This document shows, in pieces, positions 1-58,051 of a DNA stretch of 58,051 bases. The stretch comes from Bacteroidaceae bacterium (GTDB lineage: Bacteria > Bacteroidota > Bacteroidia > Bacteroidales > Bacteroidaceae). Made by a program: the position numbers and the translations under genes. The notes beneath the pieces are model-generated. The model saw only the letters and a list, made by a program, of their open reading frames with translations. It had not been told where the DNA came from and did no database searches. The stretch spans positions 1-58,051 of the forward strand of contig JAFZFF010000025.1 of the NCBI GenBank assembly GCA_017556045.1. Direction: 5' to 3'. Each line of letters starts with the position of its first letter. Position 1 is the first letter of the stretch.

Positions 1-101
1 CACTTAGAAAAGAGTTATTTGAAAAGCATGAGGAATATAGTGTAACAAAGCAAGTTAGCAATTTCTTATCCATTGCCCATTCTCATGCAAGTTCTTCTTA
101 A
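1..101 (+). CDS. C-terminal fragment of an unknown protein (cut by window edge)
   Basis: The third reading frame is open from the window edge to a TAA at 99-101 and encodes about 32 residues ending in HSHASSS. The composition (charged start, EKHEEYSVTKQV) looks like an ordinary protein tail, but nothing identifies the family. It is followed by an AT-rich gap and then the convergent GH57 gene. It could also be a chance open frame. Confidence 0.35.
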   Translation, partial: LRKELFEKHEEYSVTKQVSNFLSIAHSHASSS

Positions 102-201
102 TGGTTTGATACTCAAAGATTCTTAATCAAACTTCATCAAATATACTAATAAACGAGCGAATAAGCAATCGACATGAATAAAACTTGCTCATATACAACA
201 A

Positions 202-231
202 TAGAGGGCATGTCAGATGACACACCCTCTA
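202..231 (-). terminator. Hairpin downstream of the GH57 gene
   Basis: AGAGGG and CCCTCT are inverted around a small imperfect inner stem, 28 bases past the stop codon of the minus-strand glycogen operon. The run after the hairpin on the minus strand is only modestly T-rich (TATTGTTGTATAT), so this may be a weak or bidirectional terminator. Confidence 0.45.
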
Positions 232-258
232 CTTATGAAGTTTATTGTACTTCGAGAA

Positions 259-1650
259 TTACTCAGCCTTGGGCTCCTCAGCCTTCTTGGTCTTCTTGGT
301 AGCAGGCTTCTTAGCCGCGGGCTTCTTAGCTGCCTCCTTCTTAGGCTTCACCTCTTCAGCGAGTACGGTCACGCCCTTGATCTTCTCCAACTCATTGTTC
401 AAAGCCTCAATCTCCTCACCTTGGTTCTTGATGGTGGTGAGCAGTGCATTGAGCTCCTCATTGTCGATGTCAATGGGATAGAGTGAATTTACACGGCTGA
501 TGAAGTCACCGAGGATGTTCATGTAGTTGGTGAATGCATCGAAGGGTGAGTCATAGATACCACGGTCCATACCTACCTTGTTCTCCTTGGTGGTCATGAA
601 GCGGAAGTTATCACTTGCCTGCAGGTAATCCCAGTCTTGCTTGATACGCTTGTCGAGACCGATGATAACACGCTCAGCTACACTATAGAGCTTGTTGAAA
701 GCCTCGCGCTGCATGGTGTTACCGAGCCATGAGCTGATGTCGCGCTCCTCGTCGACCCATGACATGGGGTAAGGTACGTCAACGGGACCTACTGACTTGT
801 AGTTCTTGATGACCTCGCTCGGAGTAGAGAATGAGATGCCACGCTCACGAGCGCACTCGGGCAATGCCTTGAAGAACTCGAGGATGTTTGAGCTCAAGGG
901 CTGGTAGATACCGAGAGCAGAGAGCTCCATGAAGATGTTGATTACCTCTTCCTCAGCGGGTGTCTGAGCAATCCAGTCTGCATATGTGCCAGCCATCAAG
1001 GGATATGCCTCCCATGAGGGGTTAGCGAAGCGGAGTGAGATGTCGTCAGAGAGCTTGTAGTCGCGGAGCAATACCTTGAGGTTAGGATTGGTGTTTGCGT
1101 GATAGAGGTAGTGGGGGCTCTTCCATCCGAGGATGTGCTTAGCGCCTTCTGTGAGTACGCCCTTGAAGCCCATAGCAGCTACCTGCGCAGCGATATCGTC
1201 GCTATAGATCAAGCTTGAGTTACGGAACACCTTGGGAGTCTTACCGAAGAGCTGCTTGATTTTCTTGCACATACGGTCAACGTCGTTGCGGAAGCACTCT
1301 TCGTTGGCCAATGATGAGAGACCGTGTGAGTAGGGCTCAGCAAGGAATTCGCAGCAACCGGTCTTGTTAATCTCTTGCAAGAGGTCAACAACCTGAGGTG
1401 CATAGCGCTCAAGCTGCTCGAGACCTACGCCTGAGAGTGAGAAAGCTACCTTGAAATAGCCACCGCTGGTCTTAATCATATCGAGCAAGGTGGTGAGAGC
1501 GGGCACGTATGAACGCTCTGCGATATCGGTGATGCTGCTCTCGTTGGCAAAGTCATCGTAGTAGTAGTGGTCAGTACCTATATCAAAGAAGCGGTACCTT
1601 CTCAGATGAACAATCTGATGTATCTCAAAATATAGACAAATGGTTTTCAT
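259..1650 (-). CDS. GH57 family alpha-amylase-type glycoside hydrolase with basic tail
   Basis: A 463-residue cytoplasmic protein without a signal peptide, of the Bacteroidales GH57 group found in glycogen clusters. It begins MKTICLYFEIHQIVHL; conserved blocks include CEFLAEPYSHGLSS (residues 100-113), FMELSALGIYQP (240-251) and SWVDEERDISSWLGN (297-311). The role is probably alpha-glucan hydrolysis or transfer on stored glycogen. It is the last gene of a minus-strand operon after a debranching enzyme and a GT4 enzyme, 51 bases behind the latter. Residues about 400-425 look coiled-coil and residues about 435-463 form a Lys/Ala/Pro tail (KKPAAKKPATKKTKK) like histone H1 C termini, which is not part of the catalytic fold. 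Family assignment is firm; the exact substrate is inferred. Confidence 0.88.
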   Translation of the reverse strand: MKTICLYFEIHQIVHLRRYRFFDIGTDHYYYDDFANESSITDIAERSYVPALTTLLDMIKTSGGYFKVAFSLSGVGLEQLERYAPQVVDLLQEINKTGCCEFLAEPYSHGLSSLANEECFRNDVDRMCKKIKQLFGKTPKVFRNSSLIYSDDIAAQVAAMGFKGVLTEGAKHILGWKSPHYLYHANTNPNLKVLLRDYKLSDDISLRFANPSWEAYPLMAGTYADWIAQTPAEEEVINIFMELSALGIYQPLSSNILEFFKALPECARERGISFSTPSEVIKNYKSVGPVDVPYPMSWVDEERDISSWLGNTMQREAFNKLYSVAERVIIGLDKRIKQDWDYLQASDNFRFMTTKENKVGMDRGIYDSPFDAFTNYMNILGDFISRVNSLYPIDIDNEELNALLTTIKNQGEEIEALNNELEKIKGVTVLAEEVKPKKEAAKKPAAKKPATKKTKKAEEPKAE

Positions 1651-1701
1651 AACTTGAATATTAAATCTTTTGAATTCTTTTGTTTTCAGCGTAACCGCCT
1701 C

Positions 1702-3009
1702 TTATTTTATATGTTTTACAGCATTCAGGTAGTCGTCATTATTGAAATAACCACGTCCACAAAGCTGATTATAGCACTCACGTATGCGCAAGCCCACCTT
1801 CTCCCATGTGATACGGTCAACCTCCTTGACACCTTCCTCAGAGAGGTAGTTGTAGAGAGCGTCGTTGGTACATACGCTATACATTGCATCTGCCAATGCG
1901 TTGATGTCCCAGTAGTCAACCTTGATTACGTTGTCCAAGATCTCGCCACAACCTGATTGCTTTGAAATGATTGAGGGACAACCGCACTGCATAGCCTCCA
2001 AGGGTGCTATACCGAAAGGTTCAGAGACAGAGGGCATTACAAATACATCAGAATTCTTGTATGACTCATATACTTGGCGGCCTTTCTGGAATCCAGGGAA
2101 GTGGAAACGGTCGGCAATGCCGCGCTCAGCAGCCAACTGAATCATAGCATTCATCATATCACCGCTACCTGCCATACAGAAACGGATGTTGCGGGTGCGC
2201 TCAAGCACCTTAGCAGCTGCCTCCACGAAGTATTCGGGGCCCTTCTGCATGGTGATACGTCCGAGGTAGGTAACCAGCTTTTCTCCGGGTATCTTCTGGG
2301 GGACGATGTCGAGCAAATCCTGACTGAGAGGATATACGGCATTATGCATAGCCACGCACTTGCGTGGGTCTTGGTGATACTGGTGGATTACGGTCTGACG
2401 GGTATGCTCTGACACGCACATGATACAATCGGCATGGTCCATACCATTCTTCTCGATGCTATACACCGTGGGGTTAACCTTACCACGAGAGCGGTCGAAG
2501 TCGGTAGCATGAACGTGGATACACAATGGCTTGCCACTTACCATCTTGGCATGTACACCTGCGGGGTATGTCAGCCAGTCGTGTGCGTGAATCAGGTCAA
2601 ACTCTTCGCTACGGGCCAATACACCAGCGATGATGCTGAAGTTATTGATTTCGTCGTGCAGATTGCTGGGATAACCACCGGCGAACTGCATGCAGCCCAA
2701 ATCGTCAAGACCCTGCAGATAATTGAAGTCTGCATAGAGATGGTCGCGGAAACGATAGTAGTCCTCAGCCTTATGGCCCACGAATCTATCCTTTATTGCG
2801 TCGTAATTGACATCGCGCCATACCACGGGAACCTGACTCATGTTTACGATTTTCAGGAAACCCTCTTCCTCACCCGTAGGTTTGGGCATACAGAAAGTGG
2901 TGTCTACATCGCCCTGAAGGCTCAAGCCCTTCGTGATACCATAACTGGCAACGGCGAGACCTCCATATATCTTAGGAGGAAACTCCCAACCGAACATTAA
3001 AACTTTCAT
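1702..3009 (-). CDS. GT4 family glycosyltransferase, glycogen-synthase-like
   Basis: A 435-residue GT-B fold enzyme. The N-terminal half has the GGLAVASYG loop (16-24) and HAHDW (141-145). The C-terminal half has GRITMQKG (250-257) and the nucleotide-sugar E-x7-E motif in SEPFGIAPLEA (329-339). Its position between debranching enzyme and GH57 amylase in one operon indicates that it builds the alpha-1,4-glucan chain from a nucleotide glucose. GT4 rather than classical GT5 GlgA is suggested by its length and motif style. It starts 18 bases after the debranching gene ends, so the two are co-transcribed. The donor sugar (UDP- or ADP-glucose) cannot be read from the sequence. Confidence 0.85.
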   Translation of the reverse strand: MKVLMFGWEFPPKIYGGLAVASYGITKGLSLQGDVDTTFCMPKPTGEEEGFLKIVNMSQVPVVWRDVNYDAIKDRFVGHKAEDYYRFRDHLYADFNYLQGLDDLGCMQFAGGYPSNLHDEINNFSIIAGVLARSEEFDLIHAHDWLTYPAGVHAKMVSGKPLCIHVHATDFDRSRGKVNPTVYSIEKNGMDHADCIMCVSEHTRQTVIHQYHQDPRKCVAMHNAVYPLSQDLLDIVPQKIPGEKLVTYLGRITMQKGPEYFVEAAAKVLERTRNIRFCMAGSGDMMNAMIQLAAERGIADRFHFPGFQKGRQVYESYKNSDVFVMPSVSEPFGIAPLEAMQCGCPSIISKQSGCGEILDNVIKVDYWDINALADAMYSVCTNDALYNYLSEEGVKEVDRITWEKVGLRIRECYNQLCGRGYFNNDDYLNAVKHIK

Positions 3010-3027
3010 ATTTCGTTCCTCCTATTA

Positions 3028-4968
3028 TTAAATGTCATACTCCTTTAATACATCCAATATGCGCAAGATCTCTGCTACGTTCATAGCGAAGGCCACAGCG
3101 CCACGTCCGCGGAACGGGGGGTTACCATCGTACAACTCGGGAATTGAGCCGATACAGTGTGTGGTCATCTCCTCCTCGAAGCCGATGAGCTGACGCTCTA
3201 CGAATGACAATCCGCTCAACTTATGGATGCGCAGGTATGCCTCCATGTAGAAGCCACCGAGCCAGGGCCATGCGGTACCTTGGTGGTAAGCATAGTCGCG
3301 CTCTACCTGAGGACCTACATAGTTGGGGTTGTAACCCATGCTCTTGGGGCTGAGCGAACGCAAGCCCTTCGGGGTGAGCAACTCCTTGGTCACGATATCG
3401 AGCACGCTCTTCTGCTGCTTGCGGTTGAGGGGCGAATATTCGAGAGCTGCGGCAAAAATCATGTTGGGACGTACGCTCCAGTCGGGAGTGTCGCCATCAA
3501 CGTAGTCGTACAACCAGCCGTACTCGTTGAGGAACTTGCTCACGAATGAGAGCTGACAACGCTGAGCGAGGTCGTTCAATGTCTCTGACATCTCCTCATT
3601 GCCACCCACGTGGTTCATCTCAGCGGCAAAGCGCAGTGCATTGTACCACAGTGCATTGATTTCTACCACATAACCCGTACGGGGCACTACGGGGCGACCG
3701 TTAGCCTCAGAGTTCATCCATGTCACAGCCTTGTCCTTACCATTGGTATAGAGCAGGGCGTTGTCGTGAAGGAAGAGGTTGTCGTGCTTGCCGCCACGGA
3801 TATAGTTGATGATGTCCTGCAAGAGCTGGCCATACTCGTCCCAGCACTGCTTCATCGAGGTCTTCTTAGCATACTGCTGCAGTGTCCATACTGCCCAGAG
3901 GAGTACGTCGGGGTGCTCCATCTCATAGATTTTACACTCGCTAGGACGCTCGTTGATGAAGTCCTCGATAGCCTCAGCAGCTGTCTTCATCGCTGATTGG
4001 AACTCGTCCATCTCGTCTACAGCCAATGTCAAGCCCGGGAGCGACACGAACATATCGCGTGCGCGGCACTTGAACCACGGGTAACCCGCCAAGATATAGT
4101 GCTTATCGCCCTGCAGGTTGTGGAACTGGTGACCAGCGATGACCATGCTATTCTTAAAGGTATCGCGCGGGGGACGAATCTCATACTCATGCTCGAACAT
4201 CTGCTTGAGCTTGCGTGACGAAGCCTCAGAGATACCAGCCGAGAAGATGATGGTCTCACCCTTCTTGATGGGCACTTCGAAGTAACCGGGCACGTAGAGG
4301 TCCTCATTGAAGTGGTAGCCACGCTCCTGCTCCTTCGGATACTCCATGCCACGATACCAGTCGGGTGCATATACGAATTCGTTCTTCTTGTTGGTCTGCA
4401 TGAAGAGTTCGGGATAGCCCGGATACATGCATGTCTTGATACCGTTATCCACCTCCTGGTAGCTCTTGTTGACCTGCCAGTTCTCATGTGTAAACTGACG
4501 CACGCTGCGGAAGGCCATGAAGGGGCGCAAGCGCAGTGTGGTGGGCGAATGAGCATCGAGCAATGTATAACGGATGAGGATACGGTTCTCGTGATGTACG
4601 AAAGCCTTCTCCTTCTTCAGGATGACACCACCGACGCGATAGATAGTGGTCGGCACGCGCTCCCATTGGAATTCTCGGATATACTTATGTCCCTGCGGAC
4701 TGAAGCTGTTACCCGAATATTTGTGTACGCCGAGGTTGAACTCAGCCCCGTGTTGAATCACCGTCTCATCGAGCGAAGAGAGCAGCACGTGGTTCTCGTC
4801 ATCCATCTCGGGGATGGGTATCACGAGCAATCCATGGTACTTTCTCGTATTGCAGTCAATGATGGTAGAGCAGCTGTAAGCGCCCGACCTATTGGTACGC
4901 AATATCTCGCGAGGGAGTGACTCTTCTAAGTTCGTCATTAACGTCTTGTCGAATCTTAAATATCCCAT
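3028..4968 (-). CDS. Glycogen debranching enzyme (amylo-alpha-1,6-glucosidase type)
   Basis: A 646-residue protein with the two-part bacterial/archaeal debranching architecture: an N-terminal beta-rich GDE_N domain (residues about 20-230, with NRSGAYSCSTI near residue 26) and a C-terminal (alpha/alpha)6 barrel containing PWLGGFYMEAYL. It should hydrolyse alpha-1,6 branch points of cytoplasmic glycogen; no signal peptide is present. It is the first gene of the glycogen operon, with a TACTTTTG -7 element 31 bases upstream. The two following genes, a GT4 synthase-like enzyme and a GH57 enzyme, complete a synthesis/turnover set. Branching enzyme and ADP-glucose pyrophosphorylase are not in this window. 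Confidence 0.9.
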   Translation of the reverse strand: MGYLRFDKTLMTNLEESLPREILRTNRSGAYSCSTIIDCNTRKYHGLLVIPIPEMDDENHVLLSSLDETVIQHGAEFNLGVHKYSGNSFSPQGHKYIREFQWERVPTTIYRVGGVILKKEKAFVHHENRILIRYTLLDAHSPTTLRLRPFMAFRSVRQFTHENWQVNKSYQEVDNGIKTCMYPGYPELFMQTNKKNEFVYAPDWYRGMEYPKEQERGYHFNEDLYVPGYFEVPIKKGETIIFSAGISEASSRKLKQMFEHEYEIRPPRDTFKNSMVIAGHQFHNLQGDKHYILAGYPWFKCRARDMFVSLPGLTLAVDEMDEFQSAMKTAAEAIEDFINERPSECKIYEMEHPDVLLWAVWTLQQYAKKTSMKQCWDEYGQLLQDIINYIRGGKHDNLFLHDNALLYTNGKDKAVTWMNSEANGRPVVPRTGYVVEINALWYNALRFAAEMNHVGGNEEMSETLNDLAQRCQLSFVSKFLNEYGWLYDYVDGDTPDWSVRPNMIFAAALEYSPLNRKQQKSVLDIVTKELLTPKGLRSLSPKSMGYNPNYVGPQVERDYAYHQGTAWPWLGGFYMEAYLRIHKLSGLSFVERQLIGFEEEMTTHCIGSIPELYDGNPPFRGRGAVAFAMNVAEILRILDVLKEYDI

Positions 4969-4998
4969 AGCTTTAGATTATAAATAAGTAAAGTGACC

Positions 4999-5032
4999 CA
5001 AAAGTAATAATAATTATTCGTATACCACCAAA
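4999..5032 (-). promoter_or_regulatory. Predicted promoter of the glycogen operon
   Basis: On the minus strand TACTTTTG (5006-4999) fits the Bacteroidota -7 consensus TAnnTTTG. TTTG at 5032-5029 lies 22 bases upstream, slightly longer than the usual 19-21. The -7 element ends 31 bases before the debranching-enzyme ATG. Confidence 0.5.
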
Positions 5033-5383
5033 ACTTTTAAGATTATTTTTCATTTTTCTCATTTTTCGCAGTTTTTTGTCGTTTTTTACTCCGTTTTCCG
5101 TTAAAAGTGATATAAAAAGTTCATTTCACACCATGTATACTGCCACGAAACACAAGCATTAATACATATTACCTTTAGATAAAGCATAGTCTTATCAACG
5201 ATTATTTGAGGGTTAAACATCTGACTAACGGGGGGGCATAGGCGAGTATTCCTTTCTTTGTATCCTCAAGCAAGTTTACTATTTGTTCACCTGTTTGTTT
5301 TATCCCTAATCCAAAGCCAAAGGATTTTCACACTTACTGTAAAAAATATAGACGTTAGCTGCATATTTCTCGCTCGTTTGTTG
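5033..5383. other. Gene-free stretch between glycogen operon and mechanosensitive channel
   Basis: AT-rich divergent intergenic DNA with T-rich tracts around 5040-5100 and one run of seven G at 5230-5236. No credible ORF, tRNA or structured RNA was recognised. It carries the divergent promoters at its two ends. Confidence 0.5.
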
Positions 5384-5391
5384 TATCTTTG
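5384..5391 (+). promoter_or_regulatory. Predicted -7 element of the mscS-family gene
   Basis: TATCTTTG matches TAnnTTTG exactly and lies 26 bases before the ATG at 5418. No clear TTTG was found 19-21 bases upstream, so only the -7 half is called. Confidence 0.5.
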
Positions 5392-5417
5392 AGAAAAAAT
5401 TGTAAACTATACTTGAT

Positions 5418-6596
5418 ATGAACCCGATGATACTTAGCAGGCTCGATATGTGGGGGCTCTCGCTCCACAGCGAGTGGATATATTGGCTCATGGCGGCTGC
5501 GGCCATAGCCCTGGTCGTATACGCAGCCAATGTGGCGTGTCGACGCATCGTAATACCCGTCATCAAGAAGCTCACCACCACCACGAAGGCGGAGTGGGAC
5601 AATGTGGTGTTTAACGGCACGGTGCTCACCGACCTCTCGCGACTGGTGTCGCCCATACTCATAGCGGGACTCATGCCGCTCTTCTTCGCCCGGGAGAACG
5701 CTGCGCTGGAGTTTCTGCTCAAGGTGAACTCTATATACCTCATAGCGCTGATAGCCAAGCTGCTATGCTCATTCCTCTCGGCGCTGTATGAGCTGTCAAA
5801 CCGCAGGGATAGCATGAAGAATCACCCCCTCAAGGGCGTATACCAGATGCTCAAGATAGTAGTCATCTGTCTGGCACTGATAGTCACCGTGAGCATACTC
5901 ATCGACAAGAACCCCAGCTACATACTCACCGCCCTGGGTGCCTCGGCGGCAGTGCTCATGCTCGTATTCAAGGATATGATACTGGGTCTGGTGGCAGGGG
6001 TGCAGCTATCGGCCAATGACATGTTGCGCCCGGGCGACTGGATCACGATGAAGAAGTACGATGCCGACGGCGACGTGATAGAGGTGACGCTCACCACCGT
6101 GAAGGTGCAAAACTGGGATAAGACGATCACCACCATCCCACCCTATGCGCTCGTGAGCGACTCGTTTCAAAACTGGCGCGGCATGCGCGATTGCGGGGGC
6201 CGACGCGTGAAGCGCTCCATCTACCTCGATATGCGCTCTATCACCTTCTGCACCGAGGAGCAGATGGCCGAGTTTGCCGAGCGTGGCTGGCTCGATGGCA
6301 TAGAGAGGGGCGACGACTTTGTGGTCAACCTCCACGTCTTTCGCAACTATCTGGATCACTACCTGCGCCATCACCCGCGCGTCAATCAGAATCTGATCAT
6401 CATGATACGCCAGCTGCAGCCCACGGCACAGGGCTTGCCTCTGGAGCTATACTTCTTCTCGGCCGGCACCGACTGGGTACCCTATGAGCACCTGCAGTCT
6501 GAGGTCTTCGAGCATGTCTTTGCCGTGCTCCCCACCTTCGGCTTGCGCGTCTTCCAGGCTCCCATGGGCATAGACTTCGCTGGCTCAGAGCTGTAG
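5418..6596 (+). CDS. MscS family mechanosensitive ion channel (YbdG-like)
   Basis: A 392-residue inner-membrane protein with about five hydrophobic segments (near 19-40, 74-90, 98-121, 143-162, 168-195). These are followed by the MscS pore-lining helix and beta domain: LGASAAVLMLVFKDMILG (173-190), then RPGDWI (204-209). The C-terminal half contains QNWRGMRDCGGRRVKRS, a signature shared with the YbdG/MscM branch rather than small MscS. It would open on hypo-osmotic membrane stretch. It is a single gene with its own -7 element, followed by phoH in the same direction with a separate promoter. Confidence 0.88.
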   Translation: MNPMILSRLDMWGLSLHSEWIYWLMAAAAIALVVYAANVACRRIVIPVIKKLTTTTKAEWDNVVFNGTVLTDLSRLVSPILIAGLMPLFFARENAALEFLLKVNSIYLIALIAKLLCSFLSALYELSNRRDSMKNHPLKGVYQMLKIVVICLALIVTVSILIDKNPSYILTALGASAAVLMLVFKDMILGLVAGVQLSANDMLRPGDWITMKKYDADGDVIEVTLTTVKVQNWDKTITTIPPYALVSDSFQNWRGMRDCGGRRVKRSIYLDMRSITFCTEEQMAEFAERGWLDGIERGDDFVVNLHVFRNYLDHYLRHHPRVNQNLIIMIRQLQPTAQGLPLELYFFSAGTDWVPYEHLQSEVFEHVFAVLPTFGLRVFQAPMGIDFAGSEL

Positions 6597-6678
6597 TGTA
6601 GGCAGGTATATTATATAGAAATAGGGGTGAGAAGAATATTTTGTTTCCTTTTTTTCGTATTCTTTCCCATAAAAGTCC

Positions 6679-6686
6679 TAAATTTG
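6679..6686 (+). promoter_or_regulatory. Predicted -7 element of phoH
   Basis: TAAATTTG matches TAnnTTTG. It lies inside the longest possible phoH frame (which would start at 6641), so a transcript starting just after it supports the ATG at 6716 as the true start. Confidence 0.45.
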
Positions 6687-6715
6687 CATCAGAAATAGCA
6701 TTACAGAGAGAGAGA

Positions 6716-7723
6716 ATGATAGAAAAGCATATTGTACTGGAAGAGATAGACCCAGCACTCTTTTACGGAGCCAACAACGCTAACCTGCAGATGATAAAGG
6801 CATTGTTCCCCAAACTGCGTATCGTGGCGCGTGGCAACGTGATACGTGCTATGGGTGACGACGAGGTGTTGGAGACATTTGAGAACTACGTGAAGCAGCT
6901 CGAGGAGCACGGCGCACGCTACAACTCGCTCAAGGAGGAGGTGCTGCTCGATATCTTCAATGGCAACCGCCCCATGGTGGAGCGCGAGGGCGACGTCATC
7001 GTATTCTCGATCACAGGACGCCCCATCACACCGCGCAGCGAGAATCAGTTGCAGCTGGTCAAGCTATACCGCGAGAACGACATGGTGTTTGCCTGCGGTC
7101 CCGCAGGTTCGGGTAAGACCTATACGGCCATTGCCCTTGCCGTACGTGCACTGAAGAACAAGGAGGTGAAGAAGCTCATCCTCTGCCGCCCTGCCGTAGA
7201 GGCTGGCGAGAAGCTCGGATTCCTGCCCGGTGACATGAAGGAGAAGATCGACCCCTATCTGCAGCCCCTGTACGATGCGCTCGAAGACATGATCCCCCCG
7301 CAGAAGCTCAAGGAGTATATGGAGCTGGGTATCATACAGATCGCTCCCCTCGCCTTCATGCGTGGACGTACGCTCAACGATGCCGTAGTCATCCTCGACG
7401 AGGCGCAAAACACCACCATACCGCAGCTCAAGATGTTTCTCACCCGTATGGGTATGAACACCAAGATGATCATCACCGGTGACCTCACACAGATAGACCT
7501 GCCCTCATCGGTACGCAGTGGACTATCACACGCCATGCACCTCTTGCGCGGCATCAAGGGCATAGGCATCGTAGAGCTCAACAAGAAGGATATCGTGCGT
7601 CACAAGCTCGTGACACGCATCGTGGAGGCGTATGAGAAGGAGAAGGAGAAGGAAAAGGAGACCCCCTCTAACTCCCCCTCTATGGGGAGAACTCAGGCAT
7701 CGCGGGAGAGTGTAAATGGATAA
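6716..7723 (+). CDS. PhoH family ATPase
   Basis: A 335-residue protein. Walker A GPAGSGKT lies at residues 128-135, a Walker B-type VVILDEAQN follows, and then the conserved TGDLTQIDLP. PhoH proteins are cytoplasmic P-loop ATPases linked to RNA metabolism and stress; the precise role is unsettled. The start at 6716 (MIEKHIVLEE) was chosen because the upstream 25 codons lie over the predicted promoter and are unlike the family. The C terminus is odd: after EAYEKEKEKEKE the frame runs through a copy of an extragenic repeat (7660-7693), adding TPSNSPSMGRTQ and a short tail. The natural family end is probably near the Lys/Glu stretch. Confidence 0.88.
   Translation: MIEKHIVLEEIDPALFYGANNANLQMIKALFPKLRIVARGNVIRAMGDDEVLETFENYVKQLEEHGARYNSLKEEVLLDIFNGNRPMVEREGDVIVFSITGRPITPRSENQLQLVKLYRENDMVFACGPAGSGKTYTAIALAVRALKNKEVKKLILCRPAVEAGEKLGFLPGDMKEKIDPYLQPLYDALEDMIPPQKLKEYMELGIIQIAPLAFMRGRTLNDAVVILDEAQNTTIPQLKMFLTRMGMNTKMIITGDLTQIDLPSSVRSGLSHAMHLLRGIKGIGIVELNKKDIVRHKLVTRIVEAYEKEKEKEKETPSNSPSMGRTQASRESVNG
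7660..7693 (-). repeat. Extragenic-type repeat, copy 1, inside the 3' end of phoH
   Basis: The reverse complement of this 34-base stretch matches copy 2 (7814-7847) at 26 of 34 positions, sharing the core TAGAGGG and the ending GTTAG..GGG.GGGTC. It lies in the coding frame of phoH and supplies its terminal residues. Bacteroidota genomes commonly carry G-rich extragenic elements of this look; the assignment here rests on the two local copies. Confidence 0.6.
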
Positions 7724-7813
7724 TAGTGTAAGTAAATAAAACAAACAAAAATTATAAACTAGATCAACCTTAACCCTTTTTTGATGTGAAGAGGCATGAT
7801 TCAGTCTTGACCG

Positions 7814-7847
7814 AGTCCCCTCCCTAGAGGGAGGGTTAGGGAGGGTC
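7814..7847 (+). repeat. Extragenic-type repeat, copy 2, between phoH and purC
   Basis: CCCTCCCTAGAGGGAGGG is an almost perfect palindrome followed by TTAGGGAGGGTC. It is inverted relative to copy 1 and lies 17 bases before the purC ATG, so it would form a hairpin in any read-through transcript from phoH and could affect purC translation. Confidence 0.6.
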
Positions 7848-7864
7848 CAAATTCAACAAAAGTT

Positions 7865-8803
7865 ATGGCATTAACAGCAACAGATTTCAACTTCCCCGGT
7901 CAGCAGGGAGTGTATCACGGCAAGGTACGTGATGTGTACAACATGGGCGACAAGCTCGTGATGGTAGCCACCGACCGCATCTCAGCGTTCGACGTAGTAT
8001 TACCTAAGGGCATCCCCTTCAAGGGCCAGATGCTCAATCAGATTGCAGCAAAGTTCCTCGACGCTACTACCGACATCTGTCCCAACTGGAAGCTCGCTAC
8101 TCCCGACCCCATGGTGACTGTGGGCGTGATGTGTGAAGGATTCCCCGTAGAGATGATCGTGCGCGGCTACCTCTGTGGCTCTGCATGGCGTGCATACAAG
8201 AGCGGTGTACGTGAGATCTGTGGCGTGAAGCTCCCCGAAGGTATGCGCGAGAACGAGCGTTTCCCCGAGCCCATCATCACACCTACCACAAAGGCAGAGA
8301 TCGGTGAGCACGATGCAGACATCTCTAAGGAAGAGATCCTCGCACAGGGCCTCGCTACTCCCGAGGAATATGCACTCCTCGAGCAGTACACCCTCGCACT
8401 CTTCAAGCGCGGTACAGAGATCGCTGCTGAGCGCGGACTCATCCTCGTAGACACCAAGTATGAGTTTGGTAAGCACAACGGCACCATCTACCTCATGGAC
8501 GAGATACACACCCCCGACAGCAGCCGCTACTTCTACAGCGAGGGCTATCAGGAGCGTTTCGAGAAGGGAGAGCCCCAGAAGCAGCTCTCTAAGGAGTTCG
8601 TACGCGAGTGGCTCATGGACAACGGCTTCCAAGGCCAGGAGGGTCAGCAGGTACCCGAGATGACCGACGAGATCGTTACCGGCATCAGCGAGCGCTACAT
8701 CGAGCTCTATGAGCACATCACAGGCGAAACATTCGTGAAGGAGAATACCGAAGACATCGCAGCACGTATCGAGAAGAACGTGACCGAGTGGCTCACAAAG
8801 TAA
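7865..8803 (+). CDS. purC: Phosphoribosylaminoimidazole-succinocarboxamide (SAICAR) synthase
   Basis: A 312-residue protein that joins aspartate to CAIR with ATP in purine biosynthesis. Recognised from the N-terminal [24 protein letters not shown] pattern, from [12 protein letters not shown] and from the substrate-binding [11 protein letters not shown] block; the later [12 protein letters not shown] is also diagnostic. It belongs to the longer (about 300-residue) PurC form used by Bacteroidota rather than the 237-residue E. coli form. It is a monocistronic gene followed by a strong terminator. No purine riboswitch was recognised upstream; only the G-rich repeat copy sits there. Confidence 0.96.
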
Positions 8804-8842
8804 GAGACAGCCGATAAAGGCAAAATACCTCAATAAAAAAAG

Positions 8843-8885
8843 AGAGGCTATGTGATCTTAACCAATCGCGTAGCCTCTTTATTTT
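8843..8885. terminator. Bidirectional terminator between purC and czcC
   Basis: AGAGGCTATGTGA pairs with TCGCGTAGCCTCT (with G-U pairs) around a 10-base loop. It is followed by TTATTTTTATG and preceded by an A-run, so it can end both the plus-strand purC transcript and the minus-strand efflux operon. Confidence 0.8.
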
Positions 8886-8940
8886 TATGTGTACGAAAAG
8901 AAATAACATTTATTAGATCGAATCCCCTTAATTACGCATA

Positions 8941-10152
8941 TCAGAGTTTCCAGGCCTCGAGCTCGGCAAGGGCGCGGTGATAGTCGCGATCGGCACTGAG
9001 GCTGCGGTCGAGGTAGTCGTAATAGAGTTCGATACCTTGTAGGTACTCGAGCACTGAGATGTAGCCTTCGTCCATGGCTTGCTGAAGCAGAGCTGTATTA
9101 TTGGCTTCGGTGAGGGCGGTGCGGTAGAGGATGGCGGTGCGCTGCAGACCCTGGACGCGCTCAAAACCTATGCGGAGCTGGCTATGGAGCTGCTGCTCGG
9201 CATCGACCTCATGAGACTCGGCAGCTTGCAGTGCGGCGCGGGCCGAACGTACGCGATTCTTATTGGCCCACAAGGGTATGCTCATACCGACGGCTACTCC
9301 CTGAGAGCGGTCACCGATGGTATGACGTTCGTTGATATAGGCTGCTGAGAGCGTAGGCAGATGTTGAGATTTAGACAATGCCAGCTCGCTCTTGGCTACC
9401 TCACGTCCCGTACGGGCCAGCGCAAGCGTGGGGCTACACGCCATAGCCTCGGCATACCAGAAGTCAAAGTCTCCAGTAAGCGTCGCAGGGGCGTACTCAC
9501 CACCTATGGCACCCAAGGGGAGACCTCCATTGAGGCGGGCAAGGTCGGCTACGAGCACCTCTTGCGCGGTGGCTACGCGTGCCTTCTCGGCTTCGAGAGC
9601 AGCAAGGCTGAGCGATACGTTGTTGTACGAGAGGATGTCGGTATCACCACTCTCGAGGCGACGCTTCTCGACCTCTACGACACGGCGTGCATGGAGCAGA
9701 CGACGATCGAGTTCGATAGCCAGTGCATTATAATATACGAGATCGATGCAGGCGAGATGGGCTTCGAGAAGGATGTCCATGCGCACTACGCGGTATTCAT
9801 CATCGACGAGTAGGTTATGAGTGTCGGCAGTACGGCTCTTGTAACCCAATACCGTGGAGAGGTCAAAGCTCTGCTCTACGGTAAACTCAGAGAGATTGCC
9901 CGTCTGTTCGGCTCCCTCCCACATACGCTTATACCCTACCTCAGGGTCGGCGAGAGTGATGCCTGTGCGGTTGTCGAGCTTGCGGGCCTCAGCCTCGGCA
10001 CGCAGGGCTTTGAGGGTGGTATTGTTTTGCTCCACCTCCCTTAATTGTGAGATAAAACTTGAGGTTTGGAGGGCGTTAGCCACGTGCTGACCGTATGCTG
10101 TGAGGCAACAGAGCACGGCTGAGAGAGCTATGATAAATTTACGATGGTTCAT
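8941..10152 (-). CDS. TolC/CzcC-type outer membrane channel of a metal RND efflux system
   Basis: A 403-residue protein with a cleavable signal peptide (about residues 1-21, MNHRKFIIALSAVLCCLTAYG), mainly alpha-helical and coiled-coil with the duplicated repeat pattern of the outer membrane efflux protein family. It is the exit duct of the tripartite pump encoded by the two upstream genes. Its ATG overlaps the stop codon of the RND pump gene by four bases (ATGA), indicating translational coupling. At 403 residues it is in the usual CzcC range. The substrate is inferred from its partners. Confidence 0.85.
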   Translation of the reverse strand: MNHRKFIIALSAVLCCLTAYGQHVANALQTSSFISQLREVEQNNTTLKALRAEAEARKLDNRTGITLADPEVGYKRMWEGAEQTGNLSEFTVEQSFDLSTVLGYKSRTADTHNLLVDDEYRVVRMDILLEAHLACIDLVYYNALAIELDRRLLHARRVVEVEKRRLESGDTDILSYNNVSLSLAALEAEKARVATAQEVLVADLARLNGGLPLGAIGGEYAPATLTGDFDFWYAEAMACSPTLALARTGREVAKSELALSKSQHLPTLSAAYINERHTIGDRSQGVAVGMSIPLWANKNRVRSARAALQAAESHEVDAEQQLHSQLRIGFERVQGLQRTAILYRTALTEANNTALLQQAMDEGYISVLEYLQGIELYYDYLDRSLSADRDYHRALAELEAWKL

Positions 10153-13100
10153 AAGTTTTCGTTCTTATTTTCTTTATTCGTCAACATATACATCACAGGG
10201 ACGATGAAGCCATTGAGAAGGGTCGAGGTAGCCAATCCGCCAAGGATGACCTTAGCCATGGGGCTCTGTATCTCATTGCCAGGAAGATCGCCACCCATAG
10301 CCAAAGGTATAAGGGCGAGAGCCGTGGTAAGAGCTGTCATCAAGATGGGGTTGAGACGGTCGGCAGAGCCATGGAGGATGCTATCCTTTACCGAACAGCC
10401 CTCGGCACGGAGGTCATTGTAACGCTCGATGAGAAGCATACCATTGCGTGTGGCGATACCAAAGAGCGAGATAAAACCAATGATGGCGGGGATACTGATG
10501 TCACTGCCCGTGAGATAGAGCACGAAGACACCACCCACAAGCGCCAATGGCAGATTGGTCAGGATGACAGCAGACTGGGTGAGGCTGCGGAACTGATTGT
10601 AGAGAAGCAGATAGATGACCATAATAGCAAATATCGAGGCGATGAGTAGCGTACGCGAGGCTGCCTGCTCATTCTCAAACTGTCCACCATATTCAACGTG
10701 ATAGTCTTCGGGAAGTTCGATCTGCTCGTTTACAATATCGCGAATATCACTCACCACACCGCGTAGGTCGCGACCTGCTACGTTGGCCGAGATGACTACC
10801 TTGCGCTCTACATTCTCTCGATTGATGGTGTTGGGGCCTGCTGATGACACCACATCGGCAATCTGTCCGAGAGGCACCTTCACACCACCAGCATCTACAA
10901 TCAAGGCGCGTATATCATCGGCTGTAGCGCGACTATCATCACCGACCTTGAGGGTGAGGTCAAAGACACGACGACCCTCGTACACCTGTGACACGGCTTC
11001 GCCAGCAAGCAATACGCTGACCATATCGGCAAACTCTGGCATAGAGACTCCGTACTTAGCCATCACCTCACGACGGGGTATTATCTTGAGTTGCGGACGC
11101 TCTACCTGTTGCTCTACATTGAGGTCGGCAATACCCTCGACACCCTCTACGGCTGCTTTGATGCGGTTGCCGATGAGGTACATCGTATTGAGGTCGGTAC
11201 CAAAGAGTTTGATGGCGATGCTTGCTCGTGTACCTGACAACATAGCATCGATACGATGACTGATGGGTGCACCTACCTCTATGTTTACACCAGGGAGCGA
11301 TGATAGCTTCTCACGAATCTCAGCCACCACCTCATCTTTAGAGCGGTCGGTAAGGACAAAGGGTGCCTCAATCTCAGAGGTATTGACACCAAGAGCGTGC
11401 TCGTCGAGTTCGGCACGACCTGTCTTACGTCCTACGGTCTGTATCTCGGGAATGGTGAGCAGTAGCTCCTCGGCACGACGACCTATATTATCAGACTCCT
11501 CCAGCGAGATACCAGGCAGAGTGCTCACATTGATGGTAAAGGATCCCTCATTGAAGGGGGGCAAGAACGAACGTCCCAAGCCGAAGAAAGCCACCAGGCC
11601 AACTACGAAGAGCGCCACCGTACTGCCCAACACTAAGCGATGATGACCGAGAGTCCAAGCGAGTGCACGCGAATACCCCTTCTTGAGCCAACGGGTGAGG
11701 GCAGGCTCGCGGTTCTCCTTCTGCTCCTTCTGACCAAGCAAGAAACTACATAACACAGGAGTCAACGTAAGCGCTACCAACGTAGAGGCACATAGCGCCA
11801 CAATAAAGGCGATACCGAGCGGAGCCAACATACGACCCTCCATGCCTGTAAGGAAGAACAAGGGCACGAAGCTCGCGATGATAATCAGCGTAGAGTTGAG
11901 AATAGGCATACGCACCTCCTTAGATGCATCATAGATGACGGTGAGCAGAGGGCGTCGACGCTCTATTGGCAGAGCACGATTCTCGCGTAATCGCTTGTAT
12001 ACATTCTCCACATCGACAATGGCATCATCCACAAGCGAGCCTACAGCAATAGCCAATCCACCGAGACTCATCGTATTGATAGTGAGACCCATGGCATTGA
12101 GCGCCAACACTGCAGCCACAAACGCCAAAGGTATGGTGACAAGCGAAATGAGTGTGGTGCGCACATTCATCAAGAAGATAAAGAGCACAATGACCACGAA
12201 GATGGCGCCCTCGAGAAGGGCACTCTTCACATTATCTATAGAGCTATTGATGAAGCGCTCCTGTCGATATACATCAGTAGTGAGTACCACATCAGCAGGG
12301 AGCTCGCGACGAATATCTTCGAGAGTAGCATCAAGGCGTTCGGTAAGTTTAAGCGTGCTTGTATGAGGTTGCTTGGTGACAGTGAGTATCACTGCCGGCT
12401 CTGTACGTAGCGAGGCTGTACCAAACTTAGGACGGCGATCACCAACCTTTACCTCTGCAATGTGGCTGAGCAAGATGGGAGCATCCCCTACCCTCTTCAC
12501 CACAGTATGGGCTATCTCATCCACATCATTGGTAGAGAGCATGCCACGGATGATATACTCATTGCCATACTCATAGAGTGTGCCACCTGTAGCATTGCGG
12601 TTCATAGCTGCAGTGACTGACATCACCTCACCGAGTGATACATCATAGTGCTTCATCTTGCCGGGATCAAGCAATATCTGATACTCCTTCACCTCACCTC
12701 CGAGCACTGCCACTTGCGCCACACCACCGGTAGCAAGCAGTCGGGAGCGTATGGTCCAATCGGCCAAGGTACGCAAATCACGCAGCGAAGTACTATCAGA
12801 CGTGAGAGCCACGAAGAGCACCTCACCCAATATCGATGACTGGGGGCCCAAGGTAGGAGTTCCCACGTGCTGTGGCAACGCATCCATCACGGTAGCAATC
12901 TTTTCAGACACGATCTGTCGGGCACGGTATATCTCTGTATCCCAATCAAACTCAACCCATACGATAGAAAAGCCCGTGGTACTCGATGAACGCACACGGC
13001 GAACACCTGTAGCACCATTGACAGCAGTCTCGATAGGAAAACTTACCAAGCGCTCTACCTCTTCGGGAGCCATACCCTTGGCCTCAGTCATCACAGTCAC

Positions 13101-13238
13101 GGTAGGTGCGTTCAGATCGGGGAACACATCTACATCCATCGTTGTAGCGGTATATATACCAGCAACCATCAGCAACACCGATGCCACGAGCACCATGAGA
13201 CGGTTGTTGAGCGAAAAACGAATTATTTTATTAAGCAC
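10149..13238 (-). CDS. Heavy-metal efflux RND transporter (CzcA/CusA family)
   Basis: A 1029-residue inner-membrane proton/metal antiporter with the RND layout: one N-terminal TM, large periplasmic loop, six-TM bundle, second loop, terminal bundle. The fourth-helix region contains VGSLVDDAIVDVEN, the acidic signature of heavy-metal RND pumps. The start MLNKIIRFSLNNR is typical of CzcA/CusA. The DDAIVDVEN variant differs from the best-studied zinc and copper motifs, so the ion is not assigned. It follows the adaptor gene by 52 bases and overlaps the channel gene. Confidence 0.93.
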   Translation of the reverse strand: MLNKIIRFSLNNRLMVLVASVLLMVAGIYTATTMDVDVFPDLNAPTVTVMTEAKGMAPEEVERLVSFPIETAVNGATGVRRVRSSSTTGFSIVWVEFDWDTEIYRARQIVSEKIATVMDALPQHVGTPTLGPQSSILGEVLFVALTSDSTSLRDLRTLADWTIRSRLLATGGVAQVAVLGGEVKEYQILLDPGKMKHYDVSLGEVMSVTAAMNRNATGGTLYEYGNEYIIRGMLSTNDVDEIAHTVVKRVGDAPILLSHIAEVKVGDRRPKFGTASLRTEPAVILTVTKQPHTSTLKLTERLDATLEDIRRELPADVVLTTDVYRQERFINSSIDNVKSALLEGAIFVVIVLFIFLMNVRTTLISLVTIPLAFVAAVLALNAMGLTINTMSLGGLAIAVGSLVDDAIVDVENVYKRLRENRALPIERRRPLLTVIYDASKEVRMPILNSTLIIIASFVPLFFLTGMEGRMLAPLGIAFIVALCASTLVALTLTPVLCSFLLGQKEQKENREPALTRWLKKGYSRALAWTLGHHRLVLGSTVALFVVGLVAFFGLGRSFLPPFNEGSFTINVSTLPGISLEESDNIGRRAEELLLTIPEIQTVGRKTGRAELDEHALGVNTSEIEAPFVLTDRSKDEVVAEIREKLSSLPGVNIEVGAPISHRIDAMLSGTRASIAIKLFGTDLNTMYLIGNRIKAAVEGVEGIADLNVEQQVERPQLKIIPRREVMAKYGVSMPEFADMVSVLLAGEAVSQVYEGRRVFDLTLKVGDDSRATADDIRALIVDAGGVKVPLGQIADVVSSAGPNTINRENVERKVVISANVAGRDLRGVVSDIRDIVNEQIELPEDYHVEYGGQFENEQAASRTLLIASIFAIMVIYLLLYNQFRSLTQSAVILTNLPLALVGGVFVLYLTGSDISIPAIIGFISLFGIATRNGMLLIERYNDLRAEGCSVKDSILHGSADRLNPILMTALTTALALIPLAMGGDLPGNEIQSPMAKVILGGLATSTLLNGFIVPVMYMLTNKENKNENL

Positions 13239-13290
13239 GACGGTAATTTTGAATTAATAATTATGAATGGCCTAACTCAGAACTCTGCAA

Positions 13291-14664
13291 TTAATGAGCA
13301 TGTCCATGAGGTATAGCCGTAGTCACTGAAGCCAACTTCACTTGGTAAGCACCCTGAGTGACTACGCGTTCACCATGCTGAAGACCATGAAGAATCTCTA
13401 CACGCTCACCATTACGACGACCCAGCTGTACGGCACGCTTCATATACTCCTCGGCACACACCTGTACATATACATAGTAGAGTCCCTGCTCCTCAGTGAG
13501 CGCACTGACTGGCACCGACACCACACCCTCTTCGGGAGTAGTAAGCAGATATACCTCTGCGTACGTACCTGGAATGATGTCACCGACATTGTCAAACTCG
13601 AAAGTCACGGGAAGATAGTGTGATGCTCCCTCTACTGCTGCACGGCCATACGCTACAAGGCGACCATTCATCTCAGTTGTCTTATACAGACGATCGGTAT
13701 ACGAAGGACGGAAGTATGCAGCACTTACCTTAGTCAGCTGAGCATAGTACTGCTCTGACACCTCTGCGCGCAACTGCAGGCGACGGTCTTGTGAGACCAC
13801 GGCAATAGGCTGCCCCACCTCTACATAAGATCCATTGGCAACGAGTAGCTGCTTGATATATCCAGCTATTGGTGTGTTCACCGAAGCTCCCTTAGCGGTC
13901 ATACCCTGTGCCTGACCCTCATATGTGGTCTTGGCTGTCTCATAGCGCAAGCGAGTCTGTTCGAACTCCTTTGTAGAGATTATCTTATCGTCTACTAAGC
14001 GCTGCGCACGCTCATACTCAGCCAATGCGGTCTCATAAGCGACGCGAGCCTTCACCAGAGGATCACCATCCTGCAACTTCTTTGCAGACACGGCAGCCAA
14101 GGACTGATCTTTACCTACAGCCTGTCCCTCTACAATAGAGGGGTCAGTATAGTAGAGCACACCAGCCGACGCAGCCACCACAATGGCCTCACTACCCGCA
14201 GGAGCCTGTATGTGACCAGATGTCTTGATCACTCCGTAAAAAGGAAGTTCCTCGATAGTCTCCACCTGCAAGCCTGCAGCCTCAGCCTGAGCCTTGGTAA
14301 AGGCTATACCCTCACCATGAGCATGCTCACCATGTTCGTGATCATGAGCAGCGTGAGCGTCTTCTGAATGATTGTCTTCAGCGTGATTATGCTCTGTTTC
14401 GTGGGCGTGGTCGTGATTGCAACCCTCATGGTTATGTTCCGAGTGGCTATCGTGGTCATGCTCAGCGTGATTATGTTCCGATTGATCATGTTCAGCCTCA
14501 CTCTCATGGCTATGATCGTGGTCATGGCTGTGATCGTGATCGCACTGACTATGCGCAGCATGATCGTGATGTTCGTGACTGTGAGTATCACCTCCCCTAC
14601 CTCCACACGCAGCAAAAAGACAAGCAGCGCACAGGCAAGCAATTGTCGCTATAGGTCTATTCAT
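13291..14664 (-). CDS. RND periplasmic adaptor lipoprotein with histidine-rich N terminus (CzcB-like)
   Basis: A 457-residue membrane-fusion protein. The start at 14664 (MNRPIATIACLCAACLFAAC) gives a lipoprotein signal with lipobox LFAAC; an ATG nine codons upstream lacks that fit. After the lipobox come about 90 residues rich in His, Asp and Glu with 32 histidines and two cysteines, then the barrel-sandwich, helical hairpin (LVKARVAYETALAEYERAQ region) and beta-barrel domains of the adaptor family. The His-rich segment probably binds zinc or a similar ion in the periplasm and hands it to the pump. It is the first gene of the three-gene efflux operon, order adaptor-pump-channel. Confidence 0.9.
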   Translation of the reverse strand: MNRPIATIACLCAACLFAACGGRGGDTHSHEHHDHAAHSQCDHDHSHDHDHSHESEAEHDQSEHNHAEHDHDSHSEHNHEGCNHDHAHETEHNHAEDNHSEDAHAAHDHEHGEHAHGEGIAFTKAQAEAAGLQVETIEELPFYGVIKTSGHIQAPAGSEAIVVAASAGVLYYTDPSIVEGQAVGKDQSLAAVSAKKLQDGDPLVKARVAYETALAEYERAQRLVDDKIISTKEFEQTRLRYETAKTTYEGQAQGMTAKGASVNTPIAGYIKQLLVANGSYVEVGQPIAVVSQDRRLQLRAEVSEQYYAQLTKVSAAYFRPSYTDRLYKTTEMNGRLVAYGRAAVEGASHYLPVTFEFDNVGDIIPGTYAEVYLLTTPEEGVVSVPVSALTEEQGLYYVYVQVCAEEYMKRAVQLGRRNGERVEILHGLQHGERVVTQGAYQVKLASVTTAIPHGHAH

Positions 14665-14769
14665 ATCTGATTGTATAATATATATTTGCAAATTAGAGTG
14701 CGAAGATACTCAAAAATCCACAAACCACCATGCAACTGAATTGCAAAGATGAGTTAAGGATATAAAACA

Positions 14770-14801
14770 AAGACGTGCTTCCTCGACAGGAAACACGTCT
14801 T
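14770..14801 (-). terminator. Terminator of dnaB
   Basis: AAGACGTG and CACGTCTT pair, with an inner TTCCT/AGGAA stem and CGAC loop. On the minus strand the hairpin is followed by TGTTTTATA, 20 bases after the dnaB stop, separating it from the efflux operon. Confidence 0.7.
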
Positions 14802-14820
14802 CATATCACTTACAACCATA

Positions 14821-16380
14821 TCAGAATGGCATATCTGAGGGCATACCTCCCATCGGGAAGGGATTGTCAGCGGGAGGAGGTACGGGTGGCATGCCAATAT
14901 ACTCATCAGAACCTCCGCTACGGCGATTCATCTTTGACACGAGTACAGCATCTTCGGGCAAAGGAGCCAAACTGTCGTCTTCGATATTTTGGAATCGGGC
15001 ATAGTTACCGATGAAGCGCAAGCGTACGTCACCGACGGCACCATTACGATGCTTGGCAATGATAATCTCGGCAAGGCCGCGGAGGTCGTTACCACGTTCG
15101 TCTTGGAAGATCTTATAGTACTCGGGACGATGGATGAAACATACGATATCGGCATCCTGCTCGATGGCTCCCGACTCACGAAGGTCGCTCAGCTGAGGTC
15201 GCTTACCCTCGATACCTTCACGGCTCTCGACACCACGATTGAGCTGACTCAAGGCGATGATGGGGATATCAAGCTCTTTGGCAAGTCCCTTGAGCGAACG
15301 TGAGATGGTACTCACCTCTTCCTGACGGCTACCAAAGGATGCTCCAGAGGCATTCATCAACTGCAAGTAGTCAATGATTATCAACTTTACACCATGCTCT
15401 CGCACGAGGCGGCGCGCCTTGGTACGTAGCTCAAAAATAGAGAGTGAGGGGGTGTCGTCGACATAGAGCGGAGCATCGAAGAGATCTGTAATATTACTAT
15501 CAAGCTGTCCCCACTCGTAAGGAGCCAGCTGTCCACTCTTGATTTTCTCACCAGGGATCTCACACACATTGGTAATGAGACGGTTGACCAACTGTACGTT
15601 ACTCATCTCAAGTGAGAATAAAGCTACCGGCTCACGATTATTTACCGCAATATTCTTGGCCATTGACAACACGAAAGCGGTCTTACCCATCGCCGGACGA
15701 GCAGCAATGATGACAAGGTCAGACTTTTGCCATCCCGAAGTCATCTTATCCAAGGCATAGAATCCTGTAGACAAGCCACTAAGACCAGAGTCACGCGAAG
15801 CAGCTATCTTGAGTTGTTCGTATGCTTGCTTGATGACTGGATTGATCTGCGTATAGTCCTTCTTCATATTCTGCTGCGAGATGGTGAAGAGTTTACCTTC
15901 AGCCTCTTGCATGAGGTCCTCGACATCGTTTGTAGTGTCGAAGGCCTTGGTCTGTATCTCGCTGGTAAAGGTGATGAGTTCGCGGGCCAGGAACTTCTGT
16001 GCGATGATGCGGGCATGATACTCGATATGTGCAGATGAGTTGACCTTACCTGCCAACTGACCGATATACACGGGGCCACCAATCTCATCAAGATCTCCTG
16101 TAGAACGCAATTGCTCAGCCACAGTGAGGATATCTACAGGCTTCTGCTGTATGGCAAGCGTTTGTATAGCCTTGTACATCAGCTGGTGACGATGTTCGTA
16201 GAAGGACTCAGGTTTGAGTATCTCACTGACTAACGAATATGCGTCTTTTTCGATCATCAGTGCGCCCAATACAGCCTCCTCGAGTTCGGGGGCTTGGGGT
16301 TGCAGATGTCCGTAGTCATCAGTCTGCTTCACGGGACGTTTTGCACTCGTTGTACGAGGCTGTCGAGTTGTTGTTGCCAT
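14821..16380 (-). CDS. dnaB: Replicative DNA helicase DnaB
   Basis: A 519-residue protein from MATTTRQPRT; the longer frame to 16473 was rejected because the predicted promoter lies at 16406-16413. It has the N-terminal DnaB domain (residues about 28-130) followed by the RecA-like motor domain with Walker A ARPAMGKT (227-234) and LIIIDYLQLM as Walker B. It unwinds DNA ahead of the replication fork as a hexamer and recruits primase. No intein is present. The C-terminal residues (GMPPVPPPADNPFPMGG) are Pro/Gly-rich. It is divergent from ispE across a 185-base gap. Confidence 0.96.
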   Translation of the reverse strand: MATTTRQPRTTSAKRPVKQTDDYGHLQPQAPELEEAVLGALMIEKDAYSLVSEILKPESFYEHRHQLMYKAIQTLAIQQKPVDILTVAEQLRSTGDLDEIGGPVYIGQLAGKVNSSAHIEYHARIIAQKFLARELITFTSEIQTKAFDTTNDVEDLMQEAEGKLFTISQQNMKKDYTQINPVIKQAYEQLKIAASRDSGLSGLSTGFYALDKMTSGWQKSDLVIIAARPAMGKTAFVLSMAKNIAVNNREPVALFSLEMSNVQLVNRLITNVCEIPGEKIKSGQLAPYEWGQLDSNITDLFDAPLYVDDTPSLSIFELRTKARRLVREHGVKLIIIDYLQLMNASGASFGSRQEEVSTISRSLKGLAKELDIPIIALSQLNRGVESREGIEGKRPQLSDLRESGAIEQDADIVCFIHRPEYYKIFQDERGNDLRGLAEIIIAKHRNGAVGDVRLRFIGNYARFQNIEDDSLAPLPEDAVLVSKMNRRSGGSDEYIGMPPVPPPADNPFPMGGMPSDMPF

Positions 16381-16405
16381 AATCTTCGTATTTTTTATTG
16401 GACCG

Positions 16406-16413
16406 CAAAAGTA
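16406..16413 (-). promoter_or_regulatory. Predicted -7 element of dnaB
   Basis: TACTTTTG on the minus strand matches TAnnTTTG and ends 26 bases before the ATG at 16380. A TTTC-type sequence lies about 19 bases further upstream, a poor -33 match. Confidence 0.5.
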
Positions 16414-16528
16414 CACAAAATAGCGTGTAAACCGAAAGAAATACCGATGAAGTTTTCCAAATCTTTTCCACAATTGTGGATAAACTAAAAAAAACTCCGA
16501 TATATTTCTATTTTCACTTACTTTATAT

Positions 16529-16536
16529 TACTTTTG
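16529..16536 (+). promoter_or_regulatory. Predicted -7 element of ispE
   Basis: TACTTTTG matches TAnnTTTG 29 bases before the ATG at 16566. It lies within the longer open frame from 16476 and therefore favours the shorter IspE start. Confidence 0.5.
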
Positions 16537-16565
16537 CTAAAATCAACTCTAAAAATACCACAAGT

Positions 16566-17414
16566 ATGATCACTTTCCCCAATGCAAAAATAAATATCGG
16601 ACTGCAAGTCACCGAACGCCGTCCCGATGGTTATCATAATCTCGACACCGTATTCTACCCTATCCCCCTGCACGATGCCCTTGAGGTGGTGCCTGCCCAA
16701 GAAGAAGGCTATGACTGCCGTCTCCATCTGAGCGGAGTAGAGATCGAGGGCGATACAGACAACAACCTTGTGGTACGCGCCTACCGCTTGCTGGCTGCCG
16801 ACTATACGTTGCCCCCAGTAGATGTATATCTCCACAAGCATATCCCTACAGGAGCAGGTCTGGGCGGTGGTTCTGCAGATGCCAGCTACATGTTGCGCCT
16901 ACTCAATGAGATGTTTTCTCTCGGCATTGCTAACGAGAAGCTTGAGGAGTACGCAGCTCGATTGGGTGCCGACTGCCCCTTCTTCATCAACAACACACCA
17001 GTCTACGCTACCGGTATAGGCAACGTATTTCACCCCATCGACCTCAACCTCGAGGGATGGCAACTGGTCATCGTGAAGCCCGACGTATTTGTCTCTACCA
17101 AAGAGGCCTACTCTATGGTAAAGCCTGAAAAGCCCGAGGTCACTCTCGACGAGAAGATTATGCGACCCATCGAAGAGTGGAAGGAGAGCATCAGCAACGA
17201 CTTTGAGAAAGGAATCTTTGCCATACATCCAGAGTTGGACGGCATCAAGAGTAAGCTGTATGCACTCGGAGCCGTATATGCTGCGATGAGCGGTTCGGGA
17301 TCAGCATTGTTCGGACTCTTCAAGACCGAGGTCGAGAACTTAGAACAACACTTCCCCAATTGCTTCTGTGAGCAGCAGAAACTCCCCGATTCACATCGAG
17401 GAGTCTCCAAATAA
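16566..17414 (+). CDS. ispE: 4-diphosphocytidyl-2-C-methyl-D-erythritol kinase
   Basis: A 282-residue GHMP kinase that phosphorylates CDP-ME in the MEP isoprenoid pathway. The start MITFPNAKINIGL is the family's usual beginning; the 30 upstream codons overlap the promoter. The ATP-binding motif PTGAGLGGGSADA lies at residues 94-106 and the C-terminal glycine loop in AAMSGSGSALFG. It is a single gene; the other MEP genes are not nearby. Confidence 0.95.
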   Translation: MITFPNAKINIGLQVTERRPDGYHNLDTVFYPIPLHDALEVVPAQEEGYDCRLHLSGVEIEGDTDNNLVVRAYRLLAADYTLPPVDVYLHKHIPTGAGLGGGSADASYMLRLLNEMFSLGIANEKLEEYAARLGADCPFFINNTPVYATGIGNVFHPIDLNLEGWQLVIVKPDVFVSTKEAYSMVKPEKPEVTLDEKIMRPIEEWKESISNDFEKGIFAIHPELDGIKSKLYALGAVYAAMSGSGSALFGLFKTEVENLEQHFPNCFCEQQKLPDSHRGVSK

Positions 17415-17447
17415 CACAAACACAAAATAAAACACGACAAAACTACT

Positions 17448-17546
17448 ATGCAATTTCTATTAGCCTATTGCGATGCTTTATGCAATATTTCCGATGGTGT
17501 GGCAGCCTATCGGGCTACTCCTCTCGGGCGGATTGCACTGATATAA
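17448..17546 (+). CDS. Possible 32-residue small ORF of unknown function
   Basis: An ATG-to-TAA frame of 33 codons begins 34 bases after ispE and reads MQFLLAYCDALCNISDGV and onward. The DNA is richer in GC than the surrounding gap, which might mean coding, a structured RNA or a fragment of a lost gene. There is no domain, no leader-type codon run and no clear promoter. Confidence 0.2.
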   Translation: MQFLLAYCDALCNISDGVAAYRATPLGRIALI

Positions 17547-17601
17547 CACTAGGCATAAAACATTGTTCGTACGCTGATAGAAAAAAAAGGAAATAAAAAG
17601 G

Positions 17602-17640
17602 AAGTGGGTGTATCCAACGAGAGATACACCCACTTTTATA
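17602..17640. terminator. Bidirectional terminator between ispE and trpB
   Basis: AAGTGGGTGTATC pairs perfectly with GATACACCCACTT (13 bp, 8-base loop). A T-run follows on the plus strand and an A-rich tract precedes it, so it also serves the minus-strand trpB transcript ending at 17677. Confidence 0.85.
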
Positions 17641-17676
17641 CTTTGCAAGATTAAGGTTAATTACCCCTTCACCGCA

Positions 17677-19044
17677 TCATCCATTAAGACTATCTTTCAG
17701 TTCCTTAATATTCGAAGCGATTGTCTCATCGCTGATACTATTATTGATAAGGTTACCAGCCAAATATTGGTCATATGCTGCCATATCGATAAGTCCATGA
17801 CCAGACAGACAGAAGAGAATTGTTTTCTGTTCACCCGTCTCAATACACTTCTTCGCCTCACGTATAGTAGCGGCAATAGCATGACATGACTCGGGCGCAG
17901 GGATGATACCCTCTGAAGCCGCAAAGAGCGTACCAGCCTCAAACGACTCAATCTGCTCGATATCAACAGCCTCCATCAAACCATCCTTGAGCAACTGCGA
18001 AGCCACCAATCCTGCTCCATGATAACGCAAGCCACCAGCGTGGATGTTGGCCGGACGGAAATTGTGTCCCAAGGTAAACATCGGGATCAGGGGAGTATAT
18101 CCCGACTCGTCACCATAGTCATAGCAAAACTCACCGCGAGTGAGCTTAGGACACGAAGCAGGCTCAGCCGCTACGAAGCGTGTAGTCTTACCATCCTTAA
18201 TATTATGACGCATGAAGGGGAAAGCCAAACCACCAAAATTTGATCCACCGCCGAAGCATGCTACCACCACATCGGGATATTCACCAGCCAACTCCATCTG
18301 CTTCTCGGCCTCAAGACCGATAACTGTCTGGTGCAATGTCACATGACTGAGCACTGAGCCAAGCGTGTATTTACAGTTAGGAGTCATCATCGCCAATTCT
18401 ACAGCCTCAGAAATAGCCGTTCCCAATGAGCCTTGGTGGTTGGGATAGAGAGTAAGAATATCCTTTCCCGCACGTGTAGACATCGAAGGAGAGGGAGTTA
18501 CCTGAGCACCAAAGGTCTGCATGATGCTACGGCGATAGGGCTTCTGCTCATACGACACCTTCACCTGATATACAGCGGCCTCAAGACCAAATACTTTAGC
18601 CGCATATGACAGAGCAGCTCCCCACTGACCGGCACCCGTCTCTGTAGTAACATTGGTGATGCCCTCCTGCTTACAATAGTAGGCCTGAGGTAGAGCCGAG
18701 TTAAGCTTATGCGAGCCGATAGGACTCACACTCTCATTCTTAAAATATATGTGAGCCGGAGTACCAAGTGCCTCCTCCAAACCATAGGCACGCACTAACG
18801 GAGTGCAGCGGTAGTTGGCATACATCTCTCTCACTGGTTCGGGAATGTCAATCCAGCTATCAGTCATATTTAGCTCCTGCTCCGAAGCCTCACACGAAAA
18901 GAGCATATACAAGTCTTCGGGCGTCACTGGCTCCTTGGTCTTAGGATTGAGCATAGGCACGGGCTTATTAGGCATATCGGCCTGGATATTGTACCATTGT
19001 GTAGGTATCTCACTCTCTGGGAGCATGTACTTCTTTTGTCTCAT
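17677..19044 (-). CDS. trpB: Tryptophan synthase beta chain, TrpB2 type (stand-alone)
   Basis: A 455-residue PLP enzyme joining indole and serine to tryptophan. The Schiff-base lysine is K113 in GSHKLNSA, the catalytic glutamate lies in TETGAGQWG (134-142) and the phosphate loop is GGGSN (265-269). The extra N-terminal 70-80 residues and overall length mark the TrpB2 subfamily, which usually occurs without TrpA. No other trp gene is nearby, so it may salvage free indole. Its 5' leader carries a Trp-codon leader peptide and terminator, meaning expression is probably controlled by tryptophan-tRNA charging. Confidence 0.93.
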   Translation of the reverse strand: MRQKKYMLPESEIPTQWYNIQADMPNKPVPMLNPKTKEPVTPEDLYMLFSCEASEQELNMTDSWIDIPEPVREMYANYRCTPLVRAYGLEEALGTPAHIYFKNESVSPIGSHKLNSALPQAYYCKQEGITNVTTETGAGQWGAALSYAAKVFGLEAAVYQVKVSYEQKPYRRSIMQTFGAQVTPSPSMSTRAGKDILTLYPNHQGSLGTAISEAVELAMMTPNCKYTLGSVLSHVTLHQTVIGLEAEKQMELAGEYPDVVVACFGGGSNFGGLAFPFMRHNIKDGKTTRFVAAEPASCPKLTRGEFCYDYGDESGYTPLIPMFTLGHNFRPANIHAGGLRYHGAGLVASQLLKDGLMEAVDIEQIESFEAGTLFAASEGIIPAPESCHAIAATIREAKKCIETGEQKTILFCLSGHGLIDMAAYDQYLAGNLINNSISDETIASNIKELKDSLNG

Positions 19045-19055
19045 ACCATTAAATT

Positions 19056-19090
19056 AAAAATCCGATGTCACAAACAAGGAGCATCGGATT
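19056..19090 (-). terminator. Attenuator terminator hairpin in the trpB leader
   Basis: On the minus strand AATCCGATG (19090-19082) pairs perfectly with CATCGGATT (19067-19059) over a 14-base loop and is followed by TTTTTAATTT. It ends only about a dozen bases before the trpB ATG. A terminator placed immediately upstream of a gene, inside its own leader, is the mark of attenuation. Confidence 0.8.
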
Positions 19091-19164
19091 AGCTATTACC
19101 ATTATTAAATTATTCCATTCTTACTGATATATGCAACTACCGCGCTCAAGCTAAACTACCGAGC
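19079..19164 (-). promoter_or_regulatory. Predicted trp attenuator: competing pairs 1:2, 2:3 and 3:4
   Basis: Segment 1 is GCTC (19164-19161), overlapping the third Trp codon and the next codon. Segment 2 is GAGCGCGG (19147-19140), beginning in the leader stop codon. Segment 3 is CCGATGCTC (19087-19079), the 5' arm and loop of the terminator. GAGC of segment 2 can pair with GCTC of segment 1 or of segment 3 (plus CGG with CCG), and 2:3 would break the terminator. A ribosome stalled on the Trp codons would free segment 2; one reaching the stop would cover it. The antiterminator is short (7 bp), so this part is a model. Confidence 0.6.
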
Positions 19165-19193
19165 CACCACCAAAACTTACTAAAGGTTTCCAT
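19146..19193 (-). CDS. trpL: Trp leader peptide METFSKFWWWLGSLA
   Basis: A 15-codon frame in the trpB leader, ATG at 19193 and TGA ending at 19146, with three consecutive TGG codons at positions 8-10. It starts about 30 bases after the expected transcription start of a consensus promoter and ends 55 bases before the terminator hairpin. Three adjacent Trp codons in a random 15-codon frame are very unlikely, and the product needs no function: its translation senses charged tRNA-Trp. Confidence 0.82.
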   Translation of the reverse strand: METFSKFWWWLGSLA

Positions 19194-19227
19194 TACGTAC
19201 ATATATCTCACTTTTTTATTGTGCGAG

Positions 19228-19258
19228 CAAAGTTATAGCAATTTTATCTATTCGCAAA
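19228..19258 (-). promoter_or_regulatory. Predicted promoter of the trpL-trpB transcript
   Basis: TTTG (19258-19255), a 19-base spacer and TAACTTTG (19235-19228) match the Bacteroidota housekeeping promoter in both elements and spacing. Transcription would begin near 19222, giving a leader of about 178 bases. Confidence 0.75.
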
Positions 19259-19300
19259 CATTTTGTAAGAAAAGTTTACCCAACGATTACAATTTATTCC

Positions 19301-19308
19301 TATCTTTA
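19301..19308 (+). promoter_or_regulatory. Possible -7 element of the lysO-like gene
   Basis: TATCTTTA differs from TAnnTTTG only in the last base and lies 25 bases before the ATG at 19334. No good -33 element lies at the proper distance. No lysine riboswitch-like structure was seen. Confidence 0.35.
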
Positions 19309-19333
19309 CGCCATAAACACCATTTTCACACAT

Positions 19334-20263
19334 ATGCTAAAGATACTACTTATACTATGGGGAAGCGTAGGCATCGGCTACGTGCTGCGTCATTGGCCAC
19401 AAACATGGGTAGGCAAACTGCTCACCCTCTCCGTATGGCTCATGCTATTTGTAATAGGTATCGAGGTAGGCGGCAACGAGGTACTAATAAACTCACTCGC
19501 CCTACTTGGCGTAGAATCACTGCTGCTCACACTCATCACCACACTATGCTGTAGCCTCGGCGCCTTATGGCTATGGAGAATCACACAGCAACCCAGCAAT
19601 CCCCCCACCCCGAGTGCTAAGCCTACCACTCACCGTCGTTTCAGCCTACGCGGACTATGGAGAGCCTTCCACGAAAGCATTATCATCTTTGTCTGCTTCT
19701 CGGGAGGCTGTATCTTGGGTTATATGGGTATCGACCAATATCTGCCGCATGATGCCTCCTACTATACACTATGCCTGTTACTCGTATGTGTAGGGTTCAA
19801 CATTGGACAAAACGAAGAGCTACGCCATAGTCTCAAGCATATCAAGAAAGGATACATACTCCTGCCCATCATCACCATCATAGGCACCTGGCTCGGAGCA
19901 CTGCTCACCTCTCTCCTACTCACACACCGCAGCCCTACCGACTGGCTAGCCGTCAGCTCAGGTTTTGGTTACTACTCATTGTCGAGCATACTTATCACTG
20001 AGGTGCGAGGTATCGAGCTGGGCACTGTAGCTTTTATGTACAATGTGATGCGTGAGATGACAACACTACTCTTCGCACCATTGCTACTCAAATTGTTTGG
20101 TCCCCTGTCGCCCATCAGCATAGGCGGAGCCACCACTGCCGACACTACATTACCTACGATATCACGTATCTGTGGCACCCACCTCGTGCCCATAGCCATC
20201 TGCCACGGGCTGGTAGTCGACCTCAGTGTTCCTCTTCTGGTACCCTTCTTATGTGCGCTGTAG
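19334..20263 (+). CDS. lysO: LysO-type (DUF340) lysine exporter
   Basis: A 309-residue polytopic inner-membrane protein with about eight hydrophobic helices. It has the two-part layout of the LysO/YbjE family: an N-terminal half with FVIGIEVGGNEVL and a C-terminal half with LAVSSGFGYYSLSSILI and a late HLVPIAICHGLVVDLS segment. LysO exports L-lysine and protects against toxic analogues in E. coli; substrate here is by homology. A charged insert (residues about 85-105) links the halves. It is divergent from trpB with the promoters about 45 bases apart. Confidence 0.85.
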   Translation: MLKILLILWGSVGIGYVLRHWPQTWVGKLLTLSVWLMLFVIGIEVGGNEVLINSLALLGVESLLLTLITTLCCSLGALWLWRITQQPSNPPTPSAKPTTHRRFSLRGLWRAFHESIIIFVCFSGGCILGYMGIDQYLPHDASYYTLCLLLVCVGFNIGQNEELRHSLKHIKKGYILLPIITIIGTWLGALLTSLLLTHRSPTDWLAVSSGFGYYSLSSILITEVRGIELGTVAFMYNVMREMTTLLFAPLLLKLFGPLSPISIGGATTADTTLPTISRICGTHLVPIAICHGLVVDLSVPLLVPFLCAL

Positions 20264-20270
20264 CTCTCGA

Positions 20271-20678
20271 CTACTTGCGCTTCTGCAATGACATCACGAC
20301 ATTGCCTGCTGCATCGAGTAGATAAAGCTTGTCTCCCTCGACTTTGAAGTCTACCACTCCACCAAGGGCAGGAAGCATAGTATCTTCCACCGTCATGTCA
20401 GGACACATCCTACGTGTGCATCCCAATGCACCAAAGAGGGGCACATCAGCATTTACTGCCTCAGGCATAGCGCCCGTAAGCTGATTACAACCGGTGCTGC
20501 CATATACGACCTTCTCATTCATATCAAAGCCCATGAATGCCCCAGCCTCATCGGGCACAGCCATCTCGCCGATAGCCACTACATTCCATTCACCACTGAG
20601 CACATCCATAGTCTTCTTCTCATTGCAAGCAGCCATCACTATCATAGCCACTACTGCCAAAATCAAATTCTTTTTCAT
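20271..20678 (-). CDS. META-domain lipoprotein (HslJ-like)
   Basis: A 135-residue lipoprotein. The start at 20678 (MKKNLILAVVAMIVMAAC) gives a lipobox VMAAC; the longer frame would bury this signal. The mature part is one META/HslJ domain: LSGEWNVVAIGE, then YGSTGCNQLTG and GALGCTRRMCPDM, the Cys-containing patterns of the family. Such proteins sit in the envelope and in E. coli HslJ is linked to novobiocin resistance and heat shock; the function here is unknown. It converges with lysO with only seven bases between the stops. Confidence 0.82.
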   Translation of the reverse strand: MKKNLILAVVAMIVMAACNEKKTMDVLSGEWNVVAIGEMAVPDEAGAFMGFDMNEKVVYGSTGCNQLTGAMPEAVNADVPLFGALGCTRRMCPDMTVEDTMLPALGGVVDFKVEGDKLYLLDAAGNVVMSLQKRK

Positions 20679-20756
20679 TTCTTCTTTTGTTTTGCTATTA
20701 TATACAACGCGAAAGTAGTAATAAATCCTCGAATAAGAAAAAGATTTTACCCACAA

Positions 20757-21259
20757 TAAATTTATTTTTGTTCGATTAATTATGTGTCTTCCTTTTTAGC
20801 TAAGGTGTCGGCGGTAAGTTGTAATCATATGAATACCAATTAAATATCGACCAACACCCAGTATCAGTGGTATGTCGGTAGATGTTTAACCTGCTTAGGG
20901 AAATATTGCATGCGCGCAATAAATTCATTGCATGAGTAGAAATTGTGAGATCAATGTGAAGACGCACCGAAAAGGACAGCTGCAATTTTCGTAACGAAGG
21001 TCTGTGATTTTTCTCGAGGACAGCTCTGATAATTTTACCAGACAGCATTGATTTCCGTAATACAGAGATTAGGGTAAAAAAACGAAGGTTAGATCGCAAG
21101 AAAAGGCCTTTCCGTTTTCTGAAAATCTAACAGCCCTTTTCTAAAAAACGAACCTATGATTTTCCAACGTAAAGACTCTAAGTGTAAATATTTTTCACTT
21201 TGTACGAGTAAATAGTGCTTATTGCAATCTCAGATATAGCAAAATAGATAAAAATTCCT
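20757..21259. other. Long gene-free stretch upstream of the META gene
   Basis: No convincing gene was recognised in about 500 bases. A 99-residue minus-strand frame (20800-21099) has an atypical composition and no domain, and was not called. AGGACAGCT occurs twice, at 20973-20981 and 21017-21025, each followed by a related AT-rich sequence ending in ATTTT. The stretch could be the remains of a lost gene or element. Confidence 0.4.
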
Positions 21260-21393
21260 CAGGTGACAAAAGTTTATTTTTGGGGTGGCATGGCAGAATC
21301 TTGGTGTAAATTTGTACAATCATACCTTGTCGTATTGTACAATAATCCATATAGCAATGCCATGCCACCCCAAAAATGAAACTTTTTCACCTG
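21260..21393. mobile_element. MITE-like element or giant hairpin with 36-bp inverted repeats
   Basis: The left arm 21260-21295 and right arm 21358-21393 are inverted copies of 36 bases differing at only a few positions, with ends CAGGTGA and TCACCTG and core TTTTTGGGGTGGCATGGCA. The 62-base middle holds a second inverted repeat, TTGTACAAT (21312-21320) with ATTGTACAA (21334-21342). AAATAGAT occurs on both sides, 10 bases outside the left arm and 8 bases outside the right. No transposase is inside. It could also fold as a large RNA hairpin at the end of the Bat operon and act as a terminator. Confidence 0.6.
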
Positions 21394-21408
21394 TACAGGC
21401 GAAATAGA

Positions 21409-22425
21409 TCATTTAAAAAGGTTGAATCCCTTGAACTTGGGATTTTTCTTTACCATCAGGAGCATCTCGAGGAGCAGAAGAACGAAAGCAATCCAGGCTA
21501 CTGCTTGGAACTGTTCGTCGTACTCAGAGTATACGGCAGTCTCTATATCTGCTTTGGCAAGCTTATCGATCTCCTTCTGAAGTATCTTCTGCGCATTGTT
21601 GGTATTGTCGATACGGATATATACGCCATTACCTGCAGCGGCAATCTCCTGACACATCTTCTCATTGAGCTTAGTCACGATGACATTGCCCTCTTTATCA
21701 CGGCGGAAGTCATTGCGACCGGTAGGAATGGGCGAACCTTCGGGAGAACCTACACCCATGACATAGACTGACATACCCTTCTCAGCAGCTGCCTTAGCCG
21801 CCTCGGTAGCACCACCCTCGTGGTTCTCACCATCGGTGATGATGATGATGGCCTTACCTACCCCTTCGTTTGGGGTAAAGCTGCGAGTAGCCATATCAAT
21901 AGCAGCTTTGATATCGGTTCCTTGACGGGTGATAAGCTCAGGATTGATAGACTCGAGAAACATCTTGGCTGAGATAAAATCGCTCGTAATAGGCAACTGG
22001 ATGAAGGCGTCTCCAGCAAAGACGATAAGTCCCATCTTGTCATCCTCAAAGCTATCGACAAGGCGTGAGATGATATTCTTTGACTTCTCCAAACGATTGG
22101 GTGCCACATCCTCAGCCAGCATAGAGTTAGAGATATCAAGAGCGATAACAGTCTCAATACCATGACGCTTTACTGTCTCTACCTTAGAGCCAAACTGAGG
22201 GCGAGCGATGAGCAGTACCATGAAACACATAGCCACGAAGGTGATCCAAAACTTTATCTGCGGACGATGGCTCGACACCTCGGGCATGAGGGCAGAGAGG
22301 AGTTCGGGGTCACCATACTTGCGCAAAGCGCTCTTGCGACGGTAGCTGGCATAGAGGTATACTCCTACGACAAAGAGTAGCAGGAGGTATAGAAACAGGG
22401 CGTTGGGATTAGCAAACTTAAACAC
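21409..22425 (-). CDS. batB: BatB-like von Willebrand factor A membrane protein
   Basis: A 338-residue inner-membrane protein: two N-terminal hydrophobic segments (about 9-26 and 61-78), a VWA domain with the MIDAS motif ALDISNSM (near residue 96) and IIITDGENHEGG, and a C-terminal TM. It is the second VWA protein of the aerotolerance (Bat) operon, which in Bacteroides is needed for tolerance of oxygen; the molecular role is unclear. It ends the operon here, 15 bases from the large inverted-repeat element. BatC, BatD and BatE, which usually follow, are absent from this position. Confidence 0.85.
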   Translation of the reverse strand: MFKFANPNALFLYLLLLFVVGVYLYASYRRKSALRKYGDPELLSALMPEVSSHRPQIKFWITFVAMCFMVLLIARPQFGSKVETVKRHGIETVIALDISNSMLAEDVAPNRLEKSKNIISRLVDSFEDDKMGLIVFAGDAFIQLPITSDFISAKMFLESINPELITRQGTDIKAAIDMATRSFTPNEGVGKAIIIITDGENHEGGATEAAKAAAEKGMSVYVMGVGSPEGSPIPTGRNDFRRDKEGNVIVTKLNEKMCQEIAAAGNGVYIRIDNTNNAQKILQKEIDKLAKADIETAVYSEYDEQFQAVAWIAFVLLLLEMLLMVKKNPKFKGFNLFK

Positions 22426-22429
22426 GAGG

Positions 22430-22490
22430 ATAAAAAGTTAAGAGTGATTAATGAAGAGTGAAGAGTTAACCATCTGGATGGCAATTTATT
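22430..22490. repeat. Short degenerate GAAGAGTGAAGAGTTAA-type intergenic repeat
   Basis: The 65-base gap between batA and batB carries GTTAAGAGTGATTAATG and AGAGTGAAGAGTTAAC, loosely repeated units of the low-complexity kind scattered through this window. No promoter was recognised. Confidence 0.35.
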
Positions 22491-23489
22491 TTACGGTATA
22501 CGGCGCAATACAGTCAATCTCAGCAAGACCTCGAGCACAAGACACACAAGAGCCCAGATGGCAAATGTCATATACTCTTCAGACTTACGGCTGAAGTCTT
22601 TGACGTTGAGTTTAGTACGCTCAAGCTTATCAATCTCTTCGTACACCTCTTTGAGCTTCGAATTACTGGTGGCACGATAATACTGACCATCAGCTGTCTG
22701 AGCGATCTGCTGCAAGGTATTCTCATCAATCTCTACAGGCATCTGCACATATTGTATGCCACCCAATGTCTGATAGGGATAGGGGGCGGTACCATTGCTA
22801 CCTACACCAATGGTATAGACGCGTATGCCATAGGTCTTGGCAATCTCGGCAGCGGTGAGAGGTGAGATATCTCCACGGTTGTTCGAGCCGTCGGTAAGCA
22901 AGATGACCACTTTTGACTTGGCTTTGCTCTCCTTGAGTCGGCTCACAGCATTGGCGATACCAAGACCGATGGCAGTACCATCTTCAATGATACCATTAGT
23001 GGCCATGCTACAATCTACACTGTTAAAGAGATTTAGCAATACGGCATGGTCGATAGTGAGTGGTGACTGAGTGAAACTCTGTCCGGCAAAGACGGTAAGA
23101 CCAATATTATCATTGGGGCGGCCATTGATAAAGTCGGCAGCTACTTGCTTGGCTGCTTCGATACGATTGGGTTTGAGATCCTCGGCAAGCATACTGGTCG
23201 ATACGTCCACGGCCAGCATGATATCGATACCCTCTACCTCACTACTCTGCCAGTGATCGGTAGACTGAGGACGAGCCAGCACTACGATGAGCAGCGACAG
23301 CGCTATCATGCGCAACGCGAAGGGTACATGACGCAGATATACCTTATAGCTCTTAGGCATGGCGGCATACATACGAGTGCTCGACACACGCATCGAGGGC
23401 TCGCTACGGCGCCCACACAAGATATACCATACCACATAAGGGATAAGCAGGAGCAACAGGAGGAAATATGCGGGATTGGCAAATGTCAT
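22491..23489 (-). CDS. batA: BatA-like von Willebrand factor A membrane protein
   Basis: A 332-residue protein with an N-terminal membrane segment, the VWA MIDAS motif AVDVSTSM (near residue 93), VILLTDGSNNRGD, and a C-terminal TM (AIWALVCLVLEVLLRL). It is paired with the next VWA gene and follows a BatD-like protein, as in Bacteroidales Bat operons. MIDAS residues (DxSxS, and a downstream Thr/Asp) are intact, so metal binding is expected. The interaction partner is unknown; MoxR ATPases usually work with VWA proteins as a chaperone pair. Confidence 0.85.
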   Translation of the reverse strand: MTFANPAYFLLLLLLIPYVVWYILCGRRSEPSMRVSSTRMYAAMPKSYKVYLRHVPFALRMIALSLLIVVLARPQSTDHWQSSEVEGIDIMLAVDVSTSMLAEDLKPNRIEAAKQVAADFINGRPNDNIGLTVFAGQSFTQSPLTIDHAVLLNLFNSVDCSMATNGIIEDGTAIGLGIANAVSRLKESKAKSKVVILLTDGSNNRGDISPLTAAEIAKTYGIRVYTIGVGSNGTAPYPYQTLGGIQYVQMPVEIDENTLQQIAQTADGQYYRATSNSKLKEVYEEIDKLERTKLNVKDFSRKSEEYMTFAIWALVCLVLEVLLRLTVLRRIP

Positions 23490-23494
23490 AGTCT

Positions 23495-23527
23495 ATCGTT
23501 GAGTGTTGAGTGTTTAGAGTTGAGAGT
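23495..23527. repeat. GTTGAGTGTTTAGAGTTGAG-type intergenic repeat
   Basis: CGTTGAGTGTTGAGTGTTTA and then GAGTTGAGAGTTTAG fill the gap between the BatD-like and batA genes with a roughly 7-base periodicity (TTGAGTG/TTTAGAG). It is a non-coding spacer repeat with no hairpin. Confidence 0.4.
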
Positions 23528-24613
23528 TTAGAAAAATAGATGAATTATACGGCTCAATGCCACAAACAATGCAGTTGCGCCACATATACCCAGTGAGATG
23601 ATGCCACAAAGAATCAGTGTACGTTCTTGCTTTGAGCGTCCCTCTTTGACCACAATCTCTTGAGTGACAGGAGCCGCAGGAGCTACCTCCTCAAGCTTTG
23701 TCTTATTCACAAAGTCGATAGCGGTAATGAGGTTCATATCATTCTCATTGATAAGGGGTTTGTACTTGGCAAACTTCACGAGGTCTGACATATTAAAGAG
23801 TGTACGAAGCTCGTCAATCCACTCCTTATCAGGCTGTTCGCTTAGATGAGCAATAATCTCTTCAGAGGTCATCTCCATGGCGCTGAAACCGAAACGCTCC
23901 TCCATATATACACGCAAAGCATCGGTAAGCTCGGTGTAATATTGTTTCACATCTTCGCGCTGCCAACTCTTCTCCTCCTTGATACGATCCATCTCCTTGA
24001 GCGCCACCTGATGGGCAGGCTGCTTGGGAGCAATGGTCACACGTTTGAGGATGGGTTTATCATCGTTATAACGCTTCACGAGGTAAACAACAAGTGTTAC
24101 AAAGCCCGCAAGTAATACGATGGCAAGCAGCATCACCCATAAGTCTGCAAATGTAAGCTTCTGTTTCACGATATCTTTGATGGGAAAGATAGCCTCTACA
24201 TTGGTTGTGTCTACGGGGAAGTGATACACCTTCAGTGCCAAAGGATTAGAGCTGTAGTTCTGCTCATCTACCAACACTTCGAAAGGAGGAATGTAATAGA
24301 AAGCCGAGTCAAATGAAGTAACCGTATACTCCTGACTCACAAGCATCTGCTTCTTCTTATTCAGATACTGCGTATCGGCCTGCACCTCACCCACAATCTC
24401 TATGCCAGGCATCAGCATATCAGTAAAGTTAGGCATCACCAGTTGGCTCTCTGTAGGGCAGCTCACTTCAAGCTTCACCTTTGTCTGCTCACCGATGTAG
24501 AGTTGCAATGAGTCAATGCTGGCATTGACGGTGACTTGCGCCATTGCCTGGGGAACGAGGCAGAGCGCAAGCAAAAGCACACCTATGTATTTCTTAAAGA
24601 ACATCTTCATCAT
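23528..24613 (-). CDS. Bat operon membrane protein with BatD-like N terminus
   Basis: A 361-residue protein: signal peptide (to VPQAMAQ), an extracytoplasmic beta-rich domain (residues about 26-190, starting VTVNASIDSLQLYIGEQ), a TM near 197-220, a cytoplasmic helical region like DUF4381, and a last TM at the C terminus. This is the conserved third gene of Bacteroidales MoxR-Bat operons. It overlaps the DUF58 gene by one base. The function is unknown; the layout suggests it links the cytoplasmic MoxR/VWA machinery to the periplasm. Confidence 0.75.
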   Translation of the reverse strand: MMKMFFKKYIGVLLLALCLVPQAMAQVTVNASIDSLQLYIGEQTKVKLEVSCPTESQLVMPNFTDMLMPGIEIVGEVQADTQYLNKKKQMLVSQEYTVTSFDSAFYYIPPFEVLVDEQNYSSNPLALKVYHFPVDTTNVEAIFPIKDIVKQKLTFADLWVMLLAIVLLAGFVTLVVYLVKRYNDDKPILKRVTIAPKQPAHQVALKEMDRIKEEKSWQREDVKQYYTELTDALRVYMEERFGFSAMEMTSEEIIAHLSEQPDKEWIDELRTLFNMSDLVKFAKYKPLINENDMNLITAIDFVNKTKLEEVAPAAPVTQEIVVKEGRSKQERTLILCGIISLGICGATALFVALSRIIHLFF

Positions 24614-25482
24614 TAATTTCGTTTTGCAAAAAGGTTCATCAGCGACTTCACATAGTCTTGATCTGTACGCACCGAGATAGAGTCAACACCCGACTTAGAG
24701 AAGACATCGCGAAGTAGTTGTTGATGCTCTACCCACCACTTGTGATGCAGGGCACGCACCTTACGCGATGAGGTATCGATATAGATATCCTCGCCACTCT
24801 CGGCATCGACCATCTTCATCAGTCCCACATCGAGTAACTCCTCCACACGTTTATCGTACACCTGAATGGCTACCACATCGTGCTTACGATTGGCGATGGT
24901 AAGGGCACTCTTGAAGTCGCGTTCATCGATAAAGTCACTCAAGAGGAATGTAGTGCAACGCTTTTTGATGGCATTGGTTAGGTACTGCAAGGGCACGATG
25001 AGGTCAGTCTGTCGGCTCTCAGGCTCGAAGCCCAGCAGTTCGCGTATAATATATAGGATATGCTTACGCCCCTTTTGCGGGGGAATAAACTTCTCTATAC
25101 GATCGGTAAAGAAGATAGCTCCAATCTTGTCATTGTTCTGTATAGCGGCAAATGCCAATGTGGCGGCAATCTCAGCCACCATCTCCTTCTTATACATACC
25201 CGACGTACCAAAATCAAGACTTGATGACATATCCACGAGCAACATCACGGTGAGCTCGCGCTCCTCCTCAAACACCTTTACATAAGGCTTATTGAAGCGT
25301 GCCGTAACGTTCCAGTCGATATCGCGCACATCGTCGCCATACTGGTACTCACGCACTTCGGAGAAGGCCATACCCCTACCCTTGAACGCCGAGTGATACT
25401 GTCCAGCAAAGATGTTGCTCGACAAGCCTCGCGTCTTAATCTCAATCTTGCGTACCTTCTTGATTAGTTCGTTTGCTTCCAT
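24613..25482 (-). CDS. DUF58 / VWA-like domain protein
   Basis: A 289-residue soluble protein with the DUF58 hallmark VREYQYGDDVRDIDWNVTAR (residues about 43-62) and a VWA-like fold with LLVDMSSSLDFG. DUF58 proteins are almost always encoded beside MoxR ATPases; they are thought to act with them in assembling protein complexes. One-base overlaps with both neighbours show tight translational coupling. Confidence 0.88.
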   Translation of the reverse strand: MEANELIKKVRKIEIKTRGLSSNIFAGQYHSAFKGRGMAFSEVREYQYGDDVRDIDWNVTARFNKPYVKVFEEERELTVMLLVDMSSSLDFGTSGMYKKEMVAEIAATLAFAAIQNNDKIGAIFFTDRIEKFIPPQKGRKHILYIIRELLGFEPESRQTDLIVPLQYLTNAIKKRCTTFLLSDFIDERDFKSALTIANRKHDVVAIQVYDKRVEELLDVGLMKMVDAESGEDIYIDTSSRKVRALHHKWWVEHQQLLRDVFSKSGVDSISVRTDQDYVKSLMNLFAKRN

Positions 25483-26477
25483 TAGGGAACTTCAACCTTA
25501 TTCAGAATCTTGCTGATAATATCCTCGGCAGTGAGGTTACTTGCCTCAGCCTCATAAGAGAGACCGATACGGTGGCGCAATACATCGTGAGCTACAGCAC
25601 GCACATCCTCAGGCACTACATAGCCACGACGCTTGAGGAAGGCATATGAGCGAGCAGCCAACGCCAAGCTGATAGAGGCACGGGGCGAACCACCGAATGA
25701 AATCATCTCCTTCAGCTCCTTCAAGCCATACTTCTCGGGATAGCGAGTAGCGAATACAATGTCAGCAATATAGCGCTCGATCTTCTCATCGATATAAACC
25801 TGCTTCACCACCTCGCGAGCCTTGATAATCTCCTCGGCCTGCATGATGGGGCGCACCTCCTGCTTCTCGCCATTGATATTCTGACGGATGATGCGCATCT
25901 CCTCCTCCAACTTGGGATAGTCGATAACCACCTTCAGCATGAAGCGGTCTACCTGTGCCTCAGGCAAGGGATAAGTACCCTCCTGCTCGATGGGGTTCTG
26001 TGTAGCCAACACGAGGAAAGGCTCGGGCAAAGGGAAAGTATCCTTGCTCAATGTCACCTGACGTTCCTGCATAGCCTCGAGCAATGCACTCTGTACCTTT
26101 GCCGGAGCACGGTTGATCTCATCTGCCAATACAAAGTTAGCGAAGATGGGACCTTTCTTAGCCATAAAGGTCTCGTCCTTCTGACTATAGATCATGGTAC
26201 CCACCACGTCGGCAGGGAGCAGGTCGGGAGTGAACTGTATGCGGCTATACTTAGCATCGATGAGTGACGCAAGGGTCTTGATGGCCAATGTCTTAGCCAA
26301 ACCAGGTACACCCTCGAGCAACACGTGACCATCAGCCAAGAGACCGATGAGCAATGACTCTACCAAATGTTTCTGACCAACGATTACTTGGTCCATACCA
26401 GCCATCAGGTTGGTTACGAAGGCACTCTGCCTTTCAATCTTCTCATTCAATTCGCGGATATCAATAGTTCCAGCCAT
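25482..26477 (-). CDS. MoxR family AAA+ ATPase
   Basis: A 331-residue AAA+ ATPase from MAGTIDIREL. The longer frame to 26606 was rejected because a consensus promoter lies at 26522-26552. Key motifs are GVPGLAKT (Walker A), FVLADEINRAPAKVQ (Walker B region) and the sensor LATQNPIEQEG. MoxR proteins remodel or activate partner complexes together with VWA proteins, here DUF58, BatA and BatB. It is the first gene of the five-gene operon. Confidence 0.93.
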   Translation of the reverse strand: MAGTIDIRELNEKIERQSAFVTNLMAGMDQVIVGQKHLVESLLIGLLADGHVLLEGVPGLAKTLAIKTLASLIDAKYSRIQFTPDLLPADVVGTMIYSQKDETFMAKKGPIFANFVLADEINRAPAKVQSALLEAMQERQVTLSKDTFPLPEPFLVLATQNPIEQEGTYPLPEAQVDRFMLKVVIDYPKLEEEMRIIRQNINGEKQEVRPIMQAEEIIKAREVVKQVYIDEKIERYIADIVFATRYPEKYGLKELKEMISFGGSPRASISLALAARSYAFLKRRGYVVPEDVRAVAHDVLRHRIGLSYEAEASNLTAEDIISKILNKVEVP

Positions 26478-26521
26478 AGTTATATTTATTTTTTTTATTT
26501 TGAATTCATTACACGAAAGTG

Positions 26522-26552
26522 CAAAGTTAACAAATTCTTGACAATTAGCAAT
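26522..26552 (-). promoter_or_regulatory. Predicted promoter of the moxR-bat operon
   Basis: On the minus strand ATTG (26552-26549), a 19-base spacer and TAACTTTG (26529-26522) fit the Bacteroidota consensus. The -7 element lies 45 bases before the moxR ATG. Confidence 0.7.
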
Positions 26553-26658
26553 CGAAAACCAACAATTAAGAGGATGTTTTAAGTTTATTTCACCTATAAA
26601 AAACAATTAGCCACTGACACGAATGCCAGCGGCTAAGATTATCAGCTATATGCAACTA

Positions 26659-27783
26659 TTATCTACGAGAGCTACTCGATGAACTACTACTGCGTGAACT
26701 TGAGCTGCTACTGCTGCTTGAGCGACTAGAACTGCTCGATGATGAGCTACTACTACTGCTACGACTAGATGAGACAGAGCTATTAGACGATGAGCTACTG
26801 CTGCTGCGTGTGCTTGAACTATTATTGCTACTACTTGAAGACACACTACTTCCGCGGTTAGTTGACACCGAGCTACTGCCACGGCTTACAGACGAAGAGC
26901 TGCTACTGTTTCCACTACGATTGCTTGATACAGTACCGCTATTACTACGTGAACTTGAGCTTGAAGCACTGCGGCTTGCACTGCTTGAGCTACGAGATCT
27001 GCTGCTCTGGCTTTGGCTACCAGCCACTACTGATGAGGTCACTGCTGTGCGGTGATTCTCCTCAGAATCTACGCTTACGACACGATGTTCTTCGTCACGT
27101 GAGGGTACACTTACAAGGCCAGACTTCAGGTTATTACGGCTATTCTCATAGTTCTTCGCATTGCTCCAGGGACGGCTACCTACTTGCTTGTACTTATTTC
27201 GGCCTATACTATGCCATCCATCGTGGTGGTGATGATCATATCCCCCACCCCAGAGGCGGAATGCGCCGTGATAGAGTGCATGATTATAGAGGCTTGCATA
27301 GTAGCTATTTTTGAAGTGTATACGATAGTGGGCTCCACTATAGCTATGGTAATTTACGGGGATACTGAAATAAAAGTAGTTGCGATCTGAGTAATGTGAG
27401 TAGATGCGCATTCCCCAAGTGTTATTCACCATATACACGGGACGATAGAAGTACTCGCGATCGATAAATCGACGATACTGACGATTGCGAAGCACATACA
27501 TAAGGTCTTCGTTACGCACATCGAGCAGATAATAGTAATAGTCTACCGCATCATCGTATCCGTACACCATATCGTCTAACACCTCATTGACCTGATAGAA
27601 GAAGTCAAAGTTGATCTCATATACATCATTGTATTGTCGATTGCTAAGACCAAGTTCGTATCCCATGCGGTCGGTAAGAAAACGAGCCTCACGACGTATA
27701 TCAGACAGACTCATGGCAGCATAGCTCGCTGCGTTGATAGCTACCAGAGCTATCGTCAGAATGGATAATCTCATTGCTTTCAT
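26659..27783 (-). CDS. Secreted protein with Tyr/Asp-rich domain and poly-serine C terminus
   Basis: A 374-residue protein of unknown function. A signal peptide (about residues 1-22, MKAMRLSILTIALVAINAAS) precedes a Tyr-, Asn- and Arg-rich domain (to about residue 180, with VYEINFDFFYQVNEVLDDM and RQYRRFIDREYF) and a short Gly/His stretch. The last 120 or so residues are nearly all Ser with scattered Arg, Asn, Gly and Val. Serine codons are mixed (AGT, AGC, TCA, TCT, TCG), so the tract is not a simple nucleotide slippage product. There is no LPXTG, TM or T9SS signal. It lies just upstream of the moxR-bat operon, on the same strand. Confidence 0.75.
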   Translation of the reverse strand: MKAMRLSILTIALVAINAASYAAMSLSDIRREARFLTDRMGYELGLSNRQYNDVYEINFDFFYQVNEVLDDMVYGYDDAVDYYYYLLDVRNEDLMYVLRNRQYRRFIDREYFYRPVYMVNNTWGMRIYSHYSDRNYFYFSIPVNYHSYSGAHYRIHFKNSYYASLYNHALYHGAFRLWGGGYDHHHHDGWHSIGRNKYKQVGSRPWSNAKNYENSRNNLKSGLVSVPSRDEEHRVVSVDSEENHRTAVTSSVVAGSQSQSSRSRSSSSASRSASSSSSRSNSGTVSSNRSGNSSSSSSVSRGSSSVSTNRGSSVSSSSSNNSSSTRSSSSSSSNSSVSSSRSSSSSSSSSSSSRSSSSSSSSSRSSSSSSSSRR

Positions 27784-27829
27784 AACTAATCTTTTTTAAT
27801 CGTTCGTCATTCTTGTTCTTTTCTCGCTG

Positions 27830-27837
27830 CGAAGGTA
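27830..27837 (-). promoter_or_regulatory. Possible -7 element of the serine-rich protein gene
   Basis: TACCTTCG on the minus strand differs from TAnnTTTG at one position and lies 46 bases before the ATG. No clear -33 element. Confidence 0.3.
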
Positions 27838-27880
27838 CGAGGTTTTTTTTACCTATGCTAAAGATTTTCCCTAAAATAAA

Positions 27881-27918
27881 AAAGGAAAAATCCCCCAGCT
27901 TGAGGATTTTTCCCTTTT
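27881..27918 (-). terminator. Terminator downstream of the manC gene
   Basis: AAAGGAAAAATCC pairs with GGATTTTTCCCTTT across a 10-base loop (CCCAGCTTGA). On the minus strand it lies 24 bases after the stop codon and is followed by TTTATTTTAGGG. Confidence 0.75.
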
Positions 27919-27941
27919 CATATGGTTTTCGTTAGCCAATA

Positions 27942-29006
27942 TCACTTATCTGAAAACTCCTTAATGCGCTGTTCGTCATCAAGTTTACAGATAAGGAGTT
28001 GGTCACCATTCTCTGCCACTATGTATCCTTCGAGGCCTACGATAACAACCTTTTTCTCCTCAGTCGTATGAACTACGCATCCACGGCTCTCATACAGAGT
28101 AATGTCTGGACCGATGGCTACGTTGCCAGCAAGATCCTTATCCATCTGCGCATGTAGAGAGCCCCAAGTGCCGAGGTCACTCCATCCAAAATCTGCTGGG
28201 AATACATAAATCTCATCAGAATGCTCCAAGATGGCATAGTCTACCGATATATTCGGACATTTAGGGAAGTGAGCATCAATCTCCTTCTGCTCGTTCTCCG
28301 TATAGAAGTGAGGCATCATCGCCGTGAATATCTCAGCAATCTCGGGTTGATAAATACGGAATGCATTGATGATAGTATTGACATTCCAGATGAAAATACC
28401 TGCATTCCAGAAATAGTTATTCTGACGGATATACTTCTCTGCAGTCTCTACGTCCGGCTTCTCCTTGAACGAGTCCACACGGAAAATCTCCTTATTTGAT
28501 GCGGACGAACTGCTGAGGTCGGCCTCAATATATCCATACCCTGTCTCTGGACGTGTAGGCTTCATGCCGAGAGTCAGTATGGCATCAGACATCTGCGTAT
28601 AGTTCAGCGCTGAAGTGACCACACGCTGAAACTCCTTTACATTCATCACCACATGGTCACTGGGTGTTACCACCACATTGGCCTTGGGGTTGCGAGTCTT
28701 AATTTTCCAACACACATAAGCTATACAGGGAGCAGTATTACGACGGCACGGTTCCTTGAGAATATTCTCTGCAGGAATATCAGGAAGTTGCTCGCGAACA
28801 GCATCTGCATATTTCTCAGAGGTAACGACCCACACATTCTCCTTAGGACACACTCCCTCGAAGCGATCCATAGTAAGTTGTATCAGTGTACGTCCACAGC
28901 CCATTACATCTATAAACTGTTTCGGGCGGTCCATAGTACTCATCGGCCAAAAACGGCTACCAATGCCGCCTGCCATTATCACTAAGTGATTATTATTAAA
29001 TGCCAT
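27942..29006 (-). CDS. manC: Mannose-1-phosphate guanylyltransferase (GDP-mannose pyrophosphorylase)
   Basis: A 354-residue nucleotidyltransferase making GDP-mannose from GTP and mannose-1-phosphate. The N-terminal signature is GGIGSRFWPMSTMDRPKQFI, followed by TPSDHVV and FKEKP (in DSFKEKPDVETAEKY). It lacks the C-terminal phosphomannose isomerase domain of bifunctional ManC. GDP-mannose feeds glycan and, through GDP-fucose, capsule synthesis. It follows the GH92 mannosidase by 57 bases, so mannose released from host or dietary glycans and mannose activation may be co-expressed. Confidence 0.92.
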   Translation of the reverse strand: MAFNNNHLVIMAGGIGSRFWPMSTMDRPKQFIDVMGCGRTLIQLTMDRFEGVCPKENVWVVTSEKYADAVREQLPDIPAENILKEPCRRNTAPCIAYVCWKIKTRNPKANVVVTPSDHVVMNVKEFQRVVTSALNYTQMSDAILTLGMKPTRPETGYGYIEADLSSSSASNKEIFRVDSFKEKPDVETAEKYIRQNNYFWNAGIFIWNVNTIINAFRIYQPEIAEIFTAMMPHFYTENEQKEIDAHFPKCPNISVDYAILEHSDEIYVFPADFGWSDLGTWGSLHAQMDKDLAGNVAIGPDITLYESRGCVVHTTEEKKVVIVGLEGYIVAENGDQLLICKLDDEQRIKEFSDK

Positions 29007-29063
29007 AATGGTCAGTTTTTACATTTCGATGCGCTAAGGTACAAAGTTTTTTTTGAATACGCA

Positions 29064-31346
29064 TCACTTTCCTTGCAATTCTTTTGAGAATGAGTAGGGT
29101 GCAGCTTCGGGCTTAGTACCACGCTTAGTATTGGGTTGGTTACCCATCACGTAGTTCATAGTCATACCCTTGACGAGGTCCTCGTGCTTTACATAGTTGC
29201 GGTCATAATTCTTACCATTGACCTTGAGCTGCTGTACATAACGATTCTCGTCACTATTCTTAGGAGCATTCACTACGAGCTTCTTGCCATTAGGAAGATG
29301 TACGGTCATTTTGTCAAAGTAAGGAGCACCCATCACATACTCATTTGAGCCAGGACATACGGGGTAGAATCCCATGGCTGTAAACACATACCATGCGCTG
29401 GTCTGTCCGTTATCCTCGTCACCACAATATCCATCAGGATTGGGATTATACATACGATTCATCGTCTCACGCAACCAGTGTTGTGCCTTCCAAGGCTCAC
29501 CACTATAATTATAAAGGTAGATCATATGCTGTATGGGCTGATTACCATGAGCATAGTTACCCATGTTCATAATCTGCATCTCGCGGATCTCATGAATCAC
29601 AAATCCGTAATAGCTCTCGTCAAATACGGGAGGAAGAATGAACACACTATCGAGCATCTCATTAAACTCTCTATTTCCGCCCATCAAGTCGATAAGACCT
29701 TGGGGATCGTGGAATACACTCCAAGTATAGTGCCAGCTGTTACCTTCGGTGAAGGCATCACCCCACTTGAAGGGATTGAAATTAGGCACCCACTCACCAT
29801 TAGTCATACGACCACGCATGAGTTTGTACTGAGGGTCATAGAGGTTCTTGTAGTTCATGGCACGTTTAGCGTATACGCCAATCTCGCTCTCAGGCTTGCC
29901 GAGTGCCTGACCCAACTTATAGATAGACCAGTCATTGAAGGCATACTCCAACGTACGCGCTGCACTCTCCTTAATCTTATCATAAGGCACATAGCCCAAC
30001 TCATTATATGCCTGCCACTGGCGGCGTCCGCTTGAGGTATTGGGCAATTCTGCATTGGCACCATGAACAACAGCATCCCATAAAGCATCGATATCGTATC
30101 CGCGGATGCCCTTTAAGTAAGCGTCAGCTACTACACTGGCTGAGTTGTTACCCACCATACAGTCGCGATGACCGGGTGAGCACCATTCGGGCAAGAAACC
30201 GCTCTCTTTATAGGTGTTAGCCCATCCCTCCTGCATCTTCTGAGCCATCTCGGGATATACCAAGTTCACCAAGGGGAAGAGACATCGGAATGTATCCCAG
30301 AAGCCTGTGTCGGTAAACAAATAGCCAGGCATCACCTTGCCATTATAGGGGCTATAGTGCACTACGTTACCCTTAGCATCGTACTCATAGAAACTGCGGG
30401 GGAAGAGTAGCGAACGATACAGACAGCTATAGAAGGTACGTACACGCTCCATATCGCTCATATCCTGCACATCAAAGCGTCCGAGCACCTCATTCCATTC
30501 CTTACGAGCTGCATCAGCCACCTGATCAACATTCATCTCACCCAGTTCGCGCAAGTTAATCTCTGCTTGCTCATGACTGATAAACGAAGAGGCTACTTTC
30601 ACGTTCACCTGCTCGCCACGTTTAGTGCTAAATCCGATGATAGCACCAGCATGGTCAGTCTCAGTCTCCAGTGATGATGCATTGATATTACCATTTGTCA
30701 CCGCAGCGGTATAGGTAAAGGGTTTGTCAAACTCCAGTACGAAATAGTTACAGAAGTTCTCAGGCACACTACCGCTGTTGCGTGTAGTGTAACCAATCAC
30801 CTTGCGTTTCTCGGGGATAATCTTGACATACGAACCACGATCATTAGCGTCTATCACAACGTAGCTACCCTCGCTCTCGGGATAGGTAAAGCGGAAGCTT
30901 GCAGCGCGACTCGTGGGAGCCATCTCAGCAGTAATATCATGGTCAGCAAGATATACCTTATAATAATAAGGAGTAGCAGTCTCGGCCTTATGTGAGAACC
31001 AGCTGGCACGCTTCAACTGATCAAACTCAGGATCACCGCAAATAGGCATGATAGTAAATGTACCATAATCATTGATCCAGGGACTGGGTTGATGAGTCTG
31101 CTTGAATCCACGAATCTTCTCCGCATCGTAAGTATAAGCCCATCCATCACCCATATTACCTGTCTGAGGAGTCCAGAAATTCATACCCCAAGGAGTAGCC
31201 ATTGCAGGATAGGTGTTACCCGTAGACAACACATGCGATGAGTGTGTACCCACCAACGTGTTCACATAGTCTACCGCATTATCGATGGCGCTTACCGTAT
31301 GCCACGACATACACAAGGCACATAGTGCCAAAATCATTTTCTTCAT
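29064..31346 (-). CDS. GH92 family alpha-mannosidase, secreted
   Basis: A 760-residue enzyme from MKKMILALCALCMSWHTVSA, a clear signal peptide; the 11 upstream codons are not needed. The N-terminal beta-sandwich starts VDYVNTLVGTHSSHVLSTG, and the catalytic (alpha/alpha)6 domain includes GFWDTFRCLFPL, GNNSASVVADAY, GNSWHYTWSVFHD and the GDEDNGQTSAWYVF region carrying catalytic acids typical of GH92. These calcium-dependent exo-mannosidases trim alpha-1,2/1,3-linked mannose from N-glycans or yeast mannan. No SusCD pair is adjacent, so this is not a full utilisation locus. Family call is firm, linkage unknown. Confidence 0.93.
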   Translation of the reverse strand: MKKMILALCALCMSWHTVSAIDNAVDYVNTLVGTHSSHVLSTGNTYPAMATPWGMNFWTPQTGNMGDGWAYTYDAEKIRGFKQTHQPSPWINDYGTFTIMPICGDPEFDQLKRASWFSHKAETATPYYYKVYLADHDITAEMAPTSRAASFRFTYPESEGSYVVIDANDRGSYVKIIPEKRKVIGYTTRNSGSVPENFCNYFVLEFDKPFTYTAAVTNGNINASSLETETDHAGAIIGFSTKRGEQVNVKVASSFISHEQAEINLRELGEMNVDQVADAARKEWNEVLGRFDVQDMSDMERVRTFYSCLYRSLLFPRSFYEYDAKGNVVHYSPYNGKVMPGYLFTDTGFWDTFRCLFPLVNLVYPEMAQKMQEGWANTYKESGFLPEWCSPGHRDCMVGNNSASVVADAYLKGIRGYDIDALWDAVVHGANAELPNTSSGRRQWQAYNELGYVPYDKIKESAARTLEYAFNDWSIYKLGQALGKPESEIGVYAKRAMNYKNLYDPQYKLMRGRMTNGEWVPNFNPFKWGDAFTEGNSWHYTWSVFHDPQGLIDLMGGNREFNEMLDSVFILPPVFDESYYGFVIHEIREMQIMNMGNYAHGNQPIQHMIYLYNYSGEPWKAQHWLRETMNRMYNPNPDGYCGDEDNGQTSAWYVFTAMGFYPVCPGSNEYVMGAPYFDKMTVHLPNGKKLVVNAPKNSDENRYVQQLKVNGKNYDRNYVKHEDLVKGMTMNYVMGNQPNTKRGTKPEAAPYSFSKELQGK

Positions 31347-31389
31347 CTCTACGTATTTTATTTGTTTTACAATTTTCACATTTAGGCTT

Positions 31390-31421
31390 CAAAGTTACAT
31401 TTTTTTATCTTATAAAGCAAA
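31390..31421 (-). promoter_or_regulatory. Predicted promoter of the GH92-manC unit
   Basis: On the minus strand TTTG (31421-31418), a 20-base spacer and TAACTTTG (31397-31390) give a full consensus match, 44 bases before the GH92 ATG. Confidence 0.7.
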
Positions 31422-31735
31422 TTTTATCTGATGCTTACCGACAAAAGGGATAGCAACGCTTACTACAAACGATGGTAATCGTTTCTATTACATCACACTC
31501 TTTTAACTCATTTATCTTACTTTTTCTTTCATTATGTAGCTAATTGCAACATACTCTCGCCTTTTCGGACTGACAACAAACACAAAACCTTTGCGAAAGT
31601 AGTTTATTCATCTTGATAAGCAAATAACGTTAATATTGAATAATGTACTGGCAGCAGACAGGAAACTGTCTAAAGAAAAACAGTAATAGGGATTGAGATT
31701 TTTTGACCAAATTTCTTCATTCAACGAATTATATG
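31422..31735. other. Divergent intergenic region between GH92 and nadE
   Basis: AT-rich DNA without credible ORFs. It contains one compact hairpin at 31656-31671, AGACAG-GAAA-CTGTCT, a GNRA-type tetraloop stem without a following T-run. No catabolite or regulator site was recognised. Confidence 0.4.
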
Positions 31736-31743
31736 TATATTTG
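31736..31743 (+). promoter_or_regulatory. Predicted -7 element of nadE
   Basis: TATATTTG matches TAnnTTTG and lies 24 bases before the ATG at 31768. A TTTTG is present but about 30 bases upstream, too far for the usual spacing. Confidence 0.45.
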
Positions 31744-31767
31744 CACTATTATTAAATTAGGAATGAT

Positions 31768-33693
31768 ATGCAACACGGATTCATTAAAGTAGGTGCAGCC
31801 ATACCATTGGTAAGCGTTGCCGACCCCCAATACAATGTAGACCAACTCATCGCATTGGCACATAAGGCTCATGATGAGGGTGCCGAGATCACGGTGTTCC
31901 CCGAGCTATGTATCACTGGTTATACGTGTGGTGACCTCTTCACCCAACAGACTCTGCTACAAGGAGCCGAGGAGGGTGTGAAGCGATTTGCCGAGGCTAC
32001 GAGCGCATATGACAATGTGTATATCGTAGGTGCTCCGGTGTATGTGTACGGAGCGTTGTATAACTGCGCACTGGTGGTGCAGCGCGGCAAGATACTGGGT
32101 ATCATCGCTAAGTGCTACATCCCCAACTATGGAGAGTTTAACGAGCGCCGATGGTTCTCTACCGGATATAACTTGCGCACGGAGGGCAACATCGAGTATG
32201 CAGGGCAGTCGGTACACATCGGCTCGTATCAGATATTCCACACAGGACGCTATGCCTTCGGCGTGGAGATATGTGAGGACCTGTGGAGTGTGACACCGCC
32301 CAGCTCGGCGCTGGCACTGCAGGGTGCGGAGATCATCTTCAACCTCTCGGCATCGGACGAGGTGACGGGCAAGCACGACTACCTACGCTCGCTCATCGCT
32401 CAGCAGTCGGCACGTAGCATGGCGGGCTATGTATATAGCAGTTGCGGCTTCGGAGAGTCTACTACAGACCTCGTGTTCTCGGGCAAGGCTTTCGTGGCTG
32501 AGAATGGTAGCATCTTGAATGAGGCCAAGCGATTCTGCTTCGACGCACAGATGCTGTACTCAGAGATTGACCTCGACAAGCTACGCATGGAGCGCCGTGG
32601 CAACACCACCTTCGCTACCGCTCAGGCCGACCTGTACCCCAAGGCTACACACGTGCATACGGCTCCCATCACCGAGAAGGAGTGTACGCTCACACGCCAC
32701 TACTGTCGCCTACCCTTCGTGCCGCAGGGCGACGTGCTGGATGCTCATTGCGACGAGATATTCAACACACAGGTGGCGGCTCTGGCCAAGCGCCTCACCC
32801 ATATACACTGCTCGAAGGTGGTATTAGGCATCTCGGGCGGACTGGACTCTACGCTGGCATTGCTGGCAACGGTGCGCACCTTCGACCGCCTGCAATTGCC
32901 CCGCACCAATATCATAGGTATCACCATGCCTGGCTTTGGCACTACCGACCGCACCTATCAGAATGCGCTCTCTATGATGGAGCATCTGGGCATAAGCCAG
33001 CTCGAGATAAGCATCAAGGCGGCTTGCATACAACACTTCAGCGACATAGGTCACGACATCAACGTGCACGACACTACCTATGAGAACGGACAGGCACGCG
33101 AGCGCACACAACTGCTCATGGATGTGGCAAACCGCGAGAATGCCATCGTGATAGGTACGGGCGACCTCTCAGAGCTGGCTCTCGGATGGGCCACCTACAA
33201 TGGTGACCACATGTCGATGTATGGCATCAATGCCGGCATACCCAAGACACTGGTGCGCCACCTCGTGGAATGGGAGGCCAACAACAGGTACGAGGGCGAC
33301 ATACGCCGCATATTGCTCGATGTGGTGAACACACCCATCAGCCCCGAACTGATACCGGCCAAGGAGGATGGCACCATCAAGCAGAAGACCGAAGACCTGG
33401 TAGGACCCTACGAGTTGCACGACTTCTTCATCTACCACTTCATGCGCTCAGGCTATTCACCCTCAAAGATCTTCTACCTGGCCTGCCGCACCTTCGAAGG
33501 CGAGTATGACGAGACTACCATCAAGAAGTGGCTCACCACATTCTTCCGCCGATTCTTCCAGCAACAGTTCAAGCGCTCATGTTTGCCCGACGGACCTAAG
33601 GTGGGTAGCGTATCACTCAGCCCGCGTGGCGACTGGCACATGCCGAGCGATGCGAGCGCTGCTCAGTGGCTCAAGGAGTGTGAGGAACTTTAG
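31768..33693 (+). CDS. nadE: Glutamine-dependent NAD+ synthetase
   Basis: A 641-residue two-domain enzyme that amidates nicotinic acid adenine dinucleotide. The N-terminal nitrilase-type glutaminase has the triad E46 (PELCITGY), K115 (IIAKCYIPNYGEF) and C169 (GVEICEDLW). The C-terminal synthetase has the PP-loop SGGLDS at 356-361 and GTGDLSELALGW. The length is normal for the bacterial glutamine-using form. It is followed after about 210 bases of repeat-rich DNA by the ior genes. Confidence 0.95.
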   Translation: MQHGFIKVGAAIPLVSVADPQYNVDQLIALAHKAHDEGAEITVFPELCITGYTCGDLFTQQTLLQGAEEGVKRFAEATSAYDNVYIVGAPVYVYGALYNCALVVQRGKILGIIAKCYIPNYGEFNERRWFSTGYNLRTEGNIEYAGQSVHIGSYQIFHTGRYAFGVEICEDLWSVTPPSSALALQGAEIIFNLSASDEVTGKHDYLRSLIAQQSARSMAGYVYSSCGFGESTTDLVFSGKAFVAENGSILNEAKRFCFDAQMLYSEIDLDKLRMERRGNTTFATAQADLYPKATHVHTAPITEKECTLTRHYCRLPFVPQGDVLDAHCDEIFNTQVAALAKRLTHIHCSKVVLGISGGLDSTLALLATVRTFDRLQLPRTNIIGITMPGFGTTDRTYQNALSMMEHLGISQLEISIKAACIQHFSDIGHDINVHDTTYENGQARERTQLLMDVANRENAIVIGTGDLSELALGWATYNGDHMSMYGINAGIPKTLVRHLVEWEANNRYEGDIRRILLDVVNTPISPELIPAKEDGTIKQKTEDLVGPYELHDFFIYHFMRSGYSPSKIFYLACRTFEGEYDETTIKKWLTTFFRRFFQQQFKRSCLPDGPKVGSVSLSPRGDWHMPSDASAAQWLKECEEL

Positions 33694-33836
33694 ATAATTG
33701 AGAATTGAGAATGGAGAATGGAGAAGGTTCGTGCAAGCGAGCGAGAGTCAAGCTTGATTGAACTTTTGAAGCGAGCGCAGCCGAAGCTCAGCGAAGCTAA
33801 TGGAGAATTGACAAATGAAAGTCGATGAGCTGTAAC
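33694..33836. repeat. Composite repeat block between nadE and iorA
   Basis: The block starts with tandem GAGAATTGAGAATGGAGAAT units (33697-33727), continues with GC-richer GCAAGCGAGCGAGAGTCAAG and GAAGCGAGCGCAGCCGAAGC, and ends with AGCTCAGCGAAGCTAATGG followed by another GAGAATTGAC. It has no ORF of note. Such mosaics are frequent between Bacteroidales genes. Confidence 0.6.
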
Positions 33837-33872
33837 TCTGAGCACTCAGAGTCCTCCGAGTTCTCCGAAAAA
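33837..33872 (+). repeat. TCNGAGNNN nine-base tandem repeat upstream of iorA (4 units)
   Basis: Units are TCTGAGCAC, TCAGAGTCC, TCCGAGTTC and TCCGAAAAA. The same pattern occurs in the same orientation inside the NfnAB-like gene (49764-49808). Here it ends 30 bases before the iorA ATG and is in frame with it, so the longer frame from 33825 would read through it. Confidence 0.6.
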
Positions 33873-33902
33873 AATCATAAATCAAATTCATTACCCCAAA
33901 AT

Positions 33903-35483
33903 ATGAAACTACTATTAGGAGACGAGGCCATAGCGCTGGGAGCCGTACACGCTGGTATCAGCGGTGTATATGCCTACCCTGGCACACCCTCGACCGAAAT
34001 CACCGAATATATACAAGCACATGCACCCGAGGTGCGTAGCCGCTGGTGCACCAATGAGAAGACCGCCATGGAGGCCGCGCTGGGCATGTCGTACGCAGGC
34101 AAGCGCTCGCTCGTATGCATGAAGCATGTGGGCATGAACGTGGCCGCCGACGCCTTCGTCAACTCGGCCATCACAGGCGTCAATGGAGGCTTGGTGGTAT
34201 TGGCCGCCGACGACCCCTCGATGCACTCATCACAGAACGAGCAAGACTCACGCTTCTACGGCAAGTTTGCCATGATACCCATCATGGAGCCCTCGTCGCA
34301 ACAGGAGGCATACGACATGATGCCCTACGCCTACGCCCTCTCTGAGGAGCTGAAGTTGCCCGTGCTGATGCGTGTGGTAACCCGCCTGGCTCACTCGCGC
34401 GCCGAGATCGCCGTACGCGAGCCCCTGACACAGAACGCACTCAACCCCGACAATGAGCGCACCCACTGGGTATTGCTCCCAGGTAACGCTCGCCGCCAGT
34501 ATGCCTCGCTCGTAGAGAAGCAGGCACAGCTCGTAGAGAAGGCTGAGAGCTCACCCTACAACAAGTCGGTACTCAGAAGCGAGCGCGCCAAGCTCGGCAT
34601 CATCGCTTGCGGCATTGCCTATAACTATGTGATGGAAAATGACCCCGAAGCACAGGGCATCGCCGTGCTGAAGGTATCGCAATATCCCCTACCCGAGCAA
34701 GCCATCAAGGAGTTTGCCACACGATGCGAGGCACTGCTCATCGCCGAAGATGGCCAGCCCGTCGTAGAGGAGCAGGTAGGCGCACTACTCGGTGCCGGAT
34801 ACCCCATCAAGGGACGTCTCACTGGCGACCTGCCACGCATGGGAGAGCTTACGCCCGACAATGTAGGAGCTGCTATGGGAGTGCCCACGGCACCCACCTT
34901 CGTTGCCGCCCAGCATGTGATGCCTCGCCCACCCGCCTTGTGTCAGGGATGTGGACATCGCGACGTATATGATGCGCTCAACAAGGTAGCCGCTGAGTAC
35001 CCCGACGCACGCATCTTCGGCGACATCGGTTGCTACACTCTGGGAGCGTTGCCCCCATTCCGCGCCATCGATAGTTGTGTAGATATGGGTGCATCCATCA
35101 CCATGGCCAAGGGTGCTGCCGACGCAGGTGTATACCCAGCGATAGCCGTCATCGGCGACTCTACCTTCACCCACTCGGGCATGACAGGCCTGCTCGACGC
35201 TATCAACGACAATAGCAACATCACCGTAGTCATCTCTGACAACCTCACCACCGCCATGACGGGCGGACAGGACTCTGCAGGCACCAACAAGTTTGAGGCC
35301 ATCTGCCTCGGCCTCGGCGTAGAGCCCGAGCACGTACGCGTGGTAGTGCCCCTGCCCAAGAATATGGAAGAGATCACCCGCATCATCCGTGAGGAGATTG
35401 CCTACCAAGGCGTGTCGGTGATTATCCCCCGCCGCGAATGTATGCAGACCCTGAAACGCAAACTCAGAAACAATAAGAAATAA
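33903..35483 (+). CDS. iorA: Indolepyruvate ferredoxin oxidoreductase, alpha subunit (short form)
   Basis: A 526-residue TPP enzyme oxidising aryl 2-oxoacids to acyl-CoA with ferredoxin. The start MKLLLGDEAIALGAVHAG is the family's beginning; the upstream 26 codons lie in a repeat. It has YPGTPSTEI (25-33), the TPP-activating Glu in NEKTAMEAA, CQGCGH (347-352) and the TPP/Mg motif from GDSTF (418) to about N447. The protein stops soon after, lacking the Cys-rich ferredoxin domain that ends longer IorA proteins. It overlaps iorB by one base, and an aminotransferase follows. Confidence 0.92.
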   Translation: MKLLLGDEAIALGAVHAGISGVYAYPGTPSTEITEYIQAHAPEVRSRWCTNEKTAMEAALGMSYAGKRSLVCMKHVGMNVAADAFVNSAITGVNGGLVVLAADDPSMHSSQNEQDSRFYGKFAMIPIMEPSSQQEAYDMMPYAYALSEELKLPVLMRVVTRLAHSRAEIAVREPLTQNALNPDNERTHWVLLPGNARRQYASLVEKQAQLVEKAESSPYNKSVLRSERAKLGIIACGIAYNYVMENDPEAQGIAVLKVSQYPLPEQAIKEFATRCEALLIAEDGQPVVEEQVGALLGAGYPIKGRLTGDLPRMGELTPDNVGAAMGVPTAPTFVAAQHVMPRPPALCQGCGHRDVYDALNKVAAEYPDARIFGDIGCYTLGALPPFRAIDSCVDMGASITMAKGAADAGVYPAIAVIGDSTFTHSGMTGLLDAINDNSNITVVISDNLTTAMTGGQDSAGTNKFEAICLGLGVEPEHVRVVVPLPKNMEEITRIIREEIAYQGVSVIIPRRECMQTLKRKLRNNKK

Positions 35484-36052
35484 TGAAGAAAGACATCATA
35501 CTGGCAGGTGTGGGCGGACAAGGCATCCTCACCATTGCCACCATCATAGGCGATGCCGCTACGGCGGCTGGCCTCCACCTCAAGCAAGCCGAAGTGCATG
35601 GCATGAGCCAGCGCGGAGGTGATGTGCAATCTAACCTGCGCCTATCTACCGAGCCCATCTACTCAGACCTGATACGCCAAGGTGCCGCCGACCTCATCAT
35701 CTCTATGGAGCCCATGGAGGCCCTGCGCTACCTCCCCTACCTCAGTCAAGAGGGCTGGATCGTAAGTTCATCGCACCCCTTCAAGAATATCCCCAACTAC
35801 CCCGAAGAGGAGGCACTAATGGGCGAGCTGAACGCACTTCCCCACGTAGCCGCACTGCCTATCGAAGAGGTAGCCAAGGAGCATAGCCTGCCCAAGAGCG
35901 CCAACATGGTACTGCTCGGCATGGCCGCACGCTACATGGAGATACTCACCCCCGAGCAACTCCGCGAAAGCATCGCCCGCGTATTTGCCGCCAAGGGAGA
36001 GAAGATCGTGGAGGACAATCTCAAGGCATTTGACTTAGGACTGAACAAGTAA
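35483..36052 (+). CDS. iorB: Indolepyruvate ferredoxin oxidoreductase, beta subunit
   Basis: A 189-residue gamma-type subunit of the 2-oxoacid:ferredoxin oxidoreductase family with the early GVGGQGILT motif (residues 8-16) and HGMSQRGGDVQSNLR. It pairs with IorA; the TAATG junction shows coupled translation. No cysteine cluster is present, so neither subunit here supplies the usual ferredoxin-like clusters. Confidence 0.92.
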   Translation: MKKDIILAGVGGQGILTIATIIGDAATAAGLHLKQAEVHGMSQRGGDVQSNLRLSTEPIYSDLIRQGAADLIISMEPMEALRYLPYLSQEGWIVSSSHPFKNIPNYPEEEALMGELNALPHVAALPIEEVAKEHSLPKSANMVLLGMAARYMEILTPEQLRESIARVFAAKGEKIVEDNLKAFDLGLNK

Positions 36053-36109
36053 TCCTAAAACCTTGGACTACCTAGGACCGCCTAGGGAACCCTATAACCA
36101 CCAACTAAA
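36053..36109. repeat. Short CCTAGG-type spacer repeat between iorB and the aminotransferase
   Basis: GGACTACCTA followed by GGACCGCCTAGGGAACC gives two related GGAC-CCTAGG units in a 57-base gap. It is not a terminator by sequence (no T-run), so iorAB and the aminotransferase may be co-transcribed. Confidence 0.35.
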
Positions 36110-37420
36110 ATGAAGATATTCAGCGAATCATTAGTGGCTAGCGCAGCCCAAGACCTACATATCGCCAATCTGGCTACGGCCACCATCGGTGAGGTACTGC
36201 TCATCGCTCAGCATCTCGAGCGCGAGACAGGCATCCCCTTCATCCGTATGGACCAAGGCTCGCCCGGACTCCCTGTAAACCAATACGGCGTAGAGGCCGA
36301 GAAGGCCGCCCTCGACCGTGGCGTAGGCTCGCAATACCCTGCCGCCGCAGGTGTGCCCGAACTCAAGGAGGCTGCCTCACAATTTGTCAAGGCCTTCCTC
36401 GACATCGACATCAGCCCACGCTCATGTGTACCCACCACGGGTAGCGTAGCTGGCTCGTACGGCTCATTCATTGCCTGCACCCAGCGCATCCCTGGCAAAA
36501 ACAAGGTGCTCTTCATCGACCCAGGCTTCCCCATACAAAAGTCACAACTACGCATCATCGGAGCCGAATGGGAGGAGTTTGACATCTACCACCATCGAGG
36601 TGCTGCCCTGCACGATAAGCTCGAGGCCATCCTCAGCCGTGGCGATATAGCGGCAATCATCTACTCTAACCCCAACAACCCCGCATGGATATGCCTCGAA
36701 GAAGAGGAGCTGGCCATCATAGGTAGATTGGCTACCCAGTACGACGTCATCGTGATGGAGGACCTCGCCTACTTCTGCATGGACTTCCGTCGCGACCTCG
36801 GCCACCCCTTCTGTCCGCCCTTCGCGCCTACCGTAGCTCGCTATACCGACAACTACATCCTCATGCTCTCATCATCGAAGATCTTCAGCTATGCTGGCCA
36901 GCGCATGGCCCTCACCTGCATCAGCGACAAGCTCTTCGAGCGCCACTACCCTGCCTTGGCAGAGCGCTACCACGATGCAGGCGTGTTTGGTCAGACCCTC
37001 GTAGCCTCTATATTATATATGATTACATCGGGCTGCACCGCCTCTACACAGTATGCCTATGCCGAGATGCTACGCCTCTCTACCGAAGGCAGGATCAACT
37101 TTGTGGAAGACACCCGCGAGTATGCCCACCGTGCCGAGCGCATGAAGCACATCTTCACCGACAACGGTTTCCACATCGTATATGACTATGACGCCACTCA
37201 GCCCGTGGGCGATGGCTTCTTCTTCACCATCGGCTATGGAGATATGACGGGAGGCCAACTCCTCACCGAGCTCCTCTACTACGGCGTGAGCAGCATCTCA
37301 CTCTCCACCACCGGTAGTGAGCAACAAGGAGTACGAGCCTGCACCTCCCGTATGCGCGAAGAGCTATACCCCGTACTCGAAGAACGCATGAAGGCCTTCC
37401 ACGAAGACCATCCGCTATAA
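36110..37420 (+). CDS. PLP-dependent class I/II aminotransferase linked to iorAB
   Basis: A 436-residue fold-type I aminotransferase. The Schiff-base lysine is K257 in LSSSKIFSYAGQRMA, with YSNPNNPAW (185-193) and MEDLAYFCMD as the PLP-pocket motifs. Following iorAB in the same direction with 57 bases between, it probably converts aromatic or other amino acids to the 2-oxoacids consumed by Ior, giving acyl-CoA, reduced ferredoxin and later ATP. Substrate specificity is inferred only from context. A strong terminator follows directly. Confidence 0.85.
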   Translation: MKIFSESLVASAAQDLHIANLATATIGEVLLIAQHLERETGIPFIRMDQGSPGLPVNQYGVEAEKAALDRGVGSQYPAAAGVPELKEAASQFVKAFLDIDISPRSCVPTTGSVAGSYGSFIACTQRIPGKNKVLFIDPGFPIQKSQLRIIGAEWEEFDIYHHRGAALHDKLEAILSRGDIAAIIYSNPNNPAWICLEEEELAIIGRLATQYDVIVMEDLAYFCMDFRRDLGHPFCPPFAPTVARYTDNYILMLSSSKIFSYAGQRMALTCISDKLFERHYPALAERYHDAGVFGQTLVASILYMITSGCTASTQYAYAEMLRLSTEGRINFVEDTREYAHRAERMKHIFTDNGFHIVYDYDATQPVGDGFFFTIGYGDMTGGQLLTELLYYGVSSISLSTTGSEQQGVRACTSRMREELYPVLEERMKAFHEDHPL

Positions 37421-37465
37421 AAAAAAAGAGAAGTAGCTTCGCAATGAGGCTACTTCTTTTTCTTT
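37421..37465. terminator. Bidirectional terminator after the aminotransferase and the sigma factor
   Basis: AGAAGTAGC (37429-37437) pairs with GCTACTTCT (37449-37457), with an A-run before and TTTTCTTT after. It ends the plus-strand aminotransferase and the minus-strand ECF sigma gene. Confidence 0.85.
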
Positions 37466-37479
37466 ATATATATATCGTC

Positions 37480-38073
37480 TTAGTACATCTCCAGTACGAT
37501 ATGCTTCTCTTCGGCAATCTTGCGCATATTGAGCAGAGCATATCTCATGCGGCCCAGAGCAGTATTGATGCTCACGCCCACAATCTCGGCAATCTCCTTA
37601 AAGCTGAGGTCTTGGTAGTATCTCATATACACTACCTCACGCTGATTGTCGGGCAAGGCATCTACCAGGCGGCGCACGTCGATGAGTGTCTGGTCATTTA
37701 CCATCTGCATCTCTACATTGTCGTCACACAGGTCTGCATCATTGAGCAGGTCCACCTCGCTCTCATCATTAGAGATAGTATTCTCACTGCGCTCTTGACG
37801 GAATGAGTCTATCACCAGATTATGAGCGATGCGAGTGATCCATGCACCAAACTTACCATCAGCAGTATAGCGTCCCTGTTGCATAGTCACAATAGCCTTG
37901 ACGAAGGTCTCTTGGAAGATATCTTCGGCCAATTCTTGATTACGTACGATGAAGAGGATGTAGTTGAAAATCTTTCCCTGATAGCGAGAGAGCAACTCAT
38001 CGAACGCCTTATCATTACCCTTTGAATAGAGAGCCACCAACATATCGTCGGTCAGCTGATTCAAATGTTCCAT
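37480..38073 (-). CDS. ECF-type RNA polymerase sigma factor
   Basis: A 197-residue sigma-70 family factor with region 2 (residues about 24-92, NELAEDIFQETFVKA-like core as NQELAEDIFQETFVKA) and region 4 (about 135-185, LPDNQREVVYMRYYQDLSF and the helix-turn-helix FKEIAEIVGVSINTALGRM). The linker between them is acidic. No anti-sigma gene is adjacent, unlike SusCD-type or FecI-type pairs, so control is probably at another level. It is a single gene with terminators on both sides. Confidence 0.9.
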   Translation of the reverse strand: MEHLNQLTDDMLVALYSKGNDKAFDELLSRYQGKIFNYILFIVRNQELAEDIFQETFVKAIVTMQQGRYTADGKFGAWITRIAHNLVIDSFRQERSENTISNDESEVDLLNDADLCDDNVEMQMVNDQTLIDVRRLVDALPDNQREVVYMRYYQDLSFKEIAEIVGVSINTALGRMRYALLNMRKIAEEKHIVLEMY

Positions 38074-38285
38074 TACTACTTACTATTTTATTGTTTCTTA
38101 GAGTAAGAGTGTTTCGATAGGCGTCCTGTATTATGAGTTAGTTAATAAATCTCTGCAAAGAAAAGCATATTTTTTTTATCATGCAATATTTTTGCTCGAT
38201 TTTAACACAATATACCGCAAAAGTCTTCGTTATCGCGGTTTTTTAGACACCTTTTACAACATCACACTGCCCAACAATACAAAAA

Positions 38286-38315
38286 AAACACTACAAGCCA
38301 TAGCCTGTAGTGTTT
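38286..38315 (-). terminator. Terminator downstream of the small lipoprotein gene
   Basis: AAACACTACA pairs with TGTAGTGTTT around AGCCATAGCC. On the minus strand it is followed by a run of T (A-run at 38278-38288 on the plus strand), 24 bases after the lipoprotein stop. Confidence 0.75.
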
Positions 38316-38338
38316 ACACATAAGTATATATAGTTAAC

Positions 38339-38818
38339 TTATCTTACGTTGAGCTCGCCAGTGTACGATGATGACTCACCATAGATCTGGCCTTCCTCTG
38401 TCTGGGCAGAGTAGTCATACTTAGCCTTGAAGGTCACACTATACTTACCTTTATTAGAAGGAGCCTTGAAGGTCCACATAGGAGGAGCGGGCTGCTTATG
38501 TGGTGCTATCACCCTTACAGTCTTAGTCGCCACACTATCTTGACTTACATATAACTTCCAGGTATACTCAGCCTTTGTAATGAATTTACCAGGATAGGCA
38601 ACCTGCATGAATACGGTAACAGAGTCATTGGGGTCACAGACTGATGATTGCTTGATAGTTCCTTGATTCTCGAGCGTCAATGACGAAGGTGCCTCGGTAG
38701 TGAACTTCAGCTTACCATACTCGGGGGCTTCACTATAGATAGATGACTCCTCACATGATGTCAGAGCCGAAAGCAGCAATACGGGAAGGAAAGCCGCAAA
38801 GATATTTCTTACTTTCAT
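38339..38818 (-). CDS. Small lipoprotein of unknown function
   Basis: A 159-residue protein with a lipoprotein signal (lipobox ALTSC near residue 22, MKVRNIFAAFLPVLLLSALT). The mature part is beta-rich; a C-terminal section (WTFKAPSNKGKYSVTFKAKYD) resembles immunoglobulin/PKD-like strands. It is probably on the outer membrane or periplasmic face. It lies 24 bases after the nitroreductase gene on the same strand and ends at a terminator. No specific family recognised. Confidence 0.7.
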   Translation of the reverse strand: MKVRNIFAAFLPVLLLSALTSCEESSIYSEAPEYGKLKFTTEAPSSLTLENQGTIKQSSVCDPNDSVTVFMQVAYPGKFITKAEYTWKLYVSQDSVATKTVRVIAPHKQPAPPMWTFKAPSNKGKYSVTFKAKYDYSAQTEEGQIYGESSSYTGELNVR

Positions 38819-38842
38819 AGTTATTTACGTTGATTATCTTGT

Positions 38843-39355
38843 TTATAAGTTCACGAACACCTCTTCCATAGGCTTGCGGGTCTTCTCAGGCACTTCTGCC
38901 TCGATGGGATAACCTATGGGGATAAGCACTGCGGGCTCATAGGGAGCAGCGATACCGAAGAGTTCGCGGCACTGCTCTACGTCAAAGTTACATACCCAGC
39001 AGGTACCCAAACCTACCTCAGCAGCGGCGAGACAAAGGTGCTCTACCGCAATACTGATATCAATATCGGCATGATCCTTGGGCTCAGAGCGGCGGCGTTT
39101 CCATGACTCATCGTGGTTAGAGCAAGCAATGATATACATGGGAGCTTCGTTAAACCAGTCACGATGGTAACACTGACGTATCTTGGCGCAATCTTCAGGT
39201 TTGCTGATCACATAAAACTTCCAGGGCTGAAGGTTTACAGCAGAGGGAGCAAGTCGTGTACACTCCATCACGTATTGCAACTTTTCGGGTTCGATAGCAC
39301 GTTGCTCATATGAACGCACCGAATAACGAGCTTTTACTAAATCTAAGAAGGTCAT
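38843..39355 (-). CDS. Nitroreductase family protein
   Basis: A 170-residue flavoprotein of the FMN-dependent nitroreductase fold: N-terminal RYSVRSYEQRAIE (FMN phosphate contacts), LAPSAVNLQPWKFYVI, and C-terminal GLGTCWVCNFD plus PIGYP. Such enzymes use NAD(P)H to reduce quinones or nitro compounds; the natural substrate is unknown. It is short relative to typical 200-residue members, as are many Bacteroidales versions. Confidence 0.88.
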   Translation of the reverse strand: MTFLDLVKARYSVRSYEQRAIEPEKLQYVMECTRLAPSAVNLQPWKFYVISKPEDCAKIRQCYHRDWFNEAPMYIIACSNHDESWKRRRSEPKDHADIDISIAVEHLCLAAAEVGLGTCWVCNFDVEQCRELFGIAAPYEPAVLIPIGYPIEAEVPEKTRKPMEEVFVNL

Positions 39356-39399
39356 CTTTATATATCTTTTTTACGGTTAGTTAAGAACTTTATTATATA

Positions 39400-40638
39400 T
39401 CACTCAAATCGCATAGCCTTGGTTGGGGATATACGAGAAATAAGATGTGACGGCACTATAAGTATGAGTACCGACAATACAAACATGGCAATGTTTACGG
39501 CCAGTATGAAGGTCCAGTTAAACTCTACTGGCACACAATCAAGGTAGTAATCTTGCGGATTGAGGGGTATGAGGCGAGTATACTTCTGCACTGCACATAA
39601 GCCCAATCCTATCACATTGCCCCAGAGCATACCCTTGCCGATGATAAGCATGGCGAGATAGAGGAAGGTCTTACGAACGGCCTTATCAGAAGCGCCCAAC
39701 GCCTTGAGAATACCTATAAACTGAGTACGCTCGATAATCAGGATGAGCAAGCCAGATATCATGGTAAAAGCAGCAACGCCAATCATCAGTGTCAAGATGA
39801 GCCACACGTTCATATCGAGTACATCAAGCCATGCAAATAGGCCAGGGTTGATATCCTCGACAGATTGCACCAGATACTCCTCACCATACTTATCCTTGGT
39901 ACGATCAAGCTGAGTACCTAACTCCCAGTTCATCTCCTCCACTCTACCAAAGTGGTCAAGCATGACTTCTACGCCTGTCACCTGATCAGACTCCCAGCGA
40001 TTGAGCGCCTGCACGGCTTTGAGGTCAGTAACGACAAACAAGCGATCGTAATCATTGAAGCCAGTCTCATAGATACCTGCTACTGTATAGCGGCGGGCGC
40101 GCATGCTACCCTGTAGGAAATAAGAGTCGACCTTATCACCTACCTCAAGTTGCAACTTATCAGCGATGGCACGTGATATCAAGATGCTATTTGACGATAC
40201 ACTATCAGAGAACTGAGGCACCACGCCCTCTTTCAAGTAGCGTATGTAGAACGAAAGGTCATAATCCTCTCCTACCCCCTTGAGCACATAGCCCATAAAG
40301 TCATTTTCAGTGCGAAACACTCCAGCTTTCGTCGCATAGCGCTGCACGTGAGTAACGTGCGGAGTATTACCGAGTAGCTGTAGCAATGCCGAGTCAGCCG
40401 CTACAGGGAGCGCCTCATAATCCTGGGCTGTATCATAGTTGCTGATATGTAGATGCGAACTGAAACCTACCGCCTTCTCGCGCACCTCATGCTTGAAGCC
40501 AAACGAGACGGCTATAGTCACCAGCATCACCGCCAGTCCCAGAGCCACGCCTATCTGAGCAATGAGCACGGCAGGTCGAGACACGCTACGACTTCCTTGC
40601 TCACTCTTATAGAGACGTCGGGCTATGAAGGTTTCCAT
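39400..40638 (-). CDS. FtsX/LolC-LolE-type ABC transporter permease
   Basis: A 412-residue permease with one N-terminal TM (LIAQIGVALGLAVMLVTIAVS), a large MacB-type periplasmic domain (about residues 50-270), and three C-terminal TMs with FIGILKALGASDKAVRKTF, the coupling-helix signature of the lipoprotein-releasing family. It likely helps extract lipoproteins for transport to the outer membrane. The ATPase partner is not in this neighbourhood. It lies 36 bases behind the aspartate-type aminotransferase gene on the same strand. Confidence 0.85.
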   Translation of the reverse strand: METFIARRLYKSEQGSRSVSRPAVLIAQIGVALGLAVMLVTIAVSFGFKHEVREKAVGFSSHLHISNYDTAQDYEALPVAADSALLQLLGNTPHVTHVQRYATKAGVFRTENDFMGYVLKGVGEDYDLSFYIRYLKEGVVPQFSDSVSSNSILISRAIADKLQLEVGDKVDSYFLQGSMRARRYTVAGIYETGFNDYDRLFVVTDLKAVQALNRWESDQVTGVEVMLDHFGRVEEMNWELGTQLDRTKDKYGEEYLVQSVEDINPGLFAWLDVLDMNVWLILTLMIGVAAFTMISGLLILIIERTQFIGILKALGASDKAVRKTFLYLAMLIIGKGMLWGNVIGLGLCAVQKYTRLIPLNPQDYYLDCVPVEFNWTFILAVNIAMFVLSVLILIVPSHLISRISPTKAMRFE

Positions 40639-40674
40639 ATCTACACTGAAGATAATGTCACACGCCGTAGATCA

Positions 40675-41871
40675 CTACACTCTGCCCGGATAAGCCTCCA
40701 AAGCCTTTTCCAAGACTACGAGCGCACGTTGCAAGTCATCTTTCTTGAGTACATACGCGATACGCACCTCATTGCGACCAGCACCTGGAGTGGTATAGAA
40801 TCCGCTGGCAGGAGCCATCATCACGGTCTCGCCCTCATAGCTAAACTCGCTGAGACACCATGCGCAGAACTTCTCACTATCATCTACCGGGAGGCGAGCT
40901 ACCGTATAGAAAGCGCCCATAGGAATGGGACTATATACACCAGGTATGCGGTTAAGTCCATCGATAAGACACTTACGACGCTCTACATACTCGTCGTAGG
41001 TCTCGCGAGTATAATCTTCGGGTTCATCGAGAGAAGCCTCTGCTGCGATCTGACCTATCAGAGGAGGACTCAGACGAGCTTGACAAAACTTCATCACCGC
41101 CTCACGCAACTGCTTGTTCTTCGTAATCAGCGCACCGATACGTATACCACACTCTGAGTAACGCTTTGACACCGAGTCGATGAGCACCACATTGTCTTCG
41201 ATACCCTCGAGGTGACATGCAGAGATATAGGGCGAACCCGTGTAGATAAACTCACGGTACACCTCATCGGAGAAGAGATAGAGGTCATACTTCTTCACCA
41301 AATCACGTATCTGATTCATCTCGCGACGGGTATACAGATAACCTGTAGGATTGTTAGGATTACAGATCATGATAGCCTTGGTACGCTCATTGATAAGTTC
41401 CTCAAAGCGCTCCACCTTAGGCAAGCAGAATCCCTCCTCAATTGTAGTGGGGATAGTGCGAATGACCGCACCTGCCGAAATCGCAAATGCCTGATAGTTG
41501 GCATAGAAGGGGTCGGGCATGATGATCTCGTCACCAGGATTCAAGCAAGCCAGAAACGAGAAGAGCACCGCCTCAGAGCCACCTGTAGTGATAATGATAT
41601 CATCAGCATTAAGGTTGATGTTATATTTAGCATAGTAGCCCACCAACTTCTCACGATAGCTACGATAACCCTGCGAAGGGCTATACTCCAGTACCGAGCG
41701 GTCAATATTGCGTATAGCATCGATAGCAGCCTGAGGTGTAGGCAAGTCGGGCTGACCGATATTGAGATGGTATACATGGACACCGCGAGCCTTAGCATCA
41801 TCTGCCAAGGGCACCAGTTTACGAATCGGAGAAGCGGGCATCAAAGTTCCGCGTTGTGATATCTGTGGCAT
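40675..41871 (-). CDS. Aspartate aminotransferase family protein
   Basis: A 398-residue fold-type I PLP enzyme with CNPNNPTGYLYTRRE, the Schiff-base motif LIDSVSKRYSECGIRIG and the distal NEVRIAYVL arginine motif. It resembles the AAT-Ib group that transaminates aspartate and often aromatic or branched amino acids; substrate not determined. It has its own consensus promoter and is followed by the LolC/E-like gene. Confidence 0.88.
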   Translation of the reverse strand: MPQISQRGTLMPASPIRKLVPLADDAKARGVHVYHLNIGQPDLPTPQAAIDAIRNIDRSVLEYSPSQGYRSYREKLVGYYAKYNINLNADDIIITTGGSEAVLFSFLACLNPGDEIIMPDPFYANYQAFAISAGAVIRTIPTTIEEGFCLPKVERFEELINERTKAIMICNPNNPTGYLYTRREMNQIRDLVKKYDLYLFSDEVYREFIYTGSPYISACHLEGIEDNVVLIDSVSKRYSECGIRIGALITKNKQLREAVMKFCQARLSPPLIGQIAAEASLDEPEDYTRETYDEYVERRKCLIDGLNRIPGVYSPIPMGAFYTVARLPVDDSEKFCAWCLSEFSYEGETVMMAPASGFYTTPGAGRNEVRIAYVLKKDDLQRALVVLEKALEAYPGRV

Positions 41872-41903
41872 ATATATTACTCTGTATAGTCTTTATGAAC
41901 GGG

Positions 41904-41934
41904 CAAAGTTAAGCAAAAACAATGAAATAATCAA
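41904..41934 (-). promoter_or_regulatory. Predicted promoter of the aspartate-type aminotransferase
   Basis: On the minus strand TTG (41934-41932), a 20-base spacer and TAACTTTG (41911-41904) match the consensus, 32 bases before the ATG. Confidence 0.65.
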
Positions 41935-41980
41935 CTCAAATCGTAAGATTACCACCTCGCAGGCTTTCTGCACGTCTTTT

Positions 41981-43459
41981 TTAATTATTCGTATTGAGGC
42001 TCAGTGCAGGTATATCCACAGACATACCCACAGAGACCTTGTTAAAGTCTGTGATCTGATTATACTTTACGATGTATGGCCACAGACGCTTATCGCCATA
42101 GTACTTACGAGCCAGCTGAATGATCGTCTCGCCCGCTTGCAACTTATGCGTAGCCAGTGTGCCACCCATGACGTAGTCAGTAGTGTCAGCGATAGTAATC
42201 TCCTTGATGCTCTTGGCGGCCAATGCCTCGGCAATCACTACAGTATTAGTTTCTGAAGCCGCTACAGGCTTGGTCTCAGCCACCACCTCCGTCGGCTTAG
42301 CCTCCACAGACGGAGTCGCCTCAGCTACCTCCACAGGAGCAGATACCTCCTCTTGCTTCGCCTCCGCTACAGCTTCAGCTTTAGCCTCAGGCGCAGCTTC
42401 CTCTACCTTAGGTTCATGGGCTCTATCGCCGCCTAACTCCTGCACTAAGTGGGGATTAACCTTGATATCCTCTCTCTCTGTAATCTCCTGACTACCCTTC
42501 TCAAGGGAAATGATATCGCCTATAGTGAAGTCGGTAAGGTAGTACACCCCAGCCACGACTACTATAAGCAGCAACACGATGATGCCACCTACTCCACGAC
42601 GACGAGAGTGCTTCTTACCCGTTTTATTGATCTCTTCAGATGCGGGAGAGGTAGTCACGTTCTCCACTGCTTCATCTGCGGCTATTGCTACCACCGCCAC
42701 CTCCTCTGATGACAATTCCTGCTGCTCTTCAGTCTCAGCATCCAAGTCTGATGATACCGCGTCAGCTACTATCGAAGGTTCTTCTACAACCTCCTCTACA
42801 GGCTCTACAGGTTCTACAGACTCATGAGACTCTGCCACCTCACTCGTCTCTACGGGTTCAGAGGCTTCGATGGTCTCAACGGGCTCCGTCTCCTCAGTAG
42901 TATCAGCCACTTCCACGGCCTCTACGGTCTCTGCCACTTCAGTGCTCTCAGGGGCAGACTCCTCTACGGGTGCCACCTCAGCAACCTCTGCAACCTCAGC
43001 AACCTCCGCCTCCTCCGCTACGACCTGCACCTCCTCTACGATAGGCTCAGTCTGCTCTTCTACGGGCTGAGGGGTATCCTCATCCGCAGACTCGTCCACA
43101 GACTCATCCGCCTCTACAGGTTCCTCCTCATCGGGATAGCCATCATTGAGTTCTACAGGTTCGAAGTGTGCAAAGGGTCTATTTACAAACTCCTTCATGC
43201 TACTATCAGGAGTGAACGACACCTTAGTATATCCTTTAATAGTAATGCGCTCGCCCGTGTTCACATCTACGCTATCACGGCCATTCATATCCATCAGCTT
43301 AAAGGTACCAAGACCTCTAACCTTGACTATTTTATCTTTGCGCAATCCCTTCTCGATAGTCTCTACGAAGGCGTGTAAGAATTTATCAGCATCCTCCTTG
43401 GCCAGTCCACTCTTGGCGACCAAATCCTCGGCTATATTTACCAGTGTAATCTTTCCCAT
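41981..43459 (-). CDS. HU-like DNA-binding / transmembrane / LysM fusion protein
   Basis: A 492-residue protein with an unusual layout. Residues 1-95 are an HU/IHF-type DNA-binding domain (LVNIAEDLVAKSGLAKEDAD, then VRGLGTFKL). Residues 105-275 are strongly acidic and Glu/Val/Ala-rich with EVAEVAEVAEVA repeats. KTGKKHSRRR (279-288) precedes a TM (about 290-308), predicting an N-in/C-out topology. After an Ala/Glu linker, residues 436-486 form a LysM domain (LQAGETIIQLARKYYG) that would bind peptidoglycan in the periplasm. It could physically tie nucleoid to cell wall, or the HU domain may bind something else. It follows a stand-alone HU gene by nine bases. Confidence 0.88.
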   Translation of the reverse strand: MGKITLVNIAEDLVAKSGLAKEDADKFLHAFVETIEKGLRKDKIVKVRGLGTFKLMDMNGRDSVDVNTGERITIKGYTKVSFTPDSSMKEFVNRPFAHFEPVELNDGYPDEEEPVEADESVDESADEDTPQPVEEQTEPIVEEVQVVAEEAEVAEVAEVAEVAPVEESAPESTEVAETVEAVEVADTTEETEPVETIEASEPVETSEVAESHESVEPVEPVEEVVEEPSIVADAVSSDLDAETEEQQELSSEEVAVVAIAADEAVENVTTSPASEEINKTGKKHSRRRGVGGIIVLLLIVVVAGVYYLTDFTIGDIISLEKGSQEITEREDIKVNPHLVQELGGDRAHEPKVEEAAPEAKAEAVAEAKQEEVSAPVEVAEATPSVEAKPTEVVAETKPVAASETNTVVIAEALAAKSIKEITIADTTDYVMGGTLATHKLQAGETIIQLARKYYGDKRLWPYIVKYNQITDFNKVSVGMSVDIPALSLNTNN

Positions 43460-43468
43460 CGTATATGC

Positions 43469-43747
43469 TTATTCGGCATTAAACATCTCTTTCAATGCGC
43501 TACTCGACTTAAATGACAACACCAACTTGGGCGGTATGAGATAGCGTTTACCATTCGTGGGGTTCACAGAGATACGCTCCAACTTCTTCTTCACCTCGAA
43601 AGTCCCGAAGTTCGTAAAGTTCACCGTGTCGTTGTTCTCAAAGTGCTCCTCCAATGCCTTGATGGTACTCCCCACCAGCTTTGTCGTAGCATTTACCGAC
43701 AAGCCCACTTGTTTAGACAATTCACTGACAAATTCTTTATTATTCAT
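43469..43747 (-). CDS. HU family DNA-binding protein
   Basis: A 92-residue nucleoid protein: MNNKEFVSELSKQVGLSV helical pair, NFTNFGTFEVKKK arm base, and RISVNPTNGKRYLIPPK DNA-binding arm. It binds and bends DNA as a dimer. It sits between rimO and the HU-LysM fusion in the ftsY operon and could heterodimerise with the membrane-bound HU domain. Confidence 0.93.
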   Translation of the reverse strand: MNNKEFVSELSKQVGLSVNATTKLVGSTIKALEEHFENNDTVNFTNFGTFEVKKKLERISVNPTNGKRYLIPPKLVLSFKSSSALKEMFNAE

Positions 43748-43758
43748 TATTGTTCAAT

Positions 43759-45072
43759 TCATAATACCACCTTGCCGTACAGGTCAAACTCGTCGGCACC
43801 AGTAATCTCTACCATATAATATTGTCCGATCTCCACATCATTATCAGCCTTACGGAGCAATACTTCGGGGTCCACCTCGGGCGAGTCGTATTGGGTACGA
43901 CCGATGTAATAGTCACCCTCCTCACGATCTACCACCACCTGCATAGTCTTTCCTATGCTTGCTGCGCTCACCTCCTCGGCGATGCGCTGCTGCACACGCA
44001 TCAGCAAGCCCAGGCGACCCTGCTTGGTATCCTCATCGATATTATCCTCAAAATGCTCAGCAGCGTAGGTACCCTCCTCTTCGCAATAGGCAAAGGCTCC
44101 CATACGCTCAAATCGCATCTCCTTGGTAAACTGTACCAGTTCATTGAACTCCTCGTCTGTCTCACCGGGGAATCCCACCATCAACGTCGTACGCAGGTAG
44201 ATACCTGGCACCTCGCGGCGTATGGTCTGTAGCAACTCTACGGTCTCCTCCTTGGTGATATTACGACGCATATCCTTGAGCACACGAGTGCTCACGTGCT
44301 GCAATGCGATATCGAGGTACTTACATACGTTGTCACGCTCACGCATCACACGCAGCAGGTCCATCGGGAAGTGAGTAGGATATCCATAATGCAGGCGTAT
44401 CCACTTGACGCCCTCTACATCCGAGATGCGCTCTACGAGCTCAGCTATCGACTGCTTCTTATAGAGGTCCACACCATAGTATGTGAGGTCCTGAGCGATG
44501 AGCTGTATCTCTGTCACGCCCTTGCTTACGAGCAGGCGCACCTCATCTACTATCTCCTCCATCGGGCGGCTCACATGGCGGCCTGTGATGATGGGGATAG
44601 CGCAATAGGCACACGTACGGTCACATCCCTCTGAGATCTTCACATAGGCATAGTGGTTAGGAGTAGTGAGCACACGATCCAGCTGACTATTGCCATCAGA
44701 CGATAGGCAATCCTCGCTCTTCAGGTCGCAAACAATCTTATCCCAGTCAAACTTACCATAGTAGCCATCTACCTGAGGGATCTCTTCACCCAGCTCAGCC
44801 ATATAGCGCTCTGAGAGGCATCCCATGACATACACCTTACGTACGCGGCGCTTAGCCTTCAGCTCACATACCTCGAGGATCATGTTGATAGACTCCTCTT
44901 TGGCATCGCCGATGAAGCCACAAGTATTGATTACTACAATCTCGCCCTTCACCTGCTCAGGATTATGACGCATGGTGTATCCGTTCACCTCAAACATCTT
45001 CATCAGCTTCTCCGAATCTACCAGATTCTTAGAGCAGCCGAGGGTGATTACATCTATTTGATTTTTGACCAT
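43759..45072 (-). CDS. rimO: Ribosomal protein S12 methylthiotransferase RimO
   Basis: A 437-residue radical SAM enzyme adding a methylthio group to an aspartate of ribosomal protein S12. The N-terminal UPF0004 domain carries cluster cysteines C13, C51 and C85 (TLGCSKNLVDS; NTCGF; VMGCLSERY). The radical SAM motif is C150-x3-C154-x2-C157 (CDRTCAYC), and a C-terminal TRAM domain ends the protein. The start MVKNQIDVITLGCSKN was chosen; the 23 upstream codons fall in a GAACTCC repeat. Confidence 0.95.
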   Translation of the reverse strand: MVKNQIDVITLGCSKNLVDSEKLMKMFEVNGYTMRHNPEQVKGEIVVINTCGFIGDAKEESINMILEVCELKAKRRVRKVYVMGCLSERYMAELGEEIPQVDGYYGKFDWDKIVCDLKSEDCLSSDGNSQLDRVLTTPNHYAYVKISEGCDRTCAYCAIPIITGRHVSRPMEEIVDEVRLLVSKGVTEIQLIAQDLTYYGVDLYKKQSIAELVERISDVEGVKWIRLHYGYPTHFPMDLLRVMRERDNVCKYLDIALQHVSTRVLKDMRRNITKEETVELLQTIRREVPGIYLRTTLMVGFPGETDEEFNELVQFTKEMRFERMGAFAYCEEEGTYAAEHFEDNIDEDTKQGRLGLLMRVQQRIAEEVSAASIGKTMQVVVDREEGDYYIGRTQYDSPEVDPEVLLRKADNDVEIGQYYMVEITGADEFDLYGKVVL

Positions 45073-45100
45073 ATTGTTATCTTTGATATAGACATTCGTA

Positions 45101-45131
45101 TGAACTCCTGAACTCCCGTCTACTGAACTCC
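45101..45131. repeat. TGAACTCC short repeat between ftsY and rimO
   Basis: TGAACTCC occurs at 45101-45108, 45109-45116 and 45124-45131, filling about half of the 65-base gap between the two genes. It is one more family of the short spacer repeats of this genome. Confidence 0.5.
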
Positions 45132-45137
45132 TTAGGA

Positions 45138-46088
45138 TCAAAACAACGAATCCACAAACTCAGTCTTGTTGAATGGCTGGAGGTCATCGATGCCCTCACC
45201 CAAGCCGACGTAGCGTACGGGGATCTTGAATTGGTCAGACACGCCGATCACCACACCACCCTTAGCAGTACCATCAAGCTTGGTGATAGCCAACGCGGTC
45301 ACCTCGGTAGCCAAGGTAAACTGGCGAGCCTGCTCGAAAGCATTCTGTCCGGTAGAGCCATCGAGCACCAGCAACACCTCGTTGGGCGCATAGTCTACCA
45401 CCTTCTTCATCACGTTCTTGATCTTGGTGAGCTCATTCATCAGACCCACCTTATTGTGCAGACGACCTGCGGTATCGATGATCACCACATCGGCATCGTT
45501 GGCAACAGCAGACTTCAAGGTGTCGAAGGCCACAGAGGCAGGGTCAGCACCCATCTTCTGCTTCACCACGGGTACATCAGCACGACGTCCCCACTCCACC
45601 AGCTGCTCTACTGCAGCAGCGCGGAAGGTATCGGCAGCGCCGAGGTATACGTTCAGGCCAGCCTTCTTAAACTGGTGAGCCAGCTTACCGATAGTCGTAG
45701 TCTTACCCACGCCATTCACACCCACCACCATGATCACGTAGGGGCGTTTCGCATCGTCAGGGATAGAGAATCCCTCCGTATTAGTAGCCTCATTCTCGGT
45801 GAGCAGCGCCGCTATCTCATCCTTAAGGATTGCATTCAGCTCATTAGTTGTCACATACTTGTCACGTGCCACGCGCTCTTCTATACGCTTGATAATCTTC
45901 AGTGTAGTCTCGATACCCACATCCGAGGTTATCAGTGCCTCTTCCAAGTTGTCAAGTACCTCATCATCCACCTTCGACTTACCCGCGATAGCACGAGTAA
46001 TCTTGCCTAACACATTTTCCTTTGACTTCGACAAACCCTTGTCGAGCACCTCTTTTTTGTCCTTTGAGAAGAATGAAAAAAATCCCAT
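45138..46088 (-). CDS. ftsY: Signal recognition particle receptor FtsY
   Basis: A 316-residue SRP-family GTPase. After a short basic N terminus ([18 protein letters not shown]) without the long acidic A domain of E. coli FtsY, it has the N domain and the G domain with P-loop GVNGVGKT (123-130), IIDTAGR and [10 protein letters not shown]. It docks ribosome-SRP complexes at the membrane for co-translational insertion. It is the first gene of ftsY-rimO-HU-HU/LysM. Confidence 0.95.
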
Positions 46089-46116
46089 AACGTCTTTAAT
46101 TACCTAAAATATCACG

Positions 46117-46147
46117 CGAAATTACTCATAAAAAACGATATAGACAA
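46117..46147 (-). promoter_or_regulatory. Predicted promoter of the ftsY operon
   Basis: TTG (46147-46145), a 20-base spacer and TAATTTCG (46124-46117), one mismatch from TAnnTTTG, lie 28 bases before the ftsY ATG on the minus strand. Confidence 0.5.
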
Positions 46148-46234
46148 AAAATCACCCAAATATCAGTATCGGCGACCACAAAAACGCGAAAATGCCCTAT
46201 AAACGCCCCCTGGCGAAAAATAATTGCCACACCA

Positions 46235-46266
46235 TTGCTGATATTCGAAAGGATTTGTTACCTTTG
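46235..46266 (+). promoter_or_regulatory. Predicted promoter of rsmA
   Basis: TTG (46235-46237), a 21-base spacer and TACCTTTG (46259-46266) match the consensus. The transcript would carry a leader of about 105 bases before the rsmA ATG at 46380; no recognisable riboswitch or leader peptide was found in it. Confidence 0.65.
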
Positions 46267-46379
46267 TGCCACGCTAAGGCCTGTGGGCATGCTCCGAAGG
46301 CATACGTCCACCCTCTCGTGCCTTGCGATAGAGACAATTAACACCATTAGTATGGACGACGGTATAAGTTATAAACGGA

Positions 46380-47162
46380 ATGAAACAAGTAAAGCCCAAA
46401 AAATTTCTGGGACAGCACTTTCTGAAAGACCTTTCCATAGCGAAAGCCATAGCAGATACTGTCGACAAGTTCCCCTCACTACCCATCCTTGAGGTAGGCC
46501 CAGGTATGGGTGTGCTCACCCAGTACCTCATCACCAAAGAGCGTACGGTCAATGTCGTAGAGATCGATTTCGAGTCGGTAGCCTACTTGCGCGAAAACTA
46601 TCCCCAGCTCGAGAGCCATATCATCGAGGATGACTTCCTCAAGATGCACCTGGAAAACTTGTTTGACGGCAGTCCCTTCGTCCTCACCGGCAACTACCCC
46701 TACAATATCTCAAGTCAGATATTCTTCAAGATGCTCGACAACAAGGAGCGCATCCCCGGATGTACAGGTATGATACAGCGCGAAGTAGCGCAGCGCCTCG
46801 CAGCCCCTCCGGGCAGCAAGACCTACGGTATCCTCAGCGTGCTCGTACAGGCATGGTACGACGTGGAGTACCTCTTCACCGTGCATGAGAATGTCTTCAA
46901 TCCACCGCCCAAGGTCAAGAGCGCCGTCATCTCTATGCGCCGCAACGATGTCACCGACCTCGGCTGTGACGAAGCACTCTTCAAGCGCGTCGTGAAGACC
47001 ACCTTCAACCAGCGCCGCAAGACCCTGCGCAACTCCATCAAGCCCATCGTGCCCGCAGGCCACCCCATTTTGGCCGACGAGGTATTTAACAAGCGCCCCG
47101 AGCAACTCTCCGTGGCAGATTTCGTAGCGCTCACCAATATGGTAGCAGAGGCAATAAAATAA
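46380..47162 (+). CDS. rsmA: 16S rRNA adenine(1518/1519)-N6-dimethyltransferase
   Basis: A 260-residue KsgA/RsmA methyltransferase acting on the two adjacent adenosines near the 3' end of 16S rRNA. It has the N-terminal KKFLGQHFLKD, the SAM motif EVGPGMG (38-44) and the catalytic NYPYN (105-109). The NQRRKTLRNS motif near the C terminus is also conserved. It is followed by mgtE after a 52-base AATT-type repeat. Confidence 0.95.
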   Translation: MKQVKPKKFLGQHFLKDLSIAKAIADTVDKFPSLPILEVGPGMGVLTQYLITKERTVNVVEIDFESVAYLRENYPQLESHIIEDDFLKMHLENLFDGSPFVLTGNYPYNISSQIFFKMLDNKERIPGCTGMIQREVAQRLAAPPGSKTYGILSVLVQAWYDVEYLFTVHENVFNPPPKVKSAVISMRRNDVTDLGCDEALFKRVVKTTFNQRRKTLRNSIKPIVPAGHPILADEVFNKRPEQLSVADFVALTNMVAEAIK

Positions 47163-47172
47163 GGTACAACAC

Positions 47173-47213
47173 GAGAATTAATTTTCAATTTTCAATTCTC
47201 AATTTTCAATTCG
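47173..47213. repeat. TTTTCAATT tandem spacer repeat upstream of mgtE
   Basis: Tandem AATTTTCAATTTTCAATT and CTCAATTTTCAATTCG units fill the gap between rsmA and mgtE and end right at the mgtE ATG. They resemble the AATTGTCAATT blocks at 56.65 kb and 57.3 kb. Confidence 0.6.
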
Positions 47214-47214
47214 A

Positions 47215-48573
47215 ATGAAAGAACTTGTTATCATGAGCCGCGAATATGTCGAGCTGATCGAAGAATTGGTCGAGGGCAGACGTTCCGACGAGCTGAAGGA
47301 AAGGCTTGCCGAACTCCACCCTGCCGATATCGCCGAACTCTGTGACGACATGTCCATAGAGGACGCCCGCTACGTATACCACCTGCTCGAGGGTGAGGAG
47401 GCTGCCGACGTACTCATCGAGATGGACGAGGATGCTCGTAACGAACTCCTCGAAGACCTCCCCTCAGAGACCATTGCCAAGAAGTTTGTCGACTACATGG
47501 ACACCGACGATGCTGTAGACATCATCCGTGACATGGACGAGGACAAGCAGGAAGAGGTGCTCGCACATATCGAAGACATCGAGCAAGCCGGCGACATCGT
47601 AGACCTCTTGAAGTACGATGAAGACACCGCCGGTGGTATCATGGGTACAGAGATGGTCATCGTAAACGAAAACTGGTCCATGCCCGACTGCCTGCGCGAG
47701 ATGCGCCTCCAGGCCGAAGACCGCGATGAGATATACAACGTATACGTCGTCGATGACGAAGACCGCCTGCAAGGCGTGTTCCCGCTCAAGAAGATGATCA
47801 CCAACCCCTCGGTGTCTAAGGTAAAGCATGTGATGGACCGCGACCAGATATCCATCCACGTAGACACTCCCGTCGAGGAGGTCGTGCAGCTCATCGAGAA
47901 GTACAACCTCGTGTCGGTACCCGTCATTGACAGCATAGGCCGCCTCGTCGGACACATCACCGTCGACGACGTCATGGACGAGATGCGTGAGCAGGCAGAG
48001 CGCGACTACCAGTTGGCTTCGGGTCTTTCGCAAGACGTCGAGAGTGACGATAGCGTGCTCAAGCAGACCCGCGCCCGTCTCCCCTGGCTCCTCATCGGCA
48101 TGGTGGGCGGACTCGGCACCTCAGCCATCCTCGGCCTCTTTGATGGCATCTTCGCCTCATACCCCGCCATGGCCCTCTTCATCCCCCTCATCGGTGGTAC
48201 GGGAGGTAACGTAGGTACCCAAGCCTCAGCTATCGTGGTGCAAGGCCTGGCCAACAACTCCCTCGACATCAGCAACACCGGCCGTCAGATCATCAAGGAG
48301 GCACTCGTGTCACTCGTCAATGCCACCATCATCTCACTGGCCGTGCTCGGCTACAACTGGTGGCGCTATGGCGTAGCCTCACCCGTGACCTACTCCGTGA
48401 GCCTCTCGCTCTTCTGCGTAGTCATGTTTGCCGCCCTGTTTGGTACCTTCGTACCCATGACCCTTGAGAAGCTCAAGATAGACCCCGCCATTGCTACAGG
48501 ACCCTTTATCTCGATCACCAACGACATCATCGGCATGCTCATCTACATGGGCATCACCGTGTGGATGTCATAG
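47215..48573 (+). CDS. mgtE: Magnesium transporter MgtE
   Basis: A 452-residue magnesium channel: N-terminal MgtE_N superhelical domain (about 15-120), two CBS domains (about 130-255), a plug helix and five TMs in the last 180 residues (LIGMVGGLGTSAILGLFDG, then the pore segment GGTGGNVGTQASAIVVQGL). Cytoplasmic domains gate the pore by sensing internal magnesium. An alternative start six codons in (MSREYVELIEELVEGR) is equally possible; MKELVIM overlaps the end of a spacer repeat. Confidence 0.95.
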   Translation: MKELVIMSREYVELIEELVEGRRSDELKERLAELHPADIAELCDDMSIEDARYVYHLLEGEEAADVLIEMDEDARNELLEDLPSETIAKKFVDYMDTDDAVDIIRDMDEDKQEEVLAHIEDIEQAGDIVDLLKYDEDTAGGIMGTEMVIVNENWSMPDCLREMRLQAEDRDEIYNVYVVDDEDRLQGVFPLKKMITNPSVSKVKHVMDRDQISIHVDTPVEEVVQLIEKYNLVSVPVIDSIGRLVGHITVDDVMDEMREQAERDYQLASGLSQDVESDDSVLKQTRARLPWLLIGMVGGLGTSAILGLFDGIFASYPAMALFIPLIGGTGGNVGTQASAIVVQGLANNSLDISNTGRQIIKEALVSLVNATIISLAVLGYNWWRYGVASPVTYSVSLSLFCVVMFAALFGTFVPMTLEKLKIDPAIATGPFISITNDIIGMLIYMGITVWMS

Positions 48574-48591
48574 TCTGAGAATATAAATCGC

Positions 48592-48630
48592 AATAATAGC
48601 AGTTACAGATGTAGCTGCTATTATTTTTAT
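48592..48630 (+). terminator. Terminator of mgtE
   Basis: AATAATAGCAG pairs with CTGCTATTATT (11 bp, 12-base loop) and runs into TTTTATG, 18 bases after the stop. Confidence 0.85.
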
Positions 48631-48871
48631 GCAAATCAGATCTTCAAAACAAAAAAATTATATCCAAAGGGGAGCCACGTTACATACCACCTTATTTTTT
48701 TATACATCTACTGCAAATATGCTCTAATTATAAAGTAACATAATGTTATAAATGGTAAAATACATATATTCAAACTGCAATACAGACAGAAGACATGAAG
48801 ATGCTACATGAATTTCCGCACTCAACTCTCAATAAAAGTGCAGATATATTCGCGCAATCAAATTTTTACGT
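48631..48871. other. Gene-free stretch before the NfnAB-like gene
   Basis: AT-rich DNA with no ORF or structured element recognised between the mgtE terminator and the promoter of the next gene. Confidence 0.45.
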
Positions 48872-48879
48872 TAACTTTG
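48872..48879 (+). promoter_or_regulatory. Predicted -7 element of the NfnAB-like gene
   Basis: TAACTTTG is a perfect TAnnTTTG. It lies 53 bases before the ATG at 48933 and 17 bases before an upstream in-frame ATG that is not favoured. No good -33 match. Confidence 0.5.
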
Positions 48880-48932
48880 CCAGCCATTAAACTATTTTGA
48901 CAAAACACATAACATACAACACATATATTATT

Positions 48933-51275
48933 ATGTATACCGTAGTAAGTAAAGAACAATTTTCTGAGAAGGTATTCAAGTTAGAGATTACCGCACCGCT
49001 CATCGCACGTTCGCGCAAGGCGGGTCACTTTGTTATCGTACGCCTCGGAGAGAAAGGCGAGCGCGTACCTCTCACTATCGCTGGTGCCAACATCGAGAAG
49101 GGCACTATCACATTGGTCATTCAGAAGGTAGGACACTCGTCTACACAGATCTGTGACCTCAACGTAGGCGACACTATTGCAGATATCGTAGGTCCGCTCG
49201 GACAAGCAACTCATATCGAAAACTTCGGCACGGTAGTGTGTGCCGGTGGTGGTGTAGGTGTGGCACCTATGCTCCCCATCATACAGGCGCTGAAGGCTGC
49301 TGGCAACCGCGTGATCTCTGTGCTCGCTGGTCGTTCTAAGGACCTTATCATCTTGGAAGACGAGGTGCGCAAGAGCTCTGACGAGGTGGTAATCATGACC
49401 GACGACGGCTCATACGGCAACAAGGGACTTGTGACCGAGGGCATCGAGAGCATCATCCAGCGCGAGAAGGTGGACAAGTGCTTCGCTATCGGCCCTGCTA
49501 TCATGATGAAGTTTGTATGCCTGCTCACCAAGAAATATGAAATCCCCACTGACGTATCGCTCAACACTATCATGGTAGACGGTACAGGTATGTGTGGTGC
49601 TTGCCGTATCACCGTGGGTGGCAAGACTAAGTTTGTGTGTGTAGATGGTCCTGAGTTTGATGGCCATCAGGTGGACTTCGACGAAATGCTCAAGCGCATG
49701 GGTGCCTTCAAGGACATCGAGGTGCAAGAGATGGAGAAGCCCGAGCATACACACCCCGTTCTCTCAGAGAATTCGAAGTGCTCGGAGAACTCAGAGTGCT
49801 CTGAAAATGCAGCATCAGCGCCCGTTGATATCGACCGTAATAGCGAGTGGCGCGAGGCTTTGCGCAAGAGCATGAAGGCAAAGGAGCGCACTCAGATTGA
49901 GCGTTGCGAGATGCCCGAGCTCACCCCCGACTATCGCCGCCACCAGTTGCGCGAGGAGGTAAATCAGGGCCTCACCATGGAGCAGGCACTCACCGAAGCT
50001 AAGCGTTGTCTCGATTGTGCTAACCCCACTTGTATGGAGGGTTGTCCCGTGGGTATCAACATCCCCTCTTTCGTAAAGAATATCGAGCGTGGCGAGATCC
50101 TCGAGGCTGCTCGCGTACTCAAGCTCACCTCTGCCCTACCCGCCGTATGTGGTCGTGTATGTCCGCAAGAGAAGCAGTGTGAGAGCCGTTGTATGCACCT
50201 CAAGATGGGTCACAAGCCCGTGGCTATCGGTTACCTCGAGCGCTTCGCCGCTGACTATGAGCGCGAGAGCGGCAAGGCTACCAAGCCCGTAGTAGCTCCC
50301 GCCAACGGCATCAAGGTAGCAGTAGTAGGTTCAGGCCCCGCAGGTCTCTCATTTGCTGGCGACATGGCTAAGCAGGGCTTCGACGTTACTGTATTCGAGG
50401 CATTGCACGAGATTGGCGGTGTATTGAAATATGGTATCCCCGAGTTCCGTCTCCCCAACCACATCGTGGATGTAGAGATTGAGGGTCTCCGTCAGATGGG
50501 CGTACACTTCGAGAAGGACTGCATCATCGGTAAGACCATCACCGTAGAGCAACTCGAGGCAGAGGGCTACAAGGGTATCTTCATCGCTTCAGGCGCTGGT
50601 CTCCCCAACTTCATGAACATCCCCGGTGAGAATAGCACTGGCATCTTCTCATCTAACGAATACCTCACTCGCGTGAACCTCATGGATGCGTCGAACCCCG
50701 AGACAGACACTCCCGTCATCTTCGGCAAGCGCGTAGCCGTTATTGGTGGTGGAAACACCGCTATGGACTCTGTGCGTACCGCTCTGCGCCTCGGTGCTGA
50801 GCGTGCCATGATCATCTATCGTCGTAGCGAGGAAGAGATGCCTGCTCGTGTAGAGGAGGTGAAGCATGCTAAGGAAGAGGGCGTAGAATTCCTCACCTTG
50901 CATAACCCCATCGAGTACATTGCCGATGAGAAGGGTCGTGTGAAGCAGGTAGTATTACAGAAGATGGAGCTTGGCGAGCCCGACGCAAGTGGTCGCCGTA
51001 GCCCTGTAGCCATCCCTGGCGCTATAGAGACCATCGACATCGACATGGCTATCGTAGCCGTAGGCGTATCGCCCAACCCCATCGTGCCCACCTCAGTGAA
51101 GGGCCTCGAGCTGGGTCGCAAGAACACCATCGCGGTGAACGACGAGATGCAGTCAAACATCCCCACCATCTTCGCTGGTGGTGACATCGTACGTGGTGGT
51201 GCTACCGTAATCCTCGCTATGGGTGACGGACGCCGCGCAGCAGCAGCCATGGCCGAGAAGCTTGGCAAAGCATAA
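48933..51275 (+). CDS. NfnAB-like fusion: ferredoxin-NADP reductase / glutamate synthase small subunit family
   Basis: A 780-residue fusion. Residues 1 to about 265 are an FNR-type FAD/NAD module (PLTIAGANIEKG, CAGGGVGVAPMLPII) ending in a [2Fe-2S] set (GTGMCGACRITVGGKTKFVC), as in NfnA/PyrK. Residues about 310-780 are a GltD-type module with a Cys-rich N-terminal cluster domain (CLDCANPTCMEGCPVG; CGRVCPQEKQCESRC), FAD site VVGSGPAGLSFAGD and NADPH site VIGGGNTAMDSV. Together they probably balance NADH, NADPH and ferredoxin. The joining linker (about 270-310) contains a nine-base-periodic repeat giving SENSKCSENSECSEN. The start MYTVVSKEQFSEKV is the family's. Confidence 0.9.
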   Translation: MYTVVSKEQFSEKVFKLEITAPLIARSRKAGHFVIVRLGEKGERVPLTIAGANIEKGTITLVIQKVGHSSTQICDLNVGDTIADIVGPLGQATHIENFGTVVCAGGGVGVAPMLPIIQALKAAGNRVISVLAGRSKDLIILEDEVRKSSDEVVIMTDDGSYGNKGLVTEGIESIIQREKVDKCFAIGPAIMMKFVCLLTKKYEIPTDVSLNTIMVDGTGMCGACRITVGGKTKFVCVDGPEFDGHQVDFDEMLKRMGAFKDIEVQEMEKPEHTHPVLSENSKCSENSECSENAASAPVDIDRNSEWREALRKSMKAKERTQIERCEMPELTPDYRRHQLREEVNQGLTMEQALTEAKRCLDCANPTCMEGCPVGINIPSFVKNIERGEILEAARVLKLTSALPAVCGRVCPQEKQCESRCMHLKMGHKPVAIGYLERFAADYERESGKATKPVVAPANGIKVAVVGSGPAGLSFAGDMAKQGFDVTVFEALHEIGGVLKYGIPEFRLPNHIVDVEIEGLRQMGVHFEKDCIIGKTITVEQLEAEGYKGIFIASGAGLPNFMNIPGENSTGIFSSNEYLTRVNLMDASNPETDTPVIFGKRVAVIGGGNTAMDSVRTALRLGAERAMIIYRRSEEEMPARVEEVKHAKEEGVEFLTLHNPIEYIADEKGRVKQVVLQKMELGEPDASGRRSPVAIPGAIETIDIDMAIVAVGVSPNPIVPTSVKGLELGRKNTIAVNDEMQSNIPTIFAGGDIVRGGATVILAMGDGRRAAAAMAEKLGKA
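49764..49808 (+). repeat. TCNGAGNNN nine-base tandem repeat inside coding sequence (5 units)
   Basis: Units TCAGAGAAT, TCGAAGTGC, TCGGAGAAC, TCAGAGTGC and TCTGAAAAT lie in frame in the inter-domain linker of the NfnAB-like gene. The pattern matches the non-coding copy at 33837-33872 in sequence and orientation. It adds three SEN repeats and two cysteines. Confidence 0.65.
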
Positions 51276-51304
51276 AGACAAAACCAAACGTCCATAAAAG
51301 AGAG

Positions 51305-51335
51305 AACCGCCACACACGATGTATGGCGGTTTTCT
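51305..51335. terminator. Bidirectional terminator between the NfnAB-like gene and uvrD
   Basis: AACCGCCA (51305-51312) pairs with TGGCGGTT (51324-51331), extended by partial ACAC/GTAT pairing, then TTCTTATTTTC. It lies between two convergent genes. Confidence 0.8.
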
Positions 51336-51363
51336 TATTTTCTATACTTTCGAACTATCGTCC

Positions 51364-53775
51364 CTACCCCAATACTCTGAAGCGGGCAAACTTGAGCAGG
51401 AGCTGCTTCTCACCTGCATTCTTAAAGTTGATGAGTGCTTTGACATTCTCGCCCGTACCCTCTACACGGAGCACCTCACCTACACCAAAGCGCTCATGCT
51501 CGATAAATTGTCCGGCACTGAGTTGGGCCACGCGGCTCGCTCCTTGCACCGCATTGGGCAACACGAGGCGACGCGGTGTATCCACACGGCTTTCGTTCAC
51601 CACGGTACGAGGTGTCACTACCGTACGCACGGGAGGTGTAGTAGGTGCTTGCGGCCTTTGTGTGGTGGTAAATCTCGGCGTAGTGGCCGGTTTCGGAGTA
51701 TCTTGATAGCTACGCACATGCGATGATTGCACGAATCGGGGCGCACCTGAGCTTCCCCACGAGCTCTGACTCGACGTCTTTCCCCAAGGTGTAGCGCTCG
51801 GCGTAGCCTCAGGCAATGAGATATATCCTCGGTCGATATCTTTGAGGAATCGGCTGGGCATACCATACTCTACCTTGCCATAGCGGAATCGGCTCTTAGC
51901 ATACGAGAGCAGACAACGCTTCTCAGCACGTGTGATAGCCACATAGAGCAGGCGACGCTCCTCCTCCATCTGTCGGGTGCTATCGTAGGCCATCAGTGAG
52001 GGGAATAGCTGCTCCTCCATACCAACCACGAAGACGGTGTCAAACTCAAGTCCCTTGGCGGCATGTACGGTCATCAAGGTCACCTTAGCGGTGCCATCAT
52101 CCTCCTCATTGTCCTGATCGGTGAGCAGAGCCACATCGCTAAGGAAGTCGGTCAGGCCGATAGCCTCCTCACCCTCCTCCTGACGCGAACGTACGAAGTC
52201 GTGCATACCATCCATCAACTCCTGCACGTTCTCTTGGCGACTGATACCCTCTACCGTGCGGTCTTGCATGAGATCAGCCATGATGCCACTCTCTTGCACC
52301 ACCATGCGTCCCAGCTCATAAGCATCAGTCTTGCCCACCTGTTCGATAAATCGGCTCACGAGGTTATAGAATCCCGCAAGCTTAGCCAGCGTACCCTTGT
52401 TCACCGCCAAACCATACTCATCGGGAGCCCCAAGAACCGTCCACAGACTCACTCCATGGTCAGAAGCCGAAGCCATAATCTTACCTACGGTAGTGTCTCC
52501 AATGCCGCGTGCCGGATAGTTGATCACACGCTTGAAAGCCTCCTCATCGTGAGGGTTCACCGCGAGACGGAAGTATGAGATGACATCCTTCACCTCCTTG
52601 CGCTGGTAGAACGACAGGCCTCCATAGATGCGGTAAGGGATATTATTCTTGCGGAGCGCCTCCTCGAAGATACGTGACTGAGCATTAGTGCGGTAGAGTA
52701 TGGCAAAGTTATCATACCCGAGCGACTCCTTGCGTCCGAGCGAGGCTATCTGGCGTGCCACGATCTCGCCCTCCTCCACGTCGGAGTAAGCCTCGATGAG
52801 TTGTAGGGGTGTACCTGTCTCCTGACGCGAATACACCTCCTTGCGTATCTGCTCACGATTCTTCTCTATCAAGCTATTGGCAGCTCCCACGATCATCTGC
52901 GTAGAGCGGTAGTTCTCCTCCAGCTTGAAGATGCGTGCTCCTGTATATTGGCGGGTAAACCCGAGTATATTATCAATATTTGCGCCACGGAACGAATAGA
53001 TACTCTGTGCATCATCGCCCACCACACATACACGTTGCGTCTCCTTGGTCAATTGCCACACGATGCTATGCTGGGCATAGTTGGTATCCTGATACTCATC
53101 GACGAGCACATAGGCAAACTGCTGAGCGTAGCGCTCTCTCACCTCAGGATGTTGCTCAAAGAGCAGGTATGTATAGAGCAATATATCATCGAAGTCCATC
53201 GCACCAGCTTGTCGGCAACGCTCCTGGTAGCGCAGGTATATCTCACGTATCTGCCCCATCTTGGCCGAGCGGTCATCAGCCACGGCCATGGCATCGGCGG
53301 CATATACCTGTGCCGTCATGAGCCGGTTCTTGGCGTTAGAGATACGACACTGTACTACGTTGGGCTTATACACCTTATCGTCGAGCTGCATCTCCTTGAC
53401 GATGGTCTTGATAAGGCTACGCGAGTCGGTCTGATCATAGATAGTAAAGTTAGGCGGGAATCCTATCAACTCTGCCTCACTCCTGAGTATGCGCAAGAAC
53501 ATGCTATGGAAGGTACCCATCCACAGATACCTCGCCCTGTTCTCTCCTACCCTGCCTCCGATACGCTCGCGCATCTCTCGCGCCGCCTTATTGGTAAAGG
53601 TCAGTGCCAATATGCGCCATGGCTCCAGCCCCTGCTCCATCAGGTGCGCTATCTTATAGGTGAGCACACGTGTCTTGCCCGAGCCCGCACCAGCTATCAC
53701 CAGCGAGGGTCCATCGTTGTAGAGCACAGCAGCCAACTGGCTTTCATTCAGTTCGTTTCGTAGATCTATTTGCAT
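51364..53775 (-). CDS. uvrD: UvrD/PcrA-type ATP-dependent 3'-5' DNA helicase
   Basis: An 803-residue SF1A helicase. It has the Q-motif start LNESQLAAV, Walker A GAGSGKT (29-35), Walker B VDEYQDTN, VGDDAQSIYSFRGA, and the C-terminal VTLMTVHAAKGLEFD and YVAITRAEK motifs. After the motor, a Pro/Thr/Ser-rich linker (about 650-740) leads to a small C-terminal Tudor-like domain (IEHERFGVGEVLRVEG), typical of PcrA/UvrD and used for contact with RNA polymerase. It serves excision repair and replication-conflict clearance. It follows the Gate-domain gene by 18 bases. Confidence 0.95.
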   Translation of the reverse strand: MQIDLRNELNESQLAAVLYNDGPSLVIAGAGSGKTRVLTYKIAHLMEQGLEPWRILALTFTNKAAREMRERIGGRVGENRARYLWMGTFHSMFLRILRSEAELIGFPPNFTIYDQTDSRSLIKTIVKEMQLDDKVYKPNVVQCRISNAKNRLMTAQVYAADAMAVADDRSAKMGQIREIYLRYQERCRQAGAMDFDDILLYTYLLFEQHPEVRERYAQQFAYVLVDEYQDTNYAQHSIVWQLTKETQRVCVVGDDAQSIYSFRGANIDNILGFTRQYTGARIFKLEENYRSTQMIVGAANSLIEKNREQIRKEVYSRQETGTPLQLIEAYSDVEEGEIVARQIASLGRKESLGYDNFAILYRTNAQSRIFEEALRKNNIPYRIYGGLSFYQRKEVKDVISYFRLAVNPHDEEAFKRVINYPARGIGDTTVGKIMASASDHGVSLWTVLGAPDEYGLAVNKGTLAKLAGFYNLVSRFIEQVGKTDAYELGRMVVQESGIMADLMQDRTVEGISRQENVQELMDGMHDFVRSRQEEGEEAIGLTDFLSDVALLTDQDNEEDDGTAKVTLMTVHAAKGLEFDTVFVVGMEEQLFPSLMAYDSTRQMEEERRLLYVAITRAEKRCLLSYAKSRFRYGKVEYGMPSRFLKDIDRGYISLPEATPSATPWGKTSSQSSWGSSGAPRFVQSSHVRSYQDTPKPATTPRFTTTQRPQAPTTPPVRTVVTPRTVVNESRVDTPRRLVLPNAVQGASRVAQLSAGQFIEHERFGVGEVLRVEGTGENVKALINFKNAGEKQLLLKFARFRVLG

Positions 53776-53793
53776 GATTATACGTTCTTCAGT

Positions 53794-54738
53794 TTACCCT
53801 CGTCTCAAGGCAAGGTATCTCATCTTGCGCACCCCACGTAGGGTCCACACAGCGGTTATGGCCAGTACGAGGCGAGTGAGGAATATCCACCAGAAGCTGA
53901 TACCCATGGCCACGAAGAGCATGGTATCCTCGAGTAGCGAGTGTGACACTCCCAGATGATGGTTCACCAGGTTGGCCTCATGCCTTGTGAGACGCCCCTG
54001 CTCCACCTCATCGATCATGATGGCAGCTCCGTAGGCCATGCCCACGACATTACCTGTGAGCCATAGTAGCGAACACCCTGTAGGCAATCCGAAGATGCGC
54101 ATCAGCGGAGAGAGCGAGTGAGCGATGCGGTGCATCCAGCCAAACTCCTCGAGCACACGTTGCAGCACCATCAGGGCCGACACGATGAGCACTATAGTCA
54201 CCACGAGTATGAGCGACGAGCTGAGCCATTGCGTGAAGAGCATCCCCCACGACGTCACCTCAACGCTCGAAGCCAAGAAGCTAAAGGCGGCATCACTCTG
54301 CGGCATCAATGCATTGAGCACGATGGCCGAGACGAACGACATAGCCACACGGAAGGCCACGATGCGTCCGAAGGGCGATCCCGTCTTATGTGCCACAGAG
54401 CACTCCACGGGCAGGTTGTGTGACACGAGACACATCACCGCCAAGATGGTAGCCTCGCGCAACGTGAGCGTGAGCGTAGCCATCACCGCGATGGTCGGAT
54501 ATAGTGGCAAGAAGATGCTCGTGAGAAACACGATGGCCGAGTCGCCCGAGAGGCCTATAAATGCGAATAGTGGCGAGAGCACTCCCGCCAACCAATCGAT
54601 AACACCTACATACTGCAACACTCTCACCGCCAGTGATATGGGTAGCATCACCTTGAGCAGCCACAGACATATACTGAGCGAGCGCGGCATAGCCAGGCGC
54701 AGGCATTTATAGAGTCGTAGTAAGAGTCTCTTGGGCAT
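53794..54738 (-). CDS. Nucleoside recognition (Gate) domain membrane protein
   Basis: A 314-residue polytopic inner-membrane protein with about eight TMs and two Gate/nucleoside-recognition repeats (the first near VLQYVGVIDWLAGVLSPLFA, the second near LSPLMRIFGLPTGCS). The family includes SpmA/SpmB and YjiH; substrate unknown. It shares a tightly packed strand with smpB (3 bases upstream) and uvrD. Confidence 0.8.
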   Translation of the reverse strand: MPKRLLLRLYKCLRLAMPRSLSICLWLLKVMLPISLAVRVLQYVGVIDWLAGVLSPLFAFIGLSGDSAIVFLTSIFLPLYPTIAVMATLTLTLREATILAVMCLVSHNLPVECSVAHKTGSPFGRIVAFRVAMSFVSAIVLNALMPQSDAAFSFLASSVEVTSWGMLFTQWLSSSLILVVTIVLIVSALMVLQRVLEEFGWMHRIAHSLSPLMRIFGLPTGCSLLWLTGNVVGMAYGAAIMIDEVEQGRLTRHEANLVNHHLGVSHSLLEDTMLFVAMGISFWWIFLTRLVLAITAVWTLRGVRKMRYLALRRG

Positions 54739-54741
54739 CGT

Positions 54742-55203
54742 CTATCTCTTAAACATACGGTCCATTTCGCGACGGTCGTCCTTCTCTTTGAGCGACTGGC
54801 GCTTATCATACTGCTTCTTACCCTTGGCCAGTGCGATGACCAGCTTGGCCAACCCCTTCTCATTGATGAAGAGGCGTGTGGGCACGATGGTAAATCCCGG
54901 AGTCTTCTCCTCGTTCTGCAGGTTGCGTAGCTCCTTCTTGCTCAGTAGCAGCTTGCGCTCACGGCGAGCCGTATGATTGTTATACGAGCCGTAGAAGTAC
55001 TCAGAGATATGCATATTCTTCACCCACAACTCTCCATTGACAAAGTAGCAGTAGGTATCCACCAAGCTCGCCTTGCCCAGACGTATAGACTTGATCTCCG
55101 TACCTGTGAGCACGATGCCTGCGGTGTAGGTATCTATAAACTCGTAGTCAAACGATGCCTTCTTATTCTTTATATTAATAGGTGTGGGCTTTTTCTTTTC
55201 CAT
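54742..55203 (-). CDS. smpB: SsrA-binding protein SmpB
   Basis: A 153-residue partner of tmRNA in ribosome rescue. Recognised from [40 protein letters not shown] and the C-terminal basic [20 protein letters not shown] tail that enters the mRNA channel. Its ATG overlaps the last base of the Yip1-like gene. The tmRNA gene was not seen in this window. Confidence 0.95.
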
Positions 55204-55775
55204 CAGCCTAATAGTTTTGATAGAGTATTAAACAACATACCGATGATTGTCGGTGAGAAGATGATCGTAGCCGATGCTATACCCATGTAGACGAGTCTCT
55301 TGTCCTCCTCTACGTCGAGCACCACCTCAGCGCCCTCCCACACGATGTAGCACACGTAGAGCAGCAACACCCACTTGAAGATAAAGAACTGTGGGAAGAG
55401 CACCACCAGCATATCCCCCACGAATACCACTCCCATGGCATAGCCCACGAAGAGGTTGGCCATAGGCAAGTCTGACTGGCGTTGCAGATACTTCTGCCCC
55501 ACCATATCTACGAGATACGATGCCAAGAAGAATCCTCCGAAGAGCGCGATGCAGTATCCACAGATATCCATCATCGCCTCATGGAAGGTCATACGCTCCA
55601 GTCCCTTCTCGAGCAATGCGCCCACCAGCACCACCAAGCCTCCCAGGGCCACCAGCGGATATACGAAGGTCTGTGTCACATCCTTGCGGGGCGACTCTGC
55701 CACGATCTCCTCCCACGCCTTGCGGGGCGATGCGATGATAGCAATCAGTCGGCGAAATAGTTCCTTATAGTCCAT
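55203..55775 (-). CDS. Yip1-family membrane protein
   Basis: A 190-residue protein: a short cytoplasmic start ([24 protein letters not shown], with the Yip1 P-x-AW motif) then about five TMs. Yip1 proteins of bacteria have no settled function. It is directly upstream of smpB with a one-base overlap. Confidence 0.78.
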
Positions 55776-55824
55776 CTCTACTTGTATCGGTATAATACTT
55801 ATTTACGAGCGCGATTCGTCATTT

Positions 55825-56622
55825 TTAGCGCAACACATTCTTGAGCACCTTGGTATAGTTGGTATACGCAGGCCACTTCACGATAGTGTCAGTGCCGAGG
55901 TAACCCTTGGTACGATACTCACCCACGAGCATCACACATACCGAGTCGTTCTTATCGATGGTGTTGAGCATAGTGCGTACGGCAGCAGAGGTCACCGCAT
56001 CAGCGTCAGTGGTGTCGGCCAATGTGCTGAGGTCAAAGTTGATGAAGTCCACCACATCGCTATTGTTAGCGCTGGGGGTATACACCGAAGTCATATCAAA
56101 GCGGAGAGTGTCGCCATACACCGCAGTAGGCTTCAGGTAATACTGGCCACGGCCCAGTGAGCGTATCACGGGTACCACGTTGAGATACTTACCAGCCATC
56201 CACACGTAGGGATAGAGCCAGTTAGCCTCAAACTGCAGTCTGTAGAGGTCTGTCAAGGGATTGATGTTCGTGCTATCGGGCAAAGCCTTGTTCCATACGG
56301 GGTTAACCTTCACCTCTGTAGCGTCTGTCAGTGTCAAGCTCTCCTTGTAGTCCCTGTCCACCTCGAAGTGTATGTACGCGATAGCGCGGTCAGCACCCTC
56401 CAGGTTATACAAGCTCAGCTGCTCAGGTGAGGTGAGGTTATCCAGTTTGAACACCTCTCCCGTGTAGTCAGCATCCAGCTGTAGGGGGTTAGCCTTACGA
56501 TTGATGGTCACCACGCGTGCAAAGTCAGCAGACTGGCTATAGCCAAGGTCGGGGAAACATGAGGTCAATGACATCAACGATGCCACCACACACATCAGGG
56601 GCAATAATCTTCTCTTTATCAT
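55825..56622 (-). CDS. NigD-like lipoprotein
   Basis: A 265-residue lipoprotein (lipobox SLTSC near residue 22, from MIKRRLLPLMCVVASLMSLT). The mature protein has an N-terminal OB-like part and a C-terminal beta domain (VCVMLVGEYRTKGYLG) as in NigD/NigD-like proteins of Bacteroides. NigD was named from a bacteriocin-linked gene group, but the molecular role is unknown. It sits in the envelope. It is separated from the Yip1 gene by 49 bases. Confidence 0.65.
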   Translation of the reverse strand: MIKRRLLPLMCVVASLMSLTSCFPDLGYSQSADFARVVTINRKANPLQLDADYTGEVFKLDNLTSPEQLSLYNLEGADRAIAYIHFEVDRDYKESLTLTDATEVKVNPVWNKALPDSTNINPLTDLYRLQFEANWLYPYVWMAGKYLNVVPVIRSLGRGQYYLKPTAVYGDTLRFDMTSVYTPSANNSDVVDFINFDLSTLADTTDADAVTSAAVRTMLNTIDKNDSVCVMLVGEYRTKGYLGTDTIVKWPAYTNYTKVLKNVLR

Positions 56623-56652
56623 AGTCTTTTTGTATTTTATATTTGTATTTTT

Positions 56653-56700
56653 TAATTATCAACTATCAATTACCAATTGTCAATTATCAATTGTCAATTA
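56653..56700. repeat. CAATTGTCAATTATCAATTG tandem repeat
   Basis: Five or six AATTNNCAA(C)T units in tandem, running from the gap before the NigD-like gene into the stop codon of the DUF4375 gene. The stop TAA of that gene (56700-56698) is part of the repeat. Confidence 0.6.
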
Positions 56701-57192
56701 CACAAGGAATTCCTCAATATGCTCATCCACATAGTAGGCGATCATAGCCGTGATCTCCTCCTCGTTTTCGATGAAGTAGTCCTCCAGGTCATCAAATTGC
56801 GGATACATCTCATACATAGCCATAAACTCCTCGTCCGTGCGTTCGCGAGTGATATCCTCCTTATACTCATCATATACCTCCTTGGCCTTGTACACCACCT
56901 TTGAGAACTCCTTACAGCCCCACAGGCGCATCGCCTTGGCAAAGGGATTGTCAAATATGTAGGGTCCGTATCCATTGTATATGAGTTGGCAAAATCCGCC
57001 ATCCATCACCTCCTCGTGAAAGAAGTGGTAGCCCAGCAGCGCATGTTGCGCACCTGTGAGGCGCGGCATCGTCTCAGCGGTGAGCTCGCCCCCTATCACC
57101 TCGAGGTAAGCGTCGGTAAAAACCTTGAGGAAACCATCCATTCCCTCCTCGGCGCCACGGCGCAGCTTATCGTCAGTTATCAATTTCTCCAT
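56698..57192 (-). CDS. DUF4375 (DMP19-like) family protein
   Basis: A 164-residue acidic cytoplasmic protein from MEKLITDDKLRRG; the preceding eight codons of the longer frame lie close to the promoter. Features are HALLGYHFFHEEVMDGGFCQ and LIYNGYGPYI, the hallmark of the DMP19/DUF4375 family (a DNA-mimic protein in Neisseria), and a very acidic C terminus (FIENEEEITAMIAYYVDEH). The function in Bacteroidota is unknown; DNA mimicry is possible but unproven. Confidence 0.78.
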   Translation of the reverse strand: MEKLITDDKLRRGAEEGMDGFLKVFTDAYLEVIGGELTAETMPRLTGAQHALLGYHFFHEEVMDGGFCQLIYNGYGPYIFDNPFAKAMRLWGCKEFSKVVYKAKEVYDEYKEDITRERTDEEFMAMYEMYPQFDDLEDYFIENEEEITAMIAYYVDEHIEEFLV

Positions 57193-57213
57193 AAATCTGT
57201 ATATATTACGTTG

Positions 57214-57221
57214 CAAAGATA
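57214..57221 (-). promoter_or_regulatory. Predicted -7 element of the DUF4375 gene
   Basis: TATCTTTG on the minus strand matches TAnnTTTG, 21 bases before the ATG at 57192. No -33 match was found. Confidence 0.5.
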
Positions 57222-57289
57222 GCTATTTTCATTCAAATTACATCTTAAAAATGTATAATAAAGACAAAAATCAGTACAGAAAGAAAAAA

Positions 57290-57323
57290 ATTGTCAATTG
57301 TGAATTGTGAATTGTGAATTTAA
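57290..57323. repeat. AATTGTGAATTGTGAATT tandem repeat upstream of the nifU-like gene
   Basis: A 7-base periodic array (AATTGTC, AATTGTG, AATTGTG, AATTGTG, AATTT). One unit provides the TTG at 57305-57307 that serves as the -33 element of the next promoter. Confidence 0.65.
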
Positions 57324-57335
57324 TTCTTAACTTTG
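57305..57335 (+). promoter_or_regulatory. Predicted promoter of the nifU-like gene
   Basis: TTG (57305-57307) inside the AATTGTG repeat, a 20-base spacer and TAACTTTG (57328-57335) match the consensus; the ATG follows at 57387. Confidence 0.65.
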
Positions 57336-57386
57336 TCACAACAAATTGTAAAGTTTATTTTCATTAACTTACTAAATTAAGAAAAA

Positions 57387-58051
57387 ATGACTTATTCACA
57401 CGAAGTTGAACACATGTGTGTTGTAAAGAAGGGCCCTAACCACGGTCCCGCTCCCATCCCCGAAGAGGGCAAGTGGGTAAAATCAAAAGAGATCAAGGAC
57501 ATCTCAGGTTTGACACACGGTATCGGTTGGTGCGCACCTCAGCAGGGCGCTTGTAAGCTCACCTTGAACGTTAAGGAAGGTATCATCCAGGAGGCATTGG
57601 TAGAGACTATCGGTTGCTCAGGTATGACACACTCTGCAGCTATGGCATCAGAGATTCTTCCCGGTAAGACTCTCCTCGAGGCACTCAATACTGACCTCGT
57701 ATGCGATGCTATCAACACCGCTATGCGCGAGCTCTTCTTGCAGATCGTTTACGGACGCACACAGTCAGCCTTCTCTGAGGGCGGTTTGATGATTGGTGCT
57801 GGTCTCGAGGACCTCGGTAAGGGTCTCCGCAGCCAGGTAGGTACCCTCTATGGCACACTCGCTAAGGGTCCCCGTTACCTCGAGATGGCCGAGGGTTACA
57901 TCAGCCGCATCGCTCTCGACAAGAACGATCAGATCTGCGGTTACGAGTTCGTACACCTTGGCAAGTTCATGGACGAAATCAAGAAGGGTACCGATGCTAA
58001 CGAGGCCTTGAAGAAGGTTACAGGTACATACGGCCGCTTCACCGCTGAGCA
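57387..58051 (+). CDS. NifU-like iron-sulfur cluster scaffold protein (3' end outside window)
   Basis: At least 221 residues are visible without a stop, from MTYSHEVEHMCVVKKGPNHG. The first 80 or so residues carry GLTHGIGWCAPQQGACKLTL and TIGCSGMTHSAAMA, the NifU/IscU N-terminal type of fold with Cys residues for transient Fe-S assembly. The later GYISRIALDKNDQICGYEFV part is an extension seen in the anaerobe-specific version. It probably supplies clusters to the many Fe-S enzymes of an anaerobe. The exact partner genes lie beyond the edge. Confidence 0.75.
   Translation, partial: MTYSHEVEHMCVVKKGPNHGPAPIPEEGKWVKSKEIKDISGLTHGIGWCAPQQGACKLTLNVKEGIIQEALVETIGCSGMTHSAAMASEILPGKTLLEALNTDLVCDAINTAMRELFLQIVYGRTQSAFSEGGLMIGAGLEDLGKGLRSQVGTLYGTLAKGPRYLEMAEGYISRIALDKNDQICGYEFVHLGKFMDEIKKGTDANEALKKVTGTYGRFTAE

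Follow-up and report, generated by a model that had tools for sequence, protein, structure and literature searches.

A putative ribosome-mediated tryptophan attenuator in front of a stand-alone trpB2 gene in Bacteroidales

Introduction

Ribosome-mediated attenuation of trp genes is a textbook principle, and the enteric trp leader (Rfam RF00513) follows a 1:2 / 2:3 / 3:4 logic of alternative stems. In the Bacteroidota, a Bacteroid-trp RNA (RF01692) appears in Table 1 of PMC2864571. For Corynebacterium diphtheriae, PMC1262725 gives predicted attenuators on two operons, trpB1EDGC and trpB2A. Regarding the enzyme itself, PMC11535334 reports that the TrpB2 of Bacteroides thetaiotaomicron (BT_RS23500) conferred a growth benefit on an Escherichia coli trpA deletion strain only when the wild type cross-fed it, and the authors suggest indole use as the basis of this benefit.

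The locus described here was singled out by a sequence-only reading that proposed a complete Trp attenuator upstream of a lone trpB2 and considered attenuation of such an isolated gene to be little described. The literature searched, where subscription journals are thinly covered and absence is thus unproven, yielded no account of a stand-alone trpB2 of Bacteroidota under such an attenuator. The class of mechanism is known, while its target, a stand-alone trpB2, and the leader family are apparently undescribed.

Like the enteric leader, our leader has tandem Trp codons and a predicted 1:2 / 2:3 / 3:4 logic; unlike it, the first bases of segment 2 belong to the stop codon of the leader peptide, the gene is a lone trpB2, and RF00513 has no match in the window. 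With Bacteroid-trp it shares a leader ORF with tandem Trp codons, as found in related genomes (e.g., NTYWWWRLLQL), but its segments 2 and 3 (TGAGC.CGG and CCG.TGCTC) are unlike those of Bacteroid-trp. The candidate attenuator of C. diphtheriae trpB2A is likewise a prediction on a second trpB-containing operon; there, according to PMC1262725, trpB2 is linked to trpA, whereas here it stands alone, in a genus without TrpA over cut-off.

Results and Discussion

The window, i.e., the whole stretch of 58,051 nucleotides that was analyzed, carries the following features.

17677-19044, minus strand: trpB2, encoding a stand-alone TrpB-like PLP enzyme of 455 aa (TIGR01415 and NF009057 above curated cut-offs)
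19258-19056, minus strand: whole leader region, promoter through terminator (sequence reading)
19255-19258, minus strand: promoter -33 box TTTG (sequence reading and same-genus leaders)
19228-19235, minus strand: promoter -7 box TAACTTTG, 19 nt beyond TTTG
19198-19207, minus strand: 5' arm of the candidate long 1:2 stem, GATATATGTA, immediately before the leader ATG (partner-swap test)
19146-19193, minus strand: leader ORF METFSKFWWWLGSLA, 15 codons, from ATG at 19193 to TGA at 19146
19164-19172, minus strand: TGG TGG TGG, three Trp codons, invariant in 14 of 14 aligned leaders
19140-19147, minus strand: segment 2, GAGCGCGG, beginning within the stop codon; TGAGC and the next CG invariant in 14 of 14
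19126-19135, minus strand: 3' arm of the candidate long 1:2 stem, TGCATATATC (partner-swap test)
19079-19087, minus strand: segment 3, CCGATGCTC, predicted partner of segment 2 (antiterminator) or of segment 4 (alignment, partner-swap test)
19059-19090, minus strand: intrinsic terminator hairpin (3:4) of 9 bp with a 14-nt loop and a T-rich tail after it

The identity of the gene is well supported, with 586.4 bits against TIGR01415 (curated cut-off, 518.85). It had been called stand-alone, and indeed no trp gene was found among the five neighboring ORFs scanned. It is flanked by convergent ispE on one side and, on the other, by a divergent gene for a LysO-type lysine exporter (PF03956, 19334-20263, plus strand). 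The closest named relatives are Bacteroidaceae assemblies from the gut of water buffalo and water deer, whose TrpB2 proteins are 90 to 92% identical. Elsewhere, the window encodes a CusB/HlyD-type membrane fusion protein with a long His/Asp/Glu-rich N-terminal stretch (13291-14691, minus strand).

All structural elements that had been read from the sequence were present. The TTTG-19-TAACTTTG promoter matches what we take to be the Bacteroidota consensus, and the 15-codon ORF with Trp-Trp-Trp lies downstream of it. The terminator arms AATCCGATG (19090-19082) and CATCGGATT (19067-19059) form nine of nine pairs followed by TTT, shortly before the trpB2 ATG at 19044; a simple terminator scan with a loop limit of 8 detected no terminator in the window leader, whose hairpin loop measures 14 nt. 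The leader thus combines tandem codons for the amino acid concerned with an intrinsic terminator between leader and gene. Both pairings proposed for the GAGC at 19147-19144 can form, one with the GCTC at 19164-19161 (last Trp codon plus Leu codon) and the other with the GCTC at 19082-19079 at the terminator. The latter is the longer, with GAGCGCGG and CCG-A-TGCTC forming eight pairs (one G-U) around one bulged A. An ATG-initiated ORF with WWW did not occur in any of 6000 shuffled upstream sequences (88 passed a looser criterion of two Trp in five residues); on the antisense strand, used as a control, WWW was found in 1 of 264 cases and the looser Trp criterion was satisfied in 18 of 264. Folding of the leader, which had been suggested as a check, gave no support, since shuffled sequences fold as well as the naked leader does (z, +0.75; the MFE score is not informative).

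The evidence for the putative attenuator is its conservation in relatives and not the window sequence alone. TrpB2 was found in 17 of 19 genomes of the genus, our own included (none in G002 and G018), and a Trp-rich leader lies upstream of all 17 loci, 15 of them of the window leader type. Among these 15, the promoter TTTG-19-TAnnTTTG occurs in 14 (the spacer of L025 has 20 bases), the terminator is present in all, and exactly five codons, for differing amino acids, always separate WWW from the stop. The stretch from stop to terminator varies between 47 and 61 bases. We aligned 14 of the 15 leaders (L022 was left out) and found the invariant columns to be mainly TGG TGG TGG, the stop codon plus GC.CG, TCCG.TGCTC, and C..CGGA.T. 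The conserved columns (Trp codons, stop with segment 2, and terminator arms) are the parts that the attenuator model needs. A model built from the 14 leaders gave one full-length match in each of 15 of the 19 genus genomes, always at trpB2, besides five partial matches, one of which (in G010) lay elsewhere. The sequence-only reading had named beforehand a lack of conservation of the Trp codons or hairpin in relatives as evidence against it; both proved to be conserved. Two members of the genus (G005 and G016; loci L056 and L059) carry a second type of TrpB2, about 52% identical, with a Trp leader of its own.

We then assessed the individual pairings. The terminator is paired in 92.9% of cells over 14 sequences, and its covariation score was 0.257, compared to 0.134 ± 0.023 for shuffled alignments (reached by 0 of 500) and 0.112 for the best slid version, with both-sided changes stemming largely from one clade (G003, G009, and G012). 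Two of five terminator measures stayed within the shuffles, namely, the number of pairs changed on both sides (114/500) and the further pair types (377/500). No covariation of the antiterminator was seen inside the genus, where six of its ten pairs never vary.

Partner-swap tests, in which segment 2 was paired with its own or with other lineages' terminator arm and loop among representatives with differing terminators, indicated that segment 2 prefers its own terminator (31 representatives; mean residual, -2.79 kcal/mol; permutation standard deviation, 0.46; 0/20,000 permutations). The fit is uneven, the own terminator ranking first in 6 of 31 and among the top three in 13 of 31, with that of the window in 16th place. 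A shuffle test of the segment 2 energies gave a weak signal (9 of 31 at 15/300 or better; median z, -0.93), and the window's own 2:3 pairing is unexceptional by energy, 133 of 300 shuffles being equally good. Alignment and partner-swap together indicate that the antiterminator shares bases with the terminator, the two being mutually exclusive. Within the genus, partner specificity also held for a long 1:2 stem between the start region of the leader and the bases just past the stop (residual, -4.02; standard deviation, 0.93; 0/20,000; 11 leaders). The same stem was unsupported when sought order-wide (1338/20,000 permutations). The proposed 1:2 / 2:3 / 3:4 logic is thus supported by conservation, while its 1:2 part needs amending: the pairing exceeds GAGC with GCTC and is a long stem within the genus.

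Based on these data, we propose, with a probability of roughly 0.88, that trpB2 is controlled by a ribosome-mediated transcription attenuator. With ample charged tRNA-Trp, the ribosome would reach the leader stop codon and cover segment 2 (GAGC.CGG); transcription would then end at the 3:4 terminator, ahead of trpB2. Under a shortage of charged tRNA-Trp, the ribosome would stall at the three Trp codons, leaving free segment 2, which lies a fixed five codons further on; it could then pair with segment 3 before arm 4 is made, and RNA polymerase would read through into trpB2. Without translation, segment 2 would be held by the long 1:2 stem, which connects the leader start with the bases following the stop, and termination would be favored. 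TrpB2 would then convert indole to Trp, the indole probably coming from other gut bacteria.

To model the ribosome states, we assumed that the ribosome covers 12 nt ahead of it. When the ribosome sat at the first or the third Trp codon of a transcript ending in the terminator loop, the early antiterminator reached a probability of 0.98 to 1.00 in 15 of 15 leaders. Placing the ribosome at the stop codon covers segment 2, and the early antiterminator could then not form in any of the 15. In the model, segment 2 is thus free while the ribosome stalls and masked once the ribosome has reached the stop, with identical spacing in all 15 leaders; in other lineages the spacing varies, with 4 to 18 codons after WWW. 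For the naked RNA, the early antiterminator probability ranged from 0.00 to 0.88. Folded alone, the window's 2:3 and 3:4 structures have energies of -15.8 and -12.7 kcal/mol. In the full transcript at equilibrium, the terminator was favored in every ribosome state (P, 0.81 to 1.00), so antitermination would have to be kinetic, the switch acting during transcription.

This preference at equilibrium, together with the unexceptional energy of the window's own 2:3 pairing, would also suit a hairpin that is merely a constitutive terminator, with the small ORF serving only to couple translation and no alternative structure being formed. We consider this improbable, as the segment 2 bases lie outside the terminator and are nevertheless invariant, segment 2 fits its own terminator across lineages, and within the genus the arms of the 1:2 stem match their own partners. 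Much the same low odds apply to a leader peptide that would sense free Trp by ribosome arrest, as TnaC does, rather than tRNA-Trp charging at the codons. The leader is indeed short and contains Trp, and the same genome encodes a protein of the tryptophanase subfamily. Within the genus, however, the Trp codons and their spacing stay fixed even though the neighboring residues differ, and across the order even the arrangement of Trp changes (WWW, WRWRW, and WWLW), a pattern that suits sensing of codon translation rate better than it suits a specific arrest peptide.

Regulation of trpB2 by a T-box, a riboswitch, or another RNA family known to Rfam would be the remaining alternative to an attenuator, and we give it almost no chance. 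Nothing was found in its favor: no family reached its gathering score in the window and none matched at an E value of ≤10 in 18950-19350, so a T-box or other Rfam RNA at the trpB2 leader was rejected. Bacteroid-trp, the class named in the sequence-only reading, occurs in relatives, where RF01692 matched 19 of 101 genomes at an E value of ≤0.001 (14 over cut-off), in all 19 cases on the same strand and 209 to 294 bases upstream of a TrpB1-type match, and never at trpB2. The window leader, in contrast, had no RF01692 match at an E value of ≤10, membership requiring 49 bits, and was therefore rejected as a member; its own genome had no match at ≤0.001. When 20 trpB2 loci were scanned against Rfam at an E value of ≤1, L056 matched RF01692 with 37.6 bits (cut-off, 49); scanned alone, this leader gave an E value of 0.0097, and that of L059 gave no RF01692 match. 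A distant trpB2 leader (L184, 328-427) showed a full-length match to RF00513 that, at 26.8 bits, fell short of the cut-off (41).

To place TrpB2 in the physiology of the genus, we searched for other Trp enzymes. No TrpA over cut-off was detected in any of the 19 genus genomes (two had sub-threshold matches), nor were IGPS and PRAI or a second TrpB, while TrpA, IGPS, and PRAI were recovered in 14 of 14 control genomes. Since the genus genomes are 62 to 93% complete, absence from a single one means little, but absence from 19 of 19 does count. The reading as pathway loss covers TrpA, IGPS, and PRAI. Because none of these three (TrpA over cut-off) was found in the genus, TrpB2 probably salvages indole rather than serving biosynthesis. 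Its relative in B. thetaiotaomicron and the lack of TrpA here suggest that it would make Trp from indole without TrpA. The genome itself encodes a protein of the tryptophanase/tyrosine phenol-lyase subfamily (L298:863-2353, contig C73) that passes the subfamily cut-off and neither of the equivalog cut-offs for tryptophanase and tyrosine phenol-lyase; with TrpB2 alongside it, both Trp-to-indole and indole-to-Trp conversion may occur.

Across the order, identified as Bacteroidales by the named relatives, a Trp-rich leader was found at 75 of 183 usable trpB2 loci (one locus per genome), distributed over 39 of the 101 genera and 28 of the 54 families. Leader loci were chosen by eye from ORF lists, with the GTG start of L245 counted and doubtful ORFs excluded (L037, L047, L057, L062, L110, L158, and L265). 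Five genomes whose trpB2 start lay outside the match (G147, G169, G205, G309, and G374), the 3'-only fragment G022, and L064, taken without upstream sequence, were dropped. By an in-house criterion, a terminator follows 76 of 79 leaders (the 75 of the order plus 4 from named loci). The peptides vary by lineage (e.g., KFWWWLG, NTNWWWL, and WRWRWQWH); WWW occurs in 49 of the 76 terminator-bearing leaders, and Trp makes up 241 of 1490 residues. Among the named loci, all 80 titled Bacteroides, Phocaeicola, or Paraprevotella lacked a leader by the Trp-rich criterion (L112 and L114 offering only 242 and 259 upstream bases). A rescan of 182 leaderless upstream regions (with a few duplicates and L064 included), irrespective of start codons, yielded a single Trp-rich stretch, located in a long open frame.

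Genomes without TrpA hold 47 of the 75 leader loci and 28 of the 108 leaderless ones (p, 8e-7); when our own genus is excluded, the comparison is 30 of 58 versus 28 of 108 (p, 0.001). Collapsed to genera and families, the association had p values of 0.011 and 0.098, respectively. Within our own family, with genera as units and ties scored as TrpA present, TrpA was missing from 4 of 4 genera with a leader and from 2 of 19 without one (p, 0.0017). Leaders on trpB2 thus track loss of the trp operon clearly in this family, while across the order the trend is only suggestive.

Overall, we lean toward a broader reading, in which we have modest confidence: the stand-alone trpB2 of Bacteroidales would form a Trp-starvation regulon of its own, with several leader types outside Rfam, placing indole salvage and not biosynthesis under tRNA-Trp control. 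In lineages without a trp operon, an attenuated trpB2 would be the only Trp-responsive source of Trp, and these bacteria would consume community indole in a regulated way. Classic trp attenuation logic would operate here, in Bacteroidales, on a lone gene that probably salvages indole. The ecological prediction is that gut Bacteroidales lacking the trp pathway switch on indole-to-Trp conversion when Trp is short, and the loci reported here can serve to build an RNA family absent from Rfam.
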